Shown: piece after piece, positions 1-64,000 of the stretch
How positions within the stretch are numbered: position 1 is the stretch's first letter
How the letters are laid out: each line of letters opens with the position of its first letter
Origin: Corynebacterium camporealensis
GTDB taxonomy: Bacteria > Actinomycetota > Actinomycetes > Mycobacteriales > Mycobacteriaceae
Direction of reading: 5' to 3'
NCBI RefSeq assembly: GCF_000980815.1
Contig: NZ_CP011311.1
Span: 620,001-684,000 of the forward strand
Length of the DNA: 64,000 nt
Program-made: the position numbers and the translations under genes
The notes under the pieces: model-generated
The model's input: the letters and a program-made list of their open reading frames with translations, nothing else
The model's database searches: none
Told to the model about the DNA's origin: nothing

Positions 1-385
1 AACTGTCAATAGCGTTGGTCAAACTAATGCCGTAGATGAATACCGTGGGGATATTCGCCAGCGAGTACATCAACGCCACGAAGAAGCCAGTGCCAGGGCC
101 TAAGTACTTACGTACTAGTTCCAGGACATCTTTGCCGTGGTCTTTGACCGGAGCACCACTGACGATGCGCGCAAAGGTGCGGTGTGCAAAATACACCAGC
201 GGGAAGATAATCAGCGTGGCGATAAACAGCGGCCAGAAGCCAAAAGAGCCAGCATTCAGCGGCAAAAAGAGGATGCCTGCGCCCACCGCGGTGCCAAAGA
301 GGGTGATAACCCAGGTGGCAGTGGAACCGGCGGAGGCGCGCTTGAAGGTGACATCGTCAGCTGGTGCGGACGCAGTAGAACTCAT
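1..385 (-). CDS. Amino-acid permease, HAAAP/SdaC type (3' part outside window)
   Basis: Reading the minus strand from an ATG at 385 gives about 128 residues that run off the left edge. After a short cytoplasmic N-terminus comes the segment GTAVGAGILFLPLNAGSFGF, followed by further hydrophobic spans. This matches the complete permease at 13729-14988 nearly motif for motif (GTAVGAGILFLP, AHR.F, a segment ending YG.S.TN). The family (hydroxy/aromatic amino acid permeases, e.g. serine transporter SdaC) imports amino acids by ion symport across the inner membrane. The substrate cannot be read from sequence; serine or threonine is an inference. The gene is truncated only by the window. Confidence 0.85.
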   Translation of the reverse strand, partial: MSSTASAPADDVTFKRASAGSTATWVITLFGTAVGAGILFLPLNAGSFGFWPLFIATLIIFPLVYFAHRTFARIVSGAPVKDHGKDVLELVRKYLGPGTGFFVALMYSLANIPTVFIYGISLTNAIDS

Positions 386-414
386 TTAATTCATGCTACT
401 GCATAAAACTAGAG

Positions 415-1020
415 TTACTCAATTTCGGGGTCTTCAGCACGTGCTTGCTCGAAGACTTCCTTCGCCGCACTTAAGTTAATAATCGCAATGACCACGCCGA
501 CCAGGACGTCGGGCCAGATGCTGAACCAGAAGATGGTGAGCACGCCAGCGCCCAGGATGAGGACGTTGGCGGCAACATCGTTGCGCGCGGCCAGCCACGC
601 GCCACGGGTGAGTGCATTGCCGGAACGCAACTGGACCAAAAGGATTGCACAGAGCAAGTTGAGCAGGCCGGCACCAATGGCGGTGGCCGATAGTGTGAAT
701 GCCTCCGGTGGTTCGCCAGAGACAATCTTGTAGATGGCCATGCCGAGTGCCGCACCCGCTGGGATAAGGATGAGTCCGGCCAAGCCATAGCTAGCCTTGC
801 GACGCCCCGCAGCCGACCAACCCAGTGCCGTGAGCACGAGGGCATTGATGAGGAAGTCTTCGAGGAAGTCGGCGGCATCGGCAAGCAACGCAGCAGAACC
901 AATGCGCGCGGCGATAAACGCCTCAACCAAGCAGCCCAACAGATTAAGCACCGCCACGATGGCGACGATGCGGCGTGCGCTGCGGCTTAAGCTGGAAGAA
1001 GAAAGCTCGTTAGTAGTCAT
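415..1020 (-). CDS. Short CDF-like membrane protein
   Basis: The 201-residue product has about five hydrophobic spans. It carries two signatures of the cation diffusion facilitator family: SAALLADAADFLED near the second span and AARNDVAANV near the fifth, the positions that normally supply the Asp/His metal site. Typical CDF exporters are around 300 residues with a cytosolic metal-binding domain. Here the protein stops right after the last span, so that domain is missing, and acidic or Asn residues replace the usual histidines. The ATG at 1020 overlaps the end of the upstream YrhK-type gene by 11 bases, suggesting co-transcription. An ATG at 1044 is also possible. Metal export is a family inference and the ion is unknown. 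Confidence 0.7.
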   Translation of the reverse strand: MTTNELSSSSLSRSARRIVAIVAVLNLLGCLVEAFIAARIGSAALLADAADFLEDFLINALVLTALGWSAAGRRKASYGLAGLILIPAGAALGMAIYKIVSGEPPEAFTLSATAIGAGLLNLLCAILLVQLRSGNALTRGAWLAARNDVAANVLILGAGVLTIFWFSIWPDVLVGVVIAIINLSAAKEVFEQARAEDPEIE

Positions 1021-1297
1021 ATCCTGAAGTTTGTGAGTATTCATCAGCGCCGATGCGTTGGAGATAGGTGCGGCGCATGAGTCGGATGGCGGGGCGGGCG
1101 GCCATGGCAAAGCTGCCCACTAAGAATATAGAGGTACTCACCGTGGAGTATCCCATCAGGCCAACGACGGAACCGGCAATGAACACAACCGCGATGGCAA
1201 TGTCATTGGCGATGGAGATGGTTTCGTAGCGGTTGCGGATTTTGATTTCGTTGTTGCGACTGAGCTTGAGCTTCAAGTCGGGATCGTGGTCAGTCAT
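1010..1297 (-). CDS. YrhK-like small membrane protein
   Basis: The product is 95 residues. It has a charged N-terminus, then the segment IRNRYETISIANDI followed by two hydrophobic spans. That arrangement resembles the YrhK domain, a short membrane domain of unknown function. The ATG at 1297 is chosen because AGGGG lies directly upstream; a longer reading would start inside a repeat element. The gene is followed by, and overlaps, the CDF-like gene. No biochemical role is established for this family. Confidence 0.65.
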   Translation of the reverse strand: MTDHDPDLKLKLSRNNEIKIRNRYETISIANDIAIAVVFIAGSVVGLMGYSTVSTSIFLVGSFAMAARPAIRLMRRTYLQRIGADEYSQTSGYDY

Positions 1298-1313
1298 TAC
1301 CCCTAGTCTGACA

Positions 1314-1405
1314 TACGAAAAGGGTCCGGAATGAATCCGGACCCTTCTCGCGTTCTCTATCTCTCTCATGCGTACCGCATCTCAGCCGTACGAGATTCAT
1401 TATGC
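1314..1405 (-). repeat. Terminator-tail repeat, copy A
   Basis: This 92-base stretch is repeated without a mismatch at 1520-1611. Read on the minus strand it begins CATAATGAATCTCGTACGG, continues through GGTACGCATGAGAGA and ends in a strong hairpin followed by TTTTCG. Together with copy B it fills the 364-base gap between the DUF5129 gene and the YrhK-type gene. More divergent relatives are at 3288-3371 and 12167-12311. Confidence 0.85.
1320..1346 (-). terminator. Hairpin terminator of repeat copy A
   Basis: AAGGGTCCGGA pairs perfectly with TCCGGACCCTT across a short loop. On the minus strand the stem is followed by TTTTCG, which fits intrinsic termination of minus-strand transcription. Confidence 0.7.
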
Positions 1406-1519
1406 GCACCGGTGCTGGCACGGCAGTGGAATGAGGCTGGCAATTGCCTGTCGATTTAGATTCGTTTTGGTCACGCTGGGTCCGTGGCCCATAGCCAGGG
1501 GCAGCGCACCGTCTGGAGA

Positions 1520-1611
1520 TACGAAAAGGGTCCGGAATGAATCCGGACCCTTCTCGCGTTCTCTATCTCTCTCATGCGTACCGCATCTCAGCCGTACGAG
1601 ATTCATTATGC
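1520..1611 (-). repeat. Terminator-tail repeat, copy B
   Basis: This is identical to copy A over 92 bases, 206 bases away. Similarity continues at a lower level for roughly 55 bases beyond, up to the stop codon of the DUF5129 gene, so an approximately 200-base unit seems to have been duplicated in tandem. It lies just 3' of the DUF5129 gene in that gene's sense. Confidence 0.85.
1526..1552 (-). terminator. Hairpin terminator of repeat copy B
   Basis: The stem and T-run are the same as in copy A. Being the first hairpin after the DUF5129 stop codon at 1662, it is the likely terminator of that gene. Confidence 0.7.
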
Positions 1612-1661
1612 ACAGCCACGCTGAAACGACAGTGGCACGAACCTGGCAACTACCTGCCGGT

Positions 1662-3179
1662 TTAGAACCTCGAGCTACCGCCTGAGCCGGAGAAGCCAGA
1701 GCTAAAGCTGGAGTTGACCCCGCCAGAAGAACTGTTGGAGTTGAAGGATTGCGCCGTCGAATTCCAGACACTGAGCTGGTAGTAGGGGATAAACCCGTAG
1801 ACACCAGCACCGGCAAAGAAGCCGCGGTCGTAGATATCTGCTTCCTTTGGTGTCTCGTCAGCGTTGTTCTTCTGTTGCAGCAGGTTCTGCAGCGCATGCA
1901 TGGCGCGCGAACTGCGGTTGAGCAAAGTCAGGTAGTTCTCCATGAACTCTGGCTGGGTGGGATTGTGGCTCAGTTCGCGTGCATCCCGTTCTAGGATGCG
2001 CAGTTCCTCTTGCAGCGATTCGGCATGCTCACCTGCCTCGACGCTGGCGTCGTGTAGGTCTTCTTCGAGTTTGTAGAGCTCGTGCTTGCGGGTGGCGGCG
2101 TCGGCATGCTCCATGCCATAGAGCTTGTCGATGTTCTCCTCGGCCACCTCCATGCGCTCACAGGTCTGCGCAGTCTCGGCGAGCTTGTCTGCGTGCTTCT
2201 CAAATTCTTCATCGGGGGAGGTTGCACTGAGCTGGCTCATGGGAGAGACCTTGCGGTCGAGTTTGAGGAAGTCTTTGCGCAGTTTCTCCCACTGCCTGCG
2301 CAGATGCGCGTTAAGCAGGTCAGAACTTAAGGAATTCGCACGGATATCGATCGCATCCAGGCGTGCAGCCACATCGGCATAAGTCTGGGAGACGTAATCC
2401 CAATCCTCGCGGGCGGTGACCACGTTGCTTTGCTTCTTGCGGCGGGAGCCAGCACCGATACCGACGATGGTTGCAGCAACCACACCCGCACCGACACCGC
2501 CACCAGTAACACCAAAGTCGCGATCAGATTTAGCTTCCTCGTAGGTGCTCTCGCTGAGTTTTTCTGCACTCACTGCGTTATCGGCACCAGCAAAAAGACC
2601 GGCCGGGATGTTGTTATCCCGCACGCCGGGCTTGATGGCATCGAGGGATTCTTCCAAGTGATCTGATTCGTCTTTAAGCTGATAGGCCTCAGCGACATCT
2701 TCACCGGCAAAGATGAAGGCCTGCCGCGGATCGAGTCCGACACCAACGAAGAGTTGGCCATCAGTGAAGTAGTCATCGCCGATGAGATCGGGGTGGTGGT
2801 CGCGCAGGTAATTCTCCACAGTGTCATTGACGTTGTCGTCGTTTGTCTCAAACACCATGTAGTTGACCTGCTCGACTTCTTCGGCGACATCGATGCGTTC
2901 GATATCGCGGAGCATGCGGCGTTCATCGTCAGGCGTGAGCACATCATCCGGGTCCATAATCTCTACCGTCGGTTGCTGCGTCGCAGGCTTGACGATGTAA
3001 TCCTCCTGCTGCGGCGACTCAAATACAGAGGACAGGCCAAAGAAAGAACCGCCGGCGACGAGGAGTCCGCTTCCCAGTGCTGCAGCAGTGAGCTTTCCTG
3101 CGCTCATAACCTTCGGTCCGCGACTAGCCGCGAAGGGTTGAACCTCTTTGCGTTCACTGCGGTCGTAGTCGTCGTACAT
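1662..3179 (-). CDS. DUF5129-type envelope protein with TPM-like domain
   Basis: The product is 505 residues. A basic N-terminus leads into a hydrophobic span at about 27-50 (LTAAALGSGLLVAGGSFFGL). An extracytoplasmic region of about 150 residues follows with the segment FTDGQLFVGVGLDPRQAFIF, which resembles TPM domains. A second glycine/valine-rich span (GVGAGVVAATIVGIGAG) comes next, then a long Glu/Leu-rich, probably coiled-coil region and a Gly/Ser/Asn-rich tail ending SGSGGSSRF. The ATG at 3179 is preceded by AGAAAGG. This architecture is known from corynebacterial DUF5129 proteins; no function is established. The two spans suggest membrane anchoring with the coiled coil in the cytoplasm. 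Confidence 0.7.
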   Translation of the reverse strand: MYDDYDRSERKEVQPFAASRGPKVMSAGKLTAAALGSGLLVAGGSFFGLSSVFESPQQEDYIVKPATQQPTVEIMDPDDVLTPDDERRMLRDIERIDVAEEVEQVNYMVFETNDDNVNDTVENYLRDHHPDLIGDDYFTDGQLFVGVGLDPRQAFIFAGEDVAEAYQLKDESDHLEESLDAIKPGVRDNNIPAGLFAGADNAVSAEKLSESTYEEAKSDRDFGVTGGGVGAGVVAATIVGIGAGSRRKKQSNVVTAREDWDYVSQTYADVAARLDAIDIRANSLSSDLLNAHLRRQWEKLRKDFLKLDRKVSPMSQLSATSPDEEFEKHADKLAETAQTCERMEVAEENIDKLYGMEHADAATRKHELYKLEEDLHDASVEAGEHAESLQEELRILERDARELSHNPTQPEFMENYLTLLNRSSRAMHALQNLLQQKNNADETPKEADIYDRGFFAGAGVYGFIPYYQLSVWNSTAQSFNSNSSSGGVNSSFSSGFSGSGGSSRF

Positions 3180-3287
3180 CGATGGCCTTTCTGCCAGTGA
3201 CAATGGATGTGAAGTACTACATAGTCTAGCAAGAAGTGGGTTACCTAATCGCTCCCATAAGGTGTTCTGTGGCTGTAAAGATACACC

Positions 3288-3371
3288 GAGGGCCTGGACT
3301 GTGTGTCCAGGCCCTCGTGCTCTCTCTATCTCTCATGCGTACCAGGTCTTAACCGGTACCAGAGCATTGTG
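3288..3371 (-). repeat. Terminator-tail repeat, copy C
   Basis: A perfect 12-bp hairpin (GAGGGCCTGGAC / GTCCAGGCCCTC, 3288-3316) is followed on the plus strand by CTCTCTATCTCTCATGCGTA, the same tail as copies A and B, and then by a diverged segment ending in CATTGTG. Read on the minus strand the tail precedes the hairpin. It lies 3' of the thiolase gene. The hairpin sequence is unrelated to that of A and B while the tail is conserved. The rest of the 338-base gap 3180-3517 shows no gene. Confidence 0.75.
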
Positions 3372-3517
3372 GATCTGGAACCTGTTTTCGCCATTCTGAC
3401 ACGCTGATAATTGATTAAATATCCATCGAGAGACATGTCAAAGAGCCAGTTAACAGTGGCATACGCAACTAATAGTCTATCTGATTTCTGGAAAGGTTTA
3501 GGGCGGATACGGCCGGC

Positions 3518-4732
3518 TTAGTCTTTGGTCAGGATCGCTGCCAGGCTTTGTCCTCCGCCGATGCACATGGTGACGAGGCCGGTTGTGAGGTTGTTGCGTT
3601 GCATTTCGTGGGAGGCGGTGACGACCATGCGGGCGCCGGTGGCGCCGACGGGGTGGCCCAGGGAGATGCCGGAGCCTACTGGGTTTAAGCGTGGGTCGTT
3701 AGCGTCGATGCCCCATTCGTCGAGGCAGGCGAGTGCTTGGGCGGCGAAGGCTTCGTTGAGTTCGATGAGGTCGATATCGTCCCAGGTAAGGCCTAGGCGT
3801 TTAAAGAGTTTGTTGGTGGCTGGGACTGGTCCGATGCCCATGCGTTCTGGTTCGACACCGGCTACTGCCCAGCCACGCAAAGTGACTACGGGTGTCAGTC
3901 CTAGTTCTTGTGCTTTGGCGCGGGTGGTGACGATGACGGCGGCGGCACCATCGTTTTGGCCGGAGGCGTTACCGGCGGTAACGGTTGCTTCGTTGTCTTG
4001 TGTGCCCATGACTGGGCGTAGTTTGGCTAGTTTGTCGGTGGTGGTATCTGGGCGTGGGTGTTCGTCTTTGTCGACGATGATTGGGTCGCCTTTGCGTTGG
4101 GGGACGGCGACGGGGACGATTTCGGCGTCGAATAGTCCTTGTTCTTGGGCTTTGCCTGCGCGCTGTTGAGAGTTTGCGGCTAGTTCGTCTTGGGCTTTAC
4201 GGGCGATGGTCTTTTCGCGGCGGAGGTTTTCTGCGGTTTCGATCATGCCACCGGCAATCGGGTGGTGGCAGCCGCCGGCGGTTTCGCGTGCTTCTTGGAG
4301 GCGGTCGCGTAGTTGCAGGTTGCCGGCTTTAGCGCCCCAGCGGATGGAGGCATCTACGGTGTATTCGGTACGTGACATTGATTCCGCACCACCGGCGATA
4401 ATGAGGTCGGCAGCTCCGGCGGTGATGTGTGCGGCGGCGGTAGCGATTGCTTGTAGGCCGGAGCCGCAGCGGCGGTCGAGTTGCATGCCGGGTACGGAGT
4501 CGAGGCCGGTATCGAGTGCGACGATGCGGCCTAATGCTGGTGCGGCACCGTTAGGGGAGGCTTGGCCAAGAATCAGGTCGTCGATATCTTCTGCCTTTAA
4601 GCCGGTGCGTTCGACTATGGCGCTTACGACGGTGGAGGCTAGGTCTTGGACGGGGACGGTTTTAAAGACCCCGCCGAAGCGGCCAACTGGTGTGCGCAGT
4701 GGTGAGCACAGGACAATATCGTGGTCGTTCAT
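3518..4732 (-). CDS. Acetyl-CoA C-acetyltransferase (thiolase)
   Basis: The 404-residue product is of normal thiolase length. The nucleophilic cysteine is Cys89 in LDRRCGSGLQA, and the catalytic motifs NEAFA, GHPVGATG and CIGGG are all present. Thiolases interconvert two acyl-CoA with a 3-ketoacyl-CoA plus CoA in the cytosol; this one could serve acetoacetyl-CoA formation or beta-oxidation. The ATG at 4732 has GGAG seven bases upstream. No fatty-acid or polyhydroxybutyrate genes stand next to it, so the pathway stays open. The 3' flank holds repeat copy C. Confidence 0.92.
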   Translation of the reverse strand: MNDHDIVLCSPLRTPVGRFGGVFKTVPVQDLASTVVSAIVERTGLKAEDIDDLILGQASPNGAAPALGRIVALDTGLDSVPGMQLDRRCGSGLQAIATAAAHITAGAADLIIAGGAESMSRTEYTVDASIRWGAKAGNLQLRDRLQEARETAGGCHHPIAGGMIETAENLRREKTIARKAQDELAANSQQRAGKAQEQGLFDAEIVPVAVPQRKGDPIIVDKDEHPRPDTTTDKLAKLRPVMGTQDNEATVTAGNASGQNDGAAAVIVTTRAKAQELGLTPVVTLRGWAVAGVEPERMGIGPVPATNKLFKRLGLTWDDIDLIELNEAFAAQALACLDEWGIDANDPRLNPVGSGISLGHPVGATGARMVVTASHEMQRNNLTTGLVTMCIGGGQSLAAILTKD

Positions 4733-4876
4733 GAATTCTCCGTTTCTTTTTGCTTCTTTTGGCGGGGTCGTTGAGGTGACCACGAGTGTAGTGTGCGTCA
4801 CACGGAGAACAAGGCTTATGCCTAATTGGTATGAGTTGTTGCGGAGCGGGCCTAGAGTAGGTCCGGGTGCGTGCTG

Positions 4877-5683
4877 TTAGGAAGCGTCGGCGCGCACCAT
4901 TGAGGCAGGTGACGGGGTGCCGCGCACTGCGGAGACGGTGAAGTTAGCCATGTGTGGCAGGTAGCGATCGTCGGAAGCTTCAATTGGGGTGCCATCGAGT
5001 GTGAAGGCGTGACGACGCACGCGCAGCAGGGGAGTGCCAGGGGTGACACCGAGTAGTTCGGCATCTTCTTCGTTGGCGCCAACAGCATCAATGGTGCGGG
5101 TGGCATGCGAGATATCCACTCCACAGTTGAGGAGCTGCTGGTAGATAGAACCAGAATCCGGGTCGAAGACGAGTACGTGCTTGCCCACCTCAAGGGGATA
5201 GTTGAGGCGCTCGACCATGGCGGGTGTGCCGTCCATAAGGCGCAGGCGCAGCACGGACACGATGGGATCGTCGGTGTTGATTTCCAAGCGAGTGGCCATC
5301 TCCGCATTAGCGCGGCAGCGGGTTACCCACTGGGTTTCCTGGCCTGGCTCGATACCGGAGTTGTGGCACCACTGGGAAAAGGAAATGATGTCGTCGAAGT
5401 CCTGAGTCGGCACAGTATCGAGCACGCGCGAGCGACGGCCTTGTCCAGAGGAGATGAGCCCTTCGTTGCGGAGGGTGGCAACAGCCTGGCGAATGGTTCC
5501 GCGCGCACACCCGTACTGCCGGCACAGCTCTGCTTCCGAGGGGATAGATGCGCCGGGGGCGAGTTCTCCTTCTCGGATTTGTTTGCGGAGGTCTGCGGCG
5601 ATTTCCTGGTGTTGCTGCTGACGGGCCACTGTTGCAGACAAGCCTTTCGTAAATAGGTGATGCTTCAACGAGATTGTTCCCAT
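4877..5683 (-). CDS. GntR-family regulator (UTRA) of the phosphonate module
   Basis: The product is 268 residues. A GntR winged helix-turn-helix sits at about 25-90 (PSEAELCRQYGCARGTIRQA). A UTRA ligand-binding domain follows, with the typical segment LLGVTPGTPLLRVRRHAFTLDG near the C-terminus (quoted in parts: LLGVTPGTP, LLRVRR). It is divergent from the FAD oxidoreductase gene. UTRA regulators beside phosphonate genes usually sense a phosphonate or an intermediate and repress the operon; that role is inferred here from position and from two similar palindromic sites at 5738 and 6943. The ATG at 5683 has a weak ribosome site. Confidence 0.85.
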   Translation of the reverse strand: MGTISLKHHLFTKGLSATVARQQQHQEIAADLRKQIREGELAPGASIPSEAELCRQYGCARGTIRQAVATLRNEGLISSGQGRRSRVLDTVPTQDFDDIISFSQWCHNSGIEPGQETQWVTRCRANAEMATRLEINTDDPIVSVLRLRLMDGTPAMVERLNYPLEVGKHVLVFDPDSGSIYQQLLNCGVDISHATRTIDAVGANEEDAELLGVTPGTPLLRVRRHAFTLDGTPIEASDDRYLPHMANFTVSAVRGTPSPASMVRADAS

Positions 5684-5736
5684 CCTAAAGTATCTGTCCT
5701 GCCTATGTAGGTTAAGAGAAGATGAACCTTTGTTTA

Positions 5737-5762
5737 ACCTGTCTAGGCAAGTCTCGACAGGT
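5737..5762. promoter_or_regulatory. Candidate GntR operator between regulator and hpnW-like gene
   Basis: A perfect inverted repeat ACCTGTC / GACAGGT (arms 5737-5743 and 5756-5762) encloses the near-palindrome CCTGTCTAGGCAAG at 5738-5751. A second, weaker pair AGGTT / AACCT lies just before it. The position in the 105-base divergent gap fits an operator controlling both directions. The core CTAG-purine-CAAG recurs upstream of phnD. Confidence 0.5.
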
Positions 5763-5788
5763 GGGGTGCGGCGGGCAATAATAGCCTT

Positions 5789-6904
5789 ATGAAAACAGAT
5801 GTGATTGTTGTAGGTGCAGGCATTATCGGCCTGGCCAGTGCATTTTTGGCCCGTAAGCATAGACTGTCGGTGCGTGTCATTGATCGTTCGGAACGCCCGG
5901 TGGGCTCATCCATTCAGAACTTTGGACATGCGTGCTTCACTGGACAAGCTGATGAAGTTCAAGATGCTGTGTGGTCCTCGCGCGAAGGTTGGCTGAAGGC
6001 GGCTGAGGCGACGGGGCTGTGGGCATCGGAAAGCGGCACATATTTGCCTGCCCAGTCTGAGGTAGAACTGCAGGTCCTGGAAGAATTCGCGCAGCACCGT
6101 GGTTCGGAGCAGGTTCAATTGATTGATGCTTCGGCCATCGCCGAAGGCATCGGCAATCCGGACGCAAAGAGCCTGGGTGGCGCGTACTTGCCGCTGGATA
6201 TGCGCGTGAATCCGCGCGAGGCGGCACCGCGTATTGCGGCGTGGTTGGCAGAAAATGGGGTGAGCTTCGAGTGGCGTCACGAGGTCAAGGAAGTTGCTGA
6301 TGGCACCGTGAAGACCAACCGCGGGGAGTTTACCGCGGAGCGTGTCATCTGCTGCCCGAACTTCTTTATGACGCAGCTGTTCCCAGAGATCGCAGACAGG
6401 TATGAAATCCGGGTGTGCACGCTGGTCATGGCGCTGCTCGAGCGCCCGGAGCGCATTCCGCAGAACCTGGCAATGCTGACTGGCACCGCACTGGGGCGCT
6501 ATGACGGCTTTGCGGCGATGCCGAGCATCGACAAGTTCAAGCAAGACTTGGCGCAGCGCGAACCGGAACTGGTTGATTGCATTGCCAACCTCATGGCCAC
6601 TGGTATTCCGGAGGGACTGCTGGTGGGCGATTCGCACGAATATGACCTGTCGCCGGAACCGTTTATTGATGAAACGGTGGGGCAGTTGCTCATTGACAAG
6701 ACGACGGGATTGTTGGGTATTGATTCCCCGCGTGTGCTGCAGCGTTGGCAGGGCCGTTATGCGGATTCGCCGCTGGCCAATTTGATTGTGGAGCGCCCGG
6801 ATGAGCAGACCTGTGTGCTGGCGGCAACCTCGGGTATTGGTATGACGATGTCCTTCGGTTTGGCCAACGTGGCGTTGCAGGGAGATGAACTCCCGACGGC
6901 ATAA
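5789..6904 (+). CDS. FAD-dependent oxidoreductase, HpnW type (phosphonate catabolism)
   Basis: The 371-residue product starts with the FAD-binding dinucleotide fold VIVVGAGIIGLASAFLARKH at residues about 5-24 and has the DAO-family layout. It ends in TSGIGMTMSFGLANVAL, the C-terminal flavin-contact region. Closest by context and length is the TIGR03364 group (proposed name HpnW), found with phosphonatase-like hydrolases. A plausible role is oxidative deamination of an aminoethylphosphonate or its N-methyl form to phosphonoacetaldehyde, replacing the PhnW transaminase; the exact substrate is an inference. It is the first gene of a plus-strand cluster reaching 12158. Confidence 0.8.
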   Translation: MKTDVIVVGAGIIGLASAFLARKHRLSVRVIDRSERPVGSSIQNFGHACFTGQADEVQDAVWSSREGWLKAAEATGLWASESGTYLPAQSEVELQVLEEFAQHRGSEQVQLIDASAIAEGIGNPDAKSLGGAYLPLDMRVNPREAAPRIAAWLAENGVSFEWRHEVKEVADGTVKTNRGEFTAERVICCPNFFMTQLFPEIADRYEIRVCTLVMALLERPERIPQNLAMLTGTALGRYDGFAAMPSIDKFKQDLAQREPELVDCIANLMATGIPEGLLVGDSHEYDLSPEPFIDETVGQLLIDKTTGLLGIDSPRVLQRWQGRYADSPLANLIVERPDEQTCVLAATSGIGMTMSFGLANVALQGDELPTA

Positions 6905-6919
6905 ATGACCGTCAGGTTA

Positions 6920-6963
6920 CTTGTACATGAACTCTTTCTACACGACTAGACAAGCTGTACAAG
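6920..6963. promoter_or_regulatory. Candidate GntR operator upstream of phnD
   Basis: CTTGTAC (6920-6926) and GTACAAG (6957-6963) form a wide inverted repeat. Inside it, CGACTAGACAAG at 6943-6954 repeats the core of the 5738 site (CTAG-purine-CAAG). The location, 60-100 bases before the phnD start, suggests that transporter expression has its own regulated promoter. Confidence 0.45.
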
Positions 6964-7017
6964 TCGGGTGACAATAAATCCAGAAACAAGCCCACTACCT
7001 GCTCAAAGGACAATTCG

Positions 7018-7941
7018 TTGAAGTCTATCAAGTTGCTCACCGCCCTTCTGGCCACCGTTCCTTTTGCCGCTGCGTGCGGTTCGGCAGATTCTGCTGACGA
7101 CGCCCAAACTCTCACCTTCGCCGCCATTCCTTCCGAGTCTTCTCAGTCTCTGCAGTCTTCCTACGACAACGTGATTGCCATGCTGGAAAAAGAAACCGGC
7201 GTGAACATCGAATTCCAGGACGCCTCCGACTACGCCGCAGTGGTCGAGGGCCAGCGCGCTGGTCAGATTGATATCGCCAGCTTCGGTCCTTTCTCCTACA
7301 TCTTGGCTAAGGACTCTGGCGTTCCGATTGAGCCGGTTGCAGCTCAGGCCGATACCGATGAGGGCCTGCCGGCATACTCCTCGCTGGCCTACGTCACCGC
7401 TGATTCTGACATTTCCTCCCTGGAGGATCTTCAGGGCAAGAAGGTCTGCCTGGTCGACCCGTCGTCGACCTCCGGCTACCTGGTCCCGACCAAGGGCTTC
7501 ATCGATGCAGGTATGAATGTCGAAGCTGACATTGAACCCGTCATGACCGGCGGCCACGATGCCTCCTTGCTGGCACTGCAGGACGGTGCCTGCGATGCTG
7601 CCTTCGCTCACGATTCCATGCTGACCACCCTGAATGATTCCGGCCAGCTCAGCGAAGATGACGTCAAGCCCATCTGGGAATCCGACCCGATTACTGAGGA
7701 CCCGGTAGTGCTCAACACCGAGACCGTCGATGCAGAACTGCTGGAGCAGATCGGCACCACCTTCCGCGAGAAGATCAACAAGCCAACCCTGGTCGAAGAG
7801 GGCATCTGCGAATCTGAGGACGACTGCGTTCTGCCGGAGGAAACCGAGTGGGGCTACATGCCTGTCGAGGATTCCGACTTCAACGCCATCCGCGATATCT
7901 GCGAGGCCACCCAGGCTGAGGCCTGCGACTCGATTGCTTAA
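7018..7941 (+). CDS. phnD: Phosphonate ABC transporter substrate-binding lipoprotein PhnD
   Basis: The product is 307 residues with a short basic N-terminus, hydrophobic core and a lipobox-like site at Cys20 (PFAAACGSA), so a surface lipoprotein is expected. The PhnD-type periplasmic-binding fold is seen in QIDIASFGPFSYILAKDSGV and DLQGKKVCLVDPSSTSGYLV. It captures phosphonates or phosphite-like anions for the PhnC/PhnE transporter. The start is a TTG with AAAGGA placed correctly upstream. The next gene, phnC, starts 34 bases after the stop. The product is acidic in its C-terminal part. Confidence 0.92.
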   Translation: MKSIKLLTALLATVPFAAACGSADSADDAQTLTFAAIPSESSQSLQSSYDNVIAMLEKETGVNIEFQDASDYAAVVEGQRAGQIDIASFGPFSYILAKDSGVPIEPVAAQADTDEGLPAYSSLAYVTADSDISSLEDLQGKKVCLVDPSSTSGYLVPTKGFIDAGMNVEADIEPVMTGGHDASLLALQDGACDAAFAHDSMLTTLNDSGQLSEDDVKPIWESDPITEDPVVLNTETVDAELLEQIGTTFREKINKPTLVEEGICESEDDCVLPEETEWGYMPVEDSDFNAIRDICEATQAEACDSIA

Positions 7942-7975
7942 ACACTCCGCCTGCGAGACAAGAAAGACTTTTCCC

Positions 7976-8797
7976 ATGACCCCTGAACTGCAAAAAGAAG
8001 TCGACGCGCAATACGCCGTCCAGATCCAGAACGTCACTAAGGACTTCGGCGGCGGTGTGCGCGGCCTCGACAACGTCAAGATTGGTTTCCGCACCGGCGA
8101 AATCACAGTACTGCTCGGCCTGTCCGGTTCCGGTAAGTCCACCCTGCTGCGCCACATCAATGGCCTGCACACACCCACCAAGGGCAGCGTGCGCGTGCTG
8201 AGCCAGGAGGTTAACTCGCTGAACAAGCGCGAGCTGCGTAGCCTACGCAAGGACGTCGGGGTCATCTTCCAGTCTTTCAACCTCGTTGGCCCGATGTCGG
8301 TGCTCGAAAACGTCTGCACCGGCGCACTCGGCGAGCTCAAGGGCCCGCGCCTGTCGCTGATGATGTACCCGAAGGCCATTAAGCAGGAAGCCCTGCAGAC
8401 CCTCGAGCGCGTCGGCCTGGCTGCCCAGGCTCACCAGCGTGCCGACACCCTGTCCGGTGGACAGCAGCAGCGCGTCGCTATTGCTCGTGCACTCATGCAG
8501 CATCCCAAGGTGCTGCTTGCCGATGAACCCGTCGCCGCCCTGGACCCCGTCTCTTCGGCTTCGGTCATCGAACTGCTGGAACAGATTTGCCGCGAAGACG
8601 GCCTGACCGTGATTTCTTCGCTGCACCAGGTCCAGCTCGCCGTCGATTTCGCGGACCGCATCATTGGCCTGCAGTCCGGCAAGGTCGGCTTCGACCGTTC
8701 CACCGAGGGCATGACCGCAGAATCTGCGAACGAAATCTACCAGTCCGTGGCAGTGGCACCTGCCGCTCCGACGGCATCGGCAGCAGCGGAGGCCTAA
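7976..8797 (+). CDS. phnC: Phosphonate ABC transporter ATP-binding protein PhnC
   Basis: The 273-residue ATPase shows Walker A GLSGSGKST (about 48-56), the ABC signature LSGGQQQR (about 159) and Walker B VLLADEPVAALDP (about 180). It powers uptake through PhnE with substrate delivered by PhnD. The ATG at 7976 was chosen because upstream codons lie inside phnD in another frame and homologues begin near here. The stop codon is directly followed by the phnE start, indicating translational coupling. Confidence 0.95.
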   Translation: MTPELQKEVDAQYAVQIQNVTKDFGGGVRGLDNVKIGFRTGEITVLLGLSGSGKSTLLRHINGLHTPTKGSVRVLSQEVNSLNKRELRSLRKDVGVIFQSFNLVGPMSVLENVCTGALGELKGPRLSLMMYPKAIKQEALQTLERVGLAAQAHQRADTLSGGQQQRVAIARALMQHPKVLLADEPVAALDPVSSASVIELLEQICREDGLTVISSLHQVQLAVDFADRIIGLQSGKVGFDRSTEGMTAESANEIYQSVAVAPAAPTASAAAEA

Positions 8798-10453
8798 ATG
8801 TCTACAGCTCTAGCAACCACGCCTACTAGGCGTCCCGTCGATATCAACCGCTGGGCTGCGACCTTAGTCCTCATCCTGCTTGCCGTACTGGGTGCATGGT
8901 CGGTCCAATCCATTGGCATCAACATCGCCACCTTGGCTCAGTCCGCAGATAATGCGCAAGCATTCATCGCGCGCATGTTCCCACTGGATTTCCCACCGGT
9001 AGCAGAACTTGCCAGCATGATTTTTGAGTCCCTGGCCGTTGTCTTTTTGGCCACGGCACTCTCCGTTGTCCTTTCGCTGCCACTAGCCGTGTGGGCTGCG
9101 CAGCGCACCGCCCCAAACAAGGGCATGCGCTATACCTCCCGCAGCATCATCGTGCTCATGCGTGCCATCCCGGACCTGGTCCTGGCCATTATCTTCATGC
9201 GTATGTTCGGCCTGGGCGCCATTGGCGGCATCCTGGCACTGGGCCTGCACTCCATCGGCATGGTGGGCAAGTTATACTCCGATGCCATCGAAGAACTTGA
9301 CGATGGCCCACGCGAGTCCATCGAATCCACCGGCGGCACCCGCACCCAGCAGATCTGGAGTGCCATCCCGCAGGCGCTCATGCCACAAATCATCGCCACC
9401 GCGCTGCACCGCTTTGATATCAACCTGCGCACCTCGGTCCTGCTGGGCTACGTCGGTGTTGGCGGCATTGGCCTGGCGATTGCCGATGCCATGCGCATGA
9501 TGAACTACCAGCGCGGCATGGCACTTGCCCTCGTGGTGCTGGTGCTGTGTATCGCCGTGGAATTCCTCTCCGGTGCCCTGCGCGCAATTATTCTGCGCAA
9601 GTCCGGTGCCAGTGCACCGCGCACCTGGGCTGACAACATCTTTAACCCAAAGGAGAAGCAGCCTGTCGATGTCGGCGTGACCCCACCGTGGAACTGGTCC
9701 CGCATCCAGCGCTTCCTCACCATTGCGATTGTCTTTGCACTCCTGGTCGCCTCCACCATGCGCGTCGAGCTGAACCCACAGCAGATCTTCCAGGGTCTGC
9801 TCGAGCTGCCAGAGACCCTCGCCCTCTTCTTCCCGCCTTCTGCTGCGGGCATGGCCGGTGACCTCTTCCTGCTTTTGCTGGAAACCCTGCGCATCGCCCT
9901 GGCCGCTACCTTCCTCGGCGCAGTACTCGCGCTGCCGATCGGCATCCTGGCTGCCCGCAATGTCGTAGCGAATAAGGCGGTCTACGGATTCTTCCGTACC
10001 CTCATCGTGGTCATCCGCGGTATCCCGGAGCTCATCCTGGCGATTGTCTTCGTGGTCATCTCTGGCCTGGGCGCTGTCGCCGGTACCTTGGCTCTCGCTC
10101 TCGGTGCGGTCGGCCTGCTATCCAAGCTCATCGCCGACTCGATTGAAGAAACCGACGTGGACGTCCAAGAAGCCGTGCGTACCTCCGGTGCCACCGAGGC
10201 ACAGATTTTCTTCTCGGCCACCTTGCGTCAGGCCGCCCCGGCATTCGTGGCGCACACGCTCTACCTGCTGGATACCAACATCCGCTCGGCGACCTTGCTC
10301 GGTGTCGTGGGTGCTGGTGGCATTGGCTTCCAGCTGCTCAACGCCTCCCGCGTTAACCAGTTCGAGGTTGTCACCTACATCCTCATCCTCATGGTCGCTG
10401 TCGTCCTGCTTGTCGAGCTGCTGTCCATGTGGCTGCGCAAAGCCGTGCGCTAG
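8798..10453 (+). CDS. phnE: Double-length phosphonate ABC permease PhnE
   Basis: The 551-residue protein contains two consecutive PhnE permease domains. Each has about six membrane spans and the EAA-type coupling loop: GPRESIESTGGTRTQQIW in the first half and DVQEAVRTSGATEAQIFF in the second. Many organisms encode PhnE once (around 270 residues, acting as a dimer) or as two genes; here both halves are joined by a linker near residues 265-300. The ATG follows the phnC stop with no gap. Confidence 0.93.
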   Translation: MSTALATTPTRRPVDINRWAATLVLILLAVLGAWSVQSIGINIATLAQSADNAQAFIARMFPLDFPPVAELASMIFESLAVVFLATALSVVLSLPLAVWAAQRTAPNKGMRYTSRSIIVLMRAIPDLVLAIIFMRMFGLGAIGGILALGLHSIGMVGKLYSDAIEELDDGPRESIESTGGTRTQQIWSAIPQALMPQIIATALHRFDINLRTSVLLGYVGVGGIGLAIADAMRMMNYQRGMALALVVLVLCIAVEFLSGALRAIILRKSGASAPRTWADNIFNPKEKQPVDVGVTPPWNWSRIQRFLTIAIVFALLVASTMRVELNPQQIFQGLLELPETLALFFPPSAAGMAGDLFLLLLETLRIALAATFLGAVLALPIGILAARNVVANKAVYGFFRTLIVVIRGIPELILAIVFVVISGLGAVAGTLALALGAVGLLSKLIADSIEETDVDVQEAVRTSGATEAQIFFSATLRQAAPAFVAHTLYLLDTNIRSATLLGVVGAGGIGFQLLNASRVNQFEVVTYILILMVAVVLLVELLSMWLRKAVR

Positions 10454-10480
10454 ATTCAACGTTTACAAGGAGAAATCAAC

Positions 10481-11146
10481 ATGAAGAAACTCGCCATTTT
10501 CGACATGGCTGGTACCACCATCGATGACCGCGACGAGGTCTACCGCGTTCTACGTCAGGCCGCCGAGCGCGAAGGCGCCGAGTTTAGCGATGAGACCTTC
10601 CAGGAATACATGGGTACTGAAAAGTACTGGGCCATCGGAAAGCTGCTTGAGGTCGGCAATGGCAACCAGGGCAACCACGATAAGGCCTGGGAATGGTTCC
10701 GCGAGGAACTGCGCCGTACCTACACCGAGCACCCACCACAGCCACTACCTGGTATCGAGGACATGTTCGCTCAGCTGCGCGAACAGAACATCAAGATCGG
10801 TCTGACTACTGGCTTCGCCCGTGAAATCGTGGACCTCATCTTGGAAGGTATGGGCTGGAACACCGGCGTTATTGATGCTTCCGCTGCCGGCGACGAAGTC
10901 TCCTCTGGCCGTCCTGAACCATTGCTGATCCAGAAGGTCATGGACGACACCGGCATTACCGATACTGCTGACGTGATTAGCCTGGGCGATACCCAAGCCG
11001 ATGTCGAAAGCGCACAGCGCGCCGGGGTCACCAGCGTAGGAGTGCTGACTGGTCACCTCACCACAGAGGACTTCCAGAATCACGGCGCTGACCACGTCCT
11101 GGACTCTGCTGCAGATGTCACCGAACTGGTGAGCCGCGATGGATAA
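10481..11146 (+). CDS. Phosphonatase-like HAD hydrolase
   Basis: The product is 221 residues. The HAD nucleophile is Asp8 in IFDMAGTTIDD, and motif IV is present as LGDTQADVESA. Lys48 in YMGTEKYWAI sits 40 residues after the nucleophile, matching the spacing of the Schiff-base lysine of phosphonoacetaldehyde hydrolase PhnX, so C-P bond hydrolysis of an aldehyde is plausible. It corresponds to the TIGR03351 group found with HpnW/HpnZ genes. AAGGAGA precedes the ATG at 10481, and the end overlaps the next start by eight bases. The exact substrate is inferred. Confidence 0.85.
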   Translation: MKKLAIFDMAGTTIDDRDEVYRVLRQAAEREGAEFSDETFQEYMGTEKYWAIGKLLEVGNGNQGNHDKAWEWFREELRRTYTEHPPQPLPGIEDMFAQLREQNIKIGLTTGFAREIVDLILEGMGWNTGVIDASAAGDEVSSGRPEPLLIQKVMDDTGITDTADVISLGDTQADVESAQRAGVTSVGVLTGHLTTEDFQNHGADHVLDSAADVTELVSRDG

Positions 11147-12158
11147 AGCCCGCGTAGTCATCTGGGAAGGCGGCGATACCTTCGACCTCGAGAGTATCGA
11201 GCTTCCCGAACTCTCGGAAGGCGAAACTCTAGTCCGTTTGCGCACCGCGACTATCTGCGGTTCCGACCGGCATACGGTATCCGGCCGTCGCGCTCAGCCC
11301 TGTCCGTCCATCCTGGGCCACGAAGGCGTCGGCGAGGTCATCGCTACTCAGAACCCAGATATCGAAGTAGGGCAGCGGGTCACCTTCTCAGTCACCGCGC
11401 CATGCATGAACTGCGACCGCTGTCGCGCCGGGCGCACCGCCAAGTGCCGCAGCGTACTGAAGACCGGTCACGAATCCTTGCATTCTGAGTGGCCACTATC
11501 CGGTACCTACTCCACGCACATCCTGTTGCGGAAGAACCAGCCGGTCGTTGTGGTTCCCGATGCCATCGACAATCTGCCTGCATCCATTGCTTCCTGTGCA
11601 GGCGGCACCGTCATGGCGGCGGTTGAGGCCGCCGGCGACCTACGCGACCAACGCGTACTCGTGATGGGCATCGGCATGCTCGGGCTTATCGCCGTCGATG
11701 TGGCCGTGCGCGCCGGGGCAAAGGTCACCGCCGTCGACCCGAATGCAAAGCGTCGCCAATGGGCTGAGGAACTCGGTGCCACCGTCATTGATTCGGCGCA
11801 GTTCCACCCGGGACCGAACTCCTTCGACGTCTCGCTGGAGCTGTCCGGCGTGGGCCCAGGTGTAGATGCCTGCATCAAGTGCCTCGATATCGGTGGTACT
11901 GCAGTACTGGTCGGCTCAGTTGCGGATTCACCCATCCATCAGCTGGACCCCGAGTGGGTCGTCCGCGGCTGGCGCACCATCACCGGTGTGCACAACTACG
12001 AACCACGCCATTTAGACCAGGCGTTGGACATTCTCCAGAACTCGCGAATCACCTGGCAGGATGTCTGCGCCGACCCCATTCAACTCAATAGAGTCCCGCG
12101 CGCTTTCGACACCGCGCCTTCGGACTTTCTGCGTACTCCGGTGGAGCTTCCCCAGTAG
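11139..12158 (+). CDS. Zinc alcohol dehydrogenase, HpnZ type
   Basis: The 339-residue medium-chain dehydrogenase has catalytic zinc ligands Cys40 (ICGSDRH) and His61-Glu62 (GHEGVGE), and the structural zinc cysteines 89, 92, 95 and 103. A Rossmann fold follows (VLVMGIGMLGLIAVDVA). It fits the TIGR03366 group (HpnZ) associated with phosphonate catabolism. It may reduce or oxidise the aldehyde released by the HAD hydrolase, or handle a hydroxyphosphonate; that is inference. It is the last gene of the cluster. Confidence 0.82.
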   Translation: MDKARVVIWEGGDTFDLESIELPELSEGETLVRLRTATICGSDRHTVSGRRAQPCPSILGHEGVGEVIATQNPDIEVGQRVTFSVTAPCMNCDRCRAGRTAKCRSVLKTGHESLHSEWPLSGTYSTHILLRKNQPVVVVPDAIDNLPASIASCAGGTVMAAVEAAGDLRDQRVLVMGIGMLGLIAVDVAVRAGAKVTAVDPNAKRRQWAEELGATVIDSAQFHPGPNSFDVSLELSGVGPGVDACIKCLDIGGTAVLVGSVADSPIHQLDPEWVVRGWRTITGVHNYEPRHLDQALDILQNSRITWQDVCADPIQLNRVPRAFDTAPSDFLRTPVELPQ

Positions 12159-12166
12159 TACGCTGC

Positions 12167-12311
12167 AAAAACGACGTCGGCCCCGGGGCACTAACCCGGG
12201 GCCGACGACGTCTCTCTCTACAAGGTGTCACGCTCTGGCCTTTCGGCCACCCTGCGTAACAAGGGTCTCTCGTATGCGTACCGCTATCCGATCCGCACGA
12301 GATTCATTATG
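12167..12311 (-). repeat. Terminator-tail repeat, copy D, with terminator hairpin
   Basis: A perfect 13-bp stem (CGTCGGCCCCGGG at 12175-12187, partner 12195-12207), extended by three pairs past an A-A mismatch, is followed on the minus strand by TTTTT (12171-12167). On the plus strand no T-run follows. Behind it lie TCTCTCTA, an inserted small stem-loop (TGGCC/GGCCA), then CTCTCGTATGCGTACCG and ACGAGATTCATTATG, the conserved tail of copies A-C. Both neighbouring genes are on the plus strand, so this copy is antisense to its surroundings. The rest of the 285-base gap shows no gene. Confidence 0.75.
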
Positions 12312-12443
12312 GGCAATACGTCTGCCATAGCAATGCCTGTGAACTGGATGTTTGCTGCCACTTCCTAAAAGGTGTCTGTGAGCTGCACAGGCGAGTATGA
12401 CAAAGCAGGTCTAGGCTAGTGCGCAGAAAGGAGAAAACCATCA

Positions 12444-13640
12444 ATGGACTATTCAAAGATCAAGGATAAGCAGGAAGAACTTTATATCGATCTGCATAAG
12501 CATCCGGAGTTGAGCATGCAAGAAGAGCGCACCCGCGGTCTGATTGCGGATCATCTCAAGGACTTAGGCTATGAGGTCACCGAGGTCGGTGGCGGTGTCG
12601 TGGGAACCCTGGAAAACGGTGACGGCAAGACGGTGATGCTGCGCGCGGATTTTGATGGTCTGCCGGTCAAGGAAGATACTGGCCTGGATTACGCATCGAC
12701 GCAGACGATGAAGGACTCCGACGGCAACGAAGTACCAGTCATGCACGCGTGCGGCCATGACGCACACACGGCTTCGTTGCTGGGCATGGGTGAGCTGATG
12801 GCTGACAACCAGGACGATTGGTCCGGTACGCTGCAGCTGCTCTTCCAGCCTGGTGAGGAAACCGCAGAAGGTGCACAGGCGATGGTGGATGACGGTTTGG
12901 TGGATAAGGTCGCCAAGCCGGATGTTGTGCTTGGCCAGCACGTGTTCGCGCTGGAGGAGCTCGCCGGCGGTGTGGGCGTGCGTAAGGGACCGTTCTTCTC
13001 CACGGCAACGAGTGTGGACGTGAAGCTCTACGGTGAAGGCTCGCATGGTTCGATGCCGCACAAGAGCATTGACCCGGTGGTGCTGGCCAGCTCGATTGTG
13101 ATGCGCCTGCAGACCGTGGTTTCGCGTGAGCTCAGCCCTAGTGAGTTCGGTGTGCTGACCGTGGGCAGCATCCAGGCTGGTTCGAAGGCAAACGTGATTC
13201 CTTTCGAGGCAACCTTGAAGGTCAATATTCGTGCTTACAGCGAGGAGATCCGTGACAAGATTGCAGCCTCGCTGGAGAGGATTGTGAAGGCGGAGTGTGC
13301 GGCATCGGAAAGCCCACGCGACCCGGAGTTCACCTACCACGACGAGTATCCGCTGACTGACAATGACGAGGAGGTCACTGAAGAGGTACTCGGCGCACTG
13401 ACTGAGCACTTCGGTGAGGAACGCGTGGTTGGTGATGCACCGAAGATGACTGCGTCGGAGGACTTCTCGATTATCCCTGACGCCTTTGAGGTCCCGTATT
13501 GCTACTGGGTCTTCGGTGGTGCACCGGTGGGCGAGGAAGCCCCGAACCACAGCCCGCACTTCGCACCAACCCTGCAGCCGACATTGCAGACCGGCACGGA
13601 GGCGCTACTGTCCGCAGCGCTGCACTACTTGGGTAAGTAG
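12444..13640 (+). CDS. M20 family amidohydrolase
   Basis: The 398-residue product belongs to the M20D group (hippurate, IAA-amino-acid and N-acyl-amino-acid hydrolases). Metal ligands are seen in HACGHDAH (Cys103, His105) and the following PGEETAEGA segment. A dimerisation domain is inserted at about 185-300 and starts with the GSHGSMPHKSIDPV region. It would release an amino acid from an N-acyl conjugate in the cytosol; the substrate is unknown. AAAGGAGA precedes the ATG. An amino-acid permease is convergent downstream and may belong to the same peptide/amino-acid economy. Confidence 0.88.
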   Translation: MDYSKIKDKQEELYIDLHKHPELSMQEERTRGLIADHLKDLGYEVTEVGGGVVGTLENGDGKTVMLRADFDGLPVKEDTGLDYASTQTMKDSDGNEVPVMHACGHDAHTASLLGMGELMADNQDDWSGTLQLLFQPGEETAEGAQAMVDDGLVDKVAKPDVVLGQHVFALEELAGGVGVRKGPFFSTATSVDVKLYGEGSHGSMPHKSIDPVVLASSIVMRLQTVVSRELSPSEFGVLTVGSIQAGSKANVIPFEATLKVNIRAYSEEIRDKIAASLERIVKAECAASESPRDPEFTYHDEYPLTDNDEEVTEEVLGALTEHFGEERVVGDAPKMTASEDFSIIPDAFEVPYCYWVFGGAPVGEEAPNHSPHFAPTLQPTLQTGTEALLSAALHYLGK

Positions 13641-13683
13641 TCCACGGTTCCAGCTAGGGCGCTGGACCAGAATCGGATAAAGA

Positions 13684-13717
13684 AAAAGGGCGGTCTCCGT
13701 AGTGGAGCCGCCCTTTT
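13684..13717. terminator. Bidirectional terminator
   Basis: AAAAGGGCGG pairs with CCGCCCTTTT, and an inner CTCC/GGAG pair shortens the loop. A and T runs flank both sides, so it can end both the amidohydrolase gene and the convergent permease gene. Confidence 0.9.
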
Positions 13718-13728
13718 ACTGTGCGCGG

Positions 13729-14988
13729 TTAGGCGCCAATCATGTCCCAGATGGTGGCAAACAGGACGATGAAGCCCATGATCGTCACGAAGTAGTTGGT
13801 GGGGCGACCGCGGAAGCGGCGGAAGACCTCCACCTTGTGGATGACGTACATCGGCAGCAGGTAGGTCAGGAAGGCGAAGAAGATACCGCCCACGACCGAA
13901 ATCATGTCCAGGATGGAGGGGTTGAAAATACCCACCAGGGACGTGGTGATGAAGATGAACAGGTAGGTCCACAGGTCGAGCTGACGCTCGGTCATCTTCT
14001 CCTTGGCCTTCGGAGCGGCCAAGTTGAACAGGTACTGGGTACCTTCCACCGTGCCCAGGGCGTGGCCGAAGTAGGACGACGCCACGGCACAGATCACCAC
14101 GATGGGAGCCATGTAGGCCATGAACGGGGTGCCGGTCTCGTTAGCGAAGTAGGAGAGCACTGGCAGGTTCATGTCGTTGGCTTCACGCATGCCGTCGGCA
14201 CCCAGTGCCAGGGCGCTGGACCAGACGAAGAACATGGTGAACAGGGTCAGCATCAAGGTCGCGTTGCGGATGACCTTGTTGGACTCATGCTGGTGGTCCG
14301 GACCGTATTCCTTCTCCATTCCGAGCGAGAACTGCGAGATTGCTGCAACGAAGGAGAAGGAGAAGACCAAGACCGGCAAGATGAGGATGATGGCCTTAAG
14401 GATGCCGCCGAAGCTGTGGTCGCCAGCTTCCATGAAGGAAGCGATATCCCAGCGCGGGATGAGGTAGATGGAAACGACAGCCAGGGCGATGATCAGTGGG
14501 TAGATCACGAACTGTGCGATGGCGAGCATAATCTTGTTGCCAAACGCCAGGCCGAGAGTCATCAGGCCGACACAGATAGGAGCGAGAACCCAGCGGGGGA
14601 TTTCCGGGCCGTCGAGCTGGTTGACGATGAAGCTATCCACCGTATTTGTAATAGATACGCCATAGATCAGCACCACCGGGAAGATGGTGAACCAATAGAT
14701 GATGGCCAATATGATGCCGTTGCGGCGACCGAAGAAATAGGTCAAAACGACCAACACATCTTCGCCGTGCAGTGGGGCATAGGAGATGACCCAGGAGAAG
14801 GCCCGGTGGGCCAGGTAGGTCATAGGGAAAATGAGGATGGTGGCAACCAGCAGCGGGATGAAACCAAAGCTACCGGCTGAAATTGGCAGGAAGAGGATAC
14901 CTGCACCCACAGCTGTACCAAACAGTGTGGTGGCCCACTCGGCATTGAGCTTTTTGTTAGTGGGCGCTGTGGTTTGAGTTTCACACAT
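13729..14988 (-). CDS. Amino-acid permease, HAAAP/SdaC type
   Basis: The 419-residue membrane protein has about eleven hydrophobic spans. It begins with GTAVGAGILFLPISAGSFGF and shows the family's conserved AHR motif after the second span. The family carries serine, threonine or aromatic amino acids inward by ion symport. The ATG at 14988 is preceded by AAGGGTGA. It is a paralogue of the truncated gene at the left window edge. A GlxR-like site lies 23 bases upstream of the start. Confidence 0.88.
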   Translation of the reverse strand: MCETQTTAPTNKKLNAEWATTLFGTAVGAGILFLPISAGSFGFIPLLVATILIFPMTYLAHRAFSWVISYAPLHGEDVLVVLTYFFGRRNGIILAIIYWFTIFPVVLIYGVSITNTVDSFIVNQLDGPEIPRWVLAPICVGLMTLGLAFGNKIMLAIAQFVIYPLIIALAVVSIYLIPRWDIASFMEAGDHSFGGILKAIILILPVLVFSFSFVAAISQFSLGMEKEYGPDHQHESNKVIRNATLMLTLFTMFFVWSSALALGADGMREANDMNLPVLSYFANETGTPFMAYMAPIVVICAVASSYFGHALGTVEGTQYLFNLAAPKAKEKMTERQLDLWTYLFIFITTSLVGIFNPSILDMISVVGGIFFAFLTYLLPMYVIHKVEVFRRFRGRPTNYFVTIMGFIVLFATIWDMIGA

Positions 14989-15010
14989 GCGTGTCACCCT
15001 TTTGGACGTT

Positions 15011-15026
15011 TGTGAATGGCATAACA
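15011..15026. promoter_or_regulatory. Candidate GlxR (CRP-type) site upstream of the permease
   Basis: TGTGA-ATGGCA-TAACA matches nine of ten conserved positions of the corynebacterial GlxR box TGTGA-N6-TCACA. Its place directly upstream of the translation start would fit repression or cAMP-responsive control of amino-acid uptake. Confidence 0.4.
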
Positions 15027-15089
15027 CATACACCTTAGGCGTATCAGTGGCTGATTACTAAATGCGCTTAGGTGATGAAAACACTAAAG

Positions 15090-15112
15090 CCACCCCTGGA
15101 AGCGAGGGGTGG
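15090..15112 (-). terminator. Terminator of the secreted-protein gene
   Basis: CCACCCCT pairs with AGGGGTGG around a seven-base loop. On the minus strand it is followed by a T-containing stretch (CTTTAGTGTTTT). It lies 33 bases past the stop codon at 15146. Confidence 0.75.
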
Positions 15113-15145
15113 CAAAAGTGTGTGATTCGACAGGTGGTTTAAGGC

Positions 15146-16486
15146 TTAGAAGATGCCCTTGAGGTTCTTGCCGAAGTCATCGAGGGTGTTCTCGCGGGAG
15201 TCGACCTGCTGGTCGTTGTACTCGGACTTGTCACCATCCAGGCGCTCAACCTGGGTGATCTCGATGTAGTTGTGCAGGCGGCCTTCCTTGGTGTTGCCAT
15301 CGCCGAAGTCCAGGTTGGCAACGCGGACGGTATCGCCAGCGTTAATCGGGTTAGCCAGGGTGACCTCGAAGGTGCGGGTCGAGGACTTCTCGTCGAAGCC
15401 CAGGTCGCGGATGTGCGCACCGTTCGAGGAACGCGGGGTGATCAGGCGGTCAACGCCCTCTGGGCCCTTGTCGGTCTTGACCTTGACCTGGAAGCGGGTT
15501 GCTGGGAACTCGCCGTAGTAGCGGTCGGTACCCACGTTGTTGATACGCAGGGCAACGGTGCCTGCAAAGCCCGGGGACTTAGCACCGGAGGTGGTCAGGT
15601 ATGGCTTGAGGTCGAGCTTCTGCTGCTCTTCGCCGCCGCGCAGCTCCTCAGCCTTATCCTTGTCTTCCTTCTCCTCGGCAGCGCCCTCTTCCTTGGATAC
15701 TGGATCCTCTCCAGGCTCTACCTTGTTGTCCTTGATGACCTCTGCGTCTTCCTCGAGGTCCTTGTCTTCGTGCTTGACCTCTTCAGTGTTCTGGGCGTCC
15801 TTGTTTGGTGCCCAGGAGTCGGCGAGGTCATCGTAAAGCTTGACGCGAACCTCGTTCTTGACCGGCTGCAGTGCAGACCATGGGGTCGGGGTGGACCAGG
15901 TGCCGTTGGTCTTGCAGTACTGCTGGGTGCCGGTCATGTTCAGCACGCGGAAGCCGTAGGTGGCTTCACCGGTGTGGTTTGGCGGAACATCGTAAGGTCC
16001 GATGGACTGGCCAGCCTCCCAGGACAGGGAGTAGGACGCAGAAACGCCGATGGACTTAGCGATCTCGTGCGAGATACCAACGGAGCCACCGTCCTTCTCG
16101 TAGCCGGCGTTCATACCGGTGGTCTCGGTGCGGTCACCGTTGACCTCCACGGAGATGGACTGGGACTTGGACAGGTCCTGCTGCAGCGGGATGTCCTTCT
16201 GAGTCTGGTTGGTGGTGGAGATGGTACCCACCGGCATGAAGGTATCGGTTGCCTGGTAGACCACGGTGCGGTGGTCCTCCCACGGGTTGCAGATAGGACG
16301 TGGGTTAAGAATGTTTGCCTTCTGGTGATCCGAACCCTTGGAGGTGTGGATGATAGGCAGCTTGGCGTTGATAGCCGGAGTCTCTGGGTAAGACTCGGTG
16401 ATGGTCTCTGCGCCGGCGCTCGGAATAGCCAGCGATGCAGCGGTCAGACCTGCGATAAGGCCTGCCATTGTACGACGGATAGACAT
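15146..16486 (-). CDS. Secreted protein with aerolysin/ETX-MTX2-like beta region
   Basis: The 446-residue product has a signal peptide with likely cleavage after PSAGA (residue 26). Residues 85-185 are Ser/Thr/Gly-rich with alternating polarity, containing the pieces GTISTTNQTQ, SQSISVEVNGDRTETTG, VGISHEIAKSIGVSASYSLS and VPPNHTGEATYGFRV. That pattern (TNNT-type start, amphipathic strands, VPP-proline strand) is typical of aerolysin-fold pore-formers. Cys66 and Cys191 could form a disulfide. A Lys/Glu-rich linker spans about 225-295, followed by a C-terminal beta domain. AAGGAGA precedes the ATG. I recognise no named family member, so pore formation is inference. No transporter or immunity-like gene is adjacent. 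Confidence 0.6.
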   Translation of the reverse strand: MSIRRTMAGLIAGLTAASLAIPSAGAETITESYPETPAINAKLPIIHTSKGSDHQKANILNPRPICNPWEDHRTVVYQATDTFMPVGTISTTNQTQKDIPLQQDLSKSQSISVEVNGDRTETTGMNAGYEKDGGSVGISHEIAKSIGVSASYSLSWEAGQSIGPYDVPPNHTGEATYGFRVLNMTGTQQYCKTNGTWSTPTPWSALQPVKNEVRVKLYDDLADSWAPNKDAQNTEEVKHEDKDLEEDAEVIKDNKVEPGEDPVSKEEGAAEEKEDKDKAEELRGGEEQQKLDLKPYLTTSGAKSPGFAGTVALRINNVGTDRYYGEFPATRFQVKVKTDKGPEGVDRLITPRSSNGAHIRDLGFDEKSSTRTFEVTLANPINAGDTVRVANLDFGDGNTKEGRLHNYIEITQVERLDGDKSEYNDQQVDSRENTLDDFGKNLKGIF

Positions 16487-16617
16487 GAGAAATTCTCCTT
16501 GGACAAGTGACTTCTACGCCCTGTGCCAGAGCGGATGACGGTTACGATAAGTCGCATTTCTCAGCTGCGCACCAGCAGATTGTCTATATTTTCAACTGCT
16601 AATGAATTTGTTGACAT

Positions 16618-16647
16618 GTGTCCAAAAGTAGAGTGTCCGAAAGTAGA
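16618..16647. repeat. Tandem 15-bp repeat upstream of the secreted-protein gene
   Basis: GTGTCCAAAAGTAGA is followed directly by GTGTCCGAAAGTAGA, one mismatch in fifteen. It lies 130-160 bases upstream of the translation start and beside a DtxR-like site, so it may be a binding site for a regulator. Confidence 0.6.
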
Positions 16648-16661
16648 AAAGCCCGGAAGAT

Positions 16662-16680
16662 GAAACTTAGGCAAACCTAA
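16662..16680 (-). promoter_or_regulatory. Candidate DtxR box
   Basis: Read on the minus strand, TTAGGTTTGCCTAAGTTTC matches 14 of 19 positions of the DtxR consensus, including an unbroken TTAGGTT and GCCTAA. It lies 176 bases upstream of the secreted-protein start, in the same sense. Iron control is an inference. Confidence 0.4.
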
Positions 16681-17070
16681 TCGTTCAACAATCTGTTGTA
16701 GATACAATGGAGGCCGATTGAAGGCAAAATTACCCTAAACCGGGGGTAAAATGCTGGCATTAAAGTGACTTAGCTGACATAAATCTGTGCCTGTGGTGTC
16801 TTCGGCCTGACTGGCGGACAGTTTGTTTCCAGTTGGCAGGAAGGGGATTGTCGGGTGAAAAAGTTGTCACCTTATGTGAATACGAGTGACGCAATTTAGC
16901 AATAGTTATGCATGAAAGGTGGGGTAGCGCCAAAGAAGTTCATACCGCTATCCATAAAACTGAAAGCCTGTAGCGCCTAATGAAGACGGCGAGTGAAAGC
17001 GTCGAATGGAGGCGATGGATGGGGAGGTGGCGTTGGCTTTTAACGATCCATGGAATTCAAGGGTGACTGG
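16681..17070. other. Long gap without a recognised gene
   Basis: No open frame with a ribosome site and no tRNA-like fold is visible here. The inverted pair GTCAC/GTGAC around 16865-16890 is too weak to call. The stretch separates the secreted-protein promoter region from the 3' end of the 6C RNA. Confidence 0.5.
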
Positions 17071-17195
17071 AAAACGTAACTGCCCCTCCGGCACTCGGGG
17101 GGGTGGAGCCGAAGGGGCAGTCACAAGAGGCGGGGCAGTCCCGATCCGCTCGGGGGGTGGAGGACCGGGCCGCCGCTCAACCTCGCTCACTACTT
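17071..17195 (-). ncRNA. 6C RNA (actinobacterial small RNA)
   Basis: On the minus strand two consecutive hairpins each expose a C-run in the loop: CTCCACCCCCCGAG (within 17130-17176) and CTCCACCCCCCCGAG (within 17079-17121). Two stem-loops with six or more cytosines is the defining feature of the actinobacterial 6C RNA, called B11 in M. tuberculosis. The second stem (ACTGCCCC / GGGGCAGT) is followed by TTTT at 17074-17071 and serves as terminator. In mycobacteria B11/6C acts on mRNAs through its C-rich loops; the same is expected here. The 5' end is approximate. Confidence 0.85.
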
Positions 17196-17270
17196 TAACG
17201 GCTATGGGTTAAAAACGCACACTGAGGAGCAAAATTTTTTGAGATTAATTTTTCCTATGCTTGACCTGGG

Positions 17271-17912
17271 CTAAGTCAGGCGCTCATCGACGCGTTCTGC
17301 TTCTGCAATGGCGTCTAAACGCTCAGGTGTGGCAGGGCCAGTCACAATCACAGCAGACCCGCCCGCAGCGAGTGGCTCGAGGACGGCGCGACGGAATTCT
17401 TCGTCGTTCTTCCAACCAGTTGATAGGTAGCGCTGCGGGGCGAGATCGGTGTTGATGAGCTCAGGCAGGGCAGTAGTCTCGCCGAAGTATTGGTCGCCGT
17501 AGAAGCGCACGGTGGGGCCGAAGTCGATGGCGCCCACGGGTAGTTCGCCACCGGTTTCTTCCACGCCGCGGCCGAAGGGATCGTCGTTGACCATGACCAG
17601 GTCGACGCCGTCGGGAAGTTCTTGGGCGTGGTCGCTAAAGACTGCTTGGGCATCGTCGAGCGGGCCGAAGCTGTAGCGCGGGCCCGCAGCAAGCGAGCCT
17701 AAAGCAATGACGGCGGCTTGCCAGGTAGGTGGCAGCTGGATGGAGATGGCCTCATCGATTTCTAGTTCTTCTTCGAGGAAGTTGGCAATCTTGGCCACCC
17801 AGTTATCCAGTGTCTGCGCGGAGAAATCTAAACGCGCCCCCGTCGATTCGTTGTAGACCGTCAGCCGCGGGGAGGCTGGGTCATCTGTCAGAAGGTGGGA
17901 GAGCAGTTTCAT
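17271..17912 (-). CDS. TIGR03089 family protein
   Basis: The 213-residue product resembles a shortened AMP-binding (acyl-CoA synthetase-like) N-terminal region: RLTVYNESTGARLDFSAQTL, then an alpha/beta part with LPPTWQAAVIALGSLAAG. This fits the actinobacterial TIGR03089 family, which lacks the catalytic C-terminal domain and has no known reaction. GGGAGGG precedes the ATG. It follows lcpA with a 24-base gap in the same direction, as in related genomes, and is likely co-transcribed with it. Confidence 0.8.
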   Translation of the reverse strand: MKLLSHLLTDDPASPRLTVYNESTGARLDFSAQTLDNWVAKIANFLEEELEIDEAISIQLPPTWQAAVIALGSLAAGPRYSFGPLDDAQAVFSDHAQELPDGVDLVMVNDDPFGRGVEETGGELPVGAIDFGPTVRFYGDQYFGETTALPELINTDLAPQRYLSTGWKNDEEFRRAVLEPLAAGGSAVIVTGPATPERLDAIAEAERVDERLT

Positions 17913-17936
17913 GCCCTCCCATCGTAGAGACGCGCG

Positions 17937-19565
17937 TTAGTTAACGCAGCGAGGGCCGTCGCCACCAGCATCGATTTCCGGTGCGACCTCGGCATTACCG
18001 AAGTCACCACCCGGGGTACCGACAGCGTCATCCGGGCTTGCTTCCTCTGCAGCCTCATCGGATGGGCCGGCGTAGTCGTCGGCAGCCACGATGATGATGG
18101 TGGAGTCATTCAGGCTGGCATTAGCGGTCACCGGCACACCGCCGAGCTTCTCAGCGAGTTCCTTGGCGCGTGGGTCGTCTGGATCTGCAGCAACGACCTG
18201 GGATTCGAAGTAGATGCCCGGCTGTGCATTGGAGCTGGCATAGACGGTGTAGCCCTCACCTTCGGCCCAGCTAGCCACACCAGCGGCCAGACCCGGGGTG
18301 CTACCGGCGTTGAGTACCTGCAGGGAGAAGTCACGGTCGGTCTGCTCGCCTTCGCCCTCGCCTTCGCCGGCTGGTGCCTCGGTGGACTCTTCGGCCTCTG
18401 CTTCTTCCTTGGACTGAGCCAGGTCATCGATGAAGGTGTGGACTTCGTTCTGGTCCACGGTCACGATCGACTCGCCATAGTCGCCCTGGCCATCAATAGA
18501 GGTCACCGGGATGGTGGTAAACGTGACGTTGCCGCCAGCCAGGCCAGCCAGCTGAGTAATAAAGCCCATGATGTCCCAGCCTTCATCAATAACGACGGAG
18601 CGCTCCACCGCATTGGAAATCTTGGACAGGGTATTCGGGTTGGTCAGCGTGCCGGCATCGAGCATCTTGGACACCAGCGAGGCCATGTAGGCCTGCTGGC
18701 GGACGATGCGGTCGAGGTCGCCACGGGGCAGTTCGTAGCGCTGGCGGACAAAGGCCAGGGCATCGGCACCGGAGATGGTCTGCTCACCGGCATCGAACTT
18801 CGCACCCGACATCGGGTCATCAACCGGGTTGTTGAGGCAGACATCGACGCCACCGACGGCATCGGTAAGCAGCACAAAGCCCAGCAGGCCAATCTCAGCG
18901 TAGTGATCAATCTCCACGCCAGTTAAGTCCTTGACCTGCTCCAGCAGTGCGGAACGACCGGCCTCAACGCCCTTTTGCTCGAGTTCCTTTTCATCCATGT
19001 CCGGATCTTCGGCCTTGAGCTTGTCGATGGTGTCCTGCTTGTGCGCGGAGTACACACCATTGATCTTCATGTTGCCGAATTCGCCCTGGTCCACGTAGGT
19101 ATCGCGCGGGATGGACACGGCCGTGGCGCGGGAGCCGTCTTCCGGCACGCGCACCAGCATCATGGTGTCGGTGTTTTCCTCACCATCAGACACGCCGGCA
19201 TGCAGGGCGTCGAGTTCTTCATCGGAAAGCATGTTGCCCTGGGCATCGGTACGGGAGTCCGAACCCACCAGCAGGATGTCCACGGCGCCATCGGCAGTAT
19301 CTGCCTGGAAACCCTCGCCGCCGCCTAAGCGCAGGTTGCTAGCCGAGGTCAGGTCGCCGCCCAAGCGACCGACCGCGAAATAGCCCACACCGGTCACCAG
19401 CAAAATAACCGCAGATACCAAAGCAATAATGCTCTTTACAGCGGTAGAACCTTGTTGCTTGACCGGAGCGGCGGTCGACGGAGCAGCCTGAATGTCGCGG
19501 GAGCGACGGGTGTTCTCGTGAGTCAAGATAAGGGCCTTCTGAATTCTAAGCAGTTGTCTCGCCAT
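17937..19565 (-). CDS. lcpA: LytR-CpsA-Psr (LCP) phosphotransferase
   Basis: The 542-residue product has a cytoplasmic head, one membrane span (about residues 44-66), an LCP domain with ILLVGSDSR, VSIPRDTYV and GGVDVCLNNPV plus the Arg/Asp-rich segment VRQRYELPRGDLDR, and a C-terminal LytR_C domain after an acidic linker. LCP proteins attach arabinogalactan to peptidoglycan in Corynebacteriales. It is divergent from wbbL, whose product starts the linkage unit that LCP transfers. The ATG at 19565 has a weak ribosome site and a later start near the membrane span is possible. Confidence 0.88.
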   Translation of the reverse strand: MARQLLRIQKALILTHENTRRSRDIQAAPSTAAPVKQQGSTAVKSIIALVSAVILLVTGVGYFAVGRLGGDLTSASNLRLGGGEGFQADTADGAVDILLVGSDSRTDAQGNMLSDEELDALHAGVSDGEENTDTMMLVRVPEDGSRATAVSIPRDTYVDQGEFGNMKINGVYSAHKQDTIDKLKAEDPDMDEKELEQKGVEAGRSALLEQVKDLTGVEIDHYAEIGLLGFVLLTDAVGGVDVCLNNPVDDPMSGAKFDAGEQTISGADALAFVRQRYELPRGDLDRIVRQQAYMASLVSKMLDAGTLTNPNTLSKISNAVERSVVIDEGWDIMGFITQLAGLAGGNVTFTTIPVTSIDGQGDYGESIVTVDQNEVHTFIDDLAQSKEEAEAEESTEAPAGEGEGEGEQTDRDFSLQVLNAGSTPGLAAGVASWAEGEGYTVYASSNAQPGIYFESQVVAADPDDPRAKELAEKLGGVPVTANASLNDSTIIIVAADDYAGPSDEAAEEASPDDAVGTPGGDFGNAEVAPEIDAGGDGPRCVN

Positions 19566-19673
19566 AGTTTAGGACAGCAGGGGCCAAAAACCCGCAGCGG
19601 CAGTGCCCTTTGTGGCAAACGCGCAGTGTTCTACCAGCAAATTGCCCGCAGGGGTGGGTAAGCTACTCGCATT

Positions 19674-20561
19674 GTGAATAATGAACATTTCGCTAGCTTG
19701 CCTGTAGTGACCGTGACGTATTCGCCCGGTCGCTACCTTGGCGACTTCCTCGACTCGCTGGATGCAGCCACCACTGCCGATACTTGCGTGGTCTTGGCAG
19801 ACAATGGCTCCACTGACGGGGTGCCTGAAGCTGCAGCGCAAAAGCTTGACGATGTCACCTTTCTCAACACCGGCGGCAACCTCGGCTACGGCGGGGGCAT
19901 GAATGCCGGCGTGCGTTATCTCGAGGCCCAGGGGCTGGATGATTCCGAGTTCATCTTGCTGTCGAACCCGGATGTGGTCTTTAGCCCGGGCTCTATTGAT
20001 CGTCTCTTGGAGTGCGCACGTCAGTGGCCATATGCCGGTGCGATTGGCCCGCGCATCGTGGAACCGGATGGCTCCAACTATCCATCAGCGCGTGCTGTGC
20101 CGACCATTGCCACCGGTATTGGCCATGCGCTCTTTGGCAACATCTGGCCGTCCAACCCCTGGTCGAAGGCCTATCGCGACGATGACGATATGTCGCAGCA
20201 GCGCCCGGCCGGATGGTTGTCGGGGTCGTGTTTGTTGGTGCGTCGCAAAGCATTTGCCCAGATTGGTGGATTTGATGAGCGCTACTTTATGTACCTCGAA
20301 GACGTGGACTTAGGTGACCGTCTGGCACGGGCGGGCTGGCGCAACATCTTTTGTCCAGAAGCTGTCATCACCCATGCCAAAGGCCATGCCACCCAGGCAC
20401 ACGCCGGGGCAATGCTGCGCGCGCATCATGAATCGGCTTATCGTTTCCAAGCCGACCGGCACCCGCACTGGTGGCAAGCGCCCTTGCGGTGGGCACTGCG
20501 CGCCGGGCTGAAGGCGCGGGCAACAGTCGTCGAACTTACTCAGAACAAAGATAGGAATTAA
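19674..20561 (+). CDS. wbbL: Rhamnosyltransferase WbbL (GT2)
   Basis: The 295-residue GT-A glycosyltransferase has VLADNGSTDGVPEAA near the N-terminus, LLSNPDVVF as the metal-binding acidic motif, and the acceptor-site segment FMYLEDVDLGDRLARAGW. By position and layout it is the dTDP-rhamnose:decaprenyl-PP-GlcNAc rhamnosyltransferase that completes the arabinogalactan linkage unit at the inner membrane face. The start is GTG with GGTGGG upstream. The next gene follows after eight bases. Confidence 0.87.
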   Translation: MNNEHFASLPVVTVTYSPGRYLGDFLDSLDAATTADTCVVLADNGSTDGVPEAAAQKLDDVTFLNTGGNLGYGGGMNAGVRYLEAQGLDDSEFILLSNPDVVFSPGSIDRLLECARQWPYAGAIGPRIVEPDGSNYPSARAVPTIATGIGHALFGNIWPSNPWSKAYRDDDDMSQQRPAGWLSGSCLLVRRKAFAQIGGFDERYFMYLEDVDLGDRLARAGWRNIFCPEAVITHAKGHATQAHAGAMLRAHHESAYRFQADRHPHWWQAPLRWALRAGLKARATVVELTQNKDRN

Positions 20562-20569
20562 GGAGAGTC

Positions 20570-21652
20570 ATGAGCGAACTGGGAAAGAAAACTGACGCCG
20601 TGATTTTGGTGGGCGGTCGCGGTACCCGACTGCGCCCGCTGACCATCGGTACGCCGAAGCCGATGCTGCCGACGGCGAACTTCCCCTTCCTGCAGCACCT
20701 GCTGGCACGCATCAAGGCTGCCGGTATCGACCACGTCGTGCTGTCGACGTCCTTTAAGGCTGAGGTCTTCGAAGAGTATTTCGGCGACGGCTCCGACCTG
20801 GGCCTGGAAATCGAGTACGTGGTGGAAGAAACCGCCCTGGGTACCGGCGGCGGTATCCGCAATGTCTACGACAAGCTGCGCCAGGACACCGTCATGGTCT
20901 TCAACGGCGATGTGCTCTCCGGCATGGACCTCAATGGCATCCTGCAGACCCACGCGGATAAGGATGCGGACTTAACGATGCACCTGCTCAACGTCGCCGA
21001 CCCACGCGCCTTTGGTTGCGTGCCAACCGACGACAACGGCCGTGTGACTGCCTTCCTGGAAAAGACTGAGGATCCGCCGACCAACCAGATTAACGCTGGC
21101 TGCTACGTCTTCGACCGTGAAGTCATCAAGACCATCCCGGCTGACCGTGTTGTCTCTGTAGAGCGCGAGACCTTCCCGCGTCTGCTGGAAGAAGGCCGCA
21201 AGGTTGTCGGCCACGTGGATAACTCCTACTGGCGCGATATGGGCCGCCCGGAGGACTTCGTCCGCGGTTCTTCCGACCTGGTGCGCGGCATTGCCCACTC
21301 GCCGCTGCTGGTGGGGCAGACAGGCGAGTCCATCGTCGATGAGTCTGCCGGCGTGGCTGGGGGAGTACTCCTGCTCTCCGGTACCGCTGTCGGTCGTGGC
21401 TCCGTGGTGGGCGCGGGCTCTCGCCTGGACGGCACCGTGGTCTTCGATGGCGCCACCATTGAGCCGGGTGCGACGATCACCAACTCGATTATTGCCTCGG
21501 GCGCGCACATTGGCGCCAACGCCGTGATTGAAAACTGCGTGATTGGCGAGGGCGCCCACATCGGCGCCCGCTGTGAACTGCGCGACGGCATGCGCGTGTT
21601 CCCCGGCGTCACGATTCCGGATGCGGGCGTGCGCTTTAGCTCTGATGCCTAA
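20570..21652 (+). CDS. rmlA2: Mannose-1-phosphate guanylyltransferase / sugar-nucleotide pyrophosphorylase
   Basis: The 360-residue product has the nucleotidyltransferase signature GGRGTRLRPLTIGTPKPML, the metal Asp in VFNGDVLSGMD, and a C-terminal left-handed beta-helix built of hexapeptides (GSVVGAGSRLDG, GAHIGANAVIENCV). It makes an NDP-sugar, most likely GDP-mannose, for lipoglycans and mannosylated envelope compounds. In corynebacteria this gene is annotated rmlA2 beside wbbL; the mycobacterial counterpart is called manB. AAGGAGA precedes the ATG. Confidence 0.88.
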   Translation: MSELGKKTDAVILVGGRGTRLRPLTIGTPKPMLPTANFPFLQHLLARIKAAGIDHVVLSTSFKAEVFEEYFGDGSDLGLEIEYVVEETALGTGGGIRNVYDKLRQDTVMVFNGDVLSGMDLNGILQTHADKDADLTMHLLNVADPRAFGCVPTDDNGRVTAFLEKTEDPPTNQINAGCYVFDREVIKTIPADRVVSVERETFPRLLEEGRKVVGHVDNSYWRDMGRPEDFVRGSSDLVRGIAHSPLLVGQTGESIVDESAGVAGGVLLLSGTAVGRGSVVGAGSRLDGTVVFDGATIEPGATITNSIIASGAHIGANAVIENCVIGEGAHIGARCELRDGMRVFPGVTIPDAGVRFSSDA

Positions 21653-21970
21653 AGATCCCTTTATCTGTAATTTTTGGGCGCGACACGCCGGAGTTTCCTG
21701 AAAATTGTTGACAGGGATCGGGGGTGCCACAACATGTAGTACCCCCACGGTCTACCCCCAATGGTGGGCCACTGTTACTAATGTGACGCATGGTGATCGT
21801 GGGCTGGACTTTTGCTGACTTTGACCAATAAACGCCGTTTTCGGGTTGACGATATTTAGTGATCCGGTGTGAAATTACATCAGTGTCAGTTAACGCACCG
21901 GCTGCCTTCCGCGGAGGCGTAGGCTCGGTGTCACTAAGTAACCAACCCAACCTCGGAGAAAGGACCCGGC
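21653..21970 (+). promoter_or_regulatory. Promoter region of whcD
   Basis: This 318-base gap has no coding frame. TTGACG at 21846-21851 followed about 18 bases later by TGAAAT is a possible promoter. A second TTGACA lies near 21707. The leader to the GTG start is long, which is common for whiB2/whcD genes. No clear terminator for the preceding gene is visible. Confidence 0.4.
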
Positions 21971-22273
21971 GTGGACAATATGGTTAATAAAAACGCCATT
22001 CTCCGTGGCGGTGCTGCTGCAGAGATGTCGCTCGATGAACTCTTCGGTGCCGTCGAGCAAGAGTGGCAAGACCAGGCGCTGTGCGCACAGACAGACCCGG
22101 AGGCATTCTTCCCGGAAAAGGGTGGCTCCACCCGCGAGGCCAAGCGAATCTGCCAGGCTTGTGCCGTCCGCGATGAGTGCCTCGAGTACGCCCTCGAGCA
22201 CGATGAGCGCTTCGGCATCTGGGGCGGTCTGTCCGACCGTGAGCGCCGCCGCCTCAAGCGGGAAATCGGCTAA
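21971..22273 (+). CDS. whcD: WhiB-family iron-sulfur regulator WhcD (WhiB2 type)
   Basis: The product is 100 residues. The four cluster cysteines are Cys38, 61, 64 and 70 (C-x22-C-x2-C-x5-C), followed by the turn GIWGG and the basic tail ERRRLKREIG. WhiB2/WhcD partners with the primary sigma factor and controls division and cell-wall genes. The GTG start is preferred because GAAAGGA is correctly spaced; an ATG three codons later would be too far. The position between rmlA2 and the pmmA block is conserved in the group. Confidence 0.93.
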   Translation: MDNMVNKNAILRGGAAAEMSLDELFGAVEQEWQDQALCAQTDPEAFFPEKGGSTREAKRICQACAVRDECLEYALEHDERFGIWGGLSDRERRRLKREIG

Positions 22274-22287
22274 CGCCACTTACCTCA

Positions 22288-22313
22288 CCCTCAGCCTGTT
22301 GGCTGAGGGTTTT
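22288..22313. terminator. Terminator after whcD
   Basis: CCCTCAGCC pairs with GGCTGAGGG around TGTT and is followed by TTTTCTTTG. It sits 14 bases past the whcD stop and just before the convergent Rv3259-like stop. Confidence 0.92.
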
Positions 22314-22320
22314 CTTTGTC

Positions 22321-22773
22321 CTAGGAGAAACGCGGGTCGACGTCCTCTGGTTCCAGGTTTAAGTAGTTCGCCACTAATGCTGCAATCACGGTGCGCAGAA
22401 GATCGTAGCGTTCCTGCGCGGTGGCTGCGCGTTGGGTAATGGGCATGCGGAAGATAACAAGGCGTGCGCGAGTAGGGCGTCCGGAGGAGTCAATGCCGGC
22501 GGGCACGATGCGGCCTAGCGGGACTGGTCCATCGGCGATGATTTCATCCGGCATCACCGTCATATCCGGGCGCAGGCGCATGCGTGGGACGGTATCAACG
22601 GCCAAATCCAGTCCGGTGAGCTGGTCCGCAAAGGCGTTTTGGATGGGTGCATAGGCCTCGAGCACGGCCATGTCGAAGCGTTCGCGCTGGCTGCGATAGC
22701 GCGGGGTTTGCTGGGGTAGAAGCGGCCCGCGCAGGCCGCGGCCGCGGCGATTAGGGCGGGTTCGCAAGGTCAT
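22321..22773 (-). CDS. Rv3259-like protein (metallopeptidase-family annotation)
   Basis: The 150-residue product begins with an Arg-rich stretch (RTRPNRRGRGLRGPLLP), then SQRERFDMAVLEAYAPI and a C-terminal PAGIDSSGRPTRARLVIFR segment. It matches by layout the actinobacterial protein next to whiB2 in mycobacteria (Rv3259), usually labelled a zincin-like metallopeptidase family (PF06262). I see no HExxH motif, so peptidase activity is doubtful. The start at 22773 is chosen because longer readings run into the divergent DUF3499 gene. Confidence 0.75.
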   Translation of the reverse strand: MTLRTRPNRRGRGLRGPLLPQQTPRYRSQRERFDMAVLEAYAPIQNAFADQLTGLDLAVDTVPRMRLRPDMTVMPDEIIADGPVPLGRIVPAGIDSSGRPTRARLVIFRMPITQRAATAQERYDLLRTVIAALVANYLNLEPEDVDPRFS

Positions 22774-22866
22774 GGCAGCTATATTAAGCCCGCTAAGTGC
22801 AGTTAAGGCGCGGGCGCGCCGCGTTATATCTATATCAATCTCAAGTTTGGGTTTAGACTCTACAGC

Positions 22867-23343
22867 GTGACTGAAACGCGCCATTGCTCTCGCCCAGGCT
22901 GCGGCCAGCCGGCCGTAGCAACGCTGACCTACGCCTACGCCCAGCAAACGGCAGTAGTAGGCCCACTTGCGGAAGAATCTGATCCGCACAGCTGGGATTT
23001 ATGCGAGAAGCACTCCGCGCGCATCACTGCCCCGCAGGGCTGGGAGATGGTCCGTGTCGACCGTGTCGAGCTCGACGACGACGATGACCTCCTCGCACTC
23101 GCCGAAGCTGTGAAGGAAGGCGGCCGCGTCACCACCGGCCTCGTGGATGACTCCGAAGCAGGCTCTGGCCCGGACCCGATTGATTATTCCGCGAACTTCG
23201 ATGGTGCGGACCCGGCTAACTCGAACCACCCGGTCTTTCGTACCCGCCGCGTCAGTGATTTCAAGCAGCGTCGCCGCGCGCACTTATCGGTCGTTCCTGA
23301 CGCGCCGGAAGATACAGGCGATGAAACCGAGGATGAGTCCTAA
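22867..23343 (+). CDS. DUF3499 family protein (Rv3258c-like)
   Basis: The 158-residue product opens with a CSRPGCGQPAVATL zinc-ribbon-like pair of cysteines and has a second half-site LCEKHS, so metal binding is likely. An acidic middle and a basic C-terminal stretch (DFKQRRRAHLSVVP) follow. The family is restricted to actinobacteria and has no known function. The start is GTG; a possible -10 box TAGACT ends only seven bases before it, so the mRNA may be leaderless. pmmA follows 21 bases downstream. Confidence 0.85.
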   Translation: MTETRHCSRPGCGQPAVATLTYAYAQQTAVVGPLAEESDPHSWDLCEKHSARITAPQGWEMVRVDRVELDDDDDLLALAEAVKEGGRVTTGLVDDSEAGSGPDPIDYSANFDGADPANSNHPVFRTRRVSDFKQRRRAHLSVVPDAPEDTGDETEDES

Positions 23344-23364
23344 AGGGGAGTAGAATCGCGGGTT

Positions 23365-24732
23365 ATGCGAACCCGTGAGCATCTTGATGCAGTAATTAAA
23401 GCCTATGACGTCCGCGGAGTTGTGGGCGAGGATATCGACGACCAGCTCGTCCGTGACACCGGCGCCGCCTTTGGCTCCATCCTGCGCGAAGAAGGCGAGA
23501 CCCAAGTGGCTATCGGCCATGACATGCGTCCTTCGTCGCCAGAGCTTTCCGATGCCTTCGCCGAAGGCGTGGCCGCCCAAGGCCTGAACGTGGTCAAGCT
23601 GGGCCTGACTTCTACTGATGAGCTCTACTACGTCGCCGGCACTTTTGATTGTGCTGGTGCAATGTTTACCGCTTCTCACAACCCGGCGAAGTACAACGGC
23701 ATCAAGCTCTGTCGCGCTGGTGCAGTCCCGGTCGGTCAGGAAACCGGCCTGGAGACCATCAAGGACATGCTCATCGATGGCGTACCGGAATACACCGGTG
23801 ACACCGGCACCATCACTGAGAAGGACGTCCTGGCTGGCTACGCTGACTTCCTGCGCGAGTTGGTCCCGTTGGCTGATTCGCGCCCGCTGGTCGTTGCTGT
23901 CGATGCCGCCAACGGCATGGGTGGCCATACCGTTCCGGCTGTCTTTGAGGGCCTGCCTTTCGATGTGCGCCCGCTCTACTTTGAGTTGGATGGCACCTTC
24001 CCGAACCACGAGGCCAACCCGCTGGATCCGAAGAACCTGGTGGACCTGCAGAAGTTCGTCGTCGATGAAGGTGCTGACATCGGCCTGGCCTTCGACGGTG
24101 ATGCCGACCGCTGCTTCGTCGTCGACGAGAAGGGCGAGCCCGTCTCTCCATCGGCAATCTGCGCACTGGTGGCGGAGCGTTACCTGGACAAGTTCCCGGG
24201 CGCGACCATCATCCACAACCTGATTACGTCTAAGACCGTGCCAGAACTGGTCGAGGAAAAGGGCGGCAAAGCCGTGCGCACCCGCGTGGGCCACTCCTTC
24301 ATCAAGGCCCAGATGGCCAAGGAAAAGGCCGCTTTTGGTGGCGAGCACTCTGCGCACTACTACTTCCAGGAATTCTGGAACGCCGATTCCGGCATGCTGG
24401 CTGCCCTGCACGTACTGGCAGCGCTCGGCCAGGAAGATAAGCCACTGAGCGAGTTGATGGCGCAGTACTCCCGCTACGCCGCCTCCGGCGAGATTAACTC
24501 CACCGTCGATGACCAGAAGGCCACCGTTCAGGCCGTACTGGATGGCCTGAAGGACAAAATCGAATCCGTCGACGAACTCGATGGCGTCACCGTGGAACTG
24601 AAGGACACCACCGCATGGTTCAACGTGCGTGCGTCCAACACTGAACCGCTACTGCGCCTGAACGTCGAAGCCCCCACCGAGGCGGAAGTTCAGGCCATCG
24701 TCGACGAAGTGCTAGGAATCATCCGCGCATAA
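23365..24732 (+). CDS. pmmA: Phosphomannomutase
   Basis: The 455-residue alpha-D-phosphohexomutase has the phosphoserine loop TASHNPAKYNG (Ser104), the metal loop DGDADR (about 244-249) and the sugar-phosphate contact RASNTEP near the C-terminus. It converts mannose-6-phosphate to mannose-1-phosphate, between ManA (32409) and the guanylyltransferase (20570) in this window. The mycobacterial name is manB. The ATG is preceded by AAAGGGG. Confidence 0.95.
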   Translation: MRTREHLDAVIKAYDVRGVVGEDIDDQLVRDTGAAFGSILREEGETQVAIGHDMRPSSPELSDAFAEGVAAQGLNVVKLGLTSTDELYYVAGTFDCAGAMFTASHNPAKYNGIKLCRAGAVPVGQETGLETIKDMLIDGVPEYTGDTGTITEKDVLAGYADFLRELVPLADSRPLVVAVDAANGMGGHTVPAVFEGLPFDVRPLYFELDGTFPNHEANPLDPKNLVDLQKFVVDEGADIGLAFDGDADRCFVVDEKGEPVSPSAICALVAERYLDKFPGATIIHNLITSKTVPELVEEKGGKAVRTRVGHSFIKAQMAKEKAAFGGEHSAHYYFQEFWNADSGMLAALHVLAALGQEDKPLSELMAQYSRYAASGEINSTVDDQKATVQAVLDGLKDKIESVDELDGVTVELKDTTAWFNVRASNTEPLLRLNVEAPTEAEVQAIVDEVLGIIRA

Positions 24733-24749
24733 TCCCGGTACTTCCAAAC

Positions 24750-24786
24750 AATTCGTCCGCGCTTACTGGTTAATCGCGGACGAATT
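24750..24786. terminator. Bidirectional terminator after pmmA
   Basis: AATTCGTCCGCG pairs perfectly with CGCGGACGAATT, followed by TT on the plus side. The right arm lies inside the last codons of the convergent DUF1707 gene, so coding and termination overlap. Confidence 0.8.
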
Positions 24787-25354
24787 TTACGTTTACGCCA
24801 CCGAAAAGAGCGAGACCGGTGACCTGCACGGTAGGTGCATTGGGTGGGAAGTTTTTCGGTTCATCCGAGGAACCGAAACCGCCGAAGATGCCTACACCGT
24901 CGATTTCGACGCGGACGTTATCCGGCACGACGATTTCGGTACCGCCGAAGAGTGCGTAGACGTTGATTTCGGTAACTGGTGCTGACAGTTCTACGTTGCG
25001 CAGGTCGATCTCGCTGCCGCCAAAAGCCGTGAGATTCAGGTGCTTTTTCGCAAGCACGCAGTTTTTCACGGTGCTTCCACCAAATAACGCCAGCGAGTTA
25101 GCGCGTTGCTTCGCTGGCGGTTGTGTGGAGTGACGTTGCGGGCTCGTTTCAGTTGAGCTCCTGTCAGTCGAGCTCGTATCCAGGTCAGCGGTGAGCTTGG
25201 CTAACTCACCTTTGGTCTTGGCGTTGTACGCCGCAGAGGAACGGTCCTCGAATTCTTGGAAGTCGAGTTGTCCCGCGGACAGGGCAGAAGTGAGGATGTC
25301 CACGGTGGTATTACGATCTGCATTACTGCAGCGGATTTCCGGTGTCTCGCTCAT
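24770..25354 (-). CDS. DUF1707 protein with LiaF-like C-terminal domain
   Basis: The 194-residue product has an N-terminal DUF1707 domain (IRCSNADRNTTVDILTSALS, then the QLDFQEFEDRSSAAYNAKT part). A Ser/Thr-rich linker leads to a C-terminal right-handed beta repeat of the kind found in LiaF/cell-wall-active-antibiotic response proteins, with recurring ALFGG and AFGGSE turns. No membrane span is seen, so a cytosolic or membrane-associated stress role is only a guess. The start at 25354 is taken over an upstream ATG that would overlap the fpr gene. Confidence 0.75.
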   Translation of the reverse strand: MSETPEIRCSNADRNTTVDILTSALSAGQLDFQEFEDRSSAAYNAKTKGELAKLTADLDTSSTDRSSTETSPQRHSTQPPAKQRANSLALFGGSTVKNCVLAKKHLNLTAFGGSEIDLRNVELSAPVTEINVYALFGGTEIVVPDNVRVEIDGVGIFGGFGSSDEPKNFPPNAPTVQVTGLALFGGVNVKFVRD

Positions 25355-25395
25355 GGTACTGAGCGTACCGAAACTATTTTCGCTGCAGCGCAGCG

Positions 25396-26751
25396 TTAAA
25401 CCGTTGCGCGGGAGTGGGTGACCATTTCTTCCCACTCGACGTACTTCTTACGCTCGCGGCCTTCGGCTTCGCCTAGGGCGCGCTCGGCTGCATCGAGACG
25501 GCCAAAGTCGGCCCAGGTGAGGTAGTCAATTCCGCGTTCCTCAAACAGCTCAGTAATGTCGCCGCCGCGGGCTGGGGTGAGGTTGTTGGAAGCGGCATCG
25601 TCAAGCAGCATGCCAATGGTTTCGGTGGCATCGGACTTGGTGTTGCCAATCAGGCCTACCGGGCCGCGCTTAATCCAGCCGGTGGCATAAAGGCCAGGAA
25701 CGATAGCGCCGCTTTCGTCGACGACGTGACCGCCGTCGTTGCTAATGACGTTGCGCTGGGCGTCGAAAGGCACACCCTCGATGGCATCGGAGCGGTAGCC
25801 CACGGCCAAGTAGACCGCCTGGACAGGCCACTCGTTGTACTGGCCGGTGCCACGTACGCTGCCGTCGCCGTTGAGTTCGGTGCGCTCAGTGCGCACGCCG
25901 GTGACCTTGCCGTTCTCACCGAGGATTTCCACGGGCTGTTCAAAGAGGTGAATCTGCAAGGTATGCGGGGCGTCCTTGGGCTCACGAAGGGCGTATTGCT
26001 CGATAATCTGGCAGACCTGGTCCTGGGACTTGGAGTTCGAGCGTGCCTCCAGCGATGCCTCGTCGTAGTCGATGTCCTCGGGGTCAACAACGACGTTGAT
26101 AGACGGGGAGTGGTCCAGTTCCTTGAGCTCTAGCGGGGTGAACTTGGCCTGGGCCGGGCCGCGGCGGCCGAAGACGTGGACTTTCTCGGCTTGGTTCTGT
26201 GCCAGGGAGTCGTAAACGTTGTCCGGGATTTCGGTGACCTTGAGCTCATCGCCGGTCTTGGCCAGGATGCGGGCGACGTCCAGGCCAACGTTGCCCACGC
26301 CAATAACGGCGACTTCCTTGGCCGATAGATCCCAGTCGCGCTCAAAGCGCGGGTTGCCGTCATAAAAGCCAACGAACTCGCCTGCACCGTGCACGCCCTC
26401 GAGGTCCGCGCCGGGGATGTTGAGCTCACGGTCGCCAACCGCACCGGTGGCGAAGACGACGGCGTCGTAATGTTCTTGCAGTTCGGCAACGGTGATGTCC
26501 CGGCCAACGTGGACGTTGGTGAGCAGACGGATCTGTTCGGTTTCCATGACGCGGTGCAACGACTTCACAATGCCCTTGATGCGCGGGTGATCCGGGGCCA
26601 CACCGTAGCGAATCAGGCCAAAGGGGGCGGGCATTTGCTCAATGAGGTCAATCCGGACGTTGCCGCCGGTCTTTTTGACCAGGATGTCAGAGGCGTAAAT
26701 ACCGGCCGGACCTGCGCCGATTACAGCGACGCGCAATGGTTGCTCAGTCAT
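25396..26751 (-). CDS. fpr2: Ferredoxin-NADP+ reductase, FprA type
   Basis: The 451-residue flavoprotein has FAD-binding AVIGAGPAGIYASDIL at about 8-23, the adrenodoxin-reductase motif FGLIRYGVAPDHPRIK, NADP-binding IGVGNVGLDVARIL, and the C-terminal flavin contact ATGWIKRGPVGLIG. It passes electrons from NADPH to ferredoxin. Divergence from cysI suggests it feeds the ferredoxin-dependent sulfite reductase, as with fpr2-cysI in C. glutamicum. The 228-base gap between the two holds several GTCTA/TAGAC words. Confidence 0.92.
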   Translation of the reverse strand: MTEQPLRVAVIGAGPAGIYASDILVKKTGGNVRIDLIEQMPAPFGLIRYGVAPDHPRIKGIVKSLHRVMETEQIRLLTNVHVGRDITVAELQEHYDAVVFATGAVGDRELNIPGADLEGVHGAGEFVGFYDGNPRFERDWDLSAKEVAVIGVGNVGLDVARILAKTGDELKVTEIPDNVYDSLAQNQAEKVHVFGRRGPAQAKFTPLELKELDHSPSINVVVDPEDIDYDEASLEARSNSKSQDQVCQIIEQYALREPKDAPHTLQIHLFEQPVEILGENGKVTGVRTERTELNGDGSVRGTGQYNEWPVQAVYLAVGYRSDAIEGVPFDAQRNVISNDGGHVVDESGAIVPGLYATGWIKRGPVGLIGNTKSDATETIGMLLDDAASNNLTPARGGDITELFEERGIDYLTWADFGRLDAAERALGEAEGRERKKYVEWEEMVTHSRATV

Positions 26752-26902
26752 GGAGATGTCCTTTACAGCTAGTTGAAGTTCGTAGACAAAGTTGTATGTG
26801 ACGTACCTGGCATATCGAACCGTACTGTCTAGTTTGGCGCAAGGTTTCCAATTTCATTCTTGGAGCGTCTAGGTAAAAGTCCTGCTTATCTACCGAAAGT
26901 TG

Positions 26903-26942
26903 TTGAAAATAAAAAAGACCACTTTGTCTATAAATTTTAGAC
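26903..26942 (+). promoter_or_regulatory. Candidate cysI promoter with overlapping palindrome
   Basis: TTGAAA at 26903 and TCTATA at 26927 form a -35/-10 pair with an 18-base spacer. The -10 region is covered by GTCTA-N7-TAGAC (26926-26942). Further GTCTA or TAGAC words stand near 26782, 26827 and 26869. The layout suggests a repressor operator; the arms resemble the McbR box (TAGAC-N6-GTCTA) but in inverted order. Confidence 0.4.
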
Positions 26943-26979
26943 CGGTAAGTTGTGGTCATCCAAAGAAAGGTAATTAGCC

Positions 26980-28656
26980 ATGACTACTGCAACCAAGACT
27001 GCACGCAAGCGTCGCCCCAAAAAGCCTGAGGGGCAGTGGAAGATTGACGGCACTGCGCCGCTGAATCACGACGAGGAAGTAAAGCAGGAAGATGGTGGCT
27101 TATCTGCTCGTCAGCGCATTATCGATATCTATTCCAAGGAGGGCTTTGAGTCCATCCCCGCGGATGACCTAGCCCCGCGCTTTAAGTGGTTAGGCCTGTA
27201 TACCCAGCGCAAGCAGGATTTAGGCGGCGAGCTGACCGGTCAGGTCGACAATAGCGAGCTGCAGGATAAATACTTCATGATGCGCGTGCGCTTCGACGGC
27301 GGGCGCGTGTCCCCGGAGCAGCTGCGCGTGGTCGGCGAGATTAGTCGCGACTATGCGCGCTCGACCGCGGACTTTACCGATCGCCAAAACATCCAGCTGC
27401 ACTGGATTGAAATCGAAGACGTGCCGACCATCTGGGACAAGCTGGAAACAGTTGGCTTGTCTACCTTGATGGGCTGCGGCGACGTCCCGCGCGTCATTCT
27501 GGGCTCGCCGGTGGCAGGCGTGGCTGACGATGAAATCATCGACGCCACCCCAGCTATCGAGGACATCGCGAATAACTACCTTCCGCGCGAGGAGTTCCAC
27601 AACCTGCCGCGTAAGTTTAAGTCGGCCATTTCTGGCAATGCACGCCAGGACATTACTCACGAAATTCAGGACGTCGCCTTCGTTGGTGTTGACCACCCGG
27701 AGTACGGACCCGGCTTTGATTGCTTCGTCGGCGGTGGCTTGTCCACCAACCCGATGCTTTCGCAGTCGCTCGGTGCTTTCGTTCCACTCGAGCGCGTCCC
27801 GGAAGTCTGGGCCGGTGTCGCCGGTATCTTCCGTGACTACGGTTTCCGCCGCCTGCGCAACCGTGCGCGTTTGAAGTTCCTGGTGGCCCAGTGGGGCATC
27901 GAGAAGTTCCGCCAGGTACTCGAAGACGAATACCTGGACGCACCGTTGCAGGATGGCCTGCCGCTCAAGGTTCATCCCGGCAACCGCGACCACCTGGGCG
28001 TGCATAAGCAAAAAGACGGCAAGTACTACGTCGGTGTGAAGCCCACCGTGGGCCACGCCACCGGCGAGCAGCTCATCGCCATTGCCGATGTGGCAGAGAA
28101 CTTCGGCATTACCCGCATCCGCACCACCCCGATGAAGGAACTGCTCTTTCTCGATGTCGAAGAAGACCAGATTGCCGACCTGTCGAAGGCGCTGGATGAT
28201 ACCGGTTTGTATTCCCAGCCATCCGAATTCCGTCGCGGCGTCATTTCCTGCACCGGCCTGGAGTTCTGCAAGCTTGCGCACACCACCACCAAGGCGCGTG
28301 CGATTGAGCTGGTCGACATTCTGGAAGACACCCTCGACGACCTGGACGTGCCGCTGTCGATTTCGTTGAATGGCTGCCCGAACGCCTGCGCTCGCTCCCA
28401 GGTTGCAGACATTGGCTTCAAGGGCCAGACCGTCACCGATGCCGATGGCAACCGCACCGAAGGCTTCCAGGTCCACCTTGGTGGTGCACTCGGCCTGGAC
28501 CCGGACTTTGGCCGCAAGCTGCGCGGGCACAAAGTGCTTGCCGATGACGTCCCCGACTACGTCATCCGCCTAGTCACCAAGTACAAGGAACAGCGCCACG
28601 ACGGCGAACAATTCCGCGAGTGGGTGTTGCGCGCCGAGGACGGTGACCTGCAGTGA
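26980..28656 (+). CDS. cysI: Ferredoxin-dependent sulfite reductase
   Basis: The 558-residue product carries the siroheme/[4Fe-4S] cysteines 424, 430 (CTGLEFC), 466 and 470 (NGCPNAC). It contains two ferrodoxin-like repeats of the nitrite/sulfite reductase family. It reduces sulfite to sulfide with six electrons from ferredoxin. A basic N-terminal stretch (KTARKRRPKKPEG) precedes the core. AAAGGTAATTAGCC lies before the ATG. The stop overlaps the cysX start. Confidence 0.95.
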   Translation: MTTATKTARKRRPKKPEGQWKIDGTAPLNHDEEVKQEDGGLSARQRIIDIYSKEGFESIPADDLAPRFKWLGLYTQRKQDLGGELTGQVDNSELQDKYFMMRVRFDGGRVSPEQLRVVGEISRDYARSTADFTDRQNIQLHWIEIEDVPTIWDKLETVGLSTLMGCGDVPRVILGSPVAGVADDEIIDATPAIEDIANNYLPREEFHNLPRKFKSAISGNARQDITHEIQDVAFVGVDHPEYGPGFDCFVGGGLSTNPMLSQSLGAFVPLERVPEVWAGVAGIFRDYGFRRLRNRARLKFLVAQWGIEKFRQVLEDEYLDAPLQDGLPLKVHPGNRDHLGVHKQKDGKYYVGVKPTVGHATGEQLIAIADVAENFGITRIRTTPMKELLFLDVEEDQIADLSKALDDTGLYSQPSEFRRGVISCTGLEFCKLAHTTTKARAIELVDILEDTLDDLDVPLSISLNGCPNACARSQVADIGFKGQTVTDADGNRTEGFQVHLGGALGLDPDFGRKLRGHKVLADDVPDYVIRLVTKYKEQRHDGEQFREWVLRAEDGDLQ

Positions 28657-28901
28657 GTTTCCGCCGCAAACCCAACCCCAACCGCAACCACCCAGCGCAC
28701 TGCCCCTATTGCGCCGGCACGCAGCTTTTCCCGGATGAGGAAGGCGAATTCGCCTGGAAGTGCACGGAATGCCAACGCATTTTCTCTGTGATGTTCCACG
28801 GCCAAGACGACGCCCCCGTGCGTCCATCGCCAACCTTGTCCTCCCAGGAGGCCCTCCAGCGCTCACTTAAGCGCCGCGGCCACAGCACCGCACGAGGTTA
28901 A
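28653..28901 (+). CDS. cysX: CysX-like zinc-ribbon protein
   Basis: The 82-residue product has two CxxC pairs (CPYC and CTEC, about residues 17-20 and 37-40) that form a small metal-binding ribbon, and a basic C-terminus. The GTG start overlaps the cysI stop by four bases. In C. glutamicum the gene after cysI is cysX, proposed to help electron transfer to sulfite reductase. Whether the cysteines hold iron-sulfur or zinc cannot be read here. Confidence 0.85.
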   Translation: MSFRRKPNPNRNHPAHCPYCAGTQLFPDEEGEFAWKCTECQRIFSVMFHGQDDAPVRPSPTLSSQEALQRSLKRRGHSTARG

Positions 28902-28906
28902 TTGCC

Positions 28907-29584
28907 ATGACTGCACTTCTTACCTTGTCCCACGGTTCCCGCCACCCGCAGGCGCCCGCTGACATCGAGGCACTCACCCGCGAAGCTGCGCGCCGGGCCG
29001 AGGCCAGCAACTACCGCGCCGCCCACCTGGAGTTCAACACCCCGGACCTCACCACCGCTGCGCGTGAGTTGGCGGAAGCAGGGGAGCGCGAGGCCATCGT
29101 CGTACCGCTGCTGTTTACCCAGGGCTTTCACCATCGCCACGATGTGCCGCGCGCGCTTGACGATGCCGCTGCTACCTCCGGCCTCAACCTCCACCTCGCC
29201 GAGGGCCTGGGCACTGGCTGGGACATGGCCCGCACTCTGGCACGGCGCGCGCGTCCAGCACGCCAGTACGTGGTTTATTCGGTCGGTTCCGCGGACGACA
29301 ACGCCAACCTTGCTGTGGCGGAACTAGCGAACAAGGTTGAAGAACTCACCGGCGTTCCCACGCAGGAAGCCTTTGCCACCCGCGGTGGGGCGGAGATGAT
29401 CCGTGGCGAGGACGCATTAGATCTCGACGTCTTGCCGCTATTTGTGGCACACGGTTTGTTACTAGATAAACTTCCCGCTGCTTACCAGCGCCCGTTGGGT
29501 ACCGCGCTTGCGGAGGTAGTAGCGGATCGATACCTCACTGGTGTCGATGGCATCGCGTATCACCGCGAGAAAGTAGGCCTGTAA
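28907..29584 (+). CDS. Sirohydrochlorin chelatase (CbiX/SirB type)
   Basis: The 225-residue product has the metal-site histidine motif LSHGSRHPQAP at the N-terminus and FTQGFHHRHDVP about 70 residues later, with a second, partly degenerate half (LPLFVAHGLLLDKLPAAY). It would insert iron into sirohydrochlorin to make siroheme for CysI, using the product of the methyltransferase at 30577. The C. glutamicum counterpart in the same operon is called cysY. It starts five bases after cysX and overlaps the permease gene by one base. Confidence 0.88.
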   Translation: MTALLTLSHGSRHPQAPADIEALTREAARRAEASNYRAAHLEFNTPDLTTAARELAEAGEREAIVVPLLFTQGFHHRHDVPRALDDAAATSGLNLHLAEGLGTGWDMARTLARRARPARQYVVYSVGSADDNANLAVAELANKVEELTGVPTQEAFATRGGAEMIRGEDALDLDVLPLFVAHGLLLDKLPAAYQRPLGTALAEVVADRYLTGVDGIAYHREKVGL

Positions 29585-30570
29585 TGGTTACTCTGCTTCT
29601 TATTGCCCTTGCTGGTTTGGCTGCCCAGCTTGTCGATGGCGGCATCGGCATGGGCTTCGGCGTCACCTCCACCACGCTGCTTCTCCTGGCCGGACTCGGT
29701 CCAGCCCAAGCCTCCGCTGTTGTCCACACCGCGGAGCTGGGCACCACCTTTGCTTCCGGTATTAGCCACTGGCGTTTCGGCAACGTCGACTGGAAGATTG
29801 TCCTCAAACTCGGCGTTCCCGGCGCGATCGCCGCCTTTGCCGGTGCAACCGTGCTGTCGAATATCTCCACCGATGCCGCAACCCCTATCACTTCACTGAT
29901 TCTGGTTTGCATCGGTATTAACCTCATCTGGCGTTTCTCCCGCGGTCGTACCCGTCGGCAGAGCGCCCAGCGCGCTCACTCCACTGGTTTCCTGGCCAGC
30001 CTCGGCCTTGTCGGCGGTTTCGTCGATGCCACCGGTGGCGGCGGCTGGGGTCCGGTCTCGACCTCGACGTTGATGGCGATTGGTAAGGAACAGCCCCGCC
30101 GCATCGTCGGCACCGTGAATACCGCGGAGTTTATCGTCACTGCTGGTGCCACCTTGGGCTTCGTGCTCGGCTTGTGGGAAGACATCGTCGCCCACTTCGC
30201 CGCCGTGGTCGCCCTGCTGATCGGTGGCGTTATCGCCGCTCCGATTGCCGCGTGGATGGTCTCTCGCCTCAACCCGGTCATGCTGGGTGGCTTCGTGGGC
30301 ACCGCCATTGTCGCGTTGAACTTCGACAAGGTCGCTGCCGGCACGGAGACCTACTTCGGCTGGTCCGTTCCGGGCTGGCTCACCCCAGCGGTCGTCATTA
30401 CCGTGCTGATGTTGGGCGTGCTGTTGACCTTCCAGGGCGTGCAGCGCAATCGCGCTGCCCGTGCCGCCGAGGCGGACTCTGATAACCGCAGCCGCCCCGA
30501 GCCGCACACCCTGCGCAACGTGGTCGACTCCGAACCCAAGGGCACCAAGGTCCGCCAGCGAGGACGTTAG
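29584..30570 (+). CDS. cysZ: TauE/SafE-type sulfur-anion permease
   Basis: The 328-residue membrane protein has about eight hydrophobic spans and the paired family repeat GGIGMGFGVTSTTLLLLAGL and GGFVDATGGGGWGPVSTSTL. TauE/SafE proteins move sulfite, sulfonates or sulfate. In C. glutamicum the equivalent gene is cysZ, a sulfate importer. Given the lack of sulfate-activating genes here, sulfite import or export is equally possible. The C-terminus is Arg-rich and cytosolic. Confidence 0.85.
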   Translation: MVTLLLIALAGLAAQLVDGGIGMGFGVTSTTLLLLAGLGPAQASAVVHTAELGTTFASGISHWRFGNVDWKIVLKLGVPGAIAAFAGATVLSNISTDAATPITSLILVCIGINLIWRFSRGRTRRQSAQRAHSTGFLASLGLVGGFVDATGGGGWGPVSTSTLMAIGKEQPRRIVGTVNTAEFIVTAGATLGFVLGLWEDIVAHFAAVVALLIGGVIAAPIAAWMVSRLNPVMLGGFVGTAIVALNFDKVAAGTETYFGWSVPGWLTPAVVITVLMLGVLLTFQGVQRNRAARAAEADSDNRSRPEPHTLRNVVDSEPKGTKVRQRGR

Positions 30571-30576
30571 TCCTTA

Positions 30577-31332
30577 TCAGTTCGCTCGGTTGCCGGGCGT
30601 CAGCCCGGCCACCTCGCCGATGACGTAGACCGTCGGCGGGGTGATGTCTTTTTCTGCCATGGTTGCTCCGAGTTCTTGGAGTTGGCAGCGGAAGCTGCGT
30701 TCGCCGTCCATGGTGCCTTCTTGGATGATGGCGACAGGGGTGGTGCCGGGTAGGCCGCCGTCGATAAGCGCATCGGCGATAGCAGCGGCATTTTTCACGC
30801 CCATGATGACAGATAGGGTGGCGCGGCTTTGGGCGAGGGCTTCCCAGTTGACCAGGGACTTGGGGTGTCCGGGTGGGAGGTGGCCGGAGACAACCGTGAA
30901 GCCGTGGACGATGCCGCGTTGGGTTACTGGTGTGCCAGCCAGGCCCGGAACGGCGACAGCAGAAGTCACGCCGGGGATGACTTCGAAGGTGAGGTTGGCT
31001 TTGGTGAGTGCCTGGATTTCTTCGAAGCCGCGGCCGAAGACGAAGGGATCGCCGCCTTTTAAGCGTGCGACTTTCTTGCCGGCGGTGGCGTGTTCGATGA
31101 GCAGTTCGTTGATTTTCTCCTGCGTAATCGACTTTTTGTAGGGCAGTTTGGAGACGTCGATGATGTGTTTGCTGGAGACATCGCAAAGCTGCTCTAACTG
31201 CGCGGTGGGCCCTAGGTGATCGGCGAGGATGACCTCGGCGTCTTGGAGGGCGCGCATGCCGCGGACGGTAATCAGGTCCCACGCGCCGGGACCGCCGCCA
31301 ATGAGGGTGACAGGGTATGTGACACTAGTCAT
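30577..31332 (-). CDS. cobA: Uroporphyrinogen-III C-methyltransferase
   Basis: The 251-residue SAM-dependent methyltransferase shows the family motifs LIGGGPGAWDLITVRGMRAL at the N-terminus, RLKGGDPFVFGRGFEE near residue 85 and VIPGVTSAVAVPGLAGTPVT. It makes precorrin-2, the precursor of sirohydrochlorin, for siroheme. It is convergent with the sulfur permease and belongs functionally to the sulfite reductase cluster. No precorrin-2 dehydrogenase domain is fused or adjacent, so that step must be encoded elsewhere. Confidence 0.93.
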   Translation of the reverse strand: MTSVTYPVTLIGGGPGAWDLITVRGMRALQDAEVILADHLGPTAQLEQLCDVSSKHIIDVSKLPYKKSITQEKINELLIEHATAGKKVARLKGGDPFVFGRGFEEIQALTKANLTFEVIPGVTSAVAVPGLAGTPVTQRGIVHGFTVVSGHLPPGHPKSLVNWEALAQSRATLSVIMGVKNAAAIADALIDGGLPGTTPVAIIQEGTMDGERSFRCQLQELGATMAEKDITPPTVYVIGEVAGLTPGNRAN

Positions 31333-31371
31333 GGCCCATTAGTGTAGTAGTCGCTACTATGCTTGGGGCCC

Positions 31372-32400
31372 ATGGATGACGATTACTTCAGTGGTAGCGA
31401 CTACGACCCCGAAACAGTGCGCTTTTTCGATATTGCGCACGAGGGGGCGCAGGTTCGTTTGCTGGCAGAGGCGGTTCCAGAATGGGCAAGGCAGCTTAGT
31501 GGTCTGCAGCCCCGGTCGTTGATTTTGTTGCCGACTGATCCCATTGCGCGCATTGCAGCACATGCTGCGATTGCGTTGGCAGAACCGCTGCGTTTGCCGG
31601 TGGTGGTCACCGAATCGCTGCCGCAGTATGTCGGCGCGCTGGATATCGTGGTCGTGCTCGGGGAAGCAGGGGAGTGCGAGTGGGCATCGCATAGCTTGAT
31701 TAATGCCGATCGCCGCGGTGCGCACACGATTTTGATTGGGCCACCGCGCGGTCCGTTGCTGGACGATGCCCCGGATGATGTGTTGGTGGCACCGCACCTG
31801 CCGACCGCGGAAGGATCGTCGCCGGCGCGTTTCTTTGCTGGTTTGGCCATGGTGATTGGTCTGTTGGAGCGTGACCCGGAGTACGTGCGTGAGCTGCTTA
31901 ACGATGCCGCCGCAGCCGTCGATGAGGAACTGACTCGTCTGTCGCCAGAACATGATGCGGCAACCAATCCGGGGCGGCAGCTGCGTGAGTTCGTGGACGG
32001 TGCGCAGGTCGTCCACAGTCATGGCGTCGATACGCGTGCCCAGGGTGATGTGCAGCGCCGCATTCCTATCGATGCAATGGTGGCCCGCTGTGCCGCAGCC
32101 ATCTGGGCAGCACAGGGCTTAGGCGGCACCTATACCGCGCCGGAGGACCTGCCGCGCGTGCAGGCAATGAACCAGGCGACAAAGTCACAAAGTGATGACA
32201 TATTCTTTGACCCGTTCCTGGATGCTTCACCCGATGACAAGCCTTTGGTACCGTTAAAAGTCGTCTTATGGGGGCAGGAGGAAACGTCCCTGCCCAACAC
32301 GATGGCTGTGGCAAGCGCGGATCCCAACCTGGGAGAACTCGCCCGCGCGCTGCAGCTTGTTACGCGCGCCTACGCCGCGACCGCCTACGACATTGCTTAA
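31372..32400 (+). CDS. TobH-like SIS-domain protein
   Basis: The roughly 342-residue product resembles the actinobacterial TobH proteins that precede manA: an acidic N-terminus, alpha/beta segments SLILLPTDPIARIAAHAA and ALDIVVVLGEAGECEWA typical of a degenerate SIS (sugar isomerase) fold, and a helical C-terminal part. The role is unknown; linkage to mannose metabolism is by position. The ATG at 31372 with GGGG upstream is preferred over a TTG nine bases earlier. manA follows after eight bases. Confidence 0.8.
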   Translation: MDDDYFSGSDYDPETVRFFDIAHEGAQVRLLAEAVPEWARQLSGLQPRSLILLPTDPIARIAAHAAIALAEPLRLPVVVTESLPQYVGALDIVVVLGEAGECEWASHSLINADRRGAHTILIGPPRGPLLDDAPDDVLVAPHLPTAEGSSPARFFAGLAMVIGLLERDPEYVRELLNDAAAAVDEELTRLSPEHDAATNPGRQLREFVDGAQVVHSHGVDTRAQGDVQRRIPIDAMVARCAAAIWAAQGLGGTYTAPEDLPRVQAMNQATKSQSDDIFFDPFLDASPDDKPLVPLKVVLWGQEETSLPNTMAVASADPNLGELARALQLVTRAYAATAYDIA

Positions 32401-32408
32401 GGAAGTAC

Positions 32409-33626
32409 ATGCAGCTGCTCAATAGCGCCTCGCGCCACTACTCCTGGGGTTCTCGTACGATGATCCCGGAGCTTATCGGTGAACCGAAGGCCGACCGTCC
32501 CCTCGCGGAGCTGTGGTACGGTGCCCATCCTGCCGCACCCTCCACGGTGGGTGAGGAGCCTTTGAATGCGCTTATCGATGCCGCCCCGGACACCCAGCTG
32601 GGCCAGCGCGTTCAGGCTGACTTCGGCGACCGCTTGCCTTTCTTGATGAAGCTGCTGGCTGCCGAAGAGCCACTGTCGCTGCAGGCACACCCCTCTAAAG
32701 CTCAGGCTGAGGAGGGTTTTGCCCGCGAAAACGAGCAGGGCATTGACCTTTCGGCCAGCAACCGCAACTACAAGGACGACAACCACAAGCCCGAGCTCAT
32801 CGTGGCGCTCACGGAGTTCTACGCCATGGCTGGTTTCCGTCCGCTGGCACAGACGCGTGAGCTTTTCGATGCCCTCGATTGCCCCGACTTAGCCCGCTAC
32901 CAAGCGATGCTGGTCGAAGGCGAGGACGCCGAATCAGACAATCTGCGCACGCTGTTTACCACCTGGATTACGATTCCTTCGGCGAACCGCAAGCAGCTCA
33001 TCAACGCCATTGTTGATGCCGCGCAGAAGCTGTTGGAGAACCTGCCTGCCGATGACTGGAAGGCACAGGTCCTGCGCACCATCATCGACCTAGATGAGCG
33101 CTACCCGGATGACGTCGGCGTGCTGGGCGCATTGTTGCTTAACCACATCGTCTTACAACCCGGCGAGGCCCTCTTCCTAGCTGCCGGCAAGCTGCACGCC
33201 TACGTCCACGGCATGGGCGTGGAAATCATGGCCAATTCCGACAACGTGCTGCGCGGTGGCCTAACCCCGAAGTTCGTCGATGTTCCCGAACTGGTCAAGG
33301 TGCTCGACTACGTCGCCATCAAGGACCCACGGATTCACACCCAGACCGGCACCAGCGCCCGCGTGGAGAATGGCACCTGCCGTGCCTACCCAGTCCCAGT
33401 CGACGACTTCCGCCTCGACTGCCTCGAACTCGAAGCCAACGGCACCGCCGCCGTCGCCCACGACGGCCCACTAGTCCTGCTCAACACCGCAGGCGAAACC
33501 GAACTCACCAGCGGCGAGAACACCGAAACCCTTCGCCCCGGCCAAGCCGTCTGGGTACCAGCTTCCGACGGCGAAGTCACCGTTAACGCGACCGCTAAGT
33601 CGCAGCTATTCATCGCGCGGGCTTAA
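32409..33626 (+). CDS. manA: Mannose-6-phosphate isomerase
   Basis: The 405-residue type I isomerase has zinc-site segments LQAHPSKAQAEEGF and DDNHKPELIVALTEF and the loop AGKLHAYVHGMGVEIMANSD. It interconverts fructose-6-phosphate and mannose-6-phosphate and feeds pmmA and the guanylyltransferase. The ATG at 32409 has GGAAG upstream and leaves only eight bases to tobH, so the two are probably co-transcribed. A terminator follows at 33665. Confidence 0.95.
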   Translation: MQLLNSASRHYSWGSRTMIPELIGEPKADRPLAELWYGAHPAAPSTVGEEPLNALIDAAPDTQLGQRVQADFGDRLPFLMKLLAAEEPLSLQAHPSKAQAEEGFARENEQGIDLSASNRNYKDDNHKPELIVALTEFYAMAGFRPLAQTRELFDALDCPDLARYQAMLVEGEDAESDNLRTLFTTWITIPSANRKQLINAIVDAAQKLLENLPADDWKAQVLRTIIDLDERYPDDVGVLGALLLNHIVLQPGEALFLAAGKLHAYVHGMGVEIMANSDNVLRGGLTPKFVDVPELVKVLDYVAIKDPRIHTQTGTSARVENGTCRAYPVPVDDFRLDCLELEANGTAAVAHDGPLVLLNTAGETELTSGENTETLRPGQAVWVPASDGEVTVNATAKSQLFIARA

Positions 33627-33664
33627 CGCGGCTCAACACAATTTCGCCCCAGCATAGGGATCGA

Positions 33665-33696
33665 AAAGGCGCGGTAGCGATTGCTACCGCGCCTTT
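33665..33696. terminator. Bidirectional terminator after manA
   Basis: AAAGGCGCGGTAGC pairs perfectly with GCTACCGCGCCTTT around GATT. Flanking A and T runs allow use from both convergent genes. Confidence 0.92.
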
Positions 33697-33706
33697 CTTA
33701 TTGCTG

Positions 33707-34450
33707 TTACTGAGTAGGCGTTGGGGCAGGTGGGCCGCCGGTGGTGTCACGCTCAGCGGTTGGGGCGCGCTGCTCACCGTTGTCGTTTTCTTGTGGAGCG
33801 TTCTGCTGGGTGCGCTGAGTTTCCTGCGCATCCTGCGGCTCTGCAGAAGAACCAGGGGTCGTACCCGGGCGGAAGCCCGGTGGGAAAGTAACTTCGATCT
33901 TTTCCTCGTCCGACTGCTGCTCGGCTGGAACCGTTGGGCGATCCTCGCCAGATGGCTCCGGCTGCTGCGAGGATGGGGTTGGTTCCTGGGTGGTCGGGCG
34001 CTGCGTTGGCTGCGGTTGCACCGGCTGCTGCTGCGGCTGGGTTGGCTGCGCAGGCTGCTGATCCGACAAGCTATCCGGACGGTAGTAGCGGGTTGGCTCT
34101 GCAGCTTGGCCGCCACTGTTAACTACAGCGTTCGGGGCAAGAAAGGGGTCTTCGCCCTGTGCATAAGGTTGTGCAGGCTCCTGGCGTTGTGGCTGCGCAG
34201 GTCGCTGGTCGTCTTCGTTGTCCCGGCTGGAGGAGGTGGTCTCCGATTCGCTCGACGAGGAGCTGGTCGTGGATTCTTCCTCACTGGTTGCCTCAATGTT
34301 GGAAGACGATTCGATGGCGGTCGAGTCATTAGCCAGAGTGGTGTTGGGCACGCTCACACGCCACACCAGAAAGCCAATGGCTACTGCGGCGAGCAGGCCG
34401 ACTGCAAAAAATGCAATGACTCGGCGCGAGTCTGTGTTCACCACTTTCAC
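33707..34450 (-). CDS. Membrane-anchored Pro/Gln-rich protein of unknown function
   Basis: The 247-residue product has a short basic N-terminus and one membrane span (VIAFFAVGLLAAVAIGFLVW). The long extracytoplasmic region is nearly free of hydrophobic residues: first a Ser/Thr/Glu run, then many Gln-Pro repeats (QPAQPTQPQQQPVQPQPTQ). A small ordered island IEVTFPPGFRPGTTP lies near the C-terminus. The composition suggests a wall-spanning spacer. The GTG at 34450 is preferred because AAAGGGGAAAG precedes it. I recognise no family. Confidence 0.7.
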   Translation of the reverse strand: MKVVNTDSRRVIAFFAVGLLAAVAIGFLVWRVSVPNTTLANDSTAIESSSNIEATSEEESTTSSSSSESETTSSSRDNEDDQRPAQPQRQEPAQPYAQGEDPFLAPNAVVNSGGQAAEPTRYYRPDSLSDQQPAQPTQPQQQPVQPQPTQRPTTQEPTPSSQQPEPSGEDRPTVPAEQQSDEEKIEVTFPPGFRPGTTPGSSAEPQDAQETQRTQQNAPQENDNGEQRAPTAERDTTGGPPAPTPTQ

Positions 34451-34584
34451 CGCTTTCCCCTTTCGCTGGTAACAAGACGATAACAACAGTAGCATGATCA
34501 TTGCATCTTGAGAACAGAAATTTTTGCAGGACCGCTACTTTGCCGCGTTGATTGTGGTATAGACACCTTGTGAAGGGAGAAGCA

Positions 34585-34935
34585 ATGAGCACCTGGGATG
34601 AGCACGTTTTTGACGTGGAAGCCAACGTCGATTTCCTCGATGAACTGTCCAATCTGGAAGACGATGAAATCGTGCAGGCGATTGCCGACGCCGTCGCTTT
34701 GTCCACCAGTGGACAGGCTAGTGACGAGGAAGAAGAAAACGCCCAGGCTGCTGCCACTATCGCTGCTATCTGGGCAGGAGCGCCCTTTAGCGCCGGTGAT
34801 TCCGTAGCGGATTATCCTTTCATTCGTTCCCTGGTCGGTGAAGGCGATGAAGAGCTGCGCGAGCAGGCAGCAGAAATCCTGGAGGCTGTCGAGGAAGACT
34901 ATGACCTCGAGCCCTTCCTAGAAGCACTGTCTTAA
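34585..34935 (+). CDS. DUF4259 family protein
   Basis: The 116-residue acidic product starts MSTWDEHVFDVEANVDFLDE, the DUF4259 pattern, and continues with a helical segment rich in Glu/Ala. The domain occurs in small cytosolic proteins without known function, often near immunity-like genes in other bacteria. GAAGGGAG precedes the ATG. It stands alone between the divergent Pro/Gln-rich gene and tmk, 30 bases before the latter. Confidence 0.8.
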   Translation: MSTWDEHVFDVEANVDFLDELSNLEDDEIVQAIADAVALSTSGQASDEEEENAQAAATIAAIWAGAPFSAGDSVADYPFIRSLVGEGDEELREQAAEILEAVEEDYDLEPFLEALS

Positions 34936-34965
34936 AACATATAGTTACAGAAAGGCTGCTCCTGC

Positions 34966-35580
34966 ATGCTCGTCAGCATTGAAGGCATTGACGGTGCCGG
35001 CAAAAACACTCTGGTAAATCGTCTCCGCACCGAACTTGACCGGGAGTTTCCGGTCCTAAGCTTCCCGCGTTATGCCGATTCCATTCACGCTCAGCTCGCC
35101 CAAGAAGCCCTCTACGGTCGCATGGGCGATATGACTGATTCGGCCTATGCCATGGCCACGTTGTTTGCCCTGGATCGCCACGGCGTGCGCGAGCAGCTCG
35201 CTGCGGCAGCCGCCCAGCCAGACATCTTGTTGTTGGACCGCTACGTGGCATCGAATGCGGCGTACTCGGCTGCCCGGCTTGGCGATGACGCAGTGATGGA
35301 CTGGGTATATGACCTGGAGTTTGGCAAGCTGAGCCTGCCCAAGCCGCGCCTGCAGGTCTTTTTAGATACCGCAGTGGAGGTGGCAGCCGATAGGGCAGAG
35401 CAGCGCGCAGCTGCCGATGCCACCCGGGAACTCGACCGGTATGAACGCGATGCTGATCTGCAGGCCAATACTGCGGCGGCGTACCGTCGATTAGCTGAGC
35501 GTGAGTGGGCGGGGCAGTGGATCGCCACCGCGGATACCGATAGGATTATTCAGGTTATTAAAGAACTGATAGGGAAGTAG
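34966..35580 (+). CDS. tmk: Thymidylate kinase
   Basis: The 204-residue kinase has P-loop EGIDGAGKNTL at the N-terminus, the DR motif LLLDRYVASNAAYS, and a lid region with DRAEQRAAADATRELDR. It phosphorylates dTMP to dTDP. The P-loop has Asn where most members have Ser (GKNT versus GKST). It starts the conserved tmk-mtrA-mtrB-lpqB run; its stop lies five bases before the mtrA start. Confidence 0.93.
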   Translation: MLVSIEGIDGAGKNTLVNRLRTELDREFPVLSFPRYADSIHAQLAQEALYGRMGDMTDSAYAMATLFALDRHGVREQLAAAAAQPDILLLDRYVASNAAYSAARLGDDAVMDWVYDLEFGKLSLPKPRLQVFLDTAVEVAADRAEQRAAADATRELDRYERDADLQANTAAAYRRLAEREWAGQWIATADTDRIIQVIKELIGK

Positions 35581-35585
35581 GAACG

Positions 35586-36272
35586 TTGACGCCGAAAATT
35601 CTGGTCGTGGACGATGACCCGGCCATCTCTGAGATGTTGACCATCGTGCTGGAGGCAGAAGGCCTGCAGCCTATCCCGGTCATGGACGGCAATGAAGCCG
35701 TGCCCGCCTTCCGGGAACACAACCCGGATCTCATCCTGCTGGACCTGATGCTGCCCGGCATGAATGGCGTCGATATCTGCCGTGCGATCCGCAGCGAGTC
35801 CGCGGTCCCGATTGTCATGCTCACCGCCAAGACTGACACCGTCGATGTGGTGCTCGGCCTGGAATCTGGTGCCGATGACTACATCACTAAGCCCTTCAAG
35901 CCGAAGGAGCTCATCGCCCGCATCCGTGCCCGCCTGCGCCGCACTGACAATCCTTCCAGTGAGTTGCTGGAGGTAGGCGACCTGCTTATCGATGTCCCGG
36001 AGCACACCGTCCGCCGCAAAGACGGCGAAGAGCTCTCCCTTACTCCACTGGAGTTTGACCTGCTGGTGGAAATGGCGCGCAAGCCTGGACAAGTACACAC
36101 TCGCGAGTCCCTGCTTGAGCAGGTCTGGGGCTACCGCCATGCCTCTGATACCCGTCTGGTTAACGTCCACGTCCAGCGTCTGCGCTCCAAGATTGAGCGT
36201 GACCCAGAAGACCCACAGATCGTGCTGACTGTGCGCGGTGTGGGTTATAAGACTGGCAAGACCGACGAATAA
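35586..36272 (+). CDS. mtrA: Response regulator MtrA
   Basis: The 228-residue OmpR-type regulator has a receiver domain with phospho-acceptor Asp53 (LILLDLMLPG) and acidic pair DDD near residue 10. A winged-helix DNA-binding domain follows (PLEFDLLVEMARKPGQVHTR, VNVHVQRLRSKIE). MtrA controls cell-wall remodelling, osmotic response and division genes. The start is TTG with AGTAGGAA upstream, overlapping the end of tmk. Confidence 0.96.
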   Translation: MTPKILVVDDDPAISEMLTIVLEAEGLQPIPVMDGNEAVPAFREHNPDLILLDLMLPGMNGVDICRAIRSESAVPIVMLTAKTDTVDVVLGLESGADDYITKPFKPKELIARIRARLRRTDNPSSELLEVGDLLIDVPEHTVRRKDGEELSLTPLEFDLLVEMARKPGQVHTRESLLEQVWGYRHASDTRLVNVHVQRLRSKIERDPEDPQIVLTVRGVGYKTGKTDE

Positions 36273-36281
36273 TTGATAGAG

Positions 36282-36307
36282 ACGACCCTGATATCGGGGT
36301 CGTTTTC
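36282..36307 (+). terminator. Hairpin with T-run between mtrA and mtrB
   Basis: ACGACCC pairs with GGGTCGT and is followed by TTTTCC, nine bases after the mtrA stop and about 30 before mtrB. It looks like a weak intrinsic terminator and could lower mtrB relative to mtrA. Confidence 0.65.
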
Positions 36308-36334
36308 CGTACTTTTTAATTGAAGACTGGTTGT

Positions 36335-38116
36335 ATGTTGGATCGTCTGCAGCGCGCTAGAGACTCCGTCGTTGATTCTTGGCGGACGTCTTTGCAAACG
36401 CGCGTTATCGGGCTCATCCTGATTGCCTCCACGGTGGTCATGGTGATCCTGGCCTACGCGCTGATTTCTGTGCTGACTCACCGCCTGGTGGATCAGAAGA
36501 TCAACGCTGCCGGTCAAGAAATTGAACGCGCTCGCGTCACCGTCGAGCAGCAAATCAATGCCACGGGTACGGCGAACTCCGTGCAGGTGCGCATTAATTC
36601 CGCGCGTGCTTCGCTCGGGCAGCTGACGACGCAAACCTCCGAAACCCAGGCGGTATTCGAGCCAGTCATCCTGGTGCCTAACGCGGATGGTTCGGTGACC
36701 ACCTCGCCGGAGGGCTATCGTATTCCGGAAAACCTGCGCCAGCTGGTTGCCGATGGCAACGTGGCCTACCAATTCACCGGCATCGACCAAGCCGATGGCC
36801 GCGACTACCAGGCACTCGTCATGGGTACACCAGTGGATTCTGATATTCCGAATACCCAGATGTATCTGGTGCTGTCCATGCAATCCGAGGCCTCCACCAT
36901 GGCGCTGATGCGCGGCCTGTTGTCCGCGGCCGGCGTGGTCGTCGTCGTGCTGCTGGTGGGCATTGCCTGGTTGGCAACCCAGCAGGTGATTACCCCGATT
37001 CGTTCGGCATCGCGCATTGCACAGCGTCTGGCAGCAGGTCACCTGCGCGAGCGCATGGTCGTCGATTCCGATGACGAGATGGGCCGCCTGGCATCCTCCT
37101 TCAACGACATGGCGGACAAGCTGTCCAAGCAGATTACGCAGCTGGAGGAATACGGTGACCTGCAGCGCCAGTTCACCTCTGACGTCTCGCATGAGCTGCG
37201 CACGCCACTGACCACAGTGCGCATGGCAGCCGACATGATTGCCTCCGACCCGGATTCGCTGGAACCGCATGCCCGCCGTGCTTCGGAGCTGATGACTCGC
37301 GAGCTCGACCGCTTCGAGGAACTGCTCGCAGACCTGCTGGAAATCTCCCGTCACGACGCCGGTGTGGCCGACCTGTCTATCGCCACCATCGATGTGCGCT
37401 CCTGCGTCGAATCCGCGTGGGGCCAGGTCACCCACCTGGCACAGGAACTCGGTGTGGAGGTCAACTTCAACCTGCCGGATGAACCAGTCAACATGAATGG
37501 CGATTCCCGTCGCATCGAGCGCATCCTGCGCAACCTGCTGGCGAATGCCATTGACCACTCCGAAGGCAAGCCGGTCACCGTGGACATGGTGGCTTCCGAC
37601 GACGCCGTCGGCATCGCCGTGACCGACCAAGGTGTGGGCCTCAAGGACGGTCAAGAAGAACTCGTCTTCAACCGCTTCTGGCGTGCCGATGCCTCCCGCA
37701 AGCGCCACTCCGGCGGTACCGGTTTGGGCCTGGCGATTGCCCGCGAAGACGCCGTCCTGCACGGCGGCACCTTAGATGCCAAGGGCTACATTGGTGTCGG
37801 TTCCCGCTTCCGCCTGCTGCTGCCGCGCGAGCCCAACACCATCTTCGATGACGAACCGATTGCCCTGGAAGTCCCGCATGCCCCGAAGGCAATTGCGCAG
37901 GCTGCCGAGCAGACCGATACTGAGCCTGTCGCTAACCAAGACGGCGAACCTACCCCGCAGGCAGATGCCATCGCCGTGACCCCGGACCCGGGCATCGTCT
38001 GGCCCTCGGAGCGCCAAGGTCAGCCCACGGAACGTCAAGGCCAGTTCAAAAAGCCCAAGACCGGCACGGGAATCCACGGCGAAGACCCGGACTTTGATGA
38101 GGAGGCCCAGCGATGA
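36335..38116 (+). CDS. mtrB: Sensor histidine kinase MtrB
   Basis: The roughly 593-residue kinase has a first membrane span near residue 35 (VIGLILIASTVVMVILAYAL), an extracytoplasmic sensor domain, a second span (AGVVVVVLLVGIAWLA), a HAMP domain, the phospho-acceptor helix DVSHELRTPLTTVRM (about His286) and an HATPase domain with GGTGLGLAIAREDA. A Pro/Gln-rich tail of about 90 residues follows. It phosphorylates MtrA. The ATG at 36335 is used; a TTG at 36320 in frame is possible. The stop overlaps lpqB. Confidence 0.95.
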   Translation: MLDRLQRARDSVVDSWRTSLQTRVIGLILIASTVVMVILAYALISVLTHRLVDQKINAAGQEIERARVTVEQQINATGTANSVQVRINSARASLGQLTTQTSETQAVFEPVILVPNADGSVTTSPEGYRIPENLRQLVADGNVAYQFTGIDQADGRDYQALVMGTPVDSDIPNTQMYLVLSMQSEASTMALMRGLLSAAGVVVVVLLVGIAWLATQQVITPIRSASRIAQRLAAGHLRERMVVDSDDEMGRLASSFNDMADKLSKQITQLEEYGDLQRQFTSDVSHELRTPLTTVRMAADMIASDPDSLEPHARRASELMTRELDRFEELLADLLEISRHDAGVADLSIATIDVRSCVESAWGQVTHLAQELGVEVNFNLPDEPVNMNGDSRRIERILRNLLANAIDHSEGKPVTVDMVASDDAVGIAVTDQGVGLKDGQEELVFNRFWRADASRKRHSGGTGLGLAIAREDAVLHGGTLDAKGYIGVGSRFRLLLPREPNTIFDDEPIALEVPHAPKAIAQAAEQTDTEPVANQDGEPTPQADAIAVTPDPGIVWPSERQGQPTERQGQFKKPKTGTGIHGEDPDFDEEAQR

Positions 38117-39810
38117 ACAAGCTGCAACTCGCTGCCGTCATGGTGGTCGCTGCCACGACGCTGGGCGCGTGTTCAACCCTGCCGAATAACACCACCCCGC
38201 AGGTCTTGCACCCTTATGAAGACCACGACGAAGAAGAACCCGTCATCACCCCGGATGACTCCCGTTCGCCAGATCAGCTCCTGCGTGACTTCTTCTCCGC
38301 CTCCGCACTGCCGACTGGTAACTTCAGCGCAGCGCGCAGCTTCCTCAATGGCGAAGCCGCGGATTCCTGGAACCCGGATGGCCGCATGCTGGTTCTCGAC
38401 AGCATCGACCTGGTCACTACCGATTCCGGCACGGACCTACGCGTCTTCCAGGCCCACGGCAAGCTGGTTGGCTCGGTAAGCACAGGCGGTGCATATAGCC
38501 CAGAAAGTGCGAACTACGAAGCCGAGTTCACCATGCACCACAACGACGGCAAGTGGCGCATCACGGACTTACCTGCCGAGGTCGTTATTGACCGCACCGA
38601 ACTGCGCAACCAGTACCAAGCCCAGTCGCTGTACTTCTTCGAACGCACTGGTGAGGCGCTCGCCTCCGATCGTCGCTGGCTGTCCAGCAACCGCGAGTCA
38701 CTGGATTCTGAGCTGGTCACGCTGTTGCTGCAGGGCCCCAGCGATACCTTGAGCCCGGGTACGGTGTCGATGATTCCTGCTGGTGCCAGCTTCGTCGGCT
38801 ACGAGGGCGGTGCCTATCGTTTCGCAGGCATGACCAGCATGGATAGCGAGGAGCGTCGCAAGTTCGCAGCCCAGCTGGTCTGGACGCTGAACAACGCTGG
38901 TTTCCGCGGCCCCTTCGAGGTCATCGCCGATGGCGCCCCGCTGGTCGAGGGGCTCAAGGAGATGACCATCGATGACTTCTCCGAGTTCAATCCGCGCGAC
39001 CCTGCCAGCACCGTCAGCGATCTCTATGCGCTTTACGGTGGCAACCTGCTCGACGTGACCACCGAAGGCACCGAACCAGTCCCTGGTGCTACCGGCAACA
39101 TTCAGTCTGCCGATGTCTCCTCCCAGGGCGCGGTGGCCGCGGTGCGCAAGCTCGACGAGCGCAACTCGCAGTTGTTCATGGGCGAAATCGGTGCGGGACT
39201 GGAAGAATCGCTGTCCGCACGCACGCTGTCCCGACCGAGTTTCGAGCTGGCTGGCGATGCCGCCTGGACCGTTGTCGATGGCTCCCGCGTGGTCCGCGTC
39301 AAGCTCTCGGAAGGCCAGCGCATCACCGAATCCGAGGTCGATACTTCCGCTCTCGATGACATTGACGGCGAGATTTCCGTGCTGCGATTGTCCTCGACCG
39401 GCGCGCGCGTAGCCATGATCATCAACGGTGGTGTCTACACCGGCGTGGTCGCCCGCTCCCAGGACGGCGAGTACCGGATTGCCAGCGTCCGCGAGATTTA
39501 CCCCGACATCGGCGATAGCGCCCTGGCGCTGGACTGGCAGCAGGATGGCTCGCTCATCGTCGGCACTGCCAACACCGATTCGCCCATCTGGCGTATTGAG
39601 CAGGACGGTTCCGCCTCCACCGCGATGGCCTCGGGCAACGTCTCCGCACCGGTTGTCGCACTCGAGGTCTCGCCGTCGGCGATCTACCTCACCGATTCCC
39701 AGGCCATGCTGGAACTGCCCAGCGCGGATACCGAAGCCAACCAGTCCAGCTTCTGGCGCGAAGTCCCCGGCGTGCAAGGCCGCCGCTCAGCACCTATCGT
39801 GGCTAACTAG
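38113..39810 (+). CDS. lpqB: Lipoprotein LpqB
   Basis: The 565-residue product has a signal peptide with lipobox LGAC (Cys20). An acidic linker, a GerMN-like domain (LVTLLLQGPSDTLSPGTVSM) and a beta-propeller-like C-terminal half follow. LpqB binds the outer part of MtrB and modulates its signalling. The ATG overlaps the mtrB stop by four bases, so the three genes form a translationally coupled unit. Confidence 0.94.
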   Translation: MNKLQLAAVMVVAATTLGACSTLPNNTTPQVLHPYEDHDEEEPVITPDDSRSPDQLLRDFFSASALPTGNFSAARSFLNGEAADSWNPDGRMLVLDSIDLVTTDSGTDLRVFQAHGKLVGSVSTGGAYSPESANYEAEFTMHHNDGKWRITDLPAEVVIDRTELRNQYQAQSLYFFERTGEALASDRRWLSSNRESLDSELVTLLLQGPSDTLSPGTVSMIPAGASFVGYEGGAYRFAGMTSMDSEERRKFAAQLVWTLNNAGFRGPFEVIADGAPLVEGLKEMTIDDFSEFNPRDPASTVSDLYALYGGNLLDVTTEGTEPVPGATGNIQSADVSSQGAVAAVRKLDERNSQLFMGEIGAGLEESLSARTLSRPSFELAGDAAWTVVDGSRVVRVKLSEGQRITESEVDTSALDDIDGEISVLRLSSTGARVAMIINGGVYTGVVARSQDGEYRIASVREIYPDIGDSALALDWQQDGSLIVGTANTDSPIWRIEQDGSASTAMASGNVSAPVVALEVSPSAIYLTDSQAMLELPSADTEANQSSFWREVPGVQGRRSAPIVAN

Positions 39811-39833
39811 CACGACATTACGGGGGAGGGGAC

Positions 39834-40487
39834 ATGTTGCCATGGTGGGCGCAGCTCGGCGAGCTCATCCTGCCCAGGTCCTGCGCGGGCTGCGGCGCGC
39901 CCGGCGACATTCTGTGCACTGCTTGCCGATGCCACCTGCAGCAAGTACCCAGTCCCATCCACCGCCCCAGAGATTTGGGCACCCGGGTCTTTGCCTTGGG
40001 CCCGTATTCGGACATCCGCCGCTCTGCGATTATTGCGATGAAGGAGCAAAACAACCAGGCCGTGCGCGACTACATCGGCGCTGTCTTTGCCGCCGGTCTC
40101 GATTACCTGCGTGCCCGCGGCGATATCCCCGAAAACTTCTGTCTGGTTCCGGCACCGACACGTCCGCGCAGTGCCCGGGCCCGCGGTGGGGATCCGGTGG
40201 AGCAGTGGTGTGCTTACGTCGCAAAGCATCTGCCCGGGGTGAGTTACCTGCCCGCGCTGACGTTGCGGCAACAAGTGACCGACCAATCCCGTCTGGATGC
40301 GGCCCAGCGGTGGAAAAATATGCGGGATGCGGTGCAGGCGCGGGACATCGTTAAGCATGTGGCAGGACGGCCGGTGATTGTGCTGGATGACGTGGTGACC
40401 ACGGGTGCTACGCTGGCGGCAGCTGTGGCGACGTTGCGGGGTGCGGGCGCGGTGGTTCGCGGTGGTCTCGTGCTTGCCGATGCATAA
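39834..40487 (+). CDS. ComF-family phosphoribosyltransferase-like protein
   Basis: The 217-residue product has an N-terminal zinc ribbon (CAGCGAPGDILCTACRCHL) and a C-terminal PRTase fold with the PRPP loop VIVLDDVVTTGATLAAAVATL. ComF proteins act in DNA uptake or recombination-linked processes; a phosphoribosyl substrate is unknown. It follows lpqB by 23 bases, the conserved order in the group, and GGGGAGGGG lies upstream. Confidence 0.9.
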   Translation: MLPWWAQLGELILPRSCAGCGAPGDILCTACRCHLQQVPSPIHRPRDLGTRVFALGPYSDIRRSAIIAMKEQNNQAVRDYIGAVFAAGLDYLRARGDIPENFCLVPAPTRPRSARARGGDPVEQWCAYVAKHLPGVSYLPALTLRQQVTDQSRLDAAQRWKNMRDAVQARDIVKHVAGRPVIVLDDVVTTGATLAAAVATLRGAGAVVRGGLVLADA

Positions 40488-40536
40488 AATAACCCCCTCA
40501 GTCCCGTTGGTTATGACCACTGGTAACATGGTTGGT

Positions 40537-40617
40537 GTCACAAGGGATAACGACTGTGACCCGCGAAAACTTAAAATCTTTTAAGAAAGTGCTGGTCACA
40601 AAGGTTATAGACTGTGC
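40537..40617 (+). promoter_or_regulatory. Twin direct repeat upstream of hpf
   Basis: GTCACAAGGGATAACGACTG at 40537 and GTCACAAAGGTTATAGACTG at 40595 are two similar 23-24-base units 58 bases apart. The first also forms a perfect inverted repeat GTCACA-N12-TGTGAC. TATAGA inside the second could be a -10 box. The spacing suggests two bound regulators or duplicated promoters. Confidence 0.45.
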
Positions 40618-40653
40618 ACTCTGTTCAGTCCCACAAGATAAGGGAGGCAATTC

Positions 40654-41295
40654 ATGTCCCAGCCAACCAATGCCCAGGTCACGATCACCGGCCGTAACGT
40701 TGAGGTGCCGGAGCACTTCCAAGAGCGCGTGACCGAGAAGTTGGCCAAGATTGAACGACTCGACCCGACGCTGACTTTCTTCCACGTCGAGCTGAAGCAC
40801 GAGCCAAACCCGCGCCGTGATTCCGAGTCGGACCGCATCCAGATCACCGCGACCGGCAAGGGCCACATTGCTCGTGCCGAGGCCAAGGAAGACTCCTTCT
40901 ACGCAGCACTCGAAACTGCACTGGCTAAGATGGAGCGCTCCCTGCGCAAGGTGAAGGTGCGCCGCGAGAACGTCAAGTCCGGCCACCGTGCCCAGAAGGG
41001 TACCGGCGAGTTGGCAGCAGAGATGGTGGCCAAGGCTGAGGCCAACCGTGCCAAGGAAGAGCGCTACGTCGACCCGTACGCCGAGACCGTCGAGGACGTT
41101 CGCCCGGGTCAGATCGTGCGTACCAAGGAGCACTCCGCTACCCCGATGAGCGTTGATGAGGCTCTGTCCGAGATGGAGCTGGTGGGACACGACTTCTACC
41201 TGTTCATCAACGAAGAAAACAACAAGCCTTCGGTTGTCTACCGTCGTCACGCTTTCGACTACGGTCTGATCTCCTTGGGTGAAGACGAGAAGTAA
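40654..41295 (+). CDS. hpf: Ribosome hibernation promoting factor, long form
   Basis: The 213-residue product has an N-terminal S30AE domain (VTITGRNVEVPEHFQERVTE) and a C-terminal HPF dimerisation domain (SVDEALSEMELVGHDFYLFI). Long-form HPF pairs 70S ribosomes into inactive 100S dimers in stationary phase or stress. AAGGGAGG lies at ideal distance before the ATG. A regulated promoter with twin repeats lies upstream and a terminator follows before secA1. Confidence 0.95.
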   Translation: MSQPTNAQVTITGRNVEVPEHFQERVTEKLAKIERLDPTLTFFHVELKHEPNPRRDSESDRIQITATGKGHIARAEAKEDSFYAALETALAKMERSLRKVKVRRENVKSGHRAQKGTGELAAEMVAKAEANRAKEERYVDPYAETVEDVRPGQIVRTKEHSATPMSVDEALSEMELVGHDFYLFINEENNKPSVVYRRHAFDYGLISLGEDEK

Positions 41296-41312
41296 TCCTT
41301 CTTCTTTCTCCG

Positions 41313-41344
41313 ACCCGTCCACTGGTTTCCGGTGGGCGGGTTGT
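41313..41344 (+). terminator. Terminator after hpf
   Basis: ACCCGTCCAC pairs with GTGGGCGGGT (one G-T pair), followed by TGTTGCATTT. It lies 18 bases after the hpf stop. Confidence 0.75.
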
Positions 41345-41408
41345 TGCATTTCTGAATACTCTCAGGGATTACCCAGTAGCCCAAAGGGTCTTGGCGCAGG
41401 GTTGTGCG

Positions 41409-41414
41409 TACAAT
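41409..41414 (+). promoter_or_regulatory. Candidate -10 box of secA1
   Basis: TACAAT lies 45 bases before the GTG start of secA1 and after the hpf terminator. No clear -35 element is visible at 16-18 bases. Confidence 0.35.
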
Positions 41415-41458
41415 GGTTCGAGTTAACAATTTTGTCGCGATGAGAAGGACTACCCCAA

Positions 41459-43996
41459 GTGTTTGGACTCTCCAAGCTGCTGCGCGCCGGTGAAGGACGC
41501 ACCGTCAAGCGCCTGGCCAAGATGGCCGATGAAGTCATTGCCCTGGAAGACGATTACGCCCAGCTAAGCGATGAAGAACTCAAGGCCAAGACCGACGAGT
41601 TCAAAGAGCGCCTCGCGGGCAAGGAGGAGATGAACGACATCCTCCTCGAGGCTTTCGCCACCGTGCGTGAAGCTGCCTGGCGCGTGCTCGGCCAGAAGCA
41701 CTACAAGGTGCAGGTCATGGGTGGTGCGGCCCTGCACTTCGGCAACGTTGCGGAGATGCGCACCGGTGAGGGCAAGACCCTGACCTCGCTGCTGCCGGCC
41801 TACCTCAATGCCCTAGAGGGCAAGGGCGTGCACATCGTGACCGTCAACGATTACCTCGCCAAGCGTGACGCCGAGATGATGGGTCGTGTGCACCGCTGGC
41901 TCGGGCTTGAGGTCGGCGTCATCCTGTCGGAGATGCGTCCGTCTGAGCGCAAGGCCGCCTACGACTGCGATATCACCTATGGCACCAACAACGAGCTGGG
42001 CTTTGATTACCTGCGCGACAACATGGTGCGTTCGCTTAACGATGTCGTGCAGCGCGGCCACAACTACTGCATCGTCGACGAGGTCGACTCCATTCTTATC
42101 GACGAAGCGCGTACTCCTTTGATCATCTCCGGCCCGGTGGACGGCTCGTCGCAGTTCTACGGTGTCTTCTCCCAGCTGGCACCGCGCATGCGCGAAGGCA
42201 TCCACTACGAGGTCGACCACAAAAAGCGCACCATTGGCGTGCTGGAAGAGGGCGTGGAATACGTCGAGGACCAGTTGGGCATCGACAACCTGTACGCCCC
42301 GGAGCACTCCCAGCTGGTGTCGTACCTGAACAACGCGCTGAAGGCCAAGGAGCTGTTTACCCGCGATAAGGACTACATCGTGCGCAACGGTGAAGTCATG
42401 ATCGTTGACGGCTTTACCGGCCGTGTGCTGGCAGGTCGCCGCTACAACGAGGGCATGCACCAGGCCATTGAGGCCAAAGAGGGCGTGGAGATCAAAAACG
42501 AGAACCAGACCCTGGCGACCGTGACTCTGCAGAACTACTTCCGTCTTTACGACAAGATTTCCGGTATGACCGGTACCGCAGAGACCGAGGCAGCCGAGCT
42601 GCACTCCATCTACGGCCTGGATGTGGTCTCCATTCCGACCAACAAGCCGAACCAGCGTACCGACCACTCCGACCGCATTTACAAGACCCAGGAGGCTAAG
42701 TTCTCCGCGGTGGTCGACGATATTGCGGAGCACGTTGAGAACAACCAGCCAGTTCTGGTCGGTACCACTTCCGTTGAGCGTTCCGAGTACCTCTCGCAGC
42801 TGCTGGAAAAGCGCGGCATCGAGCACTCTGTTCTGAATGCGAAGCACCACGAGCAGGAGGGCCAGATTGTCGCCCGCGCGGGTCGTCCGGGCACCGTCAC
42901 CGTGGCTACCAACATGGCAGGCCGCGGTACCGATATCGTGCTCGGTGGCAACCCCGAAGTCATCCTGGATGAGAAGCTGCGCGACCGCGGCCTCGACCCG
43001 TTTGAGGACGAAGAGCGCTACCAGGAAGCCTGGGATGCCGAGATCGATGAGGAAAAGGAACGCTCCAAGAAGCAGGGCGACCTCGTCCGCGAAGCCGGTG
43101 GCCTCTACGTTCTGGGTACTGAGCGCCACGAGTCTCGCCGTATTGATAACCAGCTGCGCGGTCGTACCGGCCGTCAGGGCGACCCGGGCGAGACCCGTTT
43201 CTACCTGTCCATGCGCGATGAGCTGATGGTTCGCTTCGTCGGCCAGTCCATGGAAAACATGATGAACCGTCTGAATGTGCCTGACGATGTCCCCATCGAC
43301 TCCAAGATGGTCTCCAACTCCGTCAAGGGCGCCCAGGCCCAGGTCGAGAACCAGAACTTCGAGATGCGTAAGAACGTCCTGAAGTACGACGAGGTCCTCA
43401 ACGAGCAGCGCAAGGTCGTCTACTCGACCCGCCACGAAATCCTGGATGCCGGCGACCTCAAGGACAACATCCGCAGCATGATCGACGACACCATCTCCGC
43501 TTACGTCGCTGGCGCTACCGCGACCGGCTACGTCGAGGACTGGAACCTCGATGAGCTGTGGAACGCCCTGGAGTCCCTCTACGGCCCGTCCATGTCCCAC
43601 GAGTCCCTCGTCGAGGGCAGCGAGTACGGCTCGGCAGGTGAGCTCACCGCAGAGCAGCTTCGCGATGCATTGCTTGCCGATGCCCACGCCCAGTACGACG
43701 AGCTGGAAGACCACATCACCTCCATCGGCGGCGAGAAGCAAATGCGCAACACCGAGCGCATGGTCATCCTGCCAATCATCGACCAGAAGTGGCGCGAGCA
43801 CCTCTACGAGATGGATTACCTCAAGGAAGGCATCGGCCTGCGTGCCATGGCCCAGCGCGACCCACTGGTCGAGTACCAGAAAGAAGGCGGCGACCTCTTC
43901 AACGCCATGAACGACGGCGTGAAGGAAGAAACCGTCCGCCAGCTGTTCATGCTGCGCAAGCAGTTCGCGAAGCAGGAAGAAACCGCGGAAGTCTAA
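41459..43996 (+). CDS. secA: Preprotein translocase ATPase SecA1
   Basis: The 845-residue motor has Walker A MRTGEGKT (about 100-107), Walker [18 protein letters not shown], the preprotein cross-linking domain, and motif [19 protein letters not shown]. It drives Sec-dependent export through SecYEG. The length fits the housekeeping SecA1; no C-terminal zinc-binding tail is present, as is usual for actinobacteria. The start is GTG with GAGAAGGA upstream. Confidence 0.97.
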
Positions 43997-44009
43997 AAGA
44001 CTTCCGCGG
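43983..44009 (+). terminator. Perfect hairpin enclosing the secA1 stop codon
   Basis: CCGCGGAAGTC and GACTTCCGCGG form an 11-bp stem with the five-base loop TAAAA. The stop codon TAA is in the loop and the last four codons form the left arm. No T-run follows. It may protect the mRNA end or assist the terminator at 44031. Confidence 0.6.
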
Positions 44010-44030
44010 GGACGAAACCTCGCTTCACTT

Positions 44031-44059
44031 AATGCCCAGTCGCTCGACTGGGCATTTTT
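44031..44059 (+). terminator. Terminator after secA1
   Basis: AATGCCCAGTCG pairs perfectly with CGACTGGGCATT around two bases and is followed by TTTCTGT. Confidence 0.92.
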
Positions 44060-44114
44060 CTGTCTAAAGTATTAGAATTATTGGAACATCATTGTCGTTG
44101 CTAGGGGATTAGCT

Positions 44115-44831
44115 ATGTGGTCTCGTTTCTCACTGCGTTGGGGTCTACCCGCAGTGCTGTCTGCGAGCCTGCTGAGCAGCACCGTTGCTGTAGCCTCCCC
44201 GCCGGAGCAGACCGCCGAGACTCGCCAAGAAACCTGCGAGGTTGAACTCAACCCGCAAGAGCAGCAGTCCTACCAGGACGCCGCGACCGAGATTTACCAC
44301 CTCGCCGCTGAGCGCAAAGATGCGCTTGCCGAGTTCGAGGTCCTCCAGCCTGCCGACCTCGATTCCGCATTCAGCTTCTACTTTGATGCACCGACTGCCG
44401 ACTTTCCCTGGCAGCCGCGCGAAGTCGCCGTCGATAAAGGCCAAGGCGTTGTCACCGAACGCGCCATCCTGACCTACCTGCGTCACCTCTCTGAGGACTA
44501 CGCCTACGTCGTCGACGCAGCGCAGACCGGCGTACTTGCCGAGCGCACCGCCACCGAACCCATCGAAGGCGCCTTCCCCGAGCAATTCCCGGCCTATCAG
44601 CATGCCCTCGAGCGCAGCGCAGAGCTGAGCAACCGCGTCACCGCCCCGTGTGTCGAGGCGGCAGCTGAGGAAACCGCAGCCGGAGAAGCGGAAGCCGACG
44701 ACCACGGCATGCCTGCCGGCATCACCGCCGCACTCGCCACCGCGACCGCGATGCTGCTCGGCGTGACCGTAAGCGGCTGGACTTCTGTCGACTGGGCAGA
44801 AATCCTGAGCACCATCGGCCGCCTCGTCTAA
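44115..44831 (+). CDS. Secreted, C-terminally anchored protein of unknown function
   Basis: The 238-residue product has a signal peptide (LPAVLSASLLSSTVAVAS) and an acidic, mostly helical outer region of about 150 residues with Cys41 and one further cysteine (APCVEAA) that may pair. A C-terminal hydrophobic span follows (GITAALATATAMLLGVTVSG) and a short tail. Anchoring in the membrane with the bulk outside is likely. I recognise no domain. It stands alone after the secA1 terminator, and a convergent Rv3235-like gene follows. Confidence 0.7.
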   Translation: MWSRFSLRWGLPAVLSASLLSSTVAVASPPEQTAETRQETCEVELNPQEQQSYQDAATEIYHLAAERKDALAEFEVLQPADLDSAFSFYFDAPTADFPWQPREVAVDKGQGVVTERAILTYLRHLSEDYAYVVDAAQTGVLAERTATEPIEGAFPEQFPAYQHALERSAELSNRVTAPCVEAAAEETAAGEAEADDHGMPAGITAALATATAMLLGVTVSGWTSVDWAEILSTIGRLV

Positions 44832-44858
44832 ACCAGCGCCACGCCCTAGCGCGCCGCT

Positions 44859-45242
44859 TCACATCAGGCGAAAGCTGGTCAGCCGATCCTTGCCAAAAGT
44901 GCCCGTGAAGGCATGACTGTGCCTGCCAATTTGGGCTGATCCGAAGAATTCGCCACCGCCACGGGCGTGCAGGCTGCGCAATTCGCAGGGCACGCTGCGC
45001 AAGGAAGTGCCGTGCCCGCGTGACCAGGCCATCAAGTGCAGGCGAATGACGGGGTCGAAAGTCTCGCGGCGAATTTGGCGCAGTGGGCGAGCACCCGCGG
45101 CGACCTCGACGGCGATGCGGACGAGTGCGCGTGCTCTTTCCCGAATGCGCAAGTCTTCTTCGGTAGGCACGCGTTCATAACGAACTGGGTCAGCCGGCTG
45201 ATAAAGCTGCAAGTGGCTAAACCCCGGGATGGGAACATACAT
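44859..45242 (-). CDS. Rv3235-like (DUF6459) protein
   Basis: The 127-residue product shows VRIAVEVAAGARPLRQIRRE followed by a second beta/alpha part (CELRSLHARGGGEFFGSAQI). This is the pattern of a small actinobacterial family near secA1 (Rv3235 in M. tuberculosis). It has no known role; a nucleic-acid or ribosome link has not been shown. The ATG at 45242 is chosen because CAGGAGAG precedes it; an upstream ATG at 45314 lacks a ribosome site. Confidence 0.75.
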   Translation of the reverse strand: MYVPIPGFSHLQLYQPADPVRYERVPTEEDLRIRERARALVRIAVEVAAGARPLRQIRRETFDPVIRLHLMAWSRGHGTSLRSVPCELRSLHARGGGEFFGSAQIGRHSHAFTGTFGKDRLTSFRLM

Positions 45243-45411
45243 GGGCTCTCCTGAGCCCGGAAGAACAAAGCGACGCCCCCACATCATGACACAGCCCACA
45301 CGAGCTCGCAGCACAACTGTGAGTTTCCTGAAAGGGGTGGGCGCGCTGAAAAATTTTCTTCGATATACTCTCGGGGGTTATCTACACGAACAACGTAAAG
45401 GACAAGTGATT

Positions 45412-45822
45412 ATGCGCGGTCTGATCGTCGATTACGTCGGCGTACTCGATGGCACTGAAGAAGACGTCAAGCGCTGGCGCAGCCTCTTTGCCGCAGCCAA
45501 GGCTAACGGCGTGGCAACGGCCATTCTTTCCAACGACCCAGGCGGCCCGGACGCCGAGCCCATCCGCGAGTGGGAATACCGCGGCATCGTCGACGCGGTC
45601 ATCCTCTCCGGTGAGGTCGGAGCTGAAAAGCCGGAGCGCGCTGCATTCCAAGCAGCTGCCGATGCCATCGAGCTCCCTCTCAACGACTGCGTCATGGTCG
45701 ACGACGGCATCCTCAACGTCCGCGCCGCCGTGGACTTCGGCATGGTCGGTATTCTCTATACCGTCTTTGACCGCAGCAGCGTCGAGATCCAGGCTCTGTT
45801 TGATATCGAGGGCGAGTTCTAA
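45412..45822 (+). CDS. Small HAD-like hydrolase
   Basis: The 136-residue product has a HAD core reduced to essentials: VDYVGVLDG (nucleophile region), TAILSNDPGG, EVGAEKPERAAF (motif III lysine) and CVMVDDGILNVRAA (motif IV). No cap domain is present. The first aspartate is followed by Tyr-Val-Gly-Val rather than the usual DxDGT/V, so catalytic ability is uncertain. AAAGGACAAG precedes the ATG. The DUF6912 gene begins directly at the stop. Confidence 0.8.
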   Translation: MRGLIVDYVGVLDGTEEDVKRWRSLFAAAKANGVATAILSNDPGGPDAEPIREWEYRGIVDAVILSGEVGAEKPERAAFQAAADAIELPLNDCVMVDDGILNVRAAVDFGMVGILYTVFDRSSVEIQALFDIEGEF

Positions 45823-46332
45823 ATGGCACGCGTCTACCTGCCTGCCACCTTCGCCATGCTCACTGAGCTGCAGGAAACCGGCAAACTCCACGCCCGCTCG
45901 GGCTGGGGTTTCATGGTCACCCCGGCTCTGCGCGAGTTCTACACCGCCGGCGACGAAGAAGAAATCGCCTACGCGGCCTTCCTGGAAGCCTCCATGGCTT
46001 CGCTGCGTCTGCTCGCGATTGGCGATGAAGACAAGTTCCCCTACCGCCGCGTGGTCATCTCCGTCGATGTTCCGGACAAGAACGTCACCGCACGCCCGGA
46101 CATGGGTGAGCCGGTCGTCGCCCTGGAACCGGCAGCCATCGAGGTCGACGATGTCGCCGCCATCCACGTCGATATCGAGGAATCCGAAAAGGACACCGCC
46201 CGCGCCATCACCGCCATCGATACTGCGGACTTGGGCGATGAGGACGCAGAGCTGGCAGTTGGCGATGCCCTCGACAACTTCATGGCCTTCTACGACCCGA
46301 CTGAGCTGCCTTTCCTCATCGAACTGCTCTAG
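45823..46332 (+). CDS. DUF6912-type conserved actinobacterial protein
   Basis: The 169-residue product begins MARVYLPATFAMLTELQETG and has GFMVTPALREFYTAGDEEE and an acidic second half. Such proteins are conserved in actinobacteria with no assigned function; the DUF number is from memory. The ATG follows the HAD gene stop without a gap, so the two are coupled. The stop codon shares the palindrome CTAG with the convergent rsgA stop. Confidence 0.75.
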   Translation: MARVYLPATFAMLTELQETGKLHARSGWGFMVTPALREFYTAGDEEEIAYAAFLEASMASLRLLAIGDEDKFPYRRVVISVDVPDKNVTARPDMGEPVVALEPAAIEVDDVAAIHVDIEESEKDTARAITAIDTADLGDEDAELAVGDALDNFMAFYDPTELPFLIELL

Positions 46333-47327
46333 TTCTCCCAGTCGACGTTGGTGCGCAGCGCCGCCAGCAGGCGCCGCACCGCGTCCCGACGCCTAGCCGA
46401 GGCAGTATCTTCTTCAATCTCATCCAACCCGCACTCCGGGTCGGTTGGGGGACCGGCGTGCGTGCATCCACGCGGACAATTCTCCGTCGCTTCGGCCAGG
46501 TCCTCAAAGACGCCCAACACGGTATCTGCGTCCACGTGCGCCAGACCGAAAGAACGGATGCCCGGGGTATCAATCAACCAGCCATCCTCTAACGGCAGCG
46601 CCACGGATTGGGTCGAGGTGTGCCTGCCCTTGCCGACGGCCGAAACCTCACCGGTCTCGCGATCCGCATCGGGAATCAGGCGGTTGACCAGCGTCGATTT
46701 TCCCACTCCAGAATGCCCAATCAGGGCAGTCACATGGCCCTCAACAACCTTGGAGACTGCATCCAGCGAGTCATCCACGCCCGCAGTCACCACGGGCACA
46801 TCCAGATCGGCAAACTCCGCTGCGAAAGGTGCCGGGTCCGCCAGGTCCGTCTTGGTCAGGCACAGCACTGGCGAGACATTGCCCACGAACGCAGCAATCA
46901 GTGCGCGCTCCACAAACCCCGAGCGCGGCGGCGGATCCGCCACAGCCGTGACAATCAGCATCTGGTCAGCATTGGCCACCACGATGCGCTCATAAGGATC
47001 CGTATCATCCGCAGTACGCCGCAGTACCGACGTGCGCTCCGCAAGCTTAACGATGCGCCCGAGCGTATCCTTCTTACCCGACGTATCACCCACCACGCCC
47101 ACGCGGTCACCGACTTCGATGGGGGTGCGTCCCAGCTCGCGGGCGCGCATGGTGGTGACCACGGGACCATCGTCAAGTGCAACGCCCCAACGCCCGCGGT
47201 CTTTGGTAATCACCATGCCGAACTTGGCGTTTTTGTGCTTCGGGCGGTCCTTCGTACGCGGCCGCGAGCCCTTGCCGGGGCGCACGCGCACATCGGATTC
47301 GTCATAAGAGCGAAAGCTGCGAGCCAC
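46329..47327 (-). CDS. rsgA: Ribosome small-subunit-dependent GTPase RsgA
   Basis: The 332-residue circularly permuted GTPase has an OB-fold N-terminus, the G4 motif LTKTD, the P-loop GHSGVGKSTLVNRL and the G3 motif DTPG placed after it. A C-terminal zinc site follows (CPRGCTHAGPPTDPECG). It helps mature the 30S subunit. The start is GTG, two bases past the aroA stop, so it is translationally linked with aroA. Confidence 0.95.
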   Translation of the reverse strand: MARSFRSYDESDVRVRPGKGSRPRTKDRPKHKNAKFGMVITKDRGRWGVALDDGPVVTTMRARELGRTPIEVGDRVGVVGDTSGKKDTLGRIVKLAERTSVLRRTADDTDPYERIVVANADQMLIVTAVADPPPRSGFVERALIAAFVGNVSPVLCLTKTDLADPAPFAAEFADLDVPVVTAGVDDSLDAVSKVVEGHVTALIGHSGVGKSTLVNRLIPDADRETGEVSAVGKGRHTSTQSVALPLEDGWLIDTPGIRSFGLAHVDADTVLGVFEDLAEATENCPRGCTHAGPPTDPECGLDEIEEDTASARRRDAVRRLLAALRTNVDWEN

Positions 47328-47328
47328 G

Positions 47329-48585
47329 CTACTTCGCCTCCAACATTTCAGTCCACAGGTCCGCAAAGCCCGGCAGCGTCTTCGCGGTCGTGGCGATGTT
47401 TTCAACCTCCACGCCCTCGACGCGCAGACCAATAATCGCACCGGCAGTCGCCATGCGATGGTCGTGGTAGGTATGCCACGTCCCGCCCTGCAGTGGGGCC
47501 GGTTCGATGTAGAGCCCATCGTCGAGCTCAGTGACCTTACCGCCAAGCCCGTTAATCTCCGCAGCCAGCGCCTTTAGGCGATCCGTTTCGTGTCCGCGCA
47601 GATGCGCGATGCCATAAAGCTTCGACGGGGTCTCCGCGAGCGCACACAGCGCCGCAACGGTCGGGGTGAGTTCCCCAATCGGGCCCATATCCCGCTCGAT
47701 GCCCTGCAGCGCACCGCCACCATGGACCGCCACACTGCCGTCGGCGCGCGAGACCTCCACGCCCATCTCCGAGAGAATCGCGCGAATCTCATCGCCAGGC
47801 TGGGTGGTGGAATCCGGCCAATCCTGAATCGCCACCGTGCCGCCAGCCACCGCAGCAGCAGCCAAGAATGGTGTGGCGTTGGACAAGTCCGGTTCAATCT
47901 TCCACTCGCGCGCGGCAATTGGGCCAGGATGCACGGTCCAGCGGTTCTCACCGGACTCGACGCGCACGCCGGCGTCTTCCAGCATCGCCAGGGTCATCTC
48001 GATGTGCGGCAAAGAGGGGAGTGGTCCGCCCTCGTGGCGCACGGTAATGCCCTTCCGGTAACGCGGCGCCGACAACAACAGCCCCGAGACAAACTGCGAC
48101 GACCCCGAGGCATCAATGGTGACCTCGCCGCCCTCCGGAACCTGGGAGGAGCGCAGGTCGAAAGGCAAGCTATCGCCGTCGACGTCCACGCCGAGGTCGC
48201 GCAGTCCGCCCAAGATGGCGCCCATGGGGCGGGCGTAGGCTTGTTTGTCGCCGTCGACGTGGACGGGGCCATCGGCAAGCGCTGCTAAAGGCGGAAGGAA
48301 ACGCATGACCGTACCGGCCAGGCCACAGTCAATGGAAGCCCCATGCAGCGGGCCCGGGGTGATGTGCACGGTGTCACCGTCGTGCTCCACGCCGATGCCC
48401 ATGGCCTGCAGGGCTGCCTCCATCAGTTCGGTATCGCGGGACTTTAAGGCGCCGGTGATGGTGGAGGGGCCATCGGCAAGCGCGGCTAGGATGTAGGCGC
48501 GATTGGTCATCGACTTGGAGCCGGGAACGCGCATTTCCCAGCTTAAAGGCCTCGTTGCTACCGGTGCGGACCACAGATCAGACAT
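47329..48585 (-). CDS. aroA: 3-Phosphoshikimate 1-carboxyvinyltransferase (EPSP synthase)
   Basis: The 418-residue enzyme has the substrate motif [20 protein letters not shown], the PEP-site stretch [19 protein letters not shown], and the C-terminal [13 protein letters not shown] motif. It joins shikimate-3-phosphate and PEP in aromatic amino-acid synthesis. In-frame ATGs at 48594 and 48606 upstream are possible; 48585 is taken because it leaves the divergent SRAP gene free. It is followed by rsgA. Confidence 0.95.
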
Positions 48586-48604
48586 GTAGTCCATAATAGG
48601 GATC

Positions 48605-49249
48605 ATGTGCGGAAGATTTGTATTGTTCAGCGAGTCGCTTCTCGATGCCGTCGGCGACCTGCCCGGCATCACCGAAACACACGCCCCCGACGGCCTGCCG
48701 GGACCGCGCTACAACATCGCGCCTACCCAGATGGTCGCGGTGGTGCGCGTGCAGGAATCGCTCGCCCAAGTCGACCCCGCGCGCTGGGGGCTGATTCCGC
48801 AGTGGAAGAAGGACCTTGATGGTCCGCCGCTGTTTAATGCCCGCGCTGAAACCGTGGCGTCCAAGCCTTCCTTCCGTGCGGCGTTTAAGAACCAGCGCTG
48901 CCTGATTCCGCTGGATGGCTACTACGAGTGGCACAAAGACGACGACGGCGGCAAGACCCCGCACTTTGTGCAACACGACGGCATGCTGTGGGCTGCGGGC
49001 CTGTGGGAGACCGGCCTGGACCGGTTGTCGGCGACCATGGTGACCACCGAGGCAACCGAGGAAATGGCCTGGCTGCACGGTCGATTGCCGCTGTTTCTGC
49101 AGCCGGCTGAGGTCCGCACTTGGCTGGAGGGCACGCCTGACGATGCCGCCACGTTGCTCGAGCCTTCCCGCCTGCGGGGCTTTCAGACCCGGTCGGTGGA
49201 CAAGGCCGTGGGCAACGTGCGTAACGATTACCCCGAGTTGATTGCCTAG
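48605..49249 (+). CDS. SOS response-associated (SRAP/YedK) protein
   Basis: The 214-residue product starts Met-Cys-Gly-Arg-Phe, placing the catalytic Cys2 at the N-terminus after Met removal. It shows [15 protein letters not shown] and [12 protein letters not shown], the Glu and Asn positions of the active site. SRAP proteins form a stable thiazolidine link to abasic sites in single-stranded DNA and protect them. It is divergent from aroA. Confidence 0.95.
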
Positions 49250-49283
49250 AATGGTTAGGACTCAACAAGCAAGGAGTGTGTCG

Positions 49284-49856
49284 ATGGCAGCCTCATTTGA
49301 GGAACAAGCCCTGCCGCTGCTGGACCAGCTCTACGGCGGCGCGCTGCGCATGACGCGTAATCCGCAAGACGCGGAAGATTTAGTGCAAGAAACCTACCTC
49401 AAGGCTTTCAAGGCCTTTGATTCCTTCAAGCAGGGCACCAACTTGAAGGCGTGGCTGTATCGCATCATGACCAATACCTATATCAACTCCTATCGCAAGG
49501 CTAAGCGGCGCCCGACGGAGTCGTCGGCGGATGAGTTGAGCGATTTTCAGCTCTATACGACCTCCGGCCACGACTCCACGGGCTTGGAATCCGCTGAGGT
49601 CGCCGCGTTGAAATCCATCCCGGATGACACGATTTCCGATGCCGTCAACGACCTTCCCGAGGACTACCGCATGGTCGTCTACTACGCCGATGTCGAGGGA
49701 TTGGCTTACAAAGAAATCGCCGAAATCATGGGCACTCCGCTCGGAACCGTGATGTCGAGGCTGCATCGGGGAAGAAAATTGCTCCGAAAAGCGTTGAAGG
49801 ACGTAGCGAGAGAACAAGGCATCGGTTTGAACCATCCCGATATGGAGGCGGAATAA
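49284..49856 (+). CDS. sigH: ECF sigma factor SigH
   Basis: The 190-residue sigma factor has region 2 ([20 protein letters not shown], then [18 protein letters not shown]) and region 4 ([40 protein letters not shown]). Its place beside rshA and whcE matches SigH, the oxidative/heat-stress regulator in corynebacteria. AAGGAGTG precedes the ATG at 49284. The stop overlaps the rshA start by one base. Confidence 0.95.
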
Positions 49857-50122
49857 TGACCTGTGAGCATGGAAACTGCAACTGCAGCCAGGCTGAGGTG
49901 GAGGCCTTGATTTGCGAGCTTTTCGATGACTGCCTCGACCCCGCCCGCGCCCGCGCCATCCGCCTGCGGCTATCCGAGTGTGCCGCCTGCGACGAGCGGC
50001 TTCGCGACGAAGAGTTCATCCGCCAGCACGTCAAGAAGTGTTGCTCCAATCAGCCGGCACCGCCTACCCTCCGCGAGCGCATTACCGTCCAAATTCGTAT
50101 GACGCGCCGCACCTACCGCTAG
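49856..50122 (+). CDS. rshA: Anti-sigma factor RshA
   Basis: The 88-residue product is rich in cysteine. The zinc-associated anti-sigma core is recognisable as SECAACDERL with Cys42 and Cys45, but the histidine expected four residues before Cys42 is Arg38. Extra cysteines occur at the N-terminus (CEHGNCNC, including His5) and near residues 61-62 (KKCC). RshA holds SigH until thiol oxidation. The metal site may use other residues here. It starts at the last base of sigH. Confidence 0.88.
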   Translation: MTCEHGNCNCSQAEVEALICELFDDCLDPARARAIRLRLSECAACDERLRDEEFIRQHVKKCCSNQPAPPTLRERITVQIRMTRRTYR

Positions 50123-50218
50123 TTTGCCGCGGCCAATAACCTGGGCTTTTGCAAAGTTATCCACAGGCTAAAAATTTTCTCTAGCGGGCCTTGACATCCT
50201 CCGCTTAGCGTTAAAGGC

Positions 50219-51178
50219 ATGAACAAATTAGATGCCTTAGCTCAAGCGTTTACCGCGCCCATGGAGACACTCTCCGAGGTCGCGGCGCTGACGAATGCGC
50301 ATCTCCAAATGCTGGGTTTCCCGCGGAAGTTCTCCCGCGAGCTGCTCACGCTGTCCGATATTTACTTCGGCGAAACCCCCTACACCCAGCTCCAGGCCAA
50401 GTCCCGCAATACCCCGCATGACCTCTCCACCTTGCTGGAGATGGAGAAGAAAGCCAGCCGGATAAAGAAGCACGTGGATCGCTACAAGTTCCGCATCGCG
50501 TGTGCTGACGTACCAGCTAGCAAGATTGGGCAGGTGGCCAAGGAATTCATGGACCCGCCTAAGCCACCAGAAGAGGGCACCGCTTTGACGCGCTCCAAGA
50601 CGGACAGGTGGACCTACCGTTTGACTGGCGATTCTGAGCTAATTGCTCAAGTTCGCGATATGTTCCCCACCATCGACTCCGTCAGAGAATTCTTGCGCAC
50701 TGGCAAAGTCAACGGCACTGCTGTAACCACCCATGTGGTGATCAACCTGGACGAGCTGGACAAGATTGTCGATGGTCAAGGCGACGACATCGTTCTACAA
50801 ATGACCAACGGTGCCAAAATCACCGGCGCCCAGCTTGTGCAGCAGATGTTTACCGATCACGGCTACGCCACCCTCATTCATCCCGTCGAGGGCCCGGTCA
50901 ACCTCTATCGCACGCAACGAAGCGCAAGTTTCAAGCAAAGAACCATGGCGAAGGCGGAAAACCCGGTCTGTCCGTGGATACATTGCCTCAAAGGTGCGGA
51001 TGAGTGTCAGGTTCACCACATAGTGGCCTGGAAATACGGCGGAGAAACCAACGCCTCAAATCTCACTACAGCGTGTGACCATCACAACGGAAGAAATGAT
51101 GATGGTAATGAACGAAGAAACGGCAAACTTCTAAGAATTAGAGGCAAAGTCGAATGGGTCCCACCCTGGGCATACTGA
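50219..51178 (+). CDS. HNH endonuclease domain protein
   Basis: The 319-residue product has a helical N-terminal part related to the DUF222-type proteins common in actinobacteria. Its C-terminal HNH nuclease motif is complete: CPWIHC as zinc pair, CQVHHIVAWKYGGETNASNL for His-His and Asn, and CDHHNGRND for the last ligands. It is longer on the helical side than free HNH nucleases. The last 80 codons use AGA/AGG and AT-rich codons, unlike neighbours. It interrupts the sigH-rshA-whcE neighbourhood, so recent arrival is likely. Confidence 0.82.
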   Translation: MNKLDALAQAFTAPMETLSEVAALTNAHLQMLGFPRKFSRELLTLSDIYFGETPYTQLQAKSRNTPHDLSTLLEMEKKASRIKKHVDRYKFRIACADVPASKIGQVAKEFMDPPKPPEEGTALTRSKTDRWTYRLTGDSELIAQVRDMFPTIDSVREFLRTGKVNGTAVTTHVVINLDELDKIVDGQGDDIVLQMTNGAKITGAQLVQQMFTDHGYATLIHPVEGPVNLYRTQRSASFKQRTMAKAENPVCPWIHCLKGADECQVHHIVAWKYGGETNASNLTTACDHHNGRNDDGNERRNGKLLRIRGKVEWVPPWAY

Positions 51179-51246
51179 AGCAGGCCCACGTATTACTAGG
51201 AACCCCTAGGCAGTTCCGTATGCCATAACCCCCCAACAGACGCTGA

Positions 51247-51268
51247 AAGCCCGGCAACTACCGGGCTT
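51247..51268. terminator. Hairpin after the HNH gene
   Basis: AAGCCCGG pairs perfectly with CCGGGCTT around six bases. Short T/A stretches flank it, so it can serve either strand. Confidence 0.65.
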
Positions 51269-51305
51269 GTCGGTGATCCCAGAATCGGTGGACCCTAGGC
51301 GTGCG

Positions 51306-51337
51306 AAACCCGCCCTCGGAAAATCCGGGGCGGGCTT
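51306..51337 (-). terminator. Terminator of bL37
   Basis: On the minus strand AAAGCCCGCCCCGGA and TCCGAGGGCGGGTTT form a stem with two small bulges, ending in TTT. It lies 13 bases past the bL37 stop. Confidence 0.75.
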
Positions 51338-51349
51338 TCAGCATCTGTC

Positions 51350-51424
51350 TTATGCGTTAGGACGCTTACCGCGGTTAGCGGACTTCTTACGGCGATCCTT
51401 GCGCTTACGACCACGCTTGCTCAT
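51350..51424 (-). CDS. 50S ribosomal protein bL37
   Basis: This is a 24-residue, highly basic peptide beginning MSKRGRKRKDRRKK and ending GKRPNA. Arg/Lys make up more than half of it. AAGGAGTACCCA before the ATG is a near-ideal ribosome site. It matches the tiny actinobacterial ribosomal protein bL37, seen in mycobacterial ribosome structures. It is easily missed because of its length. A terminator follows. Confidence 0.9.
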   Translation of the reverse strand: MSKRGRKRKDRRKKSANRGKRPNA

Positions 51425-51503
51425 TGGGTACTCCTTCGTTGAGGGTAAATGAACTGCACTTAACCTTAGCGGCACGGGATGCCGTGGCGGAAATCGGGGT
51501 GGT

Positions 51504-51764
51504 TTAGGCGGTCACGCGAGCGCGACCACGGCCGCGGTTGCGACGACGCTTGAGAGCGCGACGCTCTTCTTCAGACAGGCCGCCCCACACGCCGGCATCC
51601 TGGCCGGACTCGAGGGCCCACTTCAGGCACTGGGTAGCAACCGGGCAACGGTTGCAGACCAGCTTGGCCTTAGCAATCTGGGTCAGGGCAGGGCCGGAGT
51701 TACCGACCGGGAAAAACAGCTCGGGGTCTTCATCGCGGCAAACAGCTTCGTGGCGCCAATCCAT
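51504..51764 (-). CDS. whcE: WhiB-family regulator WhcE (WhiB1 type)
   Basis: The 86-residue product has cluster cysteines Cys9, 37, 40 and 46, the turn GVWGG and a basic tail KRRRNRGRGRARVTA. WhcE in C. glutamicum lies next to sigH-rshA and supports the oxidative-stress response; WhiB1 of mycobacteria is a nitric-oxide-sensing, essential counterpart. AGGAGATTT precedes the ATG. bL37 follows 79 bases downstream in the same sense. The upstream gap carries two perfect inverted repeats. Confidence 0.93.
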   Translation of the reverse strand: MDWRHEAVCRDEDPELFFPVGNSGPALTQIAKAKLVCNRCPVATQCLKWALESGQDAGVWGGLSEEERRALKRRRNRGRGRARVTA

Positions 51765-51906
51765 CTTTGAAATCTCCTAACAAATTTTCGACAGCAGTAC
51801 ACACCGATGCGCATAAAGCGCAACAGTGAAAAAGGGGACAGGTAACCGGTCTGCAAGCAGTGGGGTCTGGGGTGACCGCGTCGATGCCGCCATGGTTTAC
51901 CTGGCG

Positions 51907-51950
51907 TTAACTCGAAGTTTGCTCCGAGTTAAGAGCTGGTTAAACAGCTC
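51907..51950. promoter_or_regulatory. Two adjacent perfect inverted repeats upstream of whcE
   Basis: TTAACTCG-N10-CGAGTTAA (51907-51932) is followed directly by GAGCTG-N6-CAGCTC (51933-51950). They lie 143-186 bases upstream of whcE and 300 upstream of the divergent membrane-protein gene. The remainder of the 487-base gap 51765-52251 shows no gene. The palindromes could be operators or form RNA hairpins in the whcE leader. Confidence 0.55.
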
Positions 51951-52251
51951 GTCGTTTTCGCTACTCAAGAATCATGACATGTTTACTTAGCCTGCGCTAG
52001 GGTTAAAGCCTAAAATGTGAGCAACAACACCCCTATTTTTTCTTTTGGCGCGGATCTTGCGGGGCCTTTTCAGGACTTCCACAGGTGACAAAGTGGGTGT
52101 GAGCTTGCTGTTTAGCAAAAAGCTAGTGAGTGTGGCTGCTGCGTTAGCGTCAAATCCGAGAAATTCGATTGCCCCCGTGTTCTACGCCACGTGTAGAGAG
52201 ACATTCCCCGATGGGTTAAACAATTGTCTTTGCCTAGGTAAACTCACACGA

Positions 52252-52689
52252 GTGTCTACGACGAATCAGCCTCCAGCCTCTGCCCGCGCACCCTGGTCTG
52301 TGTGGATGGCCTCGCTTATCGCCATCGCTCAGTCCCTCGTGGTGATTACTTTTGGCATCTTTTTGGTCGTGCGCGACATCAACGATGCAGATAACCCCTC
52401 GATGGTCTCGTCGACTGACGTCGCTTCCCACGTGGGTACTGGTACGGCCGTCTTTATCTTCATCATCTTCGGCTTCGTTATCGCCGGTGCGATTGCTTTC
52501 TTGCTGGGCAAGCGCTGGGGCCGTGGCGCCATCGTGCTGGTGGAGTTCATCCTTATCCCCAGCTCTTTCCAGATGATGTCCGGCGGTAGCATTTACCTCG
52601 GTATTCTCACCTTGGTCACCGCCGTCATCACGCTGTATCTGATGATGTTCTCCAAAGACACTGCCGCATGGGCGGAGATGAACTTTTAG
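52252..52689 (+). CDS. Four-span membrane protein of unknown function
   Basis: The 145-residue product has four hydrophobic spans (SLIAIAQSLVVITFGIFLVV, AVFIFIIFGFVIAGAIAFLL, two more) with short loops. TAAACT at 52239-52244 ends seven bases before the GTG, and TTAAAC stands 17 bases further up. The mRNA is therefore probably leaderless, which explains the lack of a ribosome site. An earlier in-frame start at 52045 would add a segment without protein-like character. Its stop overlaps that of the convergent Rv3212-like gene. Confidence 0.65.
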   Translation: MSTTNQPPASARAPWSVWMASLIAIAQSLVVITFGIFLVVRDINDADNPSMVSSTDVASHVGTGTAVFIFIIFGFVIAGAIAFLLGKRWGRGAIVLVEFILIPSSFQMMSGGSIYLGILTLVTAVITLYLMMFSKDTAAWAEMNF

Positions 52690-53891
52690 CGCAGGATGAC
52701 GGTGTGATCGCCGCGGGTTTCGGCGAGGGCATCGCCAAGCATGCTTAAAGACACTGGCCCGCGGTAGCCGTCGCGGTCGACGTCGATGCTGCGCTCGGTG
52801 CGCCAGGTCGTGAGGTTGACCAACTCCAGGCCCTCAGGCGTGGGCAGGACCAGCTTGTCGCCGAGCGCGACGCCAGTGCCGATGGCCTGGTCAAAGGTGT
52901 GATCAATCTGCAGCGTGGAGGGGCGCAGCAGGTGCAGGCGCTCGCCATCAAACCAGGACATGTGGTGGGGCAGGTCCGCGGTCGCAGGCGCAAAAGGGGT
53001 GGAAGAATCGCGTACGTGTGGGGAGAGTTCTGTAGGCCACGCGCCGGTTTGCTCGTCGGCAGAAGAATAAGTCACGACCTGCTCGCCGGGCTCATAGACA
53101 GCCGCAGCGTCCTGCCCAATGGCGACCAAACGGGCGCCGGGGTTGTCCAGTTGAACTTCGGCGGTGATTTCGGGCTCGCGGGCATCGTCAGGCGTGGTGT
53201 CTAAAAAGCGCAGCCAGGTCGTCTCGTTCGGGCAGGTCTCAGTTAAGGCAAGCAGCTCCGTGCGAGTAAGCGCGGAGGTAATCGTGCACTCGGGATGGGG
53301 CTGCTGGTCGGGCTCCTGCGGGGCTTCGACGTGGCCGTATTCGATGGTGCGAACCATATCGGAACGCCACAACTCGACGCGCTCGGTCGAGACGGTGCCC
53401 ACGCGGTCGTTGGAGGAAATCGGCACGACTTCATCGGTGTTAATCGCACTCCGGGTATCGGAATAGGTTCCGTCCGCCGCGTTGATCGTGACGACATCGC
53501 CGCAGCCCACGCCGGTGCGATACACCGCGACGACCTTGTCCCAGGCGCCGCCAATCGAACACAGGTCGGCATCGTCACGCGTGTAGGTCCATAAGATCTC
53601 GCCGGTAGAAGAATGCCCGCGGATCTGCGGGCCCTCGTGAGTGACCAGGACGCCATCGACAACGAGCGGGCGGTACTGGCCCGGGACCAACTCATTGGGC
53701 AACTCCGCGGCAACCGACAGCGTGTCGGGCAGCTCGTTCCAGGCGGCGACCTCCGGGGCGGAGGCGTGTGTTTCCAGGTCAGCCTGGCGAATATTAGCGG
53801 TGGCCCAAGCCCCGGTGACGGCAAGCACGCTGACGCCCGCAATAACGGCGGTGGCAATCCAATCAGCGCGCGTGGAGCGCAACGGTTTCAT
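52686..53891 (-). CDS. Rv3212-like exported beta-propeller protein
   Basis: The 401-residue product has one N-terminal span (WIATAVIAGVSVLAVTGAWA) and an exported domain of repeated four-stranded blades with PQQ-propeller-like phrases (GQYRPLVVDGVLVTHEGPQI, GEILWTYTRDDADLCSIGG). In mycobacteria Rv3212 sits beside rhlE as here. No enzymatic residues are obvious. Paired cysteines (Cys109/127 and two later) suggest disulfides outside. The ATG overlaps the rhlE stop. Confidence 0.8.
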   Translation of the reverse strand: MKPLRSTRADWIATAVIAGVSVLAVTGAWATANIRQADLETHASAPEVAAWNELPDTLSVAAELPNELVPGQYRPLVVDGVLVTHEGPQIRGHSSTGEILWTYTRDDADLCSIGGAWDKVVAVYRTGVGCGDVVTINAADGTYSDTRSAINTDEVVPISSNDRVGTVSTERVELWRSDMVRTIEYGHVEAPQEPDQQPHPECTITSALTRTELLALTETCPNETTWLRFLDTTPDDAREPEITAEVQLDNPGARLVAIGQDAAAVYEPGEQVVTYSSADEQTGAWPTELSPHVRDSSTPFAPATADLPHHMSWFDGERLHLLRPSTLQIDHTFDQAIGTGVALGDKLVLPTPEGLELVNLTTWRTERSIDVDRDGYRGPVSLSMLGDALAETRGDHTVILR

Positions 53892-55177
53892 CGACGACGC
53901 CCCTTCCGCGGACCAGGACGCTGCATTTTCACCTGCCCAATCACGCGGGTAGGCGCACCAACTTTGTCGGAGGCGTCATCGGGGATGGAGAGGGCATCGG
54001 CAAGCTCGGGCGAGGTGCTAAACCACTGTGGCGGTTCTGGAGTATCGAGGTTGAGCTCGTCGTTAATCACGCGCCATTTGGCCAGCTCATCGTAGCCGAC
54101 CAGGGTGACCGCGGTGCCCTCGTTGCCCGCGCGACCGGTACGGCCAATGCGGTGGACAAAAGTCATCGGATCATCGGGGACCTGGTAGTTAATCACGTGG
54201 GTGACATCATCGACGTCGATGCCGCGGGCGGCGATATCGGTGGCCACCAGAATGTCGACCTTGCCGGTGCGAAACGCCGCGAGGGACTTCTCACGCGCGC
54301 CCTGGCCCAAATCGCCGTGGACGGCGCCCACCTTGAAACCGCGCTCGGCCAGCTGGTCAGCCACCGTGGCAGCCGAACGCTTGGTGCGGGTAAAGATAAT
54401 GGTCCGCCCGCGGCCGTCGGCCTGCAGCACGCGGGTGAGCACCGCGACTTTGTCCATGCGGTGGGCCTGGAAGGTGACCTTGCGGGTAGTGGCATGCGTT
54501 TGGTCGGACTCGCCGGACTCAGCGCGAATGTGTAGCGGCTTGTGCAGGAAGTTGCGCGCCAGCGTGACAATCGGGCCGGGCATCGTGGCCGAAAACAGCA
54601 TCGTTTGGTGCTTGTTGCCTTCCAAAGCCCTGAGCAACTTTTCAATATCGGGCAAAAAGCCCAGGTCCAGCATCTCGTCGGCCTCATCGAGCACGAGCAC
54701 TGCAACCTTGTTCAAACGCAGCTCGCCCTGCTGGTGCAAGTCAATCAGACGCCCCGGGGTACCAACGATGACATCCGCACCCTTCTTAATCTGCCGAATC
54801 TGCTCCGCGTAAGGGCGCCCGCCGTAGATGGTGCGCACCTTCAGTGGTAGATGGCGGGCGGCAACCTGCAGGTCCTCGCCGACCTGCATGGCCAGCTCAC
54901 GGGTGGGGACCACAATCAAACCCCGAGGGGTACCGTCCAGCTCGGGCACGGCGGCATCGTCAAACACGCGGTCCAGAAGCGGCACGCCGAAGCCGTAGGT
55001 CTTGCCCATGCCCGTGCGGGCCTGGCCGATAAGGTCCTGCCCCGACAGTGCAATGGGCAAGGTGAGCTCTTGGATGGCAAAGGTACGGGTGATGCCACGG
55101 CTAGTCAAGGCCTCACAAATTTCGGCGGCAACGCCGAGGGCGGCAAAGGTAGGTGGCGAAGATTTGGAGGCAGACAC
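53888..55177 (-). CDS. rhlE: DEAD-box RNA helicase
   Basis: The 429-residue helicase has a Q motif region, motif I ARTGMGKT (Lys59), Ia PTRELAMQ, II VLDEADEM, III SAT, and VI HRIGRTGRAG. A basic tail (GPRKGRRR) probably binds RNA. Motif I reads MGKT where most members have SGKT. It unwinds short RNA duplexes in ribosome assembly or decay. The start appears to be GTG at 55177. It overlaps the Rv3212-like gene by four bases. Confidence 0.93.
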   Translation of the reverse strand: MSASKSSPPTFAALGVAAEICEALTSRGITRTFAIQELTLPIALSGQDLIGQARTGMGKTYGFGVPLLDRVFDDAAVPELDGTPRGLIVVPTRELAMQVGEDLQVAARHLPLKVRTIYGGRPYAEQIRQIKKGADVIVGTPGRLIDLHQQGELRLNKVAVLVLDEADEMLDLGFLPDIEKLLRALEGNKHQTMLFSATMPGPIVTLARNFLHKPLHIRAESGESDQTHATTRKVTFQAHRMDKVAVLTRVLQADGRGRTIIFTRTKRSAATVADQLAERGFKVGAVHGDLGQGAREKSLAAFRTGKVDILVATDIAARGIDVDDVTHVINYQVPDDPMTFVHRIGRTGRAGNEGTAVTLVGYDELAKWRVINDELNLDTPEPPQWFSTSPELADALSIPDDASDKVGAPTRVIGQVKMQRPGPRKGRRR

Positions 55178-55243
55178 ACCTCGATACTAGCGGCCGTGGT
55201 TATAGTGGGGCCATTAGATAGTCGCGAAGAAAGGAAAATTTTC

Positions 55244-55468
55244 ATGGACATTAAGTTTGGTTTCGCCGATACTGCCCGCGAGCTGGTCATCAAGGCCGAA
55301 GGCACCCAGGAGGAGCTGACCTCGCAGATTAACTCCGCGCTGGCAGATAATTCGACGCTGGAGCTTTCCGACGACAAGGGCCGCAAGTACATCGTGCGCA
55401 CCGACCGCGTCGTCTACGTAGAAATTGGTGCTACCAAACCACACGCCGTGGGTTTCGCCGGCGTCTAA
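55244..55468 (+). CDS. DUF3107 family protein
   Basis: The 74-residue product begins MDIKFGFADTARELVIKAEG and ends PHAVGFAGV, the DUF3107 pattern. It is a small beta/alpha protein found in nearly all actinobacteria without assigned role. GAAAGGAAAA precedes the ATG. It is divergent from rhlE and precedes the DUF3152 gene by 23 bases. Confidence 0.88.
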   Translation: MDIKFGFADTARELVIKAEGTQEELTSQINSALADNSTLELSDDKGRKYIVRTDRVVYVEIGATKPHAVGFAGV

Positions 55469-55491
55469 GCAGCCGGGTAACCTAAGGGGCC

Positions 55492-56388
55492 ATGGAGAAA
55501 GATAACGCCGTAGTCCGGTTTGCGCGCGAGTACGGCTGGTGGCGGGTCGTTGCGATTCCCGTGCTAGCCGTGCTGACGATTTGGCTTGTGGTCGACATTG
55601 CCACGGCCTCGTCGGAGCCGGACAACTCCGCCCAGGATGCCCCGGTGACCTCGGTGCCGGAGGAGACCTCCCGCCCGGGCCCGGATCCGGCGGACCAGGA
55701 GGCCATTCAGCGCGCTGCGGATGCGCTGCCCGCCGGGGGCGACTACACCGAGCGCGGCGAGGATACCTACCGTGAGGCGCCGCGTTCCGATGCCCACTTT
55801 GGCCACGACGGCGAGCGCACTATCCGGTACTCCGTGGAGATTGAAAACGGCGTGAACACGGATGCTTACGGCGGCGATGCAGCGTTCGCATCGCTTGTCG
55901 ATGCCACCTTGGGCGACCCCCGCGGCTGGACCGCACGCGGTGACTTCGAATTCATCCGCGTCCCGGCCGACGAAGACCCGGACACCCGCATCCGTTTGAC
56001 TTCCCTGCACACCACAGCACAGCTGTGCGGTGCCGACCTGGAGACCGAAACCTCCTGCCACACCGGCATTACCGGCGAGTCCACCGTGGTGCTCAACGAA
56101 TCTCGCTGGGTACGCGGTGCGGTGCCTTTTGAAGGCGACATTGGCAATTACCGCCAGTACCTGGTCAACCACGAGTTCGGTCACGCCATCGGATATGCCG
56201 AGCACCAGGCCTGCGGCGGCCAGGGCAAACTGGCACCAATCATGATGCAGCAGACGCTCAGTATGAACAACGCGCAGTTGCACGAGCAGGATCCGGAAGA
56301 GATTTACCCGGATGATGACGTAACGTGCGAGCCTAACCCCTGGCCTTACCCGAACCCGCAGGTCCAGGACCCGCACCAACCTGAGTAA
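55492..56388 (+). CDS. DUF3152 membrane-anchored zincin-like protein
   Basis: The 298-residue product has an N-terminal span (VVAIPVLAVLTIWLVVDIAT), an acidic Pro-rich linker and an extracytoplasmic domain with a full HEFGHAIGYAEH motif (His227, Glu228, His231, His238), which is the extended zinc-protease signature HExxHxxGxxH-like. Cysteines (LCGADLETETSC, ACGG, VTCEP) may form disulfides. The family DUF3152 is actinobacterial; protease activity is plausible but not shown. Confidence 0.85.
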   Translation: MEKDNAVVRFAREYGWWRVVAIPVLAVLTIWLVVDIATASSEPDNSAQDAPVTSVPEETSRPGPDPADQEAIQRAADALPAGGDYTERGEDTYREAPRSDAHFGHDGERTIRYSVEIENGVNTDAYGGDAAFASLVDATLGDPRGWTARGDFEFIRVPADEDPDTRIRLTSLHTTAQLCGADLETETSCHTGITGESTVVLNESRWVRGAVPFEGDIGNYRQYLVNHEFGHAIGYAEHQACGGQGKLAPIMMQQTLSMNNAQLHEQDPEEIYPDDDVTCEPNPWPYPNPQVQDPHQPE

Positions 56389-56396
56389 GGAGCCTT

Positions 56397-57158
56397 GTGA
56401 CCTTTCCTCCTGAGCATATTCTCACCGCTTTCCATGCGGAGGCTTCCACTCAGTCCCGCCAGCTCGGCGCGGCCTGGGATAATGGCGTGTTAGTTGGCGA
56501 TGTTGTCTACGCCATGGCGGGCCCCTGGGCGTCCTGGTCGGCGAAGCTGCGCGAAAAGCTCAAAGTACATGGTGCCCGCGTGGTCCGCCCCGTCGTGGCC
56601 TCGGATGGTCGCTACACCGCCGCGGGCTGGAAGGCGAACCAATACGTCCCCGGGGGCCTGCGCGGCCGGGCGGATGAGGCCGCCCAGTTGGCCTTGCGTA
56701 TTGACGCAGTGCTTGCCGATGTCCCCGTGCCCGGCAACCGCGACGACGTCTTCGCCCGCGCCGAACGCGCCGCCTGGGAAGAAACGGGCGAGGCCATTGT
56801 GGCATTGCCTGCCGATGTCCCCGTGCAGGTCGGCCACGCCGATGTGCTGGGCACCACCTTGTTTGCCGCGGCGAATCCACCCACCATCGTCGATGTGGTG
56901 CCGACTGCCGCGCCCCGTCCGGCCGGCTGGTCTGCCGCACTCGTGATTGTCGATGGCCTCATTGCCGGCGTCGTCGACGATGCCGTGTGCCGCCGTTTCA
57001 ACCACGTGCCACACATGGACCAATTGCTGCTGCGTGCCGTGGCGTATCGCCGCCACGTCAATAACCTGCACCCCGCATCGAAGTCGAATGTGCGTTCGGA
57101 GATTGAGCGCGTGGAGGAAATGCTGGTGTCTCGGGCATCTGAGATACTGGCTGAGTGA
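56397..57158 (+). CDS. TIGR02569 family protein
   Basis: The 253-residue product resembles an aminoglycoside-phosphotransferase-like fold with degenerate catalytic residues: GVLVGDVVYAMAGPWASWSA for a G-loop-like start, and VRPVVASDGRYTAAGWKANQ. The family is restricted to actinobacteria and placed before the adnA helicase-nuclease gene. Its role is unknown. The start is GTG with AAGGAGCC upstream. It overlaps the adnA start by four bases. Confidence 0.85.
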   Translation: MTFPPEHILTAFHAEASTQSRQLGAAWDNGVLVGDVVYAMAGPWASWSAKLREKLKVHGARVVRPVVASDGRYTAAGWKANQYVPGGLRGRADEAAQLALRIDAVLADVPVPGNRDDVFARAERAAWEETGEAIVALPADVPVQVGHADVLGTTLFAAANPPTIVDVVPTAAPRPAGWSAALVIVDGLIAGVVDDAVCRRFNHVPHMDQLLLRAVAYRRHVNNLHPASKSNVRSEIERVEEMLVSRASEILAE

Positions 57159-60100
57159 GTTATAGTCCGCATTCCACCGCCCGGGCAGGTGTGGTCCTGC
57201 CGCCATCGCCAACTGTGCGACTGGTCGCGCGCAAGCGACCAGCACAGCATAGAAGCTGGGACATACCTTTACCGGAGCGCGGCACCTGGAAAATCACTGG
57301 TGGTGCGGGCACGGGTGTCTCCAGCTTTGTCGTGGACACCGTCATCGCCCGCCTGCAGACCGGCGCGCACCCCGACAGCATCCTGGTGGTGGCGACCTCC
57401 AAGGAATCCGGTGCGCTGTTGCGCCGGGAACTGTCGACGCACCTGGAAAACTTCGCCGCCAGCTCCAGCCCGGTGCGTTCCGTGCACTCCCTGGCCTTTG
57501 CGTTATTGCGTCGCGACAGCGACGAAGACCTGCGCCTGATTACCGGTGCCGAACAAGACGCCGTCATCCGCGAACTGCTCGAAGGCCATGCCGCCGACGG
57601 CGGTGCCCAGTGGCCGGAAGAATACCGCCCGGCCTTAAGCTTCGTGGGTTTCGCCCGCCAGCTGCGTGACTTCCTGTTGCGCGCCATTGAGCGCGGTCTT
57701 TCACCAGATGACCTGGAAGAACTCGGCGACCACTACCACCAACCCATGTGGCGCTCCGCGGGTATCTTCTTGCGTGAGTACGAACACGTCCAGGAACTGC
57801 GCGGTGTGCACTCGCTATCTGCGGCCGAGCTCATCTCCCAGGTCCTGCTGCGCCCGCACTTAACGGACAATCACCAGTGGGACACCATCGTTGTCGATGA
57901 CGCCCAGTTACTCGACCCGACCGCCGGGCGCTTGATTACGGAGATGTCCAAGACCACCGAACTCACTGTGGTCGCCGGTGACCCGGACCAGGCCGTCTTT
58001 GCCTTCCGCGGTGCTAACGAGGAATTCCTGCAGAATTTCCCCGCCGAGCACACCCTGGAGCTGACCGAATCTCAGCGGCACCCCGAACCGGCGTGTGTGA
58101 GCATCGTCGAATCTGAAGGCACCCTACGCGACGTCATTGCCGATACCGTCCGTCGCCGCCACCTCAGTGACGGCGTTCCTTGGCAGGACATCGCGGTCAT
58201 CGTCCGCGGTAGCGGGGATATTGGCAAAGTCCGTCGCACCCTGCTGGCAGCTGGCGTGCCCGTCCACATCAACCCAACCGACGTGGTGCTTTCCGAGCAA
58301 CGCCTCGTCGCCGCCATGCTGCTTGCCCTGCGCGGGCTCGAAGAAGAACTGACCAATAGCCAGCTCGAAGACCTGCTTACTGGTCCCGTGGGTGGTGCAG
58401 ACCCGGTGACCCTGCGCCGGCTGATTCGTGGTTTGCGTCGCTATGCGCCGGATAAGCGCGGCATTGATACGCTACGCGAGCTCCTTGACGGCGAACTGCC
58501 CGATTTCAAAGGCTTGCTTACCGAGCGCGAAGAAACGATTCTCACCCGCATCCGCGACATTATCGGTGCTGGACGAAAAGAAATCGCCGCTGAGAACAGC
58601 GTCGAGGAAATCCTCTGGGCTGTCTGGCAGGAAACCGGCCTGGATGCCCGTTTGCAGGCAGCCGCCCTGCGCGGTGGTGCGACCGGTTCGCAGGCCGACC
58701 GCGACTTGGATGCGATGATGTCGCTTTTCGATGCCGCCGGCGACTTCGTCGAACGCTACGACTCCGGTGCCACCTTGAGTGCTTTTATCAAGCACATCGA
58801 AGAACAAGAATTGCCCACCGGCGTGCGCGATAGGCGCACCGCCACCCCGCAGGCTGTCGAGGTCATCACGGCCCACGGTGCCGTGGGACGCGAGTGGGAC
58901 ACCGTTGTCGTAGTCGGCGCGCAGGAAGGGCAGTGGCCAGCCCTGGGTGAGACCGGATCTCTGTTTGACCAAGAAAAGCTCGTCGACTTAATCGACCACC
59001 GCATCGAACCGAATGAGCCCGTCAGCCACCTGGCTAGCCGTCTTGCAGAAGAACGTCGGCTTTTCCATGTGGCGACGTCCAGGCATCGGCAGCGTTTGGT
59101 CATCGCGGCCATCGACCAGCCGGATGGCGATGTCGTGGCTGAGCCGTCGCGTTTCATTGAGGAATTCTGTGGCAAGGGCGTCGATGTCCCGGGTGCCCAG
59201 GCGCGCCGGGAAGCCAACCAGCAGTTGCGGCGCTCACGCTTGCCGCGTGAGTTGGGCCTCGATGTGCCTGAACCTGCACCGGTGCGCCCGGAGACGGAAG
59301 AGGAAGTCGACCCGCTGCAGGTCTCGGTGCTATCCGTGCCGTCGTTTGTTGCACAGCTGCGCCGCGTGGTTACGGACCCCGAAAGCGGCGAGACCGAGCG
59401 CACCCAAGCCGTGCGACAGCTAGCGCGCATGGCCGAAGCCGGCGTGCCAGGCGCGCACCCGGACGAATGGTGGGCGGCGCGCGAGCTTGCCAGCGAACAC
59501 GAGCTGGAAGCGCCGGCGCGCTTGTCGCCGTCGAAGGTGGAAGCGCTGCTGACCTGTCCTCTGAATGCGATGCTGACGAGTCTTACCGAAGAAGACGACG
59601 GCAGCGAGATTCACCTGCAGCGCGGCAACATCACCCATGCTTTCTTAGAAGCGCTCGGTCGCGGCGCGGACCCGGATGCTGCTTTTGAACTGACCATGGA
59701 GGCTTACGGCGAGGTGCTCAACTGCCCGGACTGGCAGCGCGAGACCAAGCTGGAAGAATTCGCTGACTTGCTCGAGCGCACGCGGAGTTGGGCACTCAAG
59801 AACGCCGAAGACCTGGTGGGCGTGGAGGTTCCCGTCAGTGTTGACGTCGACGGGATTCGCATTGGTGGCTATATCGACAGGCTGAGCAACGATGGCACGG
59901 ATTACTACGTCATTGATTTGAAGACTGGTAAGTCCGCGCCGACGAAGGCCGATGTGCAGGACAACGCCCAGCTGGCGACCTACCAGTTGGCCTTGGAGCA
60001 CGGCCAGCTTATCGATGGCGCCATCCGCACCGGCGACGGCATGTCGCGTGGCGGAGGCGTGCTCTACTACCCGGCAGTCGGTGTGCGGGGAACCTCGCGC

Positions 60101-60277
60101 GAGCAGGCGCGCTTGGATGATGAACAACTGAACGAGTTCGCCGAGCAATTGCCGCCGCTGTTGGAGGAAATGCGCGGACCGAAGGTCACCGCGCGCGAGA
60201 ACGATGGCTGCGATGATTGCCCGATTCGCAGCATTTGCCCAGTGCATACGGAAGGAAGGATGACCACTGATGTTTAG
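57155..60277 (+). CDS. adnA: AdnA-type helicase-nuclease subunit with degenerate motor
   Basis: The 1040-residue UvrD-family protein has a C-terminal nuclease. The P-loop reads GGAGTGVSS (49-57): Val55 replaces the Walker A lysine. Motif II is DDAQ (248-251) instead of DExQ, and motif VI is HVATSRHRQ. The nuclease site is intact (GGYIDR, IDLKTGK with Asp921 and Lys923), as are four Fe-S-type cysteines (LLTCPLN and CDDCPIRSICP). With AdnB it resects double-strand breaks. The GTG start overlaps the previous stop; its end overlaps adnB by eight bases. Confidence 0.9.
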   Translation: MSYSPHSTARAGVVLPPSPTVRLVARKRPAQHRSWDIPLPERGTWKITGGAGTGVSSFVVDTVIARLQTGAHPDSILVVATSKESGALLRRELSTHLENFAASSSPVRSVHSLAFALLRRDSDEDLRLITGAEQDAVIRELLEGHAADGGAQWPEEYRPALSFVGFARQLRDFLLRAIERGLSPDDLEELGDHYHQPMWRSAGIFLREYEHVQELRGVHSLSAAELISQVLLRPHLTDNHQWDTIVVDDAQLLDPTAGRLITEMSKTTELTVVAGDPDQAVFAFRGANEEFLQNFPAEHTLELTESQRHPEPACVSIVESEGTLRDVIADTVRRRHLSDGVPWQDIAVIVRGSGDIGKVRRTLLAAGVPVHINPTDVVLSEQRLVAAMLLALRGLEEELTNSQLEDLLTGPVGGADPVTLRRLIRGLRRYAPDKRGIDTLRELLDGELPDFKGLLTEREETILTRIRDIIGAGRKEIAAENSVEEILWAVWQETGLDARLQAAALRGGATGSQADRDLDAMMSLFDAAGDFVERYDSGATLSAFIKHIEEQELPTGVRDRRTATPQAVEVITAHGAVGREWDTVVVVGAQEGQWPALGETGSLFDQEKLVDLIDHRIEPNEPVSHLASRLAEERRLFHVATSRHRQRLVIAAIDQPDGDVVAEPSRFIEEFCGKGVDVPGAQARREANQQLRRSRLPRELGLDVPEPAPVRPETEEEVDPLQVSVLSVPSFVAQLRRVVTDPESGETERTQAVRQLARMAEAGVPGAHPDEWWAARELASEHELEAPARLSPSKVEALLTCPLNAMLTSLTEEDDGSEIHLQRGNITHAFLEALGRGADPDAAFELTMEAYGEVLNCPDWQRETKLEEFADLLERTRSWALKNAEDLVGVEVPVSVDVDGIRIGGYIDRLSNDGTDYYVIDLKTGKSAPTKADVQDNAQLATYQLALEHGQLIDGAIRTGDGMSRGGGVLYYPAVGVRGTSREQARLDDEQLNEFAEQLPPLLEEMRGPKVTARENDGCDDCPIRSICPVHTEGRMTTDV

Positions 60278-63200
60278 TCCGAATCAGATTGCGCGTGCGC
60301 TCGGCAAGAAATTCCTGCCCACCGACGAGCAAGTGCAGGTCATGGAGGAAGGCCTCAAGCCGAAACTCGTCGTGGCAGGCGCTGGCGCGGGCAAGACCGA
60401 GACGATGGCTTCGCGTGTGGTCTACCTGGTTGCCAACGGCATGGTCCGCCCCGAGCAGGTGTTGGGTCTGACCTTTACGCGTAAGGCGGCGCAGCAGTTG
60501 GAACAGCGCATCCGCAAGCAATTGCAGACGCTGCGCTCGTCGGGGCTGATTGTGCCGGGATCGCCTGCAGCAGAAGCACTGGAGACCATCGCGCCGAAGG
60601 TGTCGACCTATGACTCCTATGCTGGTGAGTTGCTGCGTGAATACGGCCTGCTCGTGCCCGTGGAGCCGAGCGCGCGCATCATTACCGAGGCAGAGCGCTA
60701 TGCCATTGCCCGGGAGGTGGTCATCAATTATGGCGGCAAGCTCGCAGCACCCCAGGCGGTGCCGACGGTGACGAAGACGCTGCTGCGTCTGACTGAAAGC
60801 ATCGATAACAGCTTGCTCGATACCACCGACATTGAAGAGCAAGCCGATGCCTTCTTGCGCGAGGTGCAGTCGTTGGAGAAATCCAAGCGCAGCAAGACGG
60901 AGTTCTCCCAGAACAACCTCAAATACATGGAGACCCAGACGCTGCGCAAGCAGTACCTCCCGTTGGTCGATGCCCTCAAGAACGAACAAGCCGAACAACG
61001 CGTCATTACCTTCGGCGAGCAAATGTCGGTGGCAGCGCAGCTAGCGGAGAAACATCCAGTGGTGGGCAAGGAACAGCGCGCCCGCTACAGCGTGGTCATG
61101 CTCGATGAATACCAGGACACCTCCCATGCGCAGCGCGTGCTGCTGCGCAGTCTGTTTGGCAACGCACCGCACGAGGGGCTGTCCGTCACGGCCGTGGGTG
61201 ATCCGATGCAGGCGATTTACGGCTGGCGCGGTGCGACCGCGGAGAACCTCACTGCGTTCGTGGAGGACTTCCCGCAGGCAGACGGCGTACCAGCCGATAA
61301 GGACCAGTTGCTGACCTCGTGGCGCAATCCGGTAAAGGCGCTGCAGCTGGCAAACACTGTGGCCACGGGTGTCTTCGCGGGCGGAACGCGCCCGGTGGGG
61401 GAGCTCTCGCCGCGCGAGTGCGCGCCCGAGGGGGAAGTCCAGTTGGCGTATTTTGAGACGCCGGCGGAGGAACATGGGTTCATCGCGAAGCACTTGCGAA
61501 AGCTGTGGGAAGAACGCGACGGTGAGTTCAAGGCCGCGGTGCTGGTGCGTCAGAACAAACAGGCCATCCCGATTGCAGAGGCGCTGGAGGAGGCGGGTGT
61601 GCCTTATGAAATTGTCGGACTAGGCGGGCTGTTGTGGGAGCCGGAGATTCAGGACCTGGTGGCGTTGGCGACGTTGTTGGTGCGCCCGCAGGCATCGACA
61701 GCAGCGCTGCGTGTTTTGTCCGGTCCGCTGTGCGGCCTGGGCATTCAGGATTTACAAGCCTTGGCGGCACGCCAGCGCAACCTGGCAGGTGTGGAGGATA
61801 ATCGCGTGCGCTATGAGGGCGGTGACCCGCTCGAGCACCTGCGCGCGGAGTTGGCAGTCCAGACTGCAGAAAAGCCGGACCAGGTGCTGGGGCTTGGCGA
61901 TGCCCTGGCCGACCTGGGCGAGCGCGAGCGCTACACCCCGGAAGGCCTGGCGCGCATGGAAGAGGTCGCGGCGAAGCTGCGTCACCTGCGCACCTACTCG
62001 TTGGCCAAGCCGCTGGCAGACCTTTTCGCCGACATCGAAGCGCTGTTTAACCTGCGAACTGAGGTGCTGGCGCGTGGGCGCGCCGGGGGTGCCACGCATC
62101 TGGACCAGTTCGCGGAGTTCGTCGCTGGTTTCCACGGCGATTCACTCGGCGCGCTGCTGGATTACTTTGAGCTTGCCCGCGATGAGGAGGGCGGACTCGA
62201 AGCCGGTGAGGTTCCGGCGACGACAGACCGCGTGCAGATTCTTACCGCGCACAAGGCGAAGGGCCTGGAGTGGGATCACGTGTGCGTGGCTCATGCGGAC
62301 TCGCAAAGTTATGCCGCCAAGGCGGAGACGTTCGTGACCAAGGTCGATAAGGCACCAGGACCGGGCGATGAGATTCCACTGGATATGGACGCCACCACGC
62401 GCACGGACTTCGAAAAGGCCTGCAAGCAGTTCATGGAGGAAGCCCGCGAACACAATGCCGAGGAATCAGCGCGCCTCTTTTACGTGGCGATGACGCGTAC
62501 CGAGTCCACGCTGACCATCACCGGCTCCGGTACCAACCGCCAATCCGGAAAGTCGAAGAAGGGCCCCTACGAGTACTTCGAAACCCTCAAGAACGCATTC
62601 CCCGACCTCGTCGTGCACTGGGAGGTGCCCGAGACCCCAGAGGCAGAGGACGGTCGCACCCTGGGCGAAGAAAAGTTTCCGCAGCTTAACCCCCGCGCCG
62701 AGGTGATGGAGGCTGCGGGGCTGGTGCGGGAGGGCATCGTCAAGCAACCGGCACTCAGCCGCGGTGAGACCTTTGACCTGTGGGAGCAGGAGACCAGCGC
62801 GCTGATTGCCGAGTATGAGGCGCTGCAGACCCCGCGGGTGGATGTGGAGTTGCCGAAGGAGCTGACGGCTTCGGACTTTGTGGCTGTGGGCCGGGATGCG
62901 CTGCAGTTTGCGCGCAGGCAGCGTCGTCCGGTTCCGTTTAAGCCGAATCGGTATGCCAAGCGTGGCACGGCTTTCCACTCCTGGGTGGAGGACCTCTTCG
63001 GCGGGCAGGCGCTGCTCGATGAGGACCAGCTGCCAGGCATGGGCGAGGACCCGACCGGGGACGTGGAAGAGCTCAAAGAGGCGTTTATGAAATCCGAATG
63101 GGCACAGCGCACCCCGGTGGAAGTGGAAAAGCCTTTCTACTTCACGCTGCATGGTTCGGTGCTCAACGGCCGAATGGATGCGGTGTTTCAGGAACCGGAT

Positions 63201-63440
63201 GGCAGTTATCTGGTTGTGGACTGGAAGACCGGTCGCCCGCCGCAGGGCGCGGAGTTGAAGGCAGCGGAACTGCAGCTGGCGGTCTATGCTGAGGCTTTAC
63301 GGCAGGAAATTAAGGGTGCCAAGGTGCGCGCGGTATTCCATTATGTGAGCAGTGGGTTTACGCTCGAACCTAAGTCGTTGCCGGCGGGTAAAGACCTGGC
63401 TGCGGTTTTGGACTCGTCGGTTGAGTGGGTGGAGGACTAG
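60270..63440 (+). CDS. adnB: AdnB-type helicase-nuclease subunit
   Basis: The 1056-residue UvrD-type motor has an intact P-loop AGAGAGKTET (Lys42), motif II LDEYQDTS, motif III GDPMQAIYGWRGA, motif V LTAHKAKGLEWDHV and motif VI YVAMTRTE. A C-terminal RecB-like nuclease follows with LNGRMDAVF and VVDWKTGRP. It is the active DNA translocase of the AdnAB complex for end resection. It overlaps adnA by eight bases and is coupled to it. Confidence 0.94.
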   Translation: MFSPNQIARALGKKFLPTDEQVQVMEEGLKPKLVVAGAGAGKTETMASRVVYLVANGMVRPEQVLGLTFTRKAAQQLEQRIRKQLQTLRSSGLIVPGSPAAEALETIAPKVSTYDSYAGELLREYGLLVPVEPSARIITEAERYAIAREVVINYGGKLAAPQAVPTVTKTLLRLTESIDNSLLDTTDIEEQADAFLREVQSLEKSKRSKTEFSQNNLKYMETQTLRKQYLPLVDALKNEQAEQRVITFGEQMSVAAQLAEKHPVVGKEQRARYSVVMLDEYQDTSHAQRVLLRSLFGNAPHEGLSVTAVGDPMQAIYGWRGATAENLTAFVEDFPQADGVPADKDQLLTSWRNPVKALQLANTVATGVFAGGTRPVGELSPRECAPEGEVQLAYFETPAEEHGFIAKHLRKLWEERDGEFKAAVLVRQNKQAIPIAEALEEAGVPYEIVGLGGLLWEPEIQDLVALATLLVRPQASTAALRVLSGPLCGLGIQDLQALAARQRNLAGVEDNRVRYEGGDPLEHLRAELAVQTAEKPDQVLGLGDALADLGERERYTPEGLARMEEVAAKLRHLRTYSLAKPLADLFADIEALFNLRTEVLARGRAGGATHLDQFAEFVAGFHGDSLGALLDYFELARDEEGGLEAGEVPATTDRVQILTAHKAKGLEWDHVCVAHADSQSYAAKAETFVTKVDKAPGPGDEIPLDMDATTRTDFEKACKQFMEEAREHNAEESARLFYVAMTRTESTLTITGSGTNRQSGKSKKGPYEYFETLKNAFPDLVVHWEVPETPEAEDGRTLGEEKFPQLNPRAEVMEAAGLVREGIVKQPALSRGETFDLWEQETSALIAEYEALQTPRVDVELPKELTASDFVAVGRDALQFARRQRRPVPFKPNRYAKRGTAFHSWVEDLFGGQALLDEDQLPGMGEDPTGDVEELKEAFMKSEWAQRTPVEVEKPFYFTLHGSVLNGRMDAVFQEPDGSYLVVDWKTGRPPQGAELKAAELQLAVYAEALRQEIKGAKVRAVFHYVSSGFTLEPKSLPAGKDLAAVLDSSVEWVED

Positions 63441-63467
63441 AGTTAGTCCGTCACTAAAGGAGGTTGC

Positions 63468-64000
63468 GTGAGCACGCATCTGCATCGCTTTCGAGAGCGC
63501 TTTAAAGCCCAGGTCGAGCTGTCTTCTCAGCCAGATCACGCGCTTATCGATGTCATCCAGGTCCCCCGCGATAATCGCGCCGGCCCCTGGCGGCGGCTGA
63601 GCCGTCGTGTGTTGTGGGCTTTTGCCCTGCTGGTCTTCGTCATGGTTGTCGTTTACCTGGACCGGGATGGCTACAGCGAGGATCTCTCACTTCTCGATGC
63701 CGCCTACTACTCGGCGGTCTCACTGACTACGGTGGGCTACGGCGATATTGTCCCGGTGACCCCGGAGGCGCGTTTTATTAACTTGGTCGTCATCACCCCG
63801 GCCCGCCTGGTCTTCCTGGTGTTGTTGGTCGGTGCTACGTTGTCGGTGCTCACAGACCGTGCGCGGCGTACCTTTGAAATCCAGAATTGGAGAAAGAATT
63901 TGCGTAACCACACCGTCGTTATTGGCTACGGCACCAAGGGTGCGGGCGCGGTCGCGGCATTGCTTGCCGATGGCATCCCGGCCTCCCAAATCGTCGTCAT
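63468..64000 (+). CDS. Potassium channel with RCK domain (3' part outside window)
   Basis: The visible 177 residues contain a basic cytosolic N-terminus and a first span (LWAFALLVFVMVVVYL). The pore helix with selectivity filter TTVGYGD follows, then the second span (RLVFLVLLVGATLSVL) and the beginning of an RCK/TrkA-N domain (NHTVVIGYGTKGAGAVAALL). This is a two-span K+ channel of the CglK kind, placed after adnAB as in C. glutamicum. AAAGGAGGTTGC before the GTG is an ideal ribosome site. It is cut by the window edge. Confidence 0.92.
   Translation, partial: MSTHLHRFRERFKAQVELSSQPDHALIDVIQVPRDNRAGPWRRLSRRVLWAFALLVFVMVVVYLDRDGYSEDLSLLDAAYYSAVSLTTVGYGDIVPVTPEARFINLVVITPARLVFLVLLVGATLSVLTDRARRTFEIQNWRKNLRNHTVVIGYGTKGAGAVAALLADGIPASQIVV

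Follow-up and report, generated by a model that had tools for sequence, protein, structure and literature searches.

Why would four short elements on the minus strand of the Corynebacterium camporealensis chromosome, all in one window (the whole 64,000-nucleotide stretch of DNA analysed here), keep a common tail while the hairpin joined to it changes? An earlier note placed such elements, here called copies A to D, at 1314–1405, 1520–1611, 3288–3371 and 12167–12311, and proposed that they are independent short transcripts. All four are found at these coordinates. We consider it likely that each of the four is a gene of a stand-alone small RNA (sRNA) family, which occurs in several copies in part of the genus Corynebacterium and is probably controlled by a PhoP-type regulator.

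Four copies and their parts

The tail that the earlier note ascribed to all four copies is complete in A, B and D but not in C. One element, GGTACGCATGAGAGA, occurs unchanged in A, B and C and with two mismatches in D (1.56 matches would be expected by chance when up to 3 mismatches are allowed), and CATAATGAATCTCGT is exact only in A, B and D (chance expectation 0.87), with the diverged CACAATGCTCTGG taking its place in C. Copies A and B share an identical stretch of 93 nt (1313–1405 and 1519–1611), and their flanks match at 47/78 positions upstream and 17/80 downstream. When the 61-nt tail was compared by blastn with the 2.45-Mb genome, the four copies were returned together with one 14-nt match (E 1.58). 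As had been described, the GC hairpins are unlike between A/B, C and D, and a T-run follows the hairpin in A, B and D. The hairpin that varies is the terminator, and because terminators do not depend on a particular sequence, the combination of a kept tail and a changed hairpin is understandable. The RNAs of A–D have folding z-scores of −5.94 to −6.68, for much of which the terminator hairpins will account.

The sequences support reading each copy on the minus strand as an sRNA gene with a −10 box, a 5′ hairpin (P1), a GA-rich single-stranded linker and an intrinsic terminator. The inverted words CGTAC/GTACG singled out in the earlier note turn out to be hairpin P1. Copy A (1314–1404, minus strand, as for all features below) has the −10 box CATAAT at 1404–1399, a predicted start at ∼1392, P1 at 1392–1371, a GA linker at ∼1370–1352 and a terminator hairpin with T-run at 1351–1315; upstream boxes, CAG half-sites 11 nt apart and in phase with the −10 box, occupy 1405–1457. 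The corresponding parts of copy B (1520–1610) are the −10 box at 1610–1605, P1 at 1598–1577, the GA linker at ∼1576–1558, the terminator at 1557–1521 and tandem CAG half-sites at 1611–1663. Copy C (3283–3371), the most diverged of the four, has a weak −10 box (CACAAT, 3371–3366), P1 at 3361–3336, a GA linker at ∼3335–3321 and a hairpin at 3320–3283 with no clear T-run; its recovery by covariance models is also weak.

These three copies are of a short form that stops after the linker. Copy D (12167–12311) is of a long form, which adds an H-type pseudoknot with covarying helices. Its −10 box lies at 12311–12306, its P1 at ∼12298–12274 according to the family alignment (the minimum free energy fold extends P1 differently), its GA linker at ∼12273–12267, a second GA motif at ∼12220–12210 and a terminator with a T5 run at 12215–12167; CAG/CAT half-sites in 11-nt phase lie upstream (12312–12370). 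The predicted pseudoknot (12226–12266) consists of S2, ACCCU at 12266–12262 with AGGGU at 12253–12249; S1, UGUUACGC at 12261–12254 with GCGUGACA at 12233–12226; and P3, GGCC-GAAA-GGCC at 12248–12237. The earlier note had not covered the two forms, the pseudoknot of D, the 11-nt boxes or the role of the recurring GA motif as the conserved core of the family.

A family within Corynebacterium

The genus-wide search proposed in the earlier note was carried out with covariance models built from 5 relatives (R1) or 18 relatives (R2), in both cases without window sequence. Model R1 matches 120 places in 36 of 242 Corynebacterium genomes, with 1–6 matches per genome and mostly 2–4 copies, and R2 finds the same 36 genomes. 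R1 recovers A and B, R2 recovers D (E 7.9e-7; genome-wide E 3.0e-5), and C is recovered weakly in two model searches (E 0.27 and E 0.054). A wider-family search of 401 genomes in 31 genera gave matches in Corynebacterium alone; the core motif is present in records named C. striatum, C. minutissimum, C. flavescens and C. phoceense, among others. In agreement with the earlier note, whose author knew of no named family of this kind, the Rfam 15 covariance models have no match in the window at gathering score, and in five loci with relatives they gave (at E≤1) four tRNAs and three sub-threshold matches, none at an sRNA copy. Nor did we find such a family described in the sRNA literature that was searched.

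The family has multiple similar members in a genome, and each has a promoter and terminator of its own, as is expected of multicopy sRNAs controlled by response regulators, which are a kind and not a homologous family. Multiple copies would also be expected of a mobile or repeat element (MITE- or REP-like) spread by transposition, as would the identity of A and B over 93 nt between unlike downstream flanks and the variation in position between genomes. However, the conservation of promoter and RNA fold extends past any repeat boundary seen, model matches number only 1–6 per genome and no plasmid matches, so that we regard transposition as highly improbable. The 19-base motif has one match in a viral contig.

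A conserved fold and a repeated GA-rich motif

The covariation check that had been suggested reveals compensatory changes in a conserved fold. In alignment A9, 97.4% of 378 cells are paired and 27 cells have changes on both sides, compared with 7.8 in shuffles; compensatory changes affect four of seven S1 pairs and two of four P3 pairs. Two of five covariation measures do not exceed the shuffles, namely the number of pairs changed on both sides, which was as high in 58 of 500 shuffles, and the number of further pair types, for which this held in 381 of 500. Misregister makes 6 of the 18 rows of the covariation alignment fail an S2 column. MAFFT misplaced stems in several alignments; the models come from cleanly aligning sets only, with mixed types counted by script. 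The 22 distinct stem sets include 18 different 5-nt S1 arms, all of which pair, as against 60% when arms are swapped. A check based on anchors only (15 rows, 8 distinct) gave 93% pairing versus 76% for swapped arms, and is weak by itself because the swap maximum also reached 93%. A pseudoknot finder, which is biased because it picks stems by complementarity, passes 39 of 57 copies (three of them spurious short-form matches) versus 45 of 1140 shuffles; both L050 copies have a bulged S1 and fail. The pseudoknot arms of D are unlike those of its relatives on both sides.

While the stems vary, a repeated unpaired GA motif is kept across copies, and most relatives have two or three occurrences of it in each RNA. 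Loose patterns place it in the P1 loop of 49, the linker of 52 and the second position of 36 of 54 copies. In the best reading of these alignments, the part of the RNA that is conserved and does the work would be its single-stranded, GA-rich sequence, comprising the linker, the P1 loop in most relatives and a second linker in long forms. The P1-loop sequence of the relatives, UUUGAGAGAG, is absent from all four window copies. A small open reading frame was considered and rejected: the spacing from P1 to CCCC falls in all three frames (23, 8 and 5), and in-frame stops are scattered.

Promoters and a candidate regulator

The promoter aligns without gaps across species, which supports the earlier reading of CATAAT as a −10 box; together with the conserved fold and the genus-wide homologues, it also favors independent short minus-strand transcripts. 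Among all 57 copies, CAG stands at −46 in 42, at −35 in 40 and at −13 in 33, with −46 and −35 together in 37; in a subset of 40 picked by the analyst the counts are 39, 36 and 30, and the alignment of 31 copies (A10) excludes copy C. These tandem half-sites are in helical phase with the −10 box, as in sRNAs controlled by response regulators. The promoter model matches at 1457–1399 (A), 1663–1605 (B) and 12370–12306 (D), all three of which belong to its training set.

The same spacing appears at a regulator gene. The 250 bp preceding the gene of a PhoP-type response regulator contain CAG-N8-CAG in all 14 of the genomes compared and a triple in 12 of the 14, but for its paralogue the count is 0 of 12; rates in random windows are 6.8% for CAG-N8-CAG and 0.3% for the triple. 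The nearest PDB entry to the protein, a member of the OmpR family, is M. tuberculosis PhoP (E 2.8e-96), and its orthologue in C. glutamicum is probably PhoR. Although pstSCAB is under PhoR control in that species, all 10 regions inspected upstream of pstS (the 400 bp preceding the matched domain) lack the CAG tandem, and PhoR-type boxes at pstS were thus rejected as proof of the regulator. The regulator link therefore rests on the regulator's own gene, and the phosphate link may not hold; as the inducing signal, we infer phosphate limitation as somewhat favored. By eye, eight pstS promoters contain GTTCA/GTTTA-type repeats (L132 and L134, where another ORF had been picked, are excluded).

The correspondence at the regulator gene extends to CAG-core half-sites with an 11-nt period. 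The M. tuberculosis PhoP site is TCACAGC-N4-TCACAGC (PMC4832192), and no full 7–8-bp half-site (TCACAGC or TTCACAGG) occurs in the sRNA boxes, where the letters preceding CAG are not conserved. With a weight matrix of the sRNA boxes, just 3 of 14 regulator-gene upstream regions (G181, G170 and G179) score above the cutoff that 5% of 367 background windows exceed, and that of the C. camporealensis genome itself ranks at 10%. The predicted boxes have CAG and its spacing in common with the regulator gene, but the resemblance does not extend to the complete half-site. MtrA was rejected as the regulator, its published site RTAACAAT not fitting the boxes (PMC3353115). Control of the sRNAs by the PhoP-type regulator through the predicted CAG sites is probable. 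The result is a computable, covariation-supported sRNA family in Corynebacterium that points to one regulator, and it opens to direct testing the post-transcriptional arm of a PhoP-type system in bacteria other than M. tuberculosis.

Termination and gene neighborhood

Family, conserved fold, promoter phasing, terminators and the equally spaced boxes at the regulator gene can all be read from the DNA, and the copies are presumably transcribed. Transcription would start ∼7 nt past the CATAAT/CATACT −10 box, activated by the OmpR-family regulator closest to M. tuberculosis PhoP on tandem CAG half-sites every 11 bp, and would end at the intrinsic terminator to yield RNAs of ∼75–80 nt (A, B and C) or ∼130 nt (D). 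A T4 run lies within 160 nt in 43 of 54 copies.

The elements might alternatively be cis-acting 5′ leaders or attenuators, in which the terminator would act as a regulated switch for the gene that follows. Counted by hand from the output of a crude ORF caller, the nearest downstream ORF of the 57 non-redundant copies is on the same strand in 18, including A, B, C and the L047 copy before a ugpA-like gene (gaps of 113–240 nt), convergent in 38, D included, and not found in one. The convergent majority and the differing neighbors of the copies make a leader very unlikely. The location of most copies at convergent gene ends fits bidirectional terminators, in which the GA tract would simply be the complement of the pyrimidine tract that follows the hairpin of a convergent terminator; in the C. 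camporealensis genome (locus L178), GAGAGATAGAGA and a hairpin without P1 end another gene. Such terminators nevertheless leave unexplained the −10 and 11-nt boxes, the P1 with a GA loop in relatives and the covarying pseudoknot, and we give this explanation almost no credence.

Possible action of the GA repeats

For stand-alone sRNAs, the replaceable stems, and in the long form also the pseudoknot, would serve to display the GA-rich single-stranded sequence. The most likely action, to which we give about an even chance, is in trans, by base-pairing of the GA repeats with CU-rich stretches of target mRNAs. A search of 10 genomes for exact 12-nt complements revealed no conserved target and returned, by coordinates, nearly only sRNA loci. 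This outcome could also favor a decoy, in which GAGAGA motifs titrate an RNA-binding protein while stems and pseudoknot are only a scaffold, as would the recurrence of the same unpaired motif two to three times per RNA on changing stems. CsrB/RsmZ decoy RNAs likewise carry a purine motif several times over, in the loops of stems that vary, although their motif is GGA rather than GAGAGA and the partner protein here is only putative. The search was, however, confined to exact complements in those 10 genomes, and we know of no GAGA-binding protein in corynebacteria, which counts against a decoy; we consider it possible but rather unlikely. Slightly more doubtful is its specific version, in which PhoP-type signalling floods the cell with GAGAGA RNAs that capture a putative GAGA-specific RNA-binding protein, with the pseudoknot as scaffold. 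To our knowledge this group is without Hfq or CsrA and no Csr-like titration circuit is known in Actinobacteria, of which this would be the first. For either action, the GA repeats offer a starting point in the search for targets or for a new RNA-binding protein.

We know of neither GA repeats nor multiple copies for Mcr7 of M. tuberculosis. This PhoP-controlled ncRNA of a related actinobacterium is similar in its control, and its pairing with tatC is predicted to occur through a large loop (PMC4038636). The 6C RNA (RF01066), found in C. glutamicum, is likewise an actinobacterial sRNA with a repeated unpaired motif (PMC4046766), but its loops are C-rich whereas those of this family are GA-rich by inspection, and neither the window nor the five related loci contain a match to the RF01066 model. 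The LhrC1–5 RNAs of Listeria resemble the family in being multicopy, dependent on a two-component system (LisRK) and equipped with redundant motifs; their motif, as described, is the CU-rich UCCC (PMC4132741), which is not repeated here: in the stretch from start to linker, 1 of 54 copies has a single UCCC, no copy has two, and A–D have none.

The best reading is that the family resembles LhrC and the streptococcal csRNAs in logic and not in sequence. The account of the csRNAs in PMC3091779 describes several similar sRNAs per genome, each with its own terminator and a conserved unpaired stretch between stem-loops, and response-regulator control through a direct repeat with an 11-nt period whose last half-site lies 10 nt before the −10 box. 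They belong to the CiaRH regulon, and control by CiaR is shown, whereas regulator control of the Corynebacterium family is only predicted. Their boxes are TTTAAG-N5-TTTAAG rather than CAG units, the long form has a pseudoknot unlike the csRNAs, and their unpaired parts are anti-SD/anti-AUG sequences (PMC3091779), in contrast to the GA runs seen by inspection in Corynebacterium. The CAU in the 3′ arm of P1 is predicted to be paired in the relatives.

Four copies of a predicted small RNA gene

The earlier note had placed four copies of a short element in the window, and all were found there, as predicted sRNA genes on the minus strand: A (1314–1404), B (1520–1610), C (3283–3371) and D (12167–12311). 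The tail they were said to share holds only in part: A, B and C carry the 15-mer GGTACGCATGAGAGA without a mismatch and D with two, and CATAATGAATCTCGT is intact in every copy but C, which has a diverged form of it. That the tail is kept while the hairpin changes was borne out, the "tail" being promoter, 5′ hairpin (P1) and linker and the variable "hairpin" being the terminator. On the minus strand, the −10 hexamer CATAAT (CACAAT in C) is followed about 7 nt further on by the predicted start site, from which the transcript would pass through P1 and then a GA-rich linker to a strong GC hairpin, which in A, B and D has a T-run behind it. RNAfold agrees with this P1–linker–terminator layout, with z-scores of −5.94 to −6.68 across the four copies.

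A and B do not differ at any of 93 nt (window 1313–1405 and 1519–1611), and identity in the flanks is 47/78 nt upstream and 17/80 nt downstream. With the flanks diverged, it is the element itself, rather than a larger segment, that has been held constant. Such a pattern is expected from gene conversion or very strong constraint. A blastn search of the tail against the C. camporealensis genome returned A–D and a single 14-nt match (E 1.58).

Distribution in Corynebacterium

By blastn, a 61-nt piece matched 9 of 201 genus genomes, C. camporealensis included. The core in the relatives reads (A/G)UGCG-UUUGAGAGAG-CGCAU, then GAGAGAGAUAGAGA. The covariance-model search of Corynebacterium that the earlier note had proposed was productive: R1, a model trained on five relatives with the window's copies left out, matches 36 of 242 genomes at E ≤ 0.01, in at least 120 places, with four copies in 17 genomes, three in 11, two in six, and six and one in one genome each. 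These are lower bounds, since stricter filters were applied at genus scale and just two of the four C. camporealensis copies were recovered there. R2, a model built from 18 long forms outside the window, finds the identical set of 36/242 genomes, and a seventh copy in genome G138 was identified by eye from a pattern match.

Across 401 genomes from 31 genera of the wider family, eight matched, every one Corynebacterium. A 19-base motif from the core gave 23 stretches in named genomes, 11 of them in Corynebacterium (three in C. striatum, two in C. minutissimum, the others in C. flavescens, C. phoceense, Candidatus C. faecipullorum and three further species) and 12 in unrelated genomes, which we take for chance. 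The motif is also present in one viral contig (L090, 4557–4575).

R1 gave 117 matches over 77 loci; leaving out the L036 match, which coincides with one in L121, and adding C and D yielded 118 copies, of which 57 are non-redundant at 0.9 similarity. At locus L047, copies recur at about 1.7-kb steps, with transporter genes of different kinds between them (Pfam assigns ThrE-like and MFS), and L066 and similar loci resemble this layout as judged by copy spacing.

Short forms, long forms and a predicted pseudoknot

In the short forms (A, B and C) the terminator directly follows the GA linker, and in the long forms (D) a predicted H-type pseudoknot is inserted between the two. The insert runs CCCCU, S1 5′ arm, AGGGG, small hairpin, S1 3′ arm, second GA motif, terminator. 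The S1 arms of the relatives include GUUUCCA/UGGAAAC, GCCACGC/GCGUGGC, GCUUUG/CAAAGC, UCUGGC/GCCAGA and GUUUUGC/GCAAAAC, among others; in D, S1 is UGUUACGC/GCGUGACA, crossed by ACCCU/AGGGU. All pairs form in 22 distinct stem sets (18 S1 arms), compared with 60% when arms are exchanged among copies, a test that is partly circular because stems were chosen by complementarity. When 18 long forms are aligned, 97.4% of cells are paired and both sides have changed in 27 cells, against 7.8 in shuffles; pairing is at most 48% when columns are slid by 1–3, and two of the five measures are not above shuffles. With R2, D scores E 7.9e-7 when the window is searched and 3.0e-5 when the whole genome is; A and B come out near E 1e-3 and C at 0.054.

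Promoter boxes and a candidate regulator

The upstream sequences of the copies align without gaps up to the −10. CAG lies at −46 in 42 of the 57 copies, at −35 in 40 and at −13 in 33 (−46 plus −35 in 37); setting aside 17 partial or diverged copies leaves 40, with CAG at −46 in 39, −35 in 36 and −13 in 30. An extra CAG occurs at −56 in 22 of these 40, a step of 10 nt and not 11, and CAT(G/T)G is located at −24. The last unit of the ladder stands 10 nt before the −10, a spacing equal to that of csRNA promoters (PMC3091779). Direct repeats of 11 nt are typical of OmpR-type regulators; published sites are RTAACAAT for MtrA and CCTGTGAA (reverse complement TTCACAGG) for PhoR (PMC3353115), and TCACAGC-N4-TCACAGC for M. 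tuberculosis PhoP (PMC4832192).

A pattern of three CAGs in phase has nine sites in ten genomes, against four for a control pattern. Two of the nine are a short way upstream of a single response-regulator gene, whose product has M. tuberculosis PhoP as its best PDB match (E 2.8e-96; PrrA, the next other regulator, has 1.2e-54). Within 250 bp upstream of this PhoP-type gene, CAG-N8-CAG is present in 14/14 genomes and the triple in 12/14, C. camporealensis having the double only. By comparison, CAG-N8-CAG is found in 0/12 genomes before the gene's paralogue and 0/10 before pstS, random 250-bp windows contain the double in 6.8% and the triple in 0.3% of cases, and other CAG spacings precede the PhoP-type gene in 0 to 5 of 14 genomes. 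Because the CAG sites also precede the gene in two genomes without sRNA matches (G111 and G179), they belong to the regulator. A point against the link is that, when scored with a weight matrix built on the sRNA boxes, just 3 of 14 regulator-gene regions reach the top 5% of background, so the two kinds of site share CAG and its spacing only.

A promoter-sequence model with A, B and D in its training set gave 45 matches in 12 genomes, 33 at sRNAs and 12 elsewhere. Of eight non-sRNA matches inspected, four are one orthologous locus adjoining glnE (called by Pfam in L264 and by eye in the other three), and the other four have no common locus. The same CAG ladder (L264 about 3357–3406, G006:C1:1743356–1743405; L265 about 2911–2949; L269 about 2566–2616; L266 about 2617–2657) lies upstream of an ORF of 65–72 aa with a hydrophobic N-terminus, as translated in L264, L265 and L269. 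This site is a likely further member of the sRNA promoters' regulon.

Neighboring genes and the possible signal

D is situated behind a phosphonate-use cluster (window 4877–12158) with PhnE transport genes, a phosphonate-type binding protein, a GntR-type regulator and a PhnX-like hydrolase; TIGR03364 and TIGR03366 score above cut-off and the PhnX-like profile just below. ugp-type genes adjoin some relatives' copies, in L047 according to NCBIfam (UgpC passes the cut-off, UgpA and UgpB fall short of it) and in L050 and L051 by likeness. PhoR acts in phosphate starvation in C. glutamicum. Phosphate limitation is favored as the signal by these neighbors and the role of PhoR, but other neighbors vary (ThrE, MFS, OpuAC, M20 peptidase, thiolase, cation efflux) and pstS lacks CAG boxes, so we hold this reading to be evenly balanced. 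The pstS promoters (L131, L133, L135–L140) lack CAG boxes and have GTTCA/GTTTA-type repeats in their place, which resemble the PhoP site of Streptomyces, GTTCACC-N4-GTTCACC (PMC4832192).

The GA-rich core and mode of action

Since the ORF ahead is convergent for 38 of the 57 copies and a reading frame is not conserved among them, we take the copies to be stand-alone, trans-acting, non-coding RNAs. Loose patterns were applied to 54 copies, three others having been dropped as partial or duplicate matches: GAGAG is in the P1 loop of 49, a GA run in the linker of 52 and an additional GA motif further 3′ in 36. All four window copies retain the linker motif, with P1 loops that have drifted away from UUUGAGAGAG. 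These GA repeats would pair with CU-rich sites in mRNAs, a mechanism that may well operate but could equally not, and an exact 12-nt complement search in ten genomes found no target. Capture of a protein by the same repeats is the less probable, and rather doubtful, explanation.

Consistent with the earlier note's remark that no named family with this sequence was known to it, Rfam 15 has no match in the window or five loci, and literature searches and the sections covered of C. glutamicum and corynebacterial sRNA papers contain no description of this GA-core family. A regulator-controlled multicopy sRNA is a known kind; as far as searched, what is new is the family itself, along with the GA core, the pseudoknot and the predicted PhoP-type link.

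The exact 12-mer GAGAGATAGAGA occurs in 11 places in the relatives G065 and G138, ten within model-called copies and one in the by-eye copy. Of its four occurrences in C. camporealensis, A, B and C account for three. The remaining one (L178/L275 around 2556–2567; G000:C1:2438555–2438566, minus strand) lies before a strong terminator where an AlbA_2-domain gene ends; it has neither P1 nor promoter, and by its sequence is a predicted sRNA 3′ module serving as a 3′ UTR.
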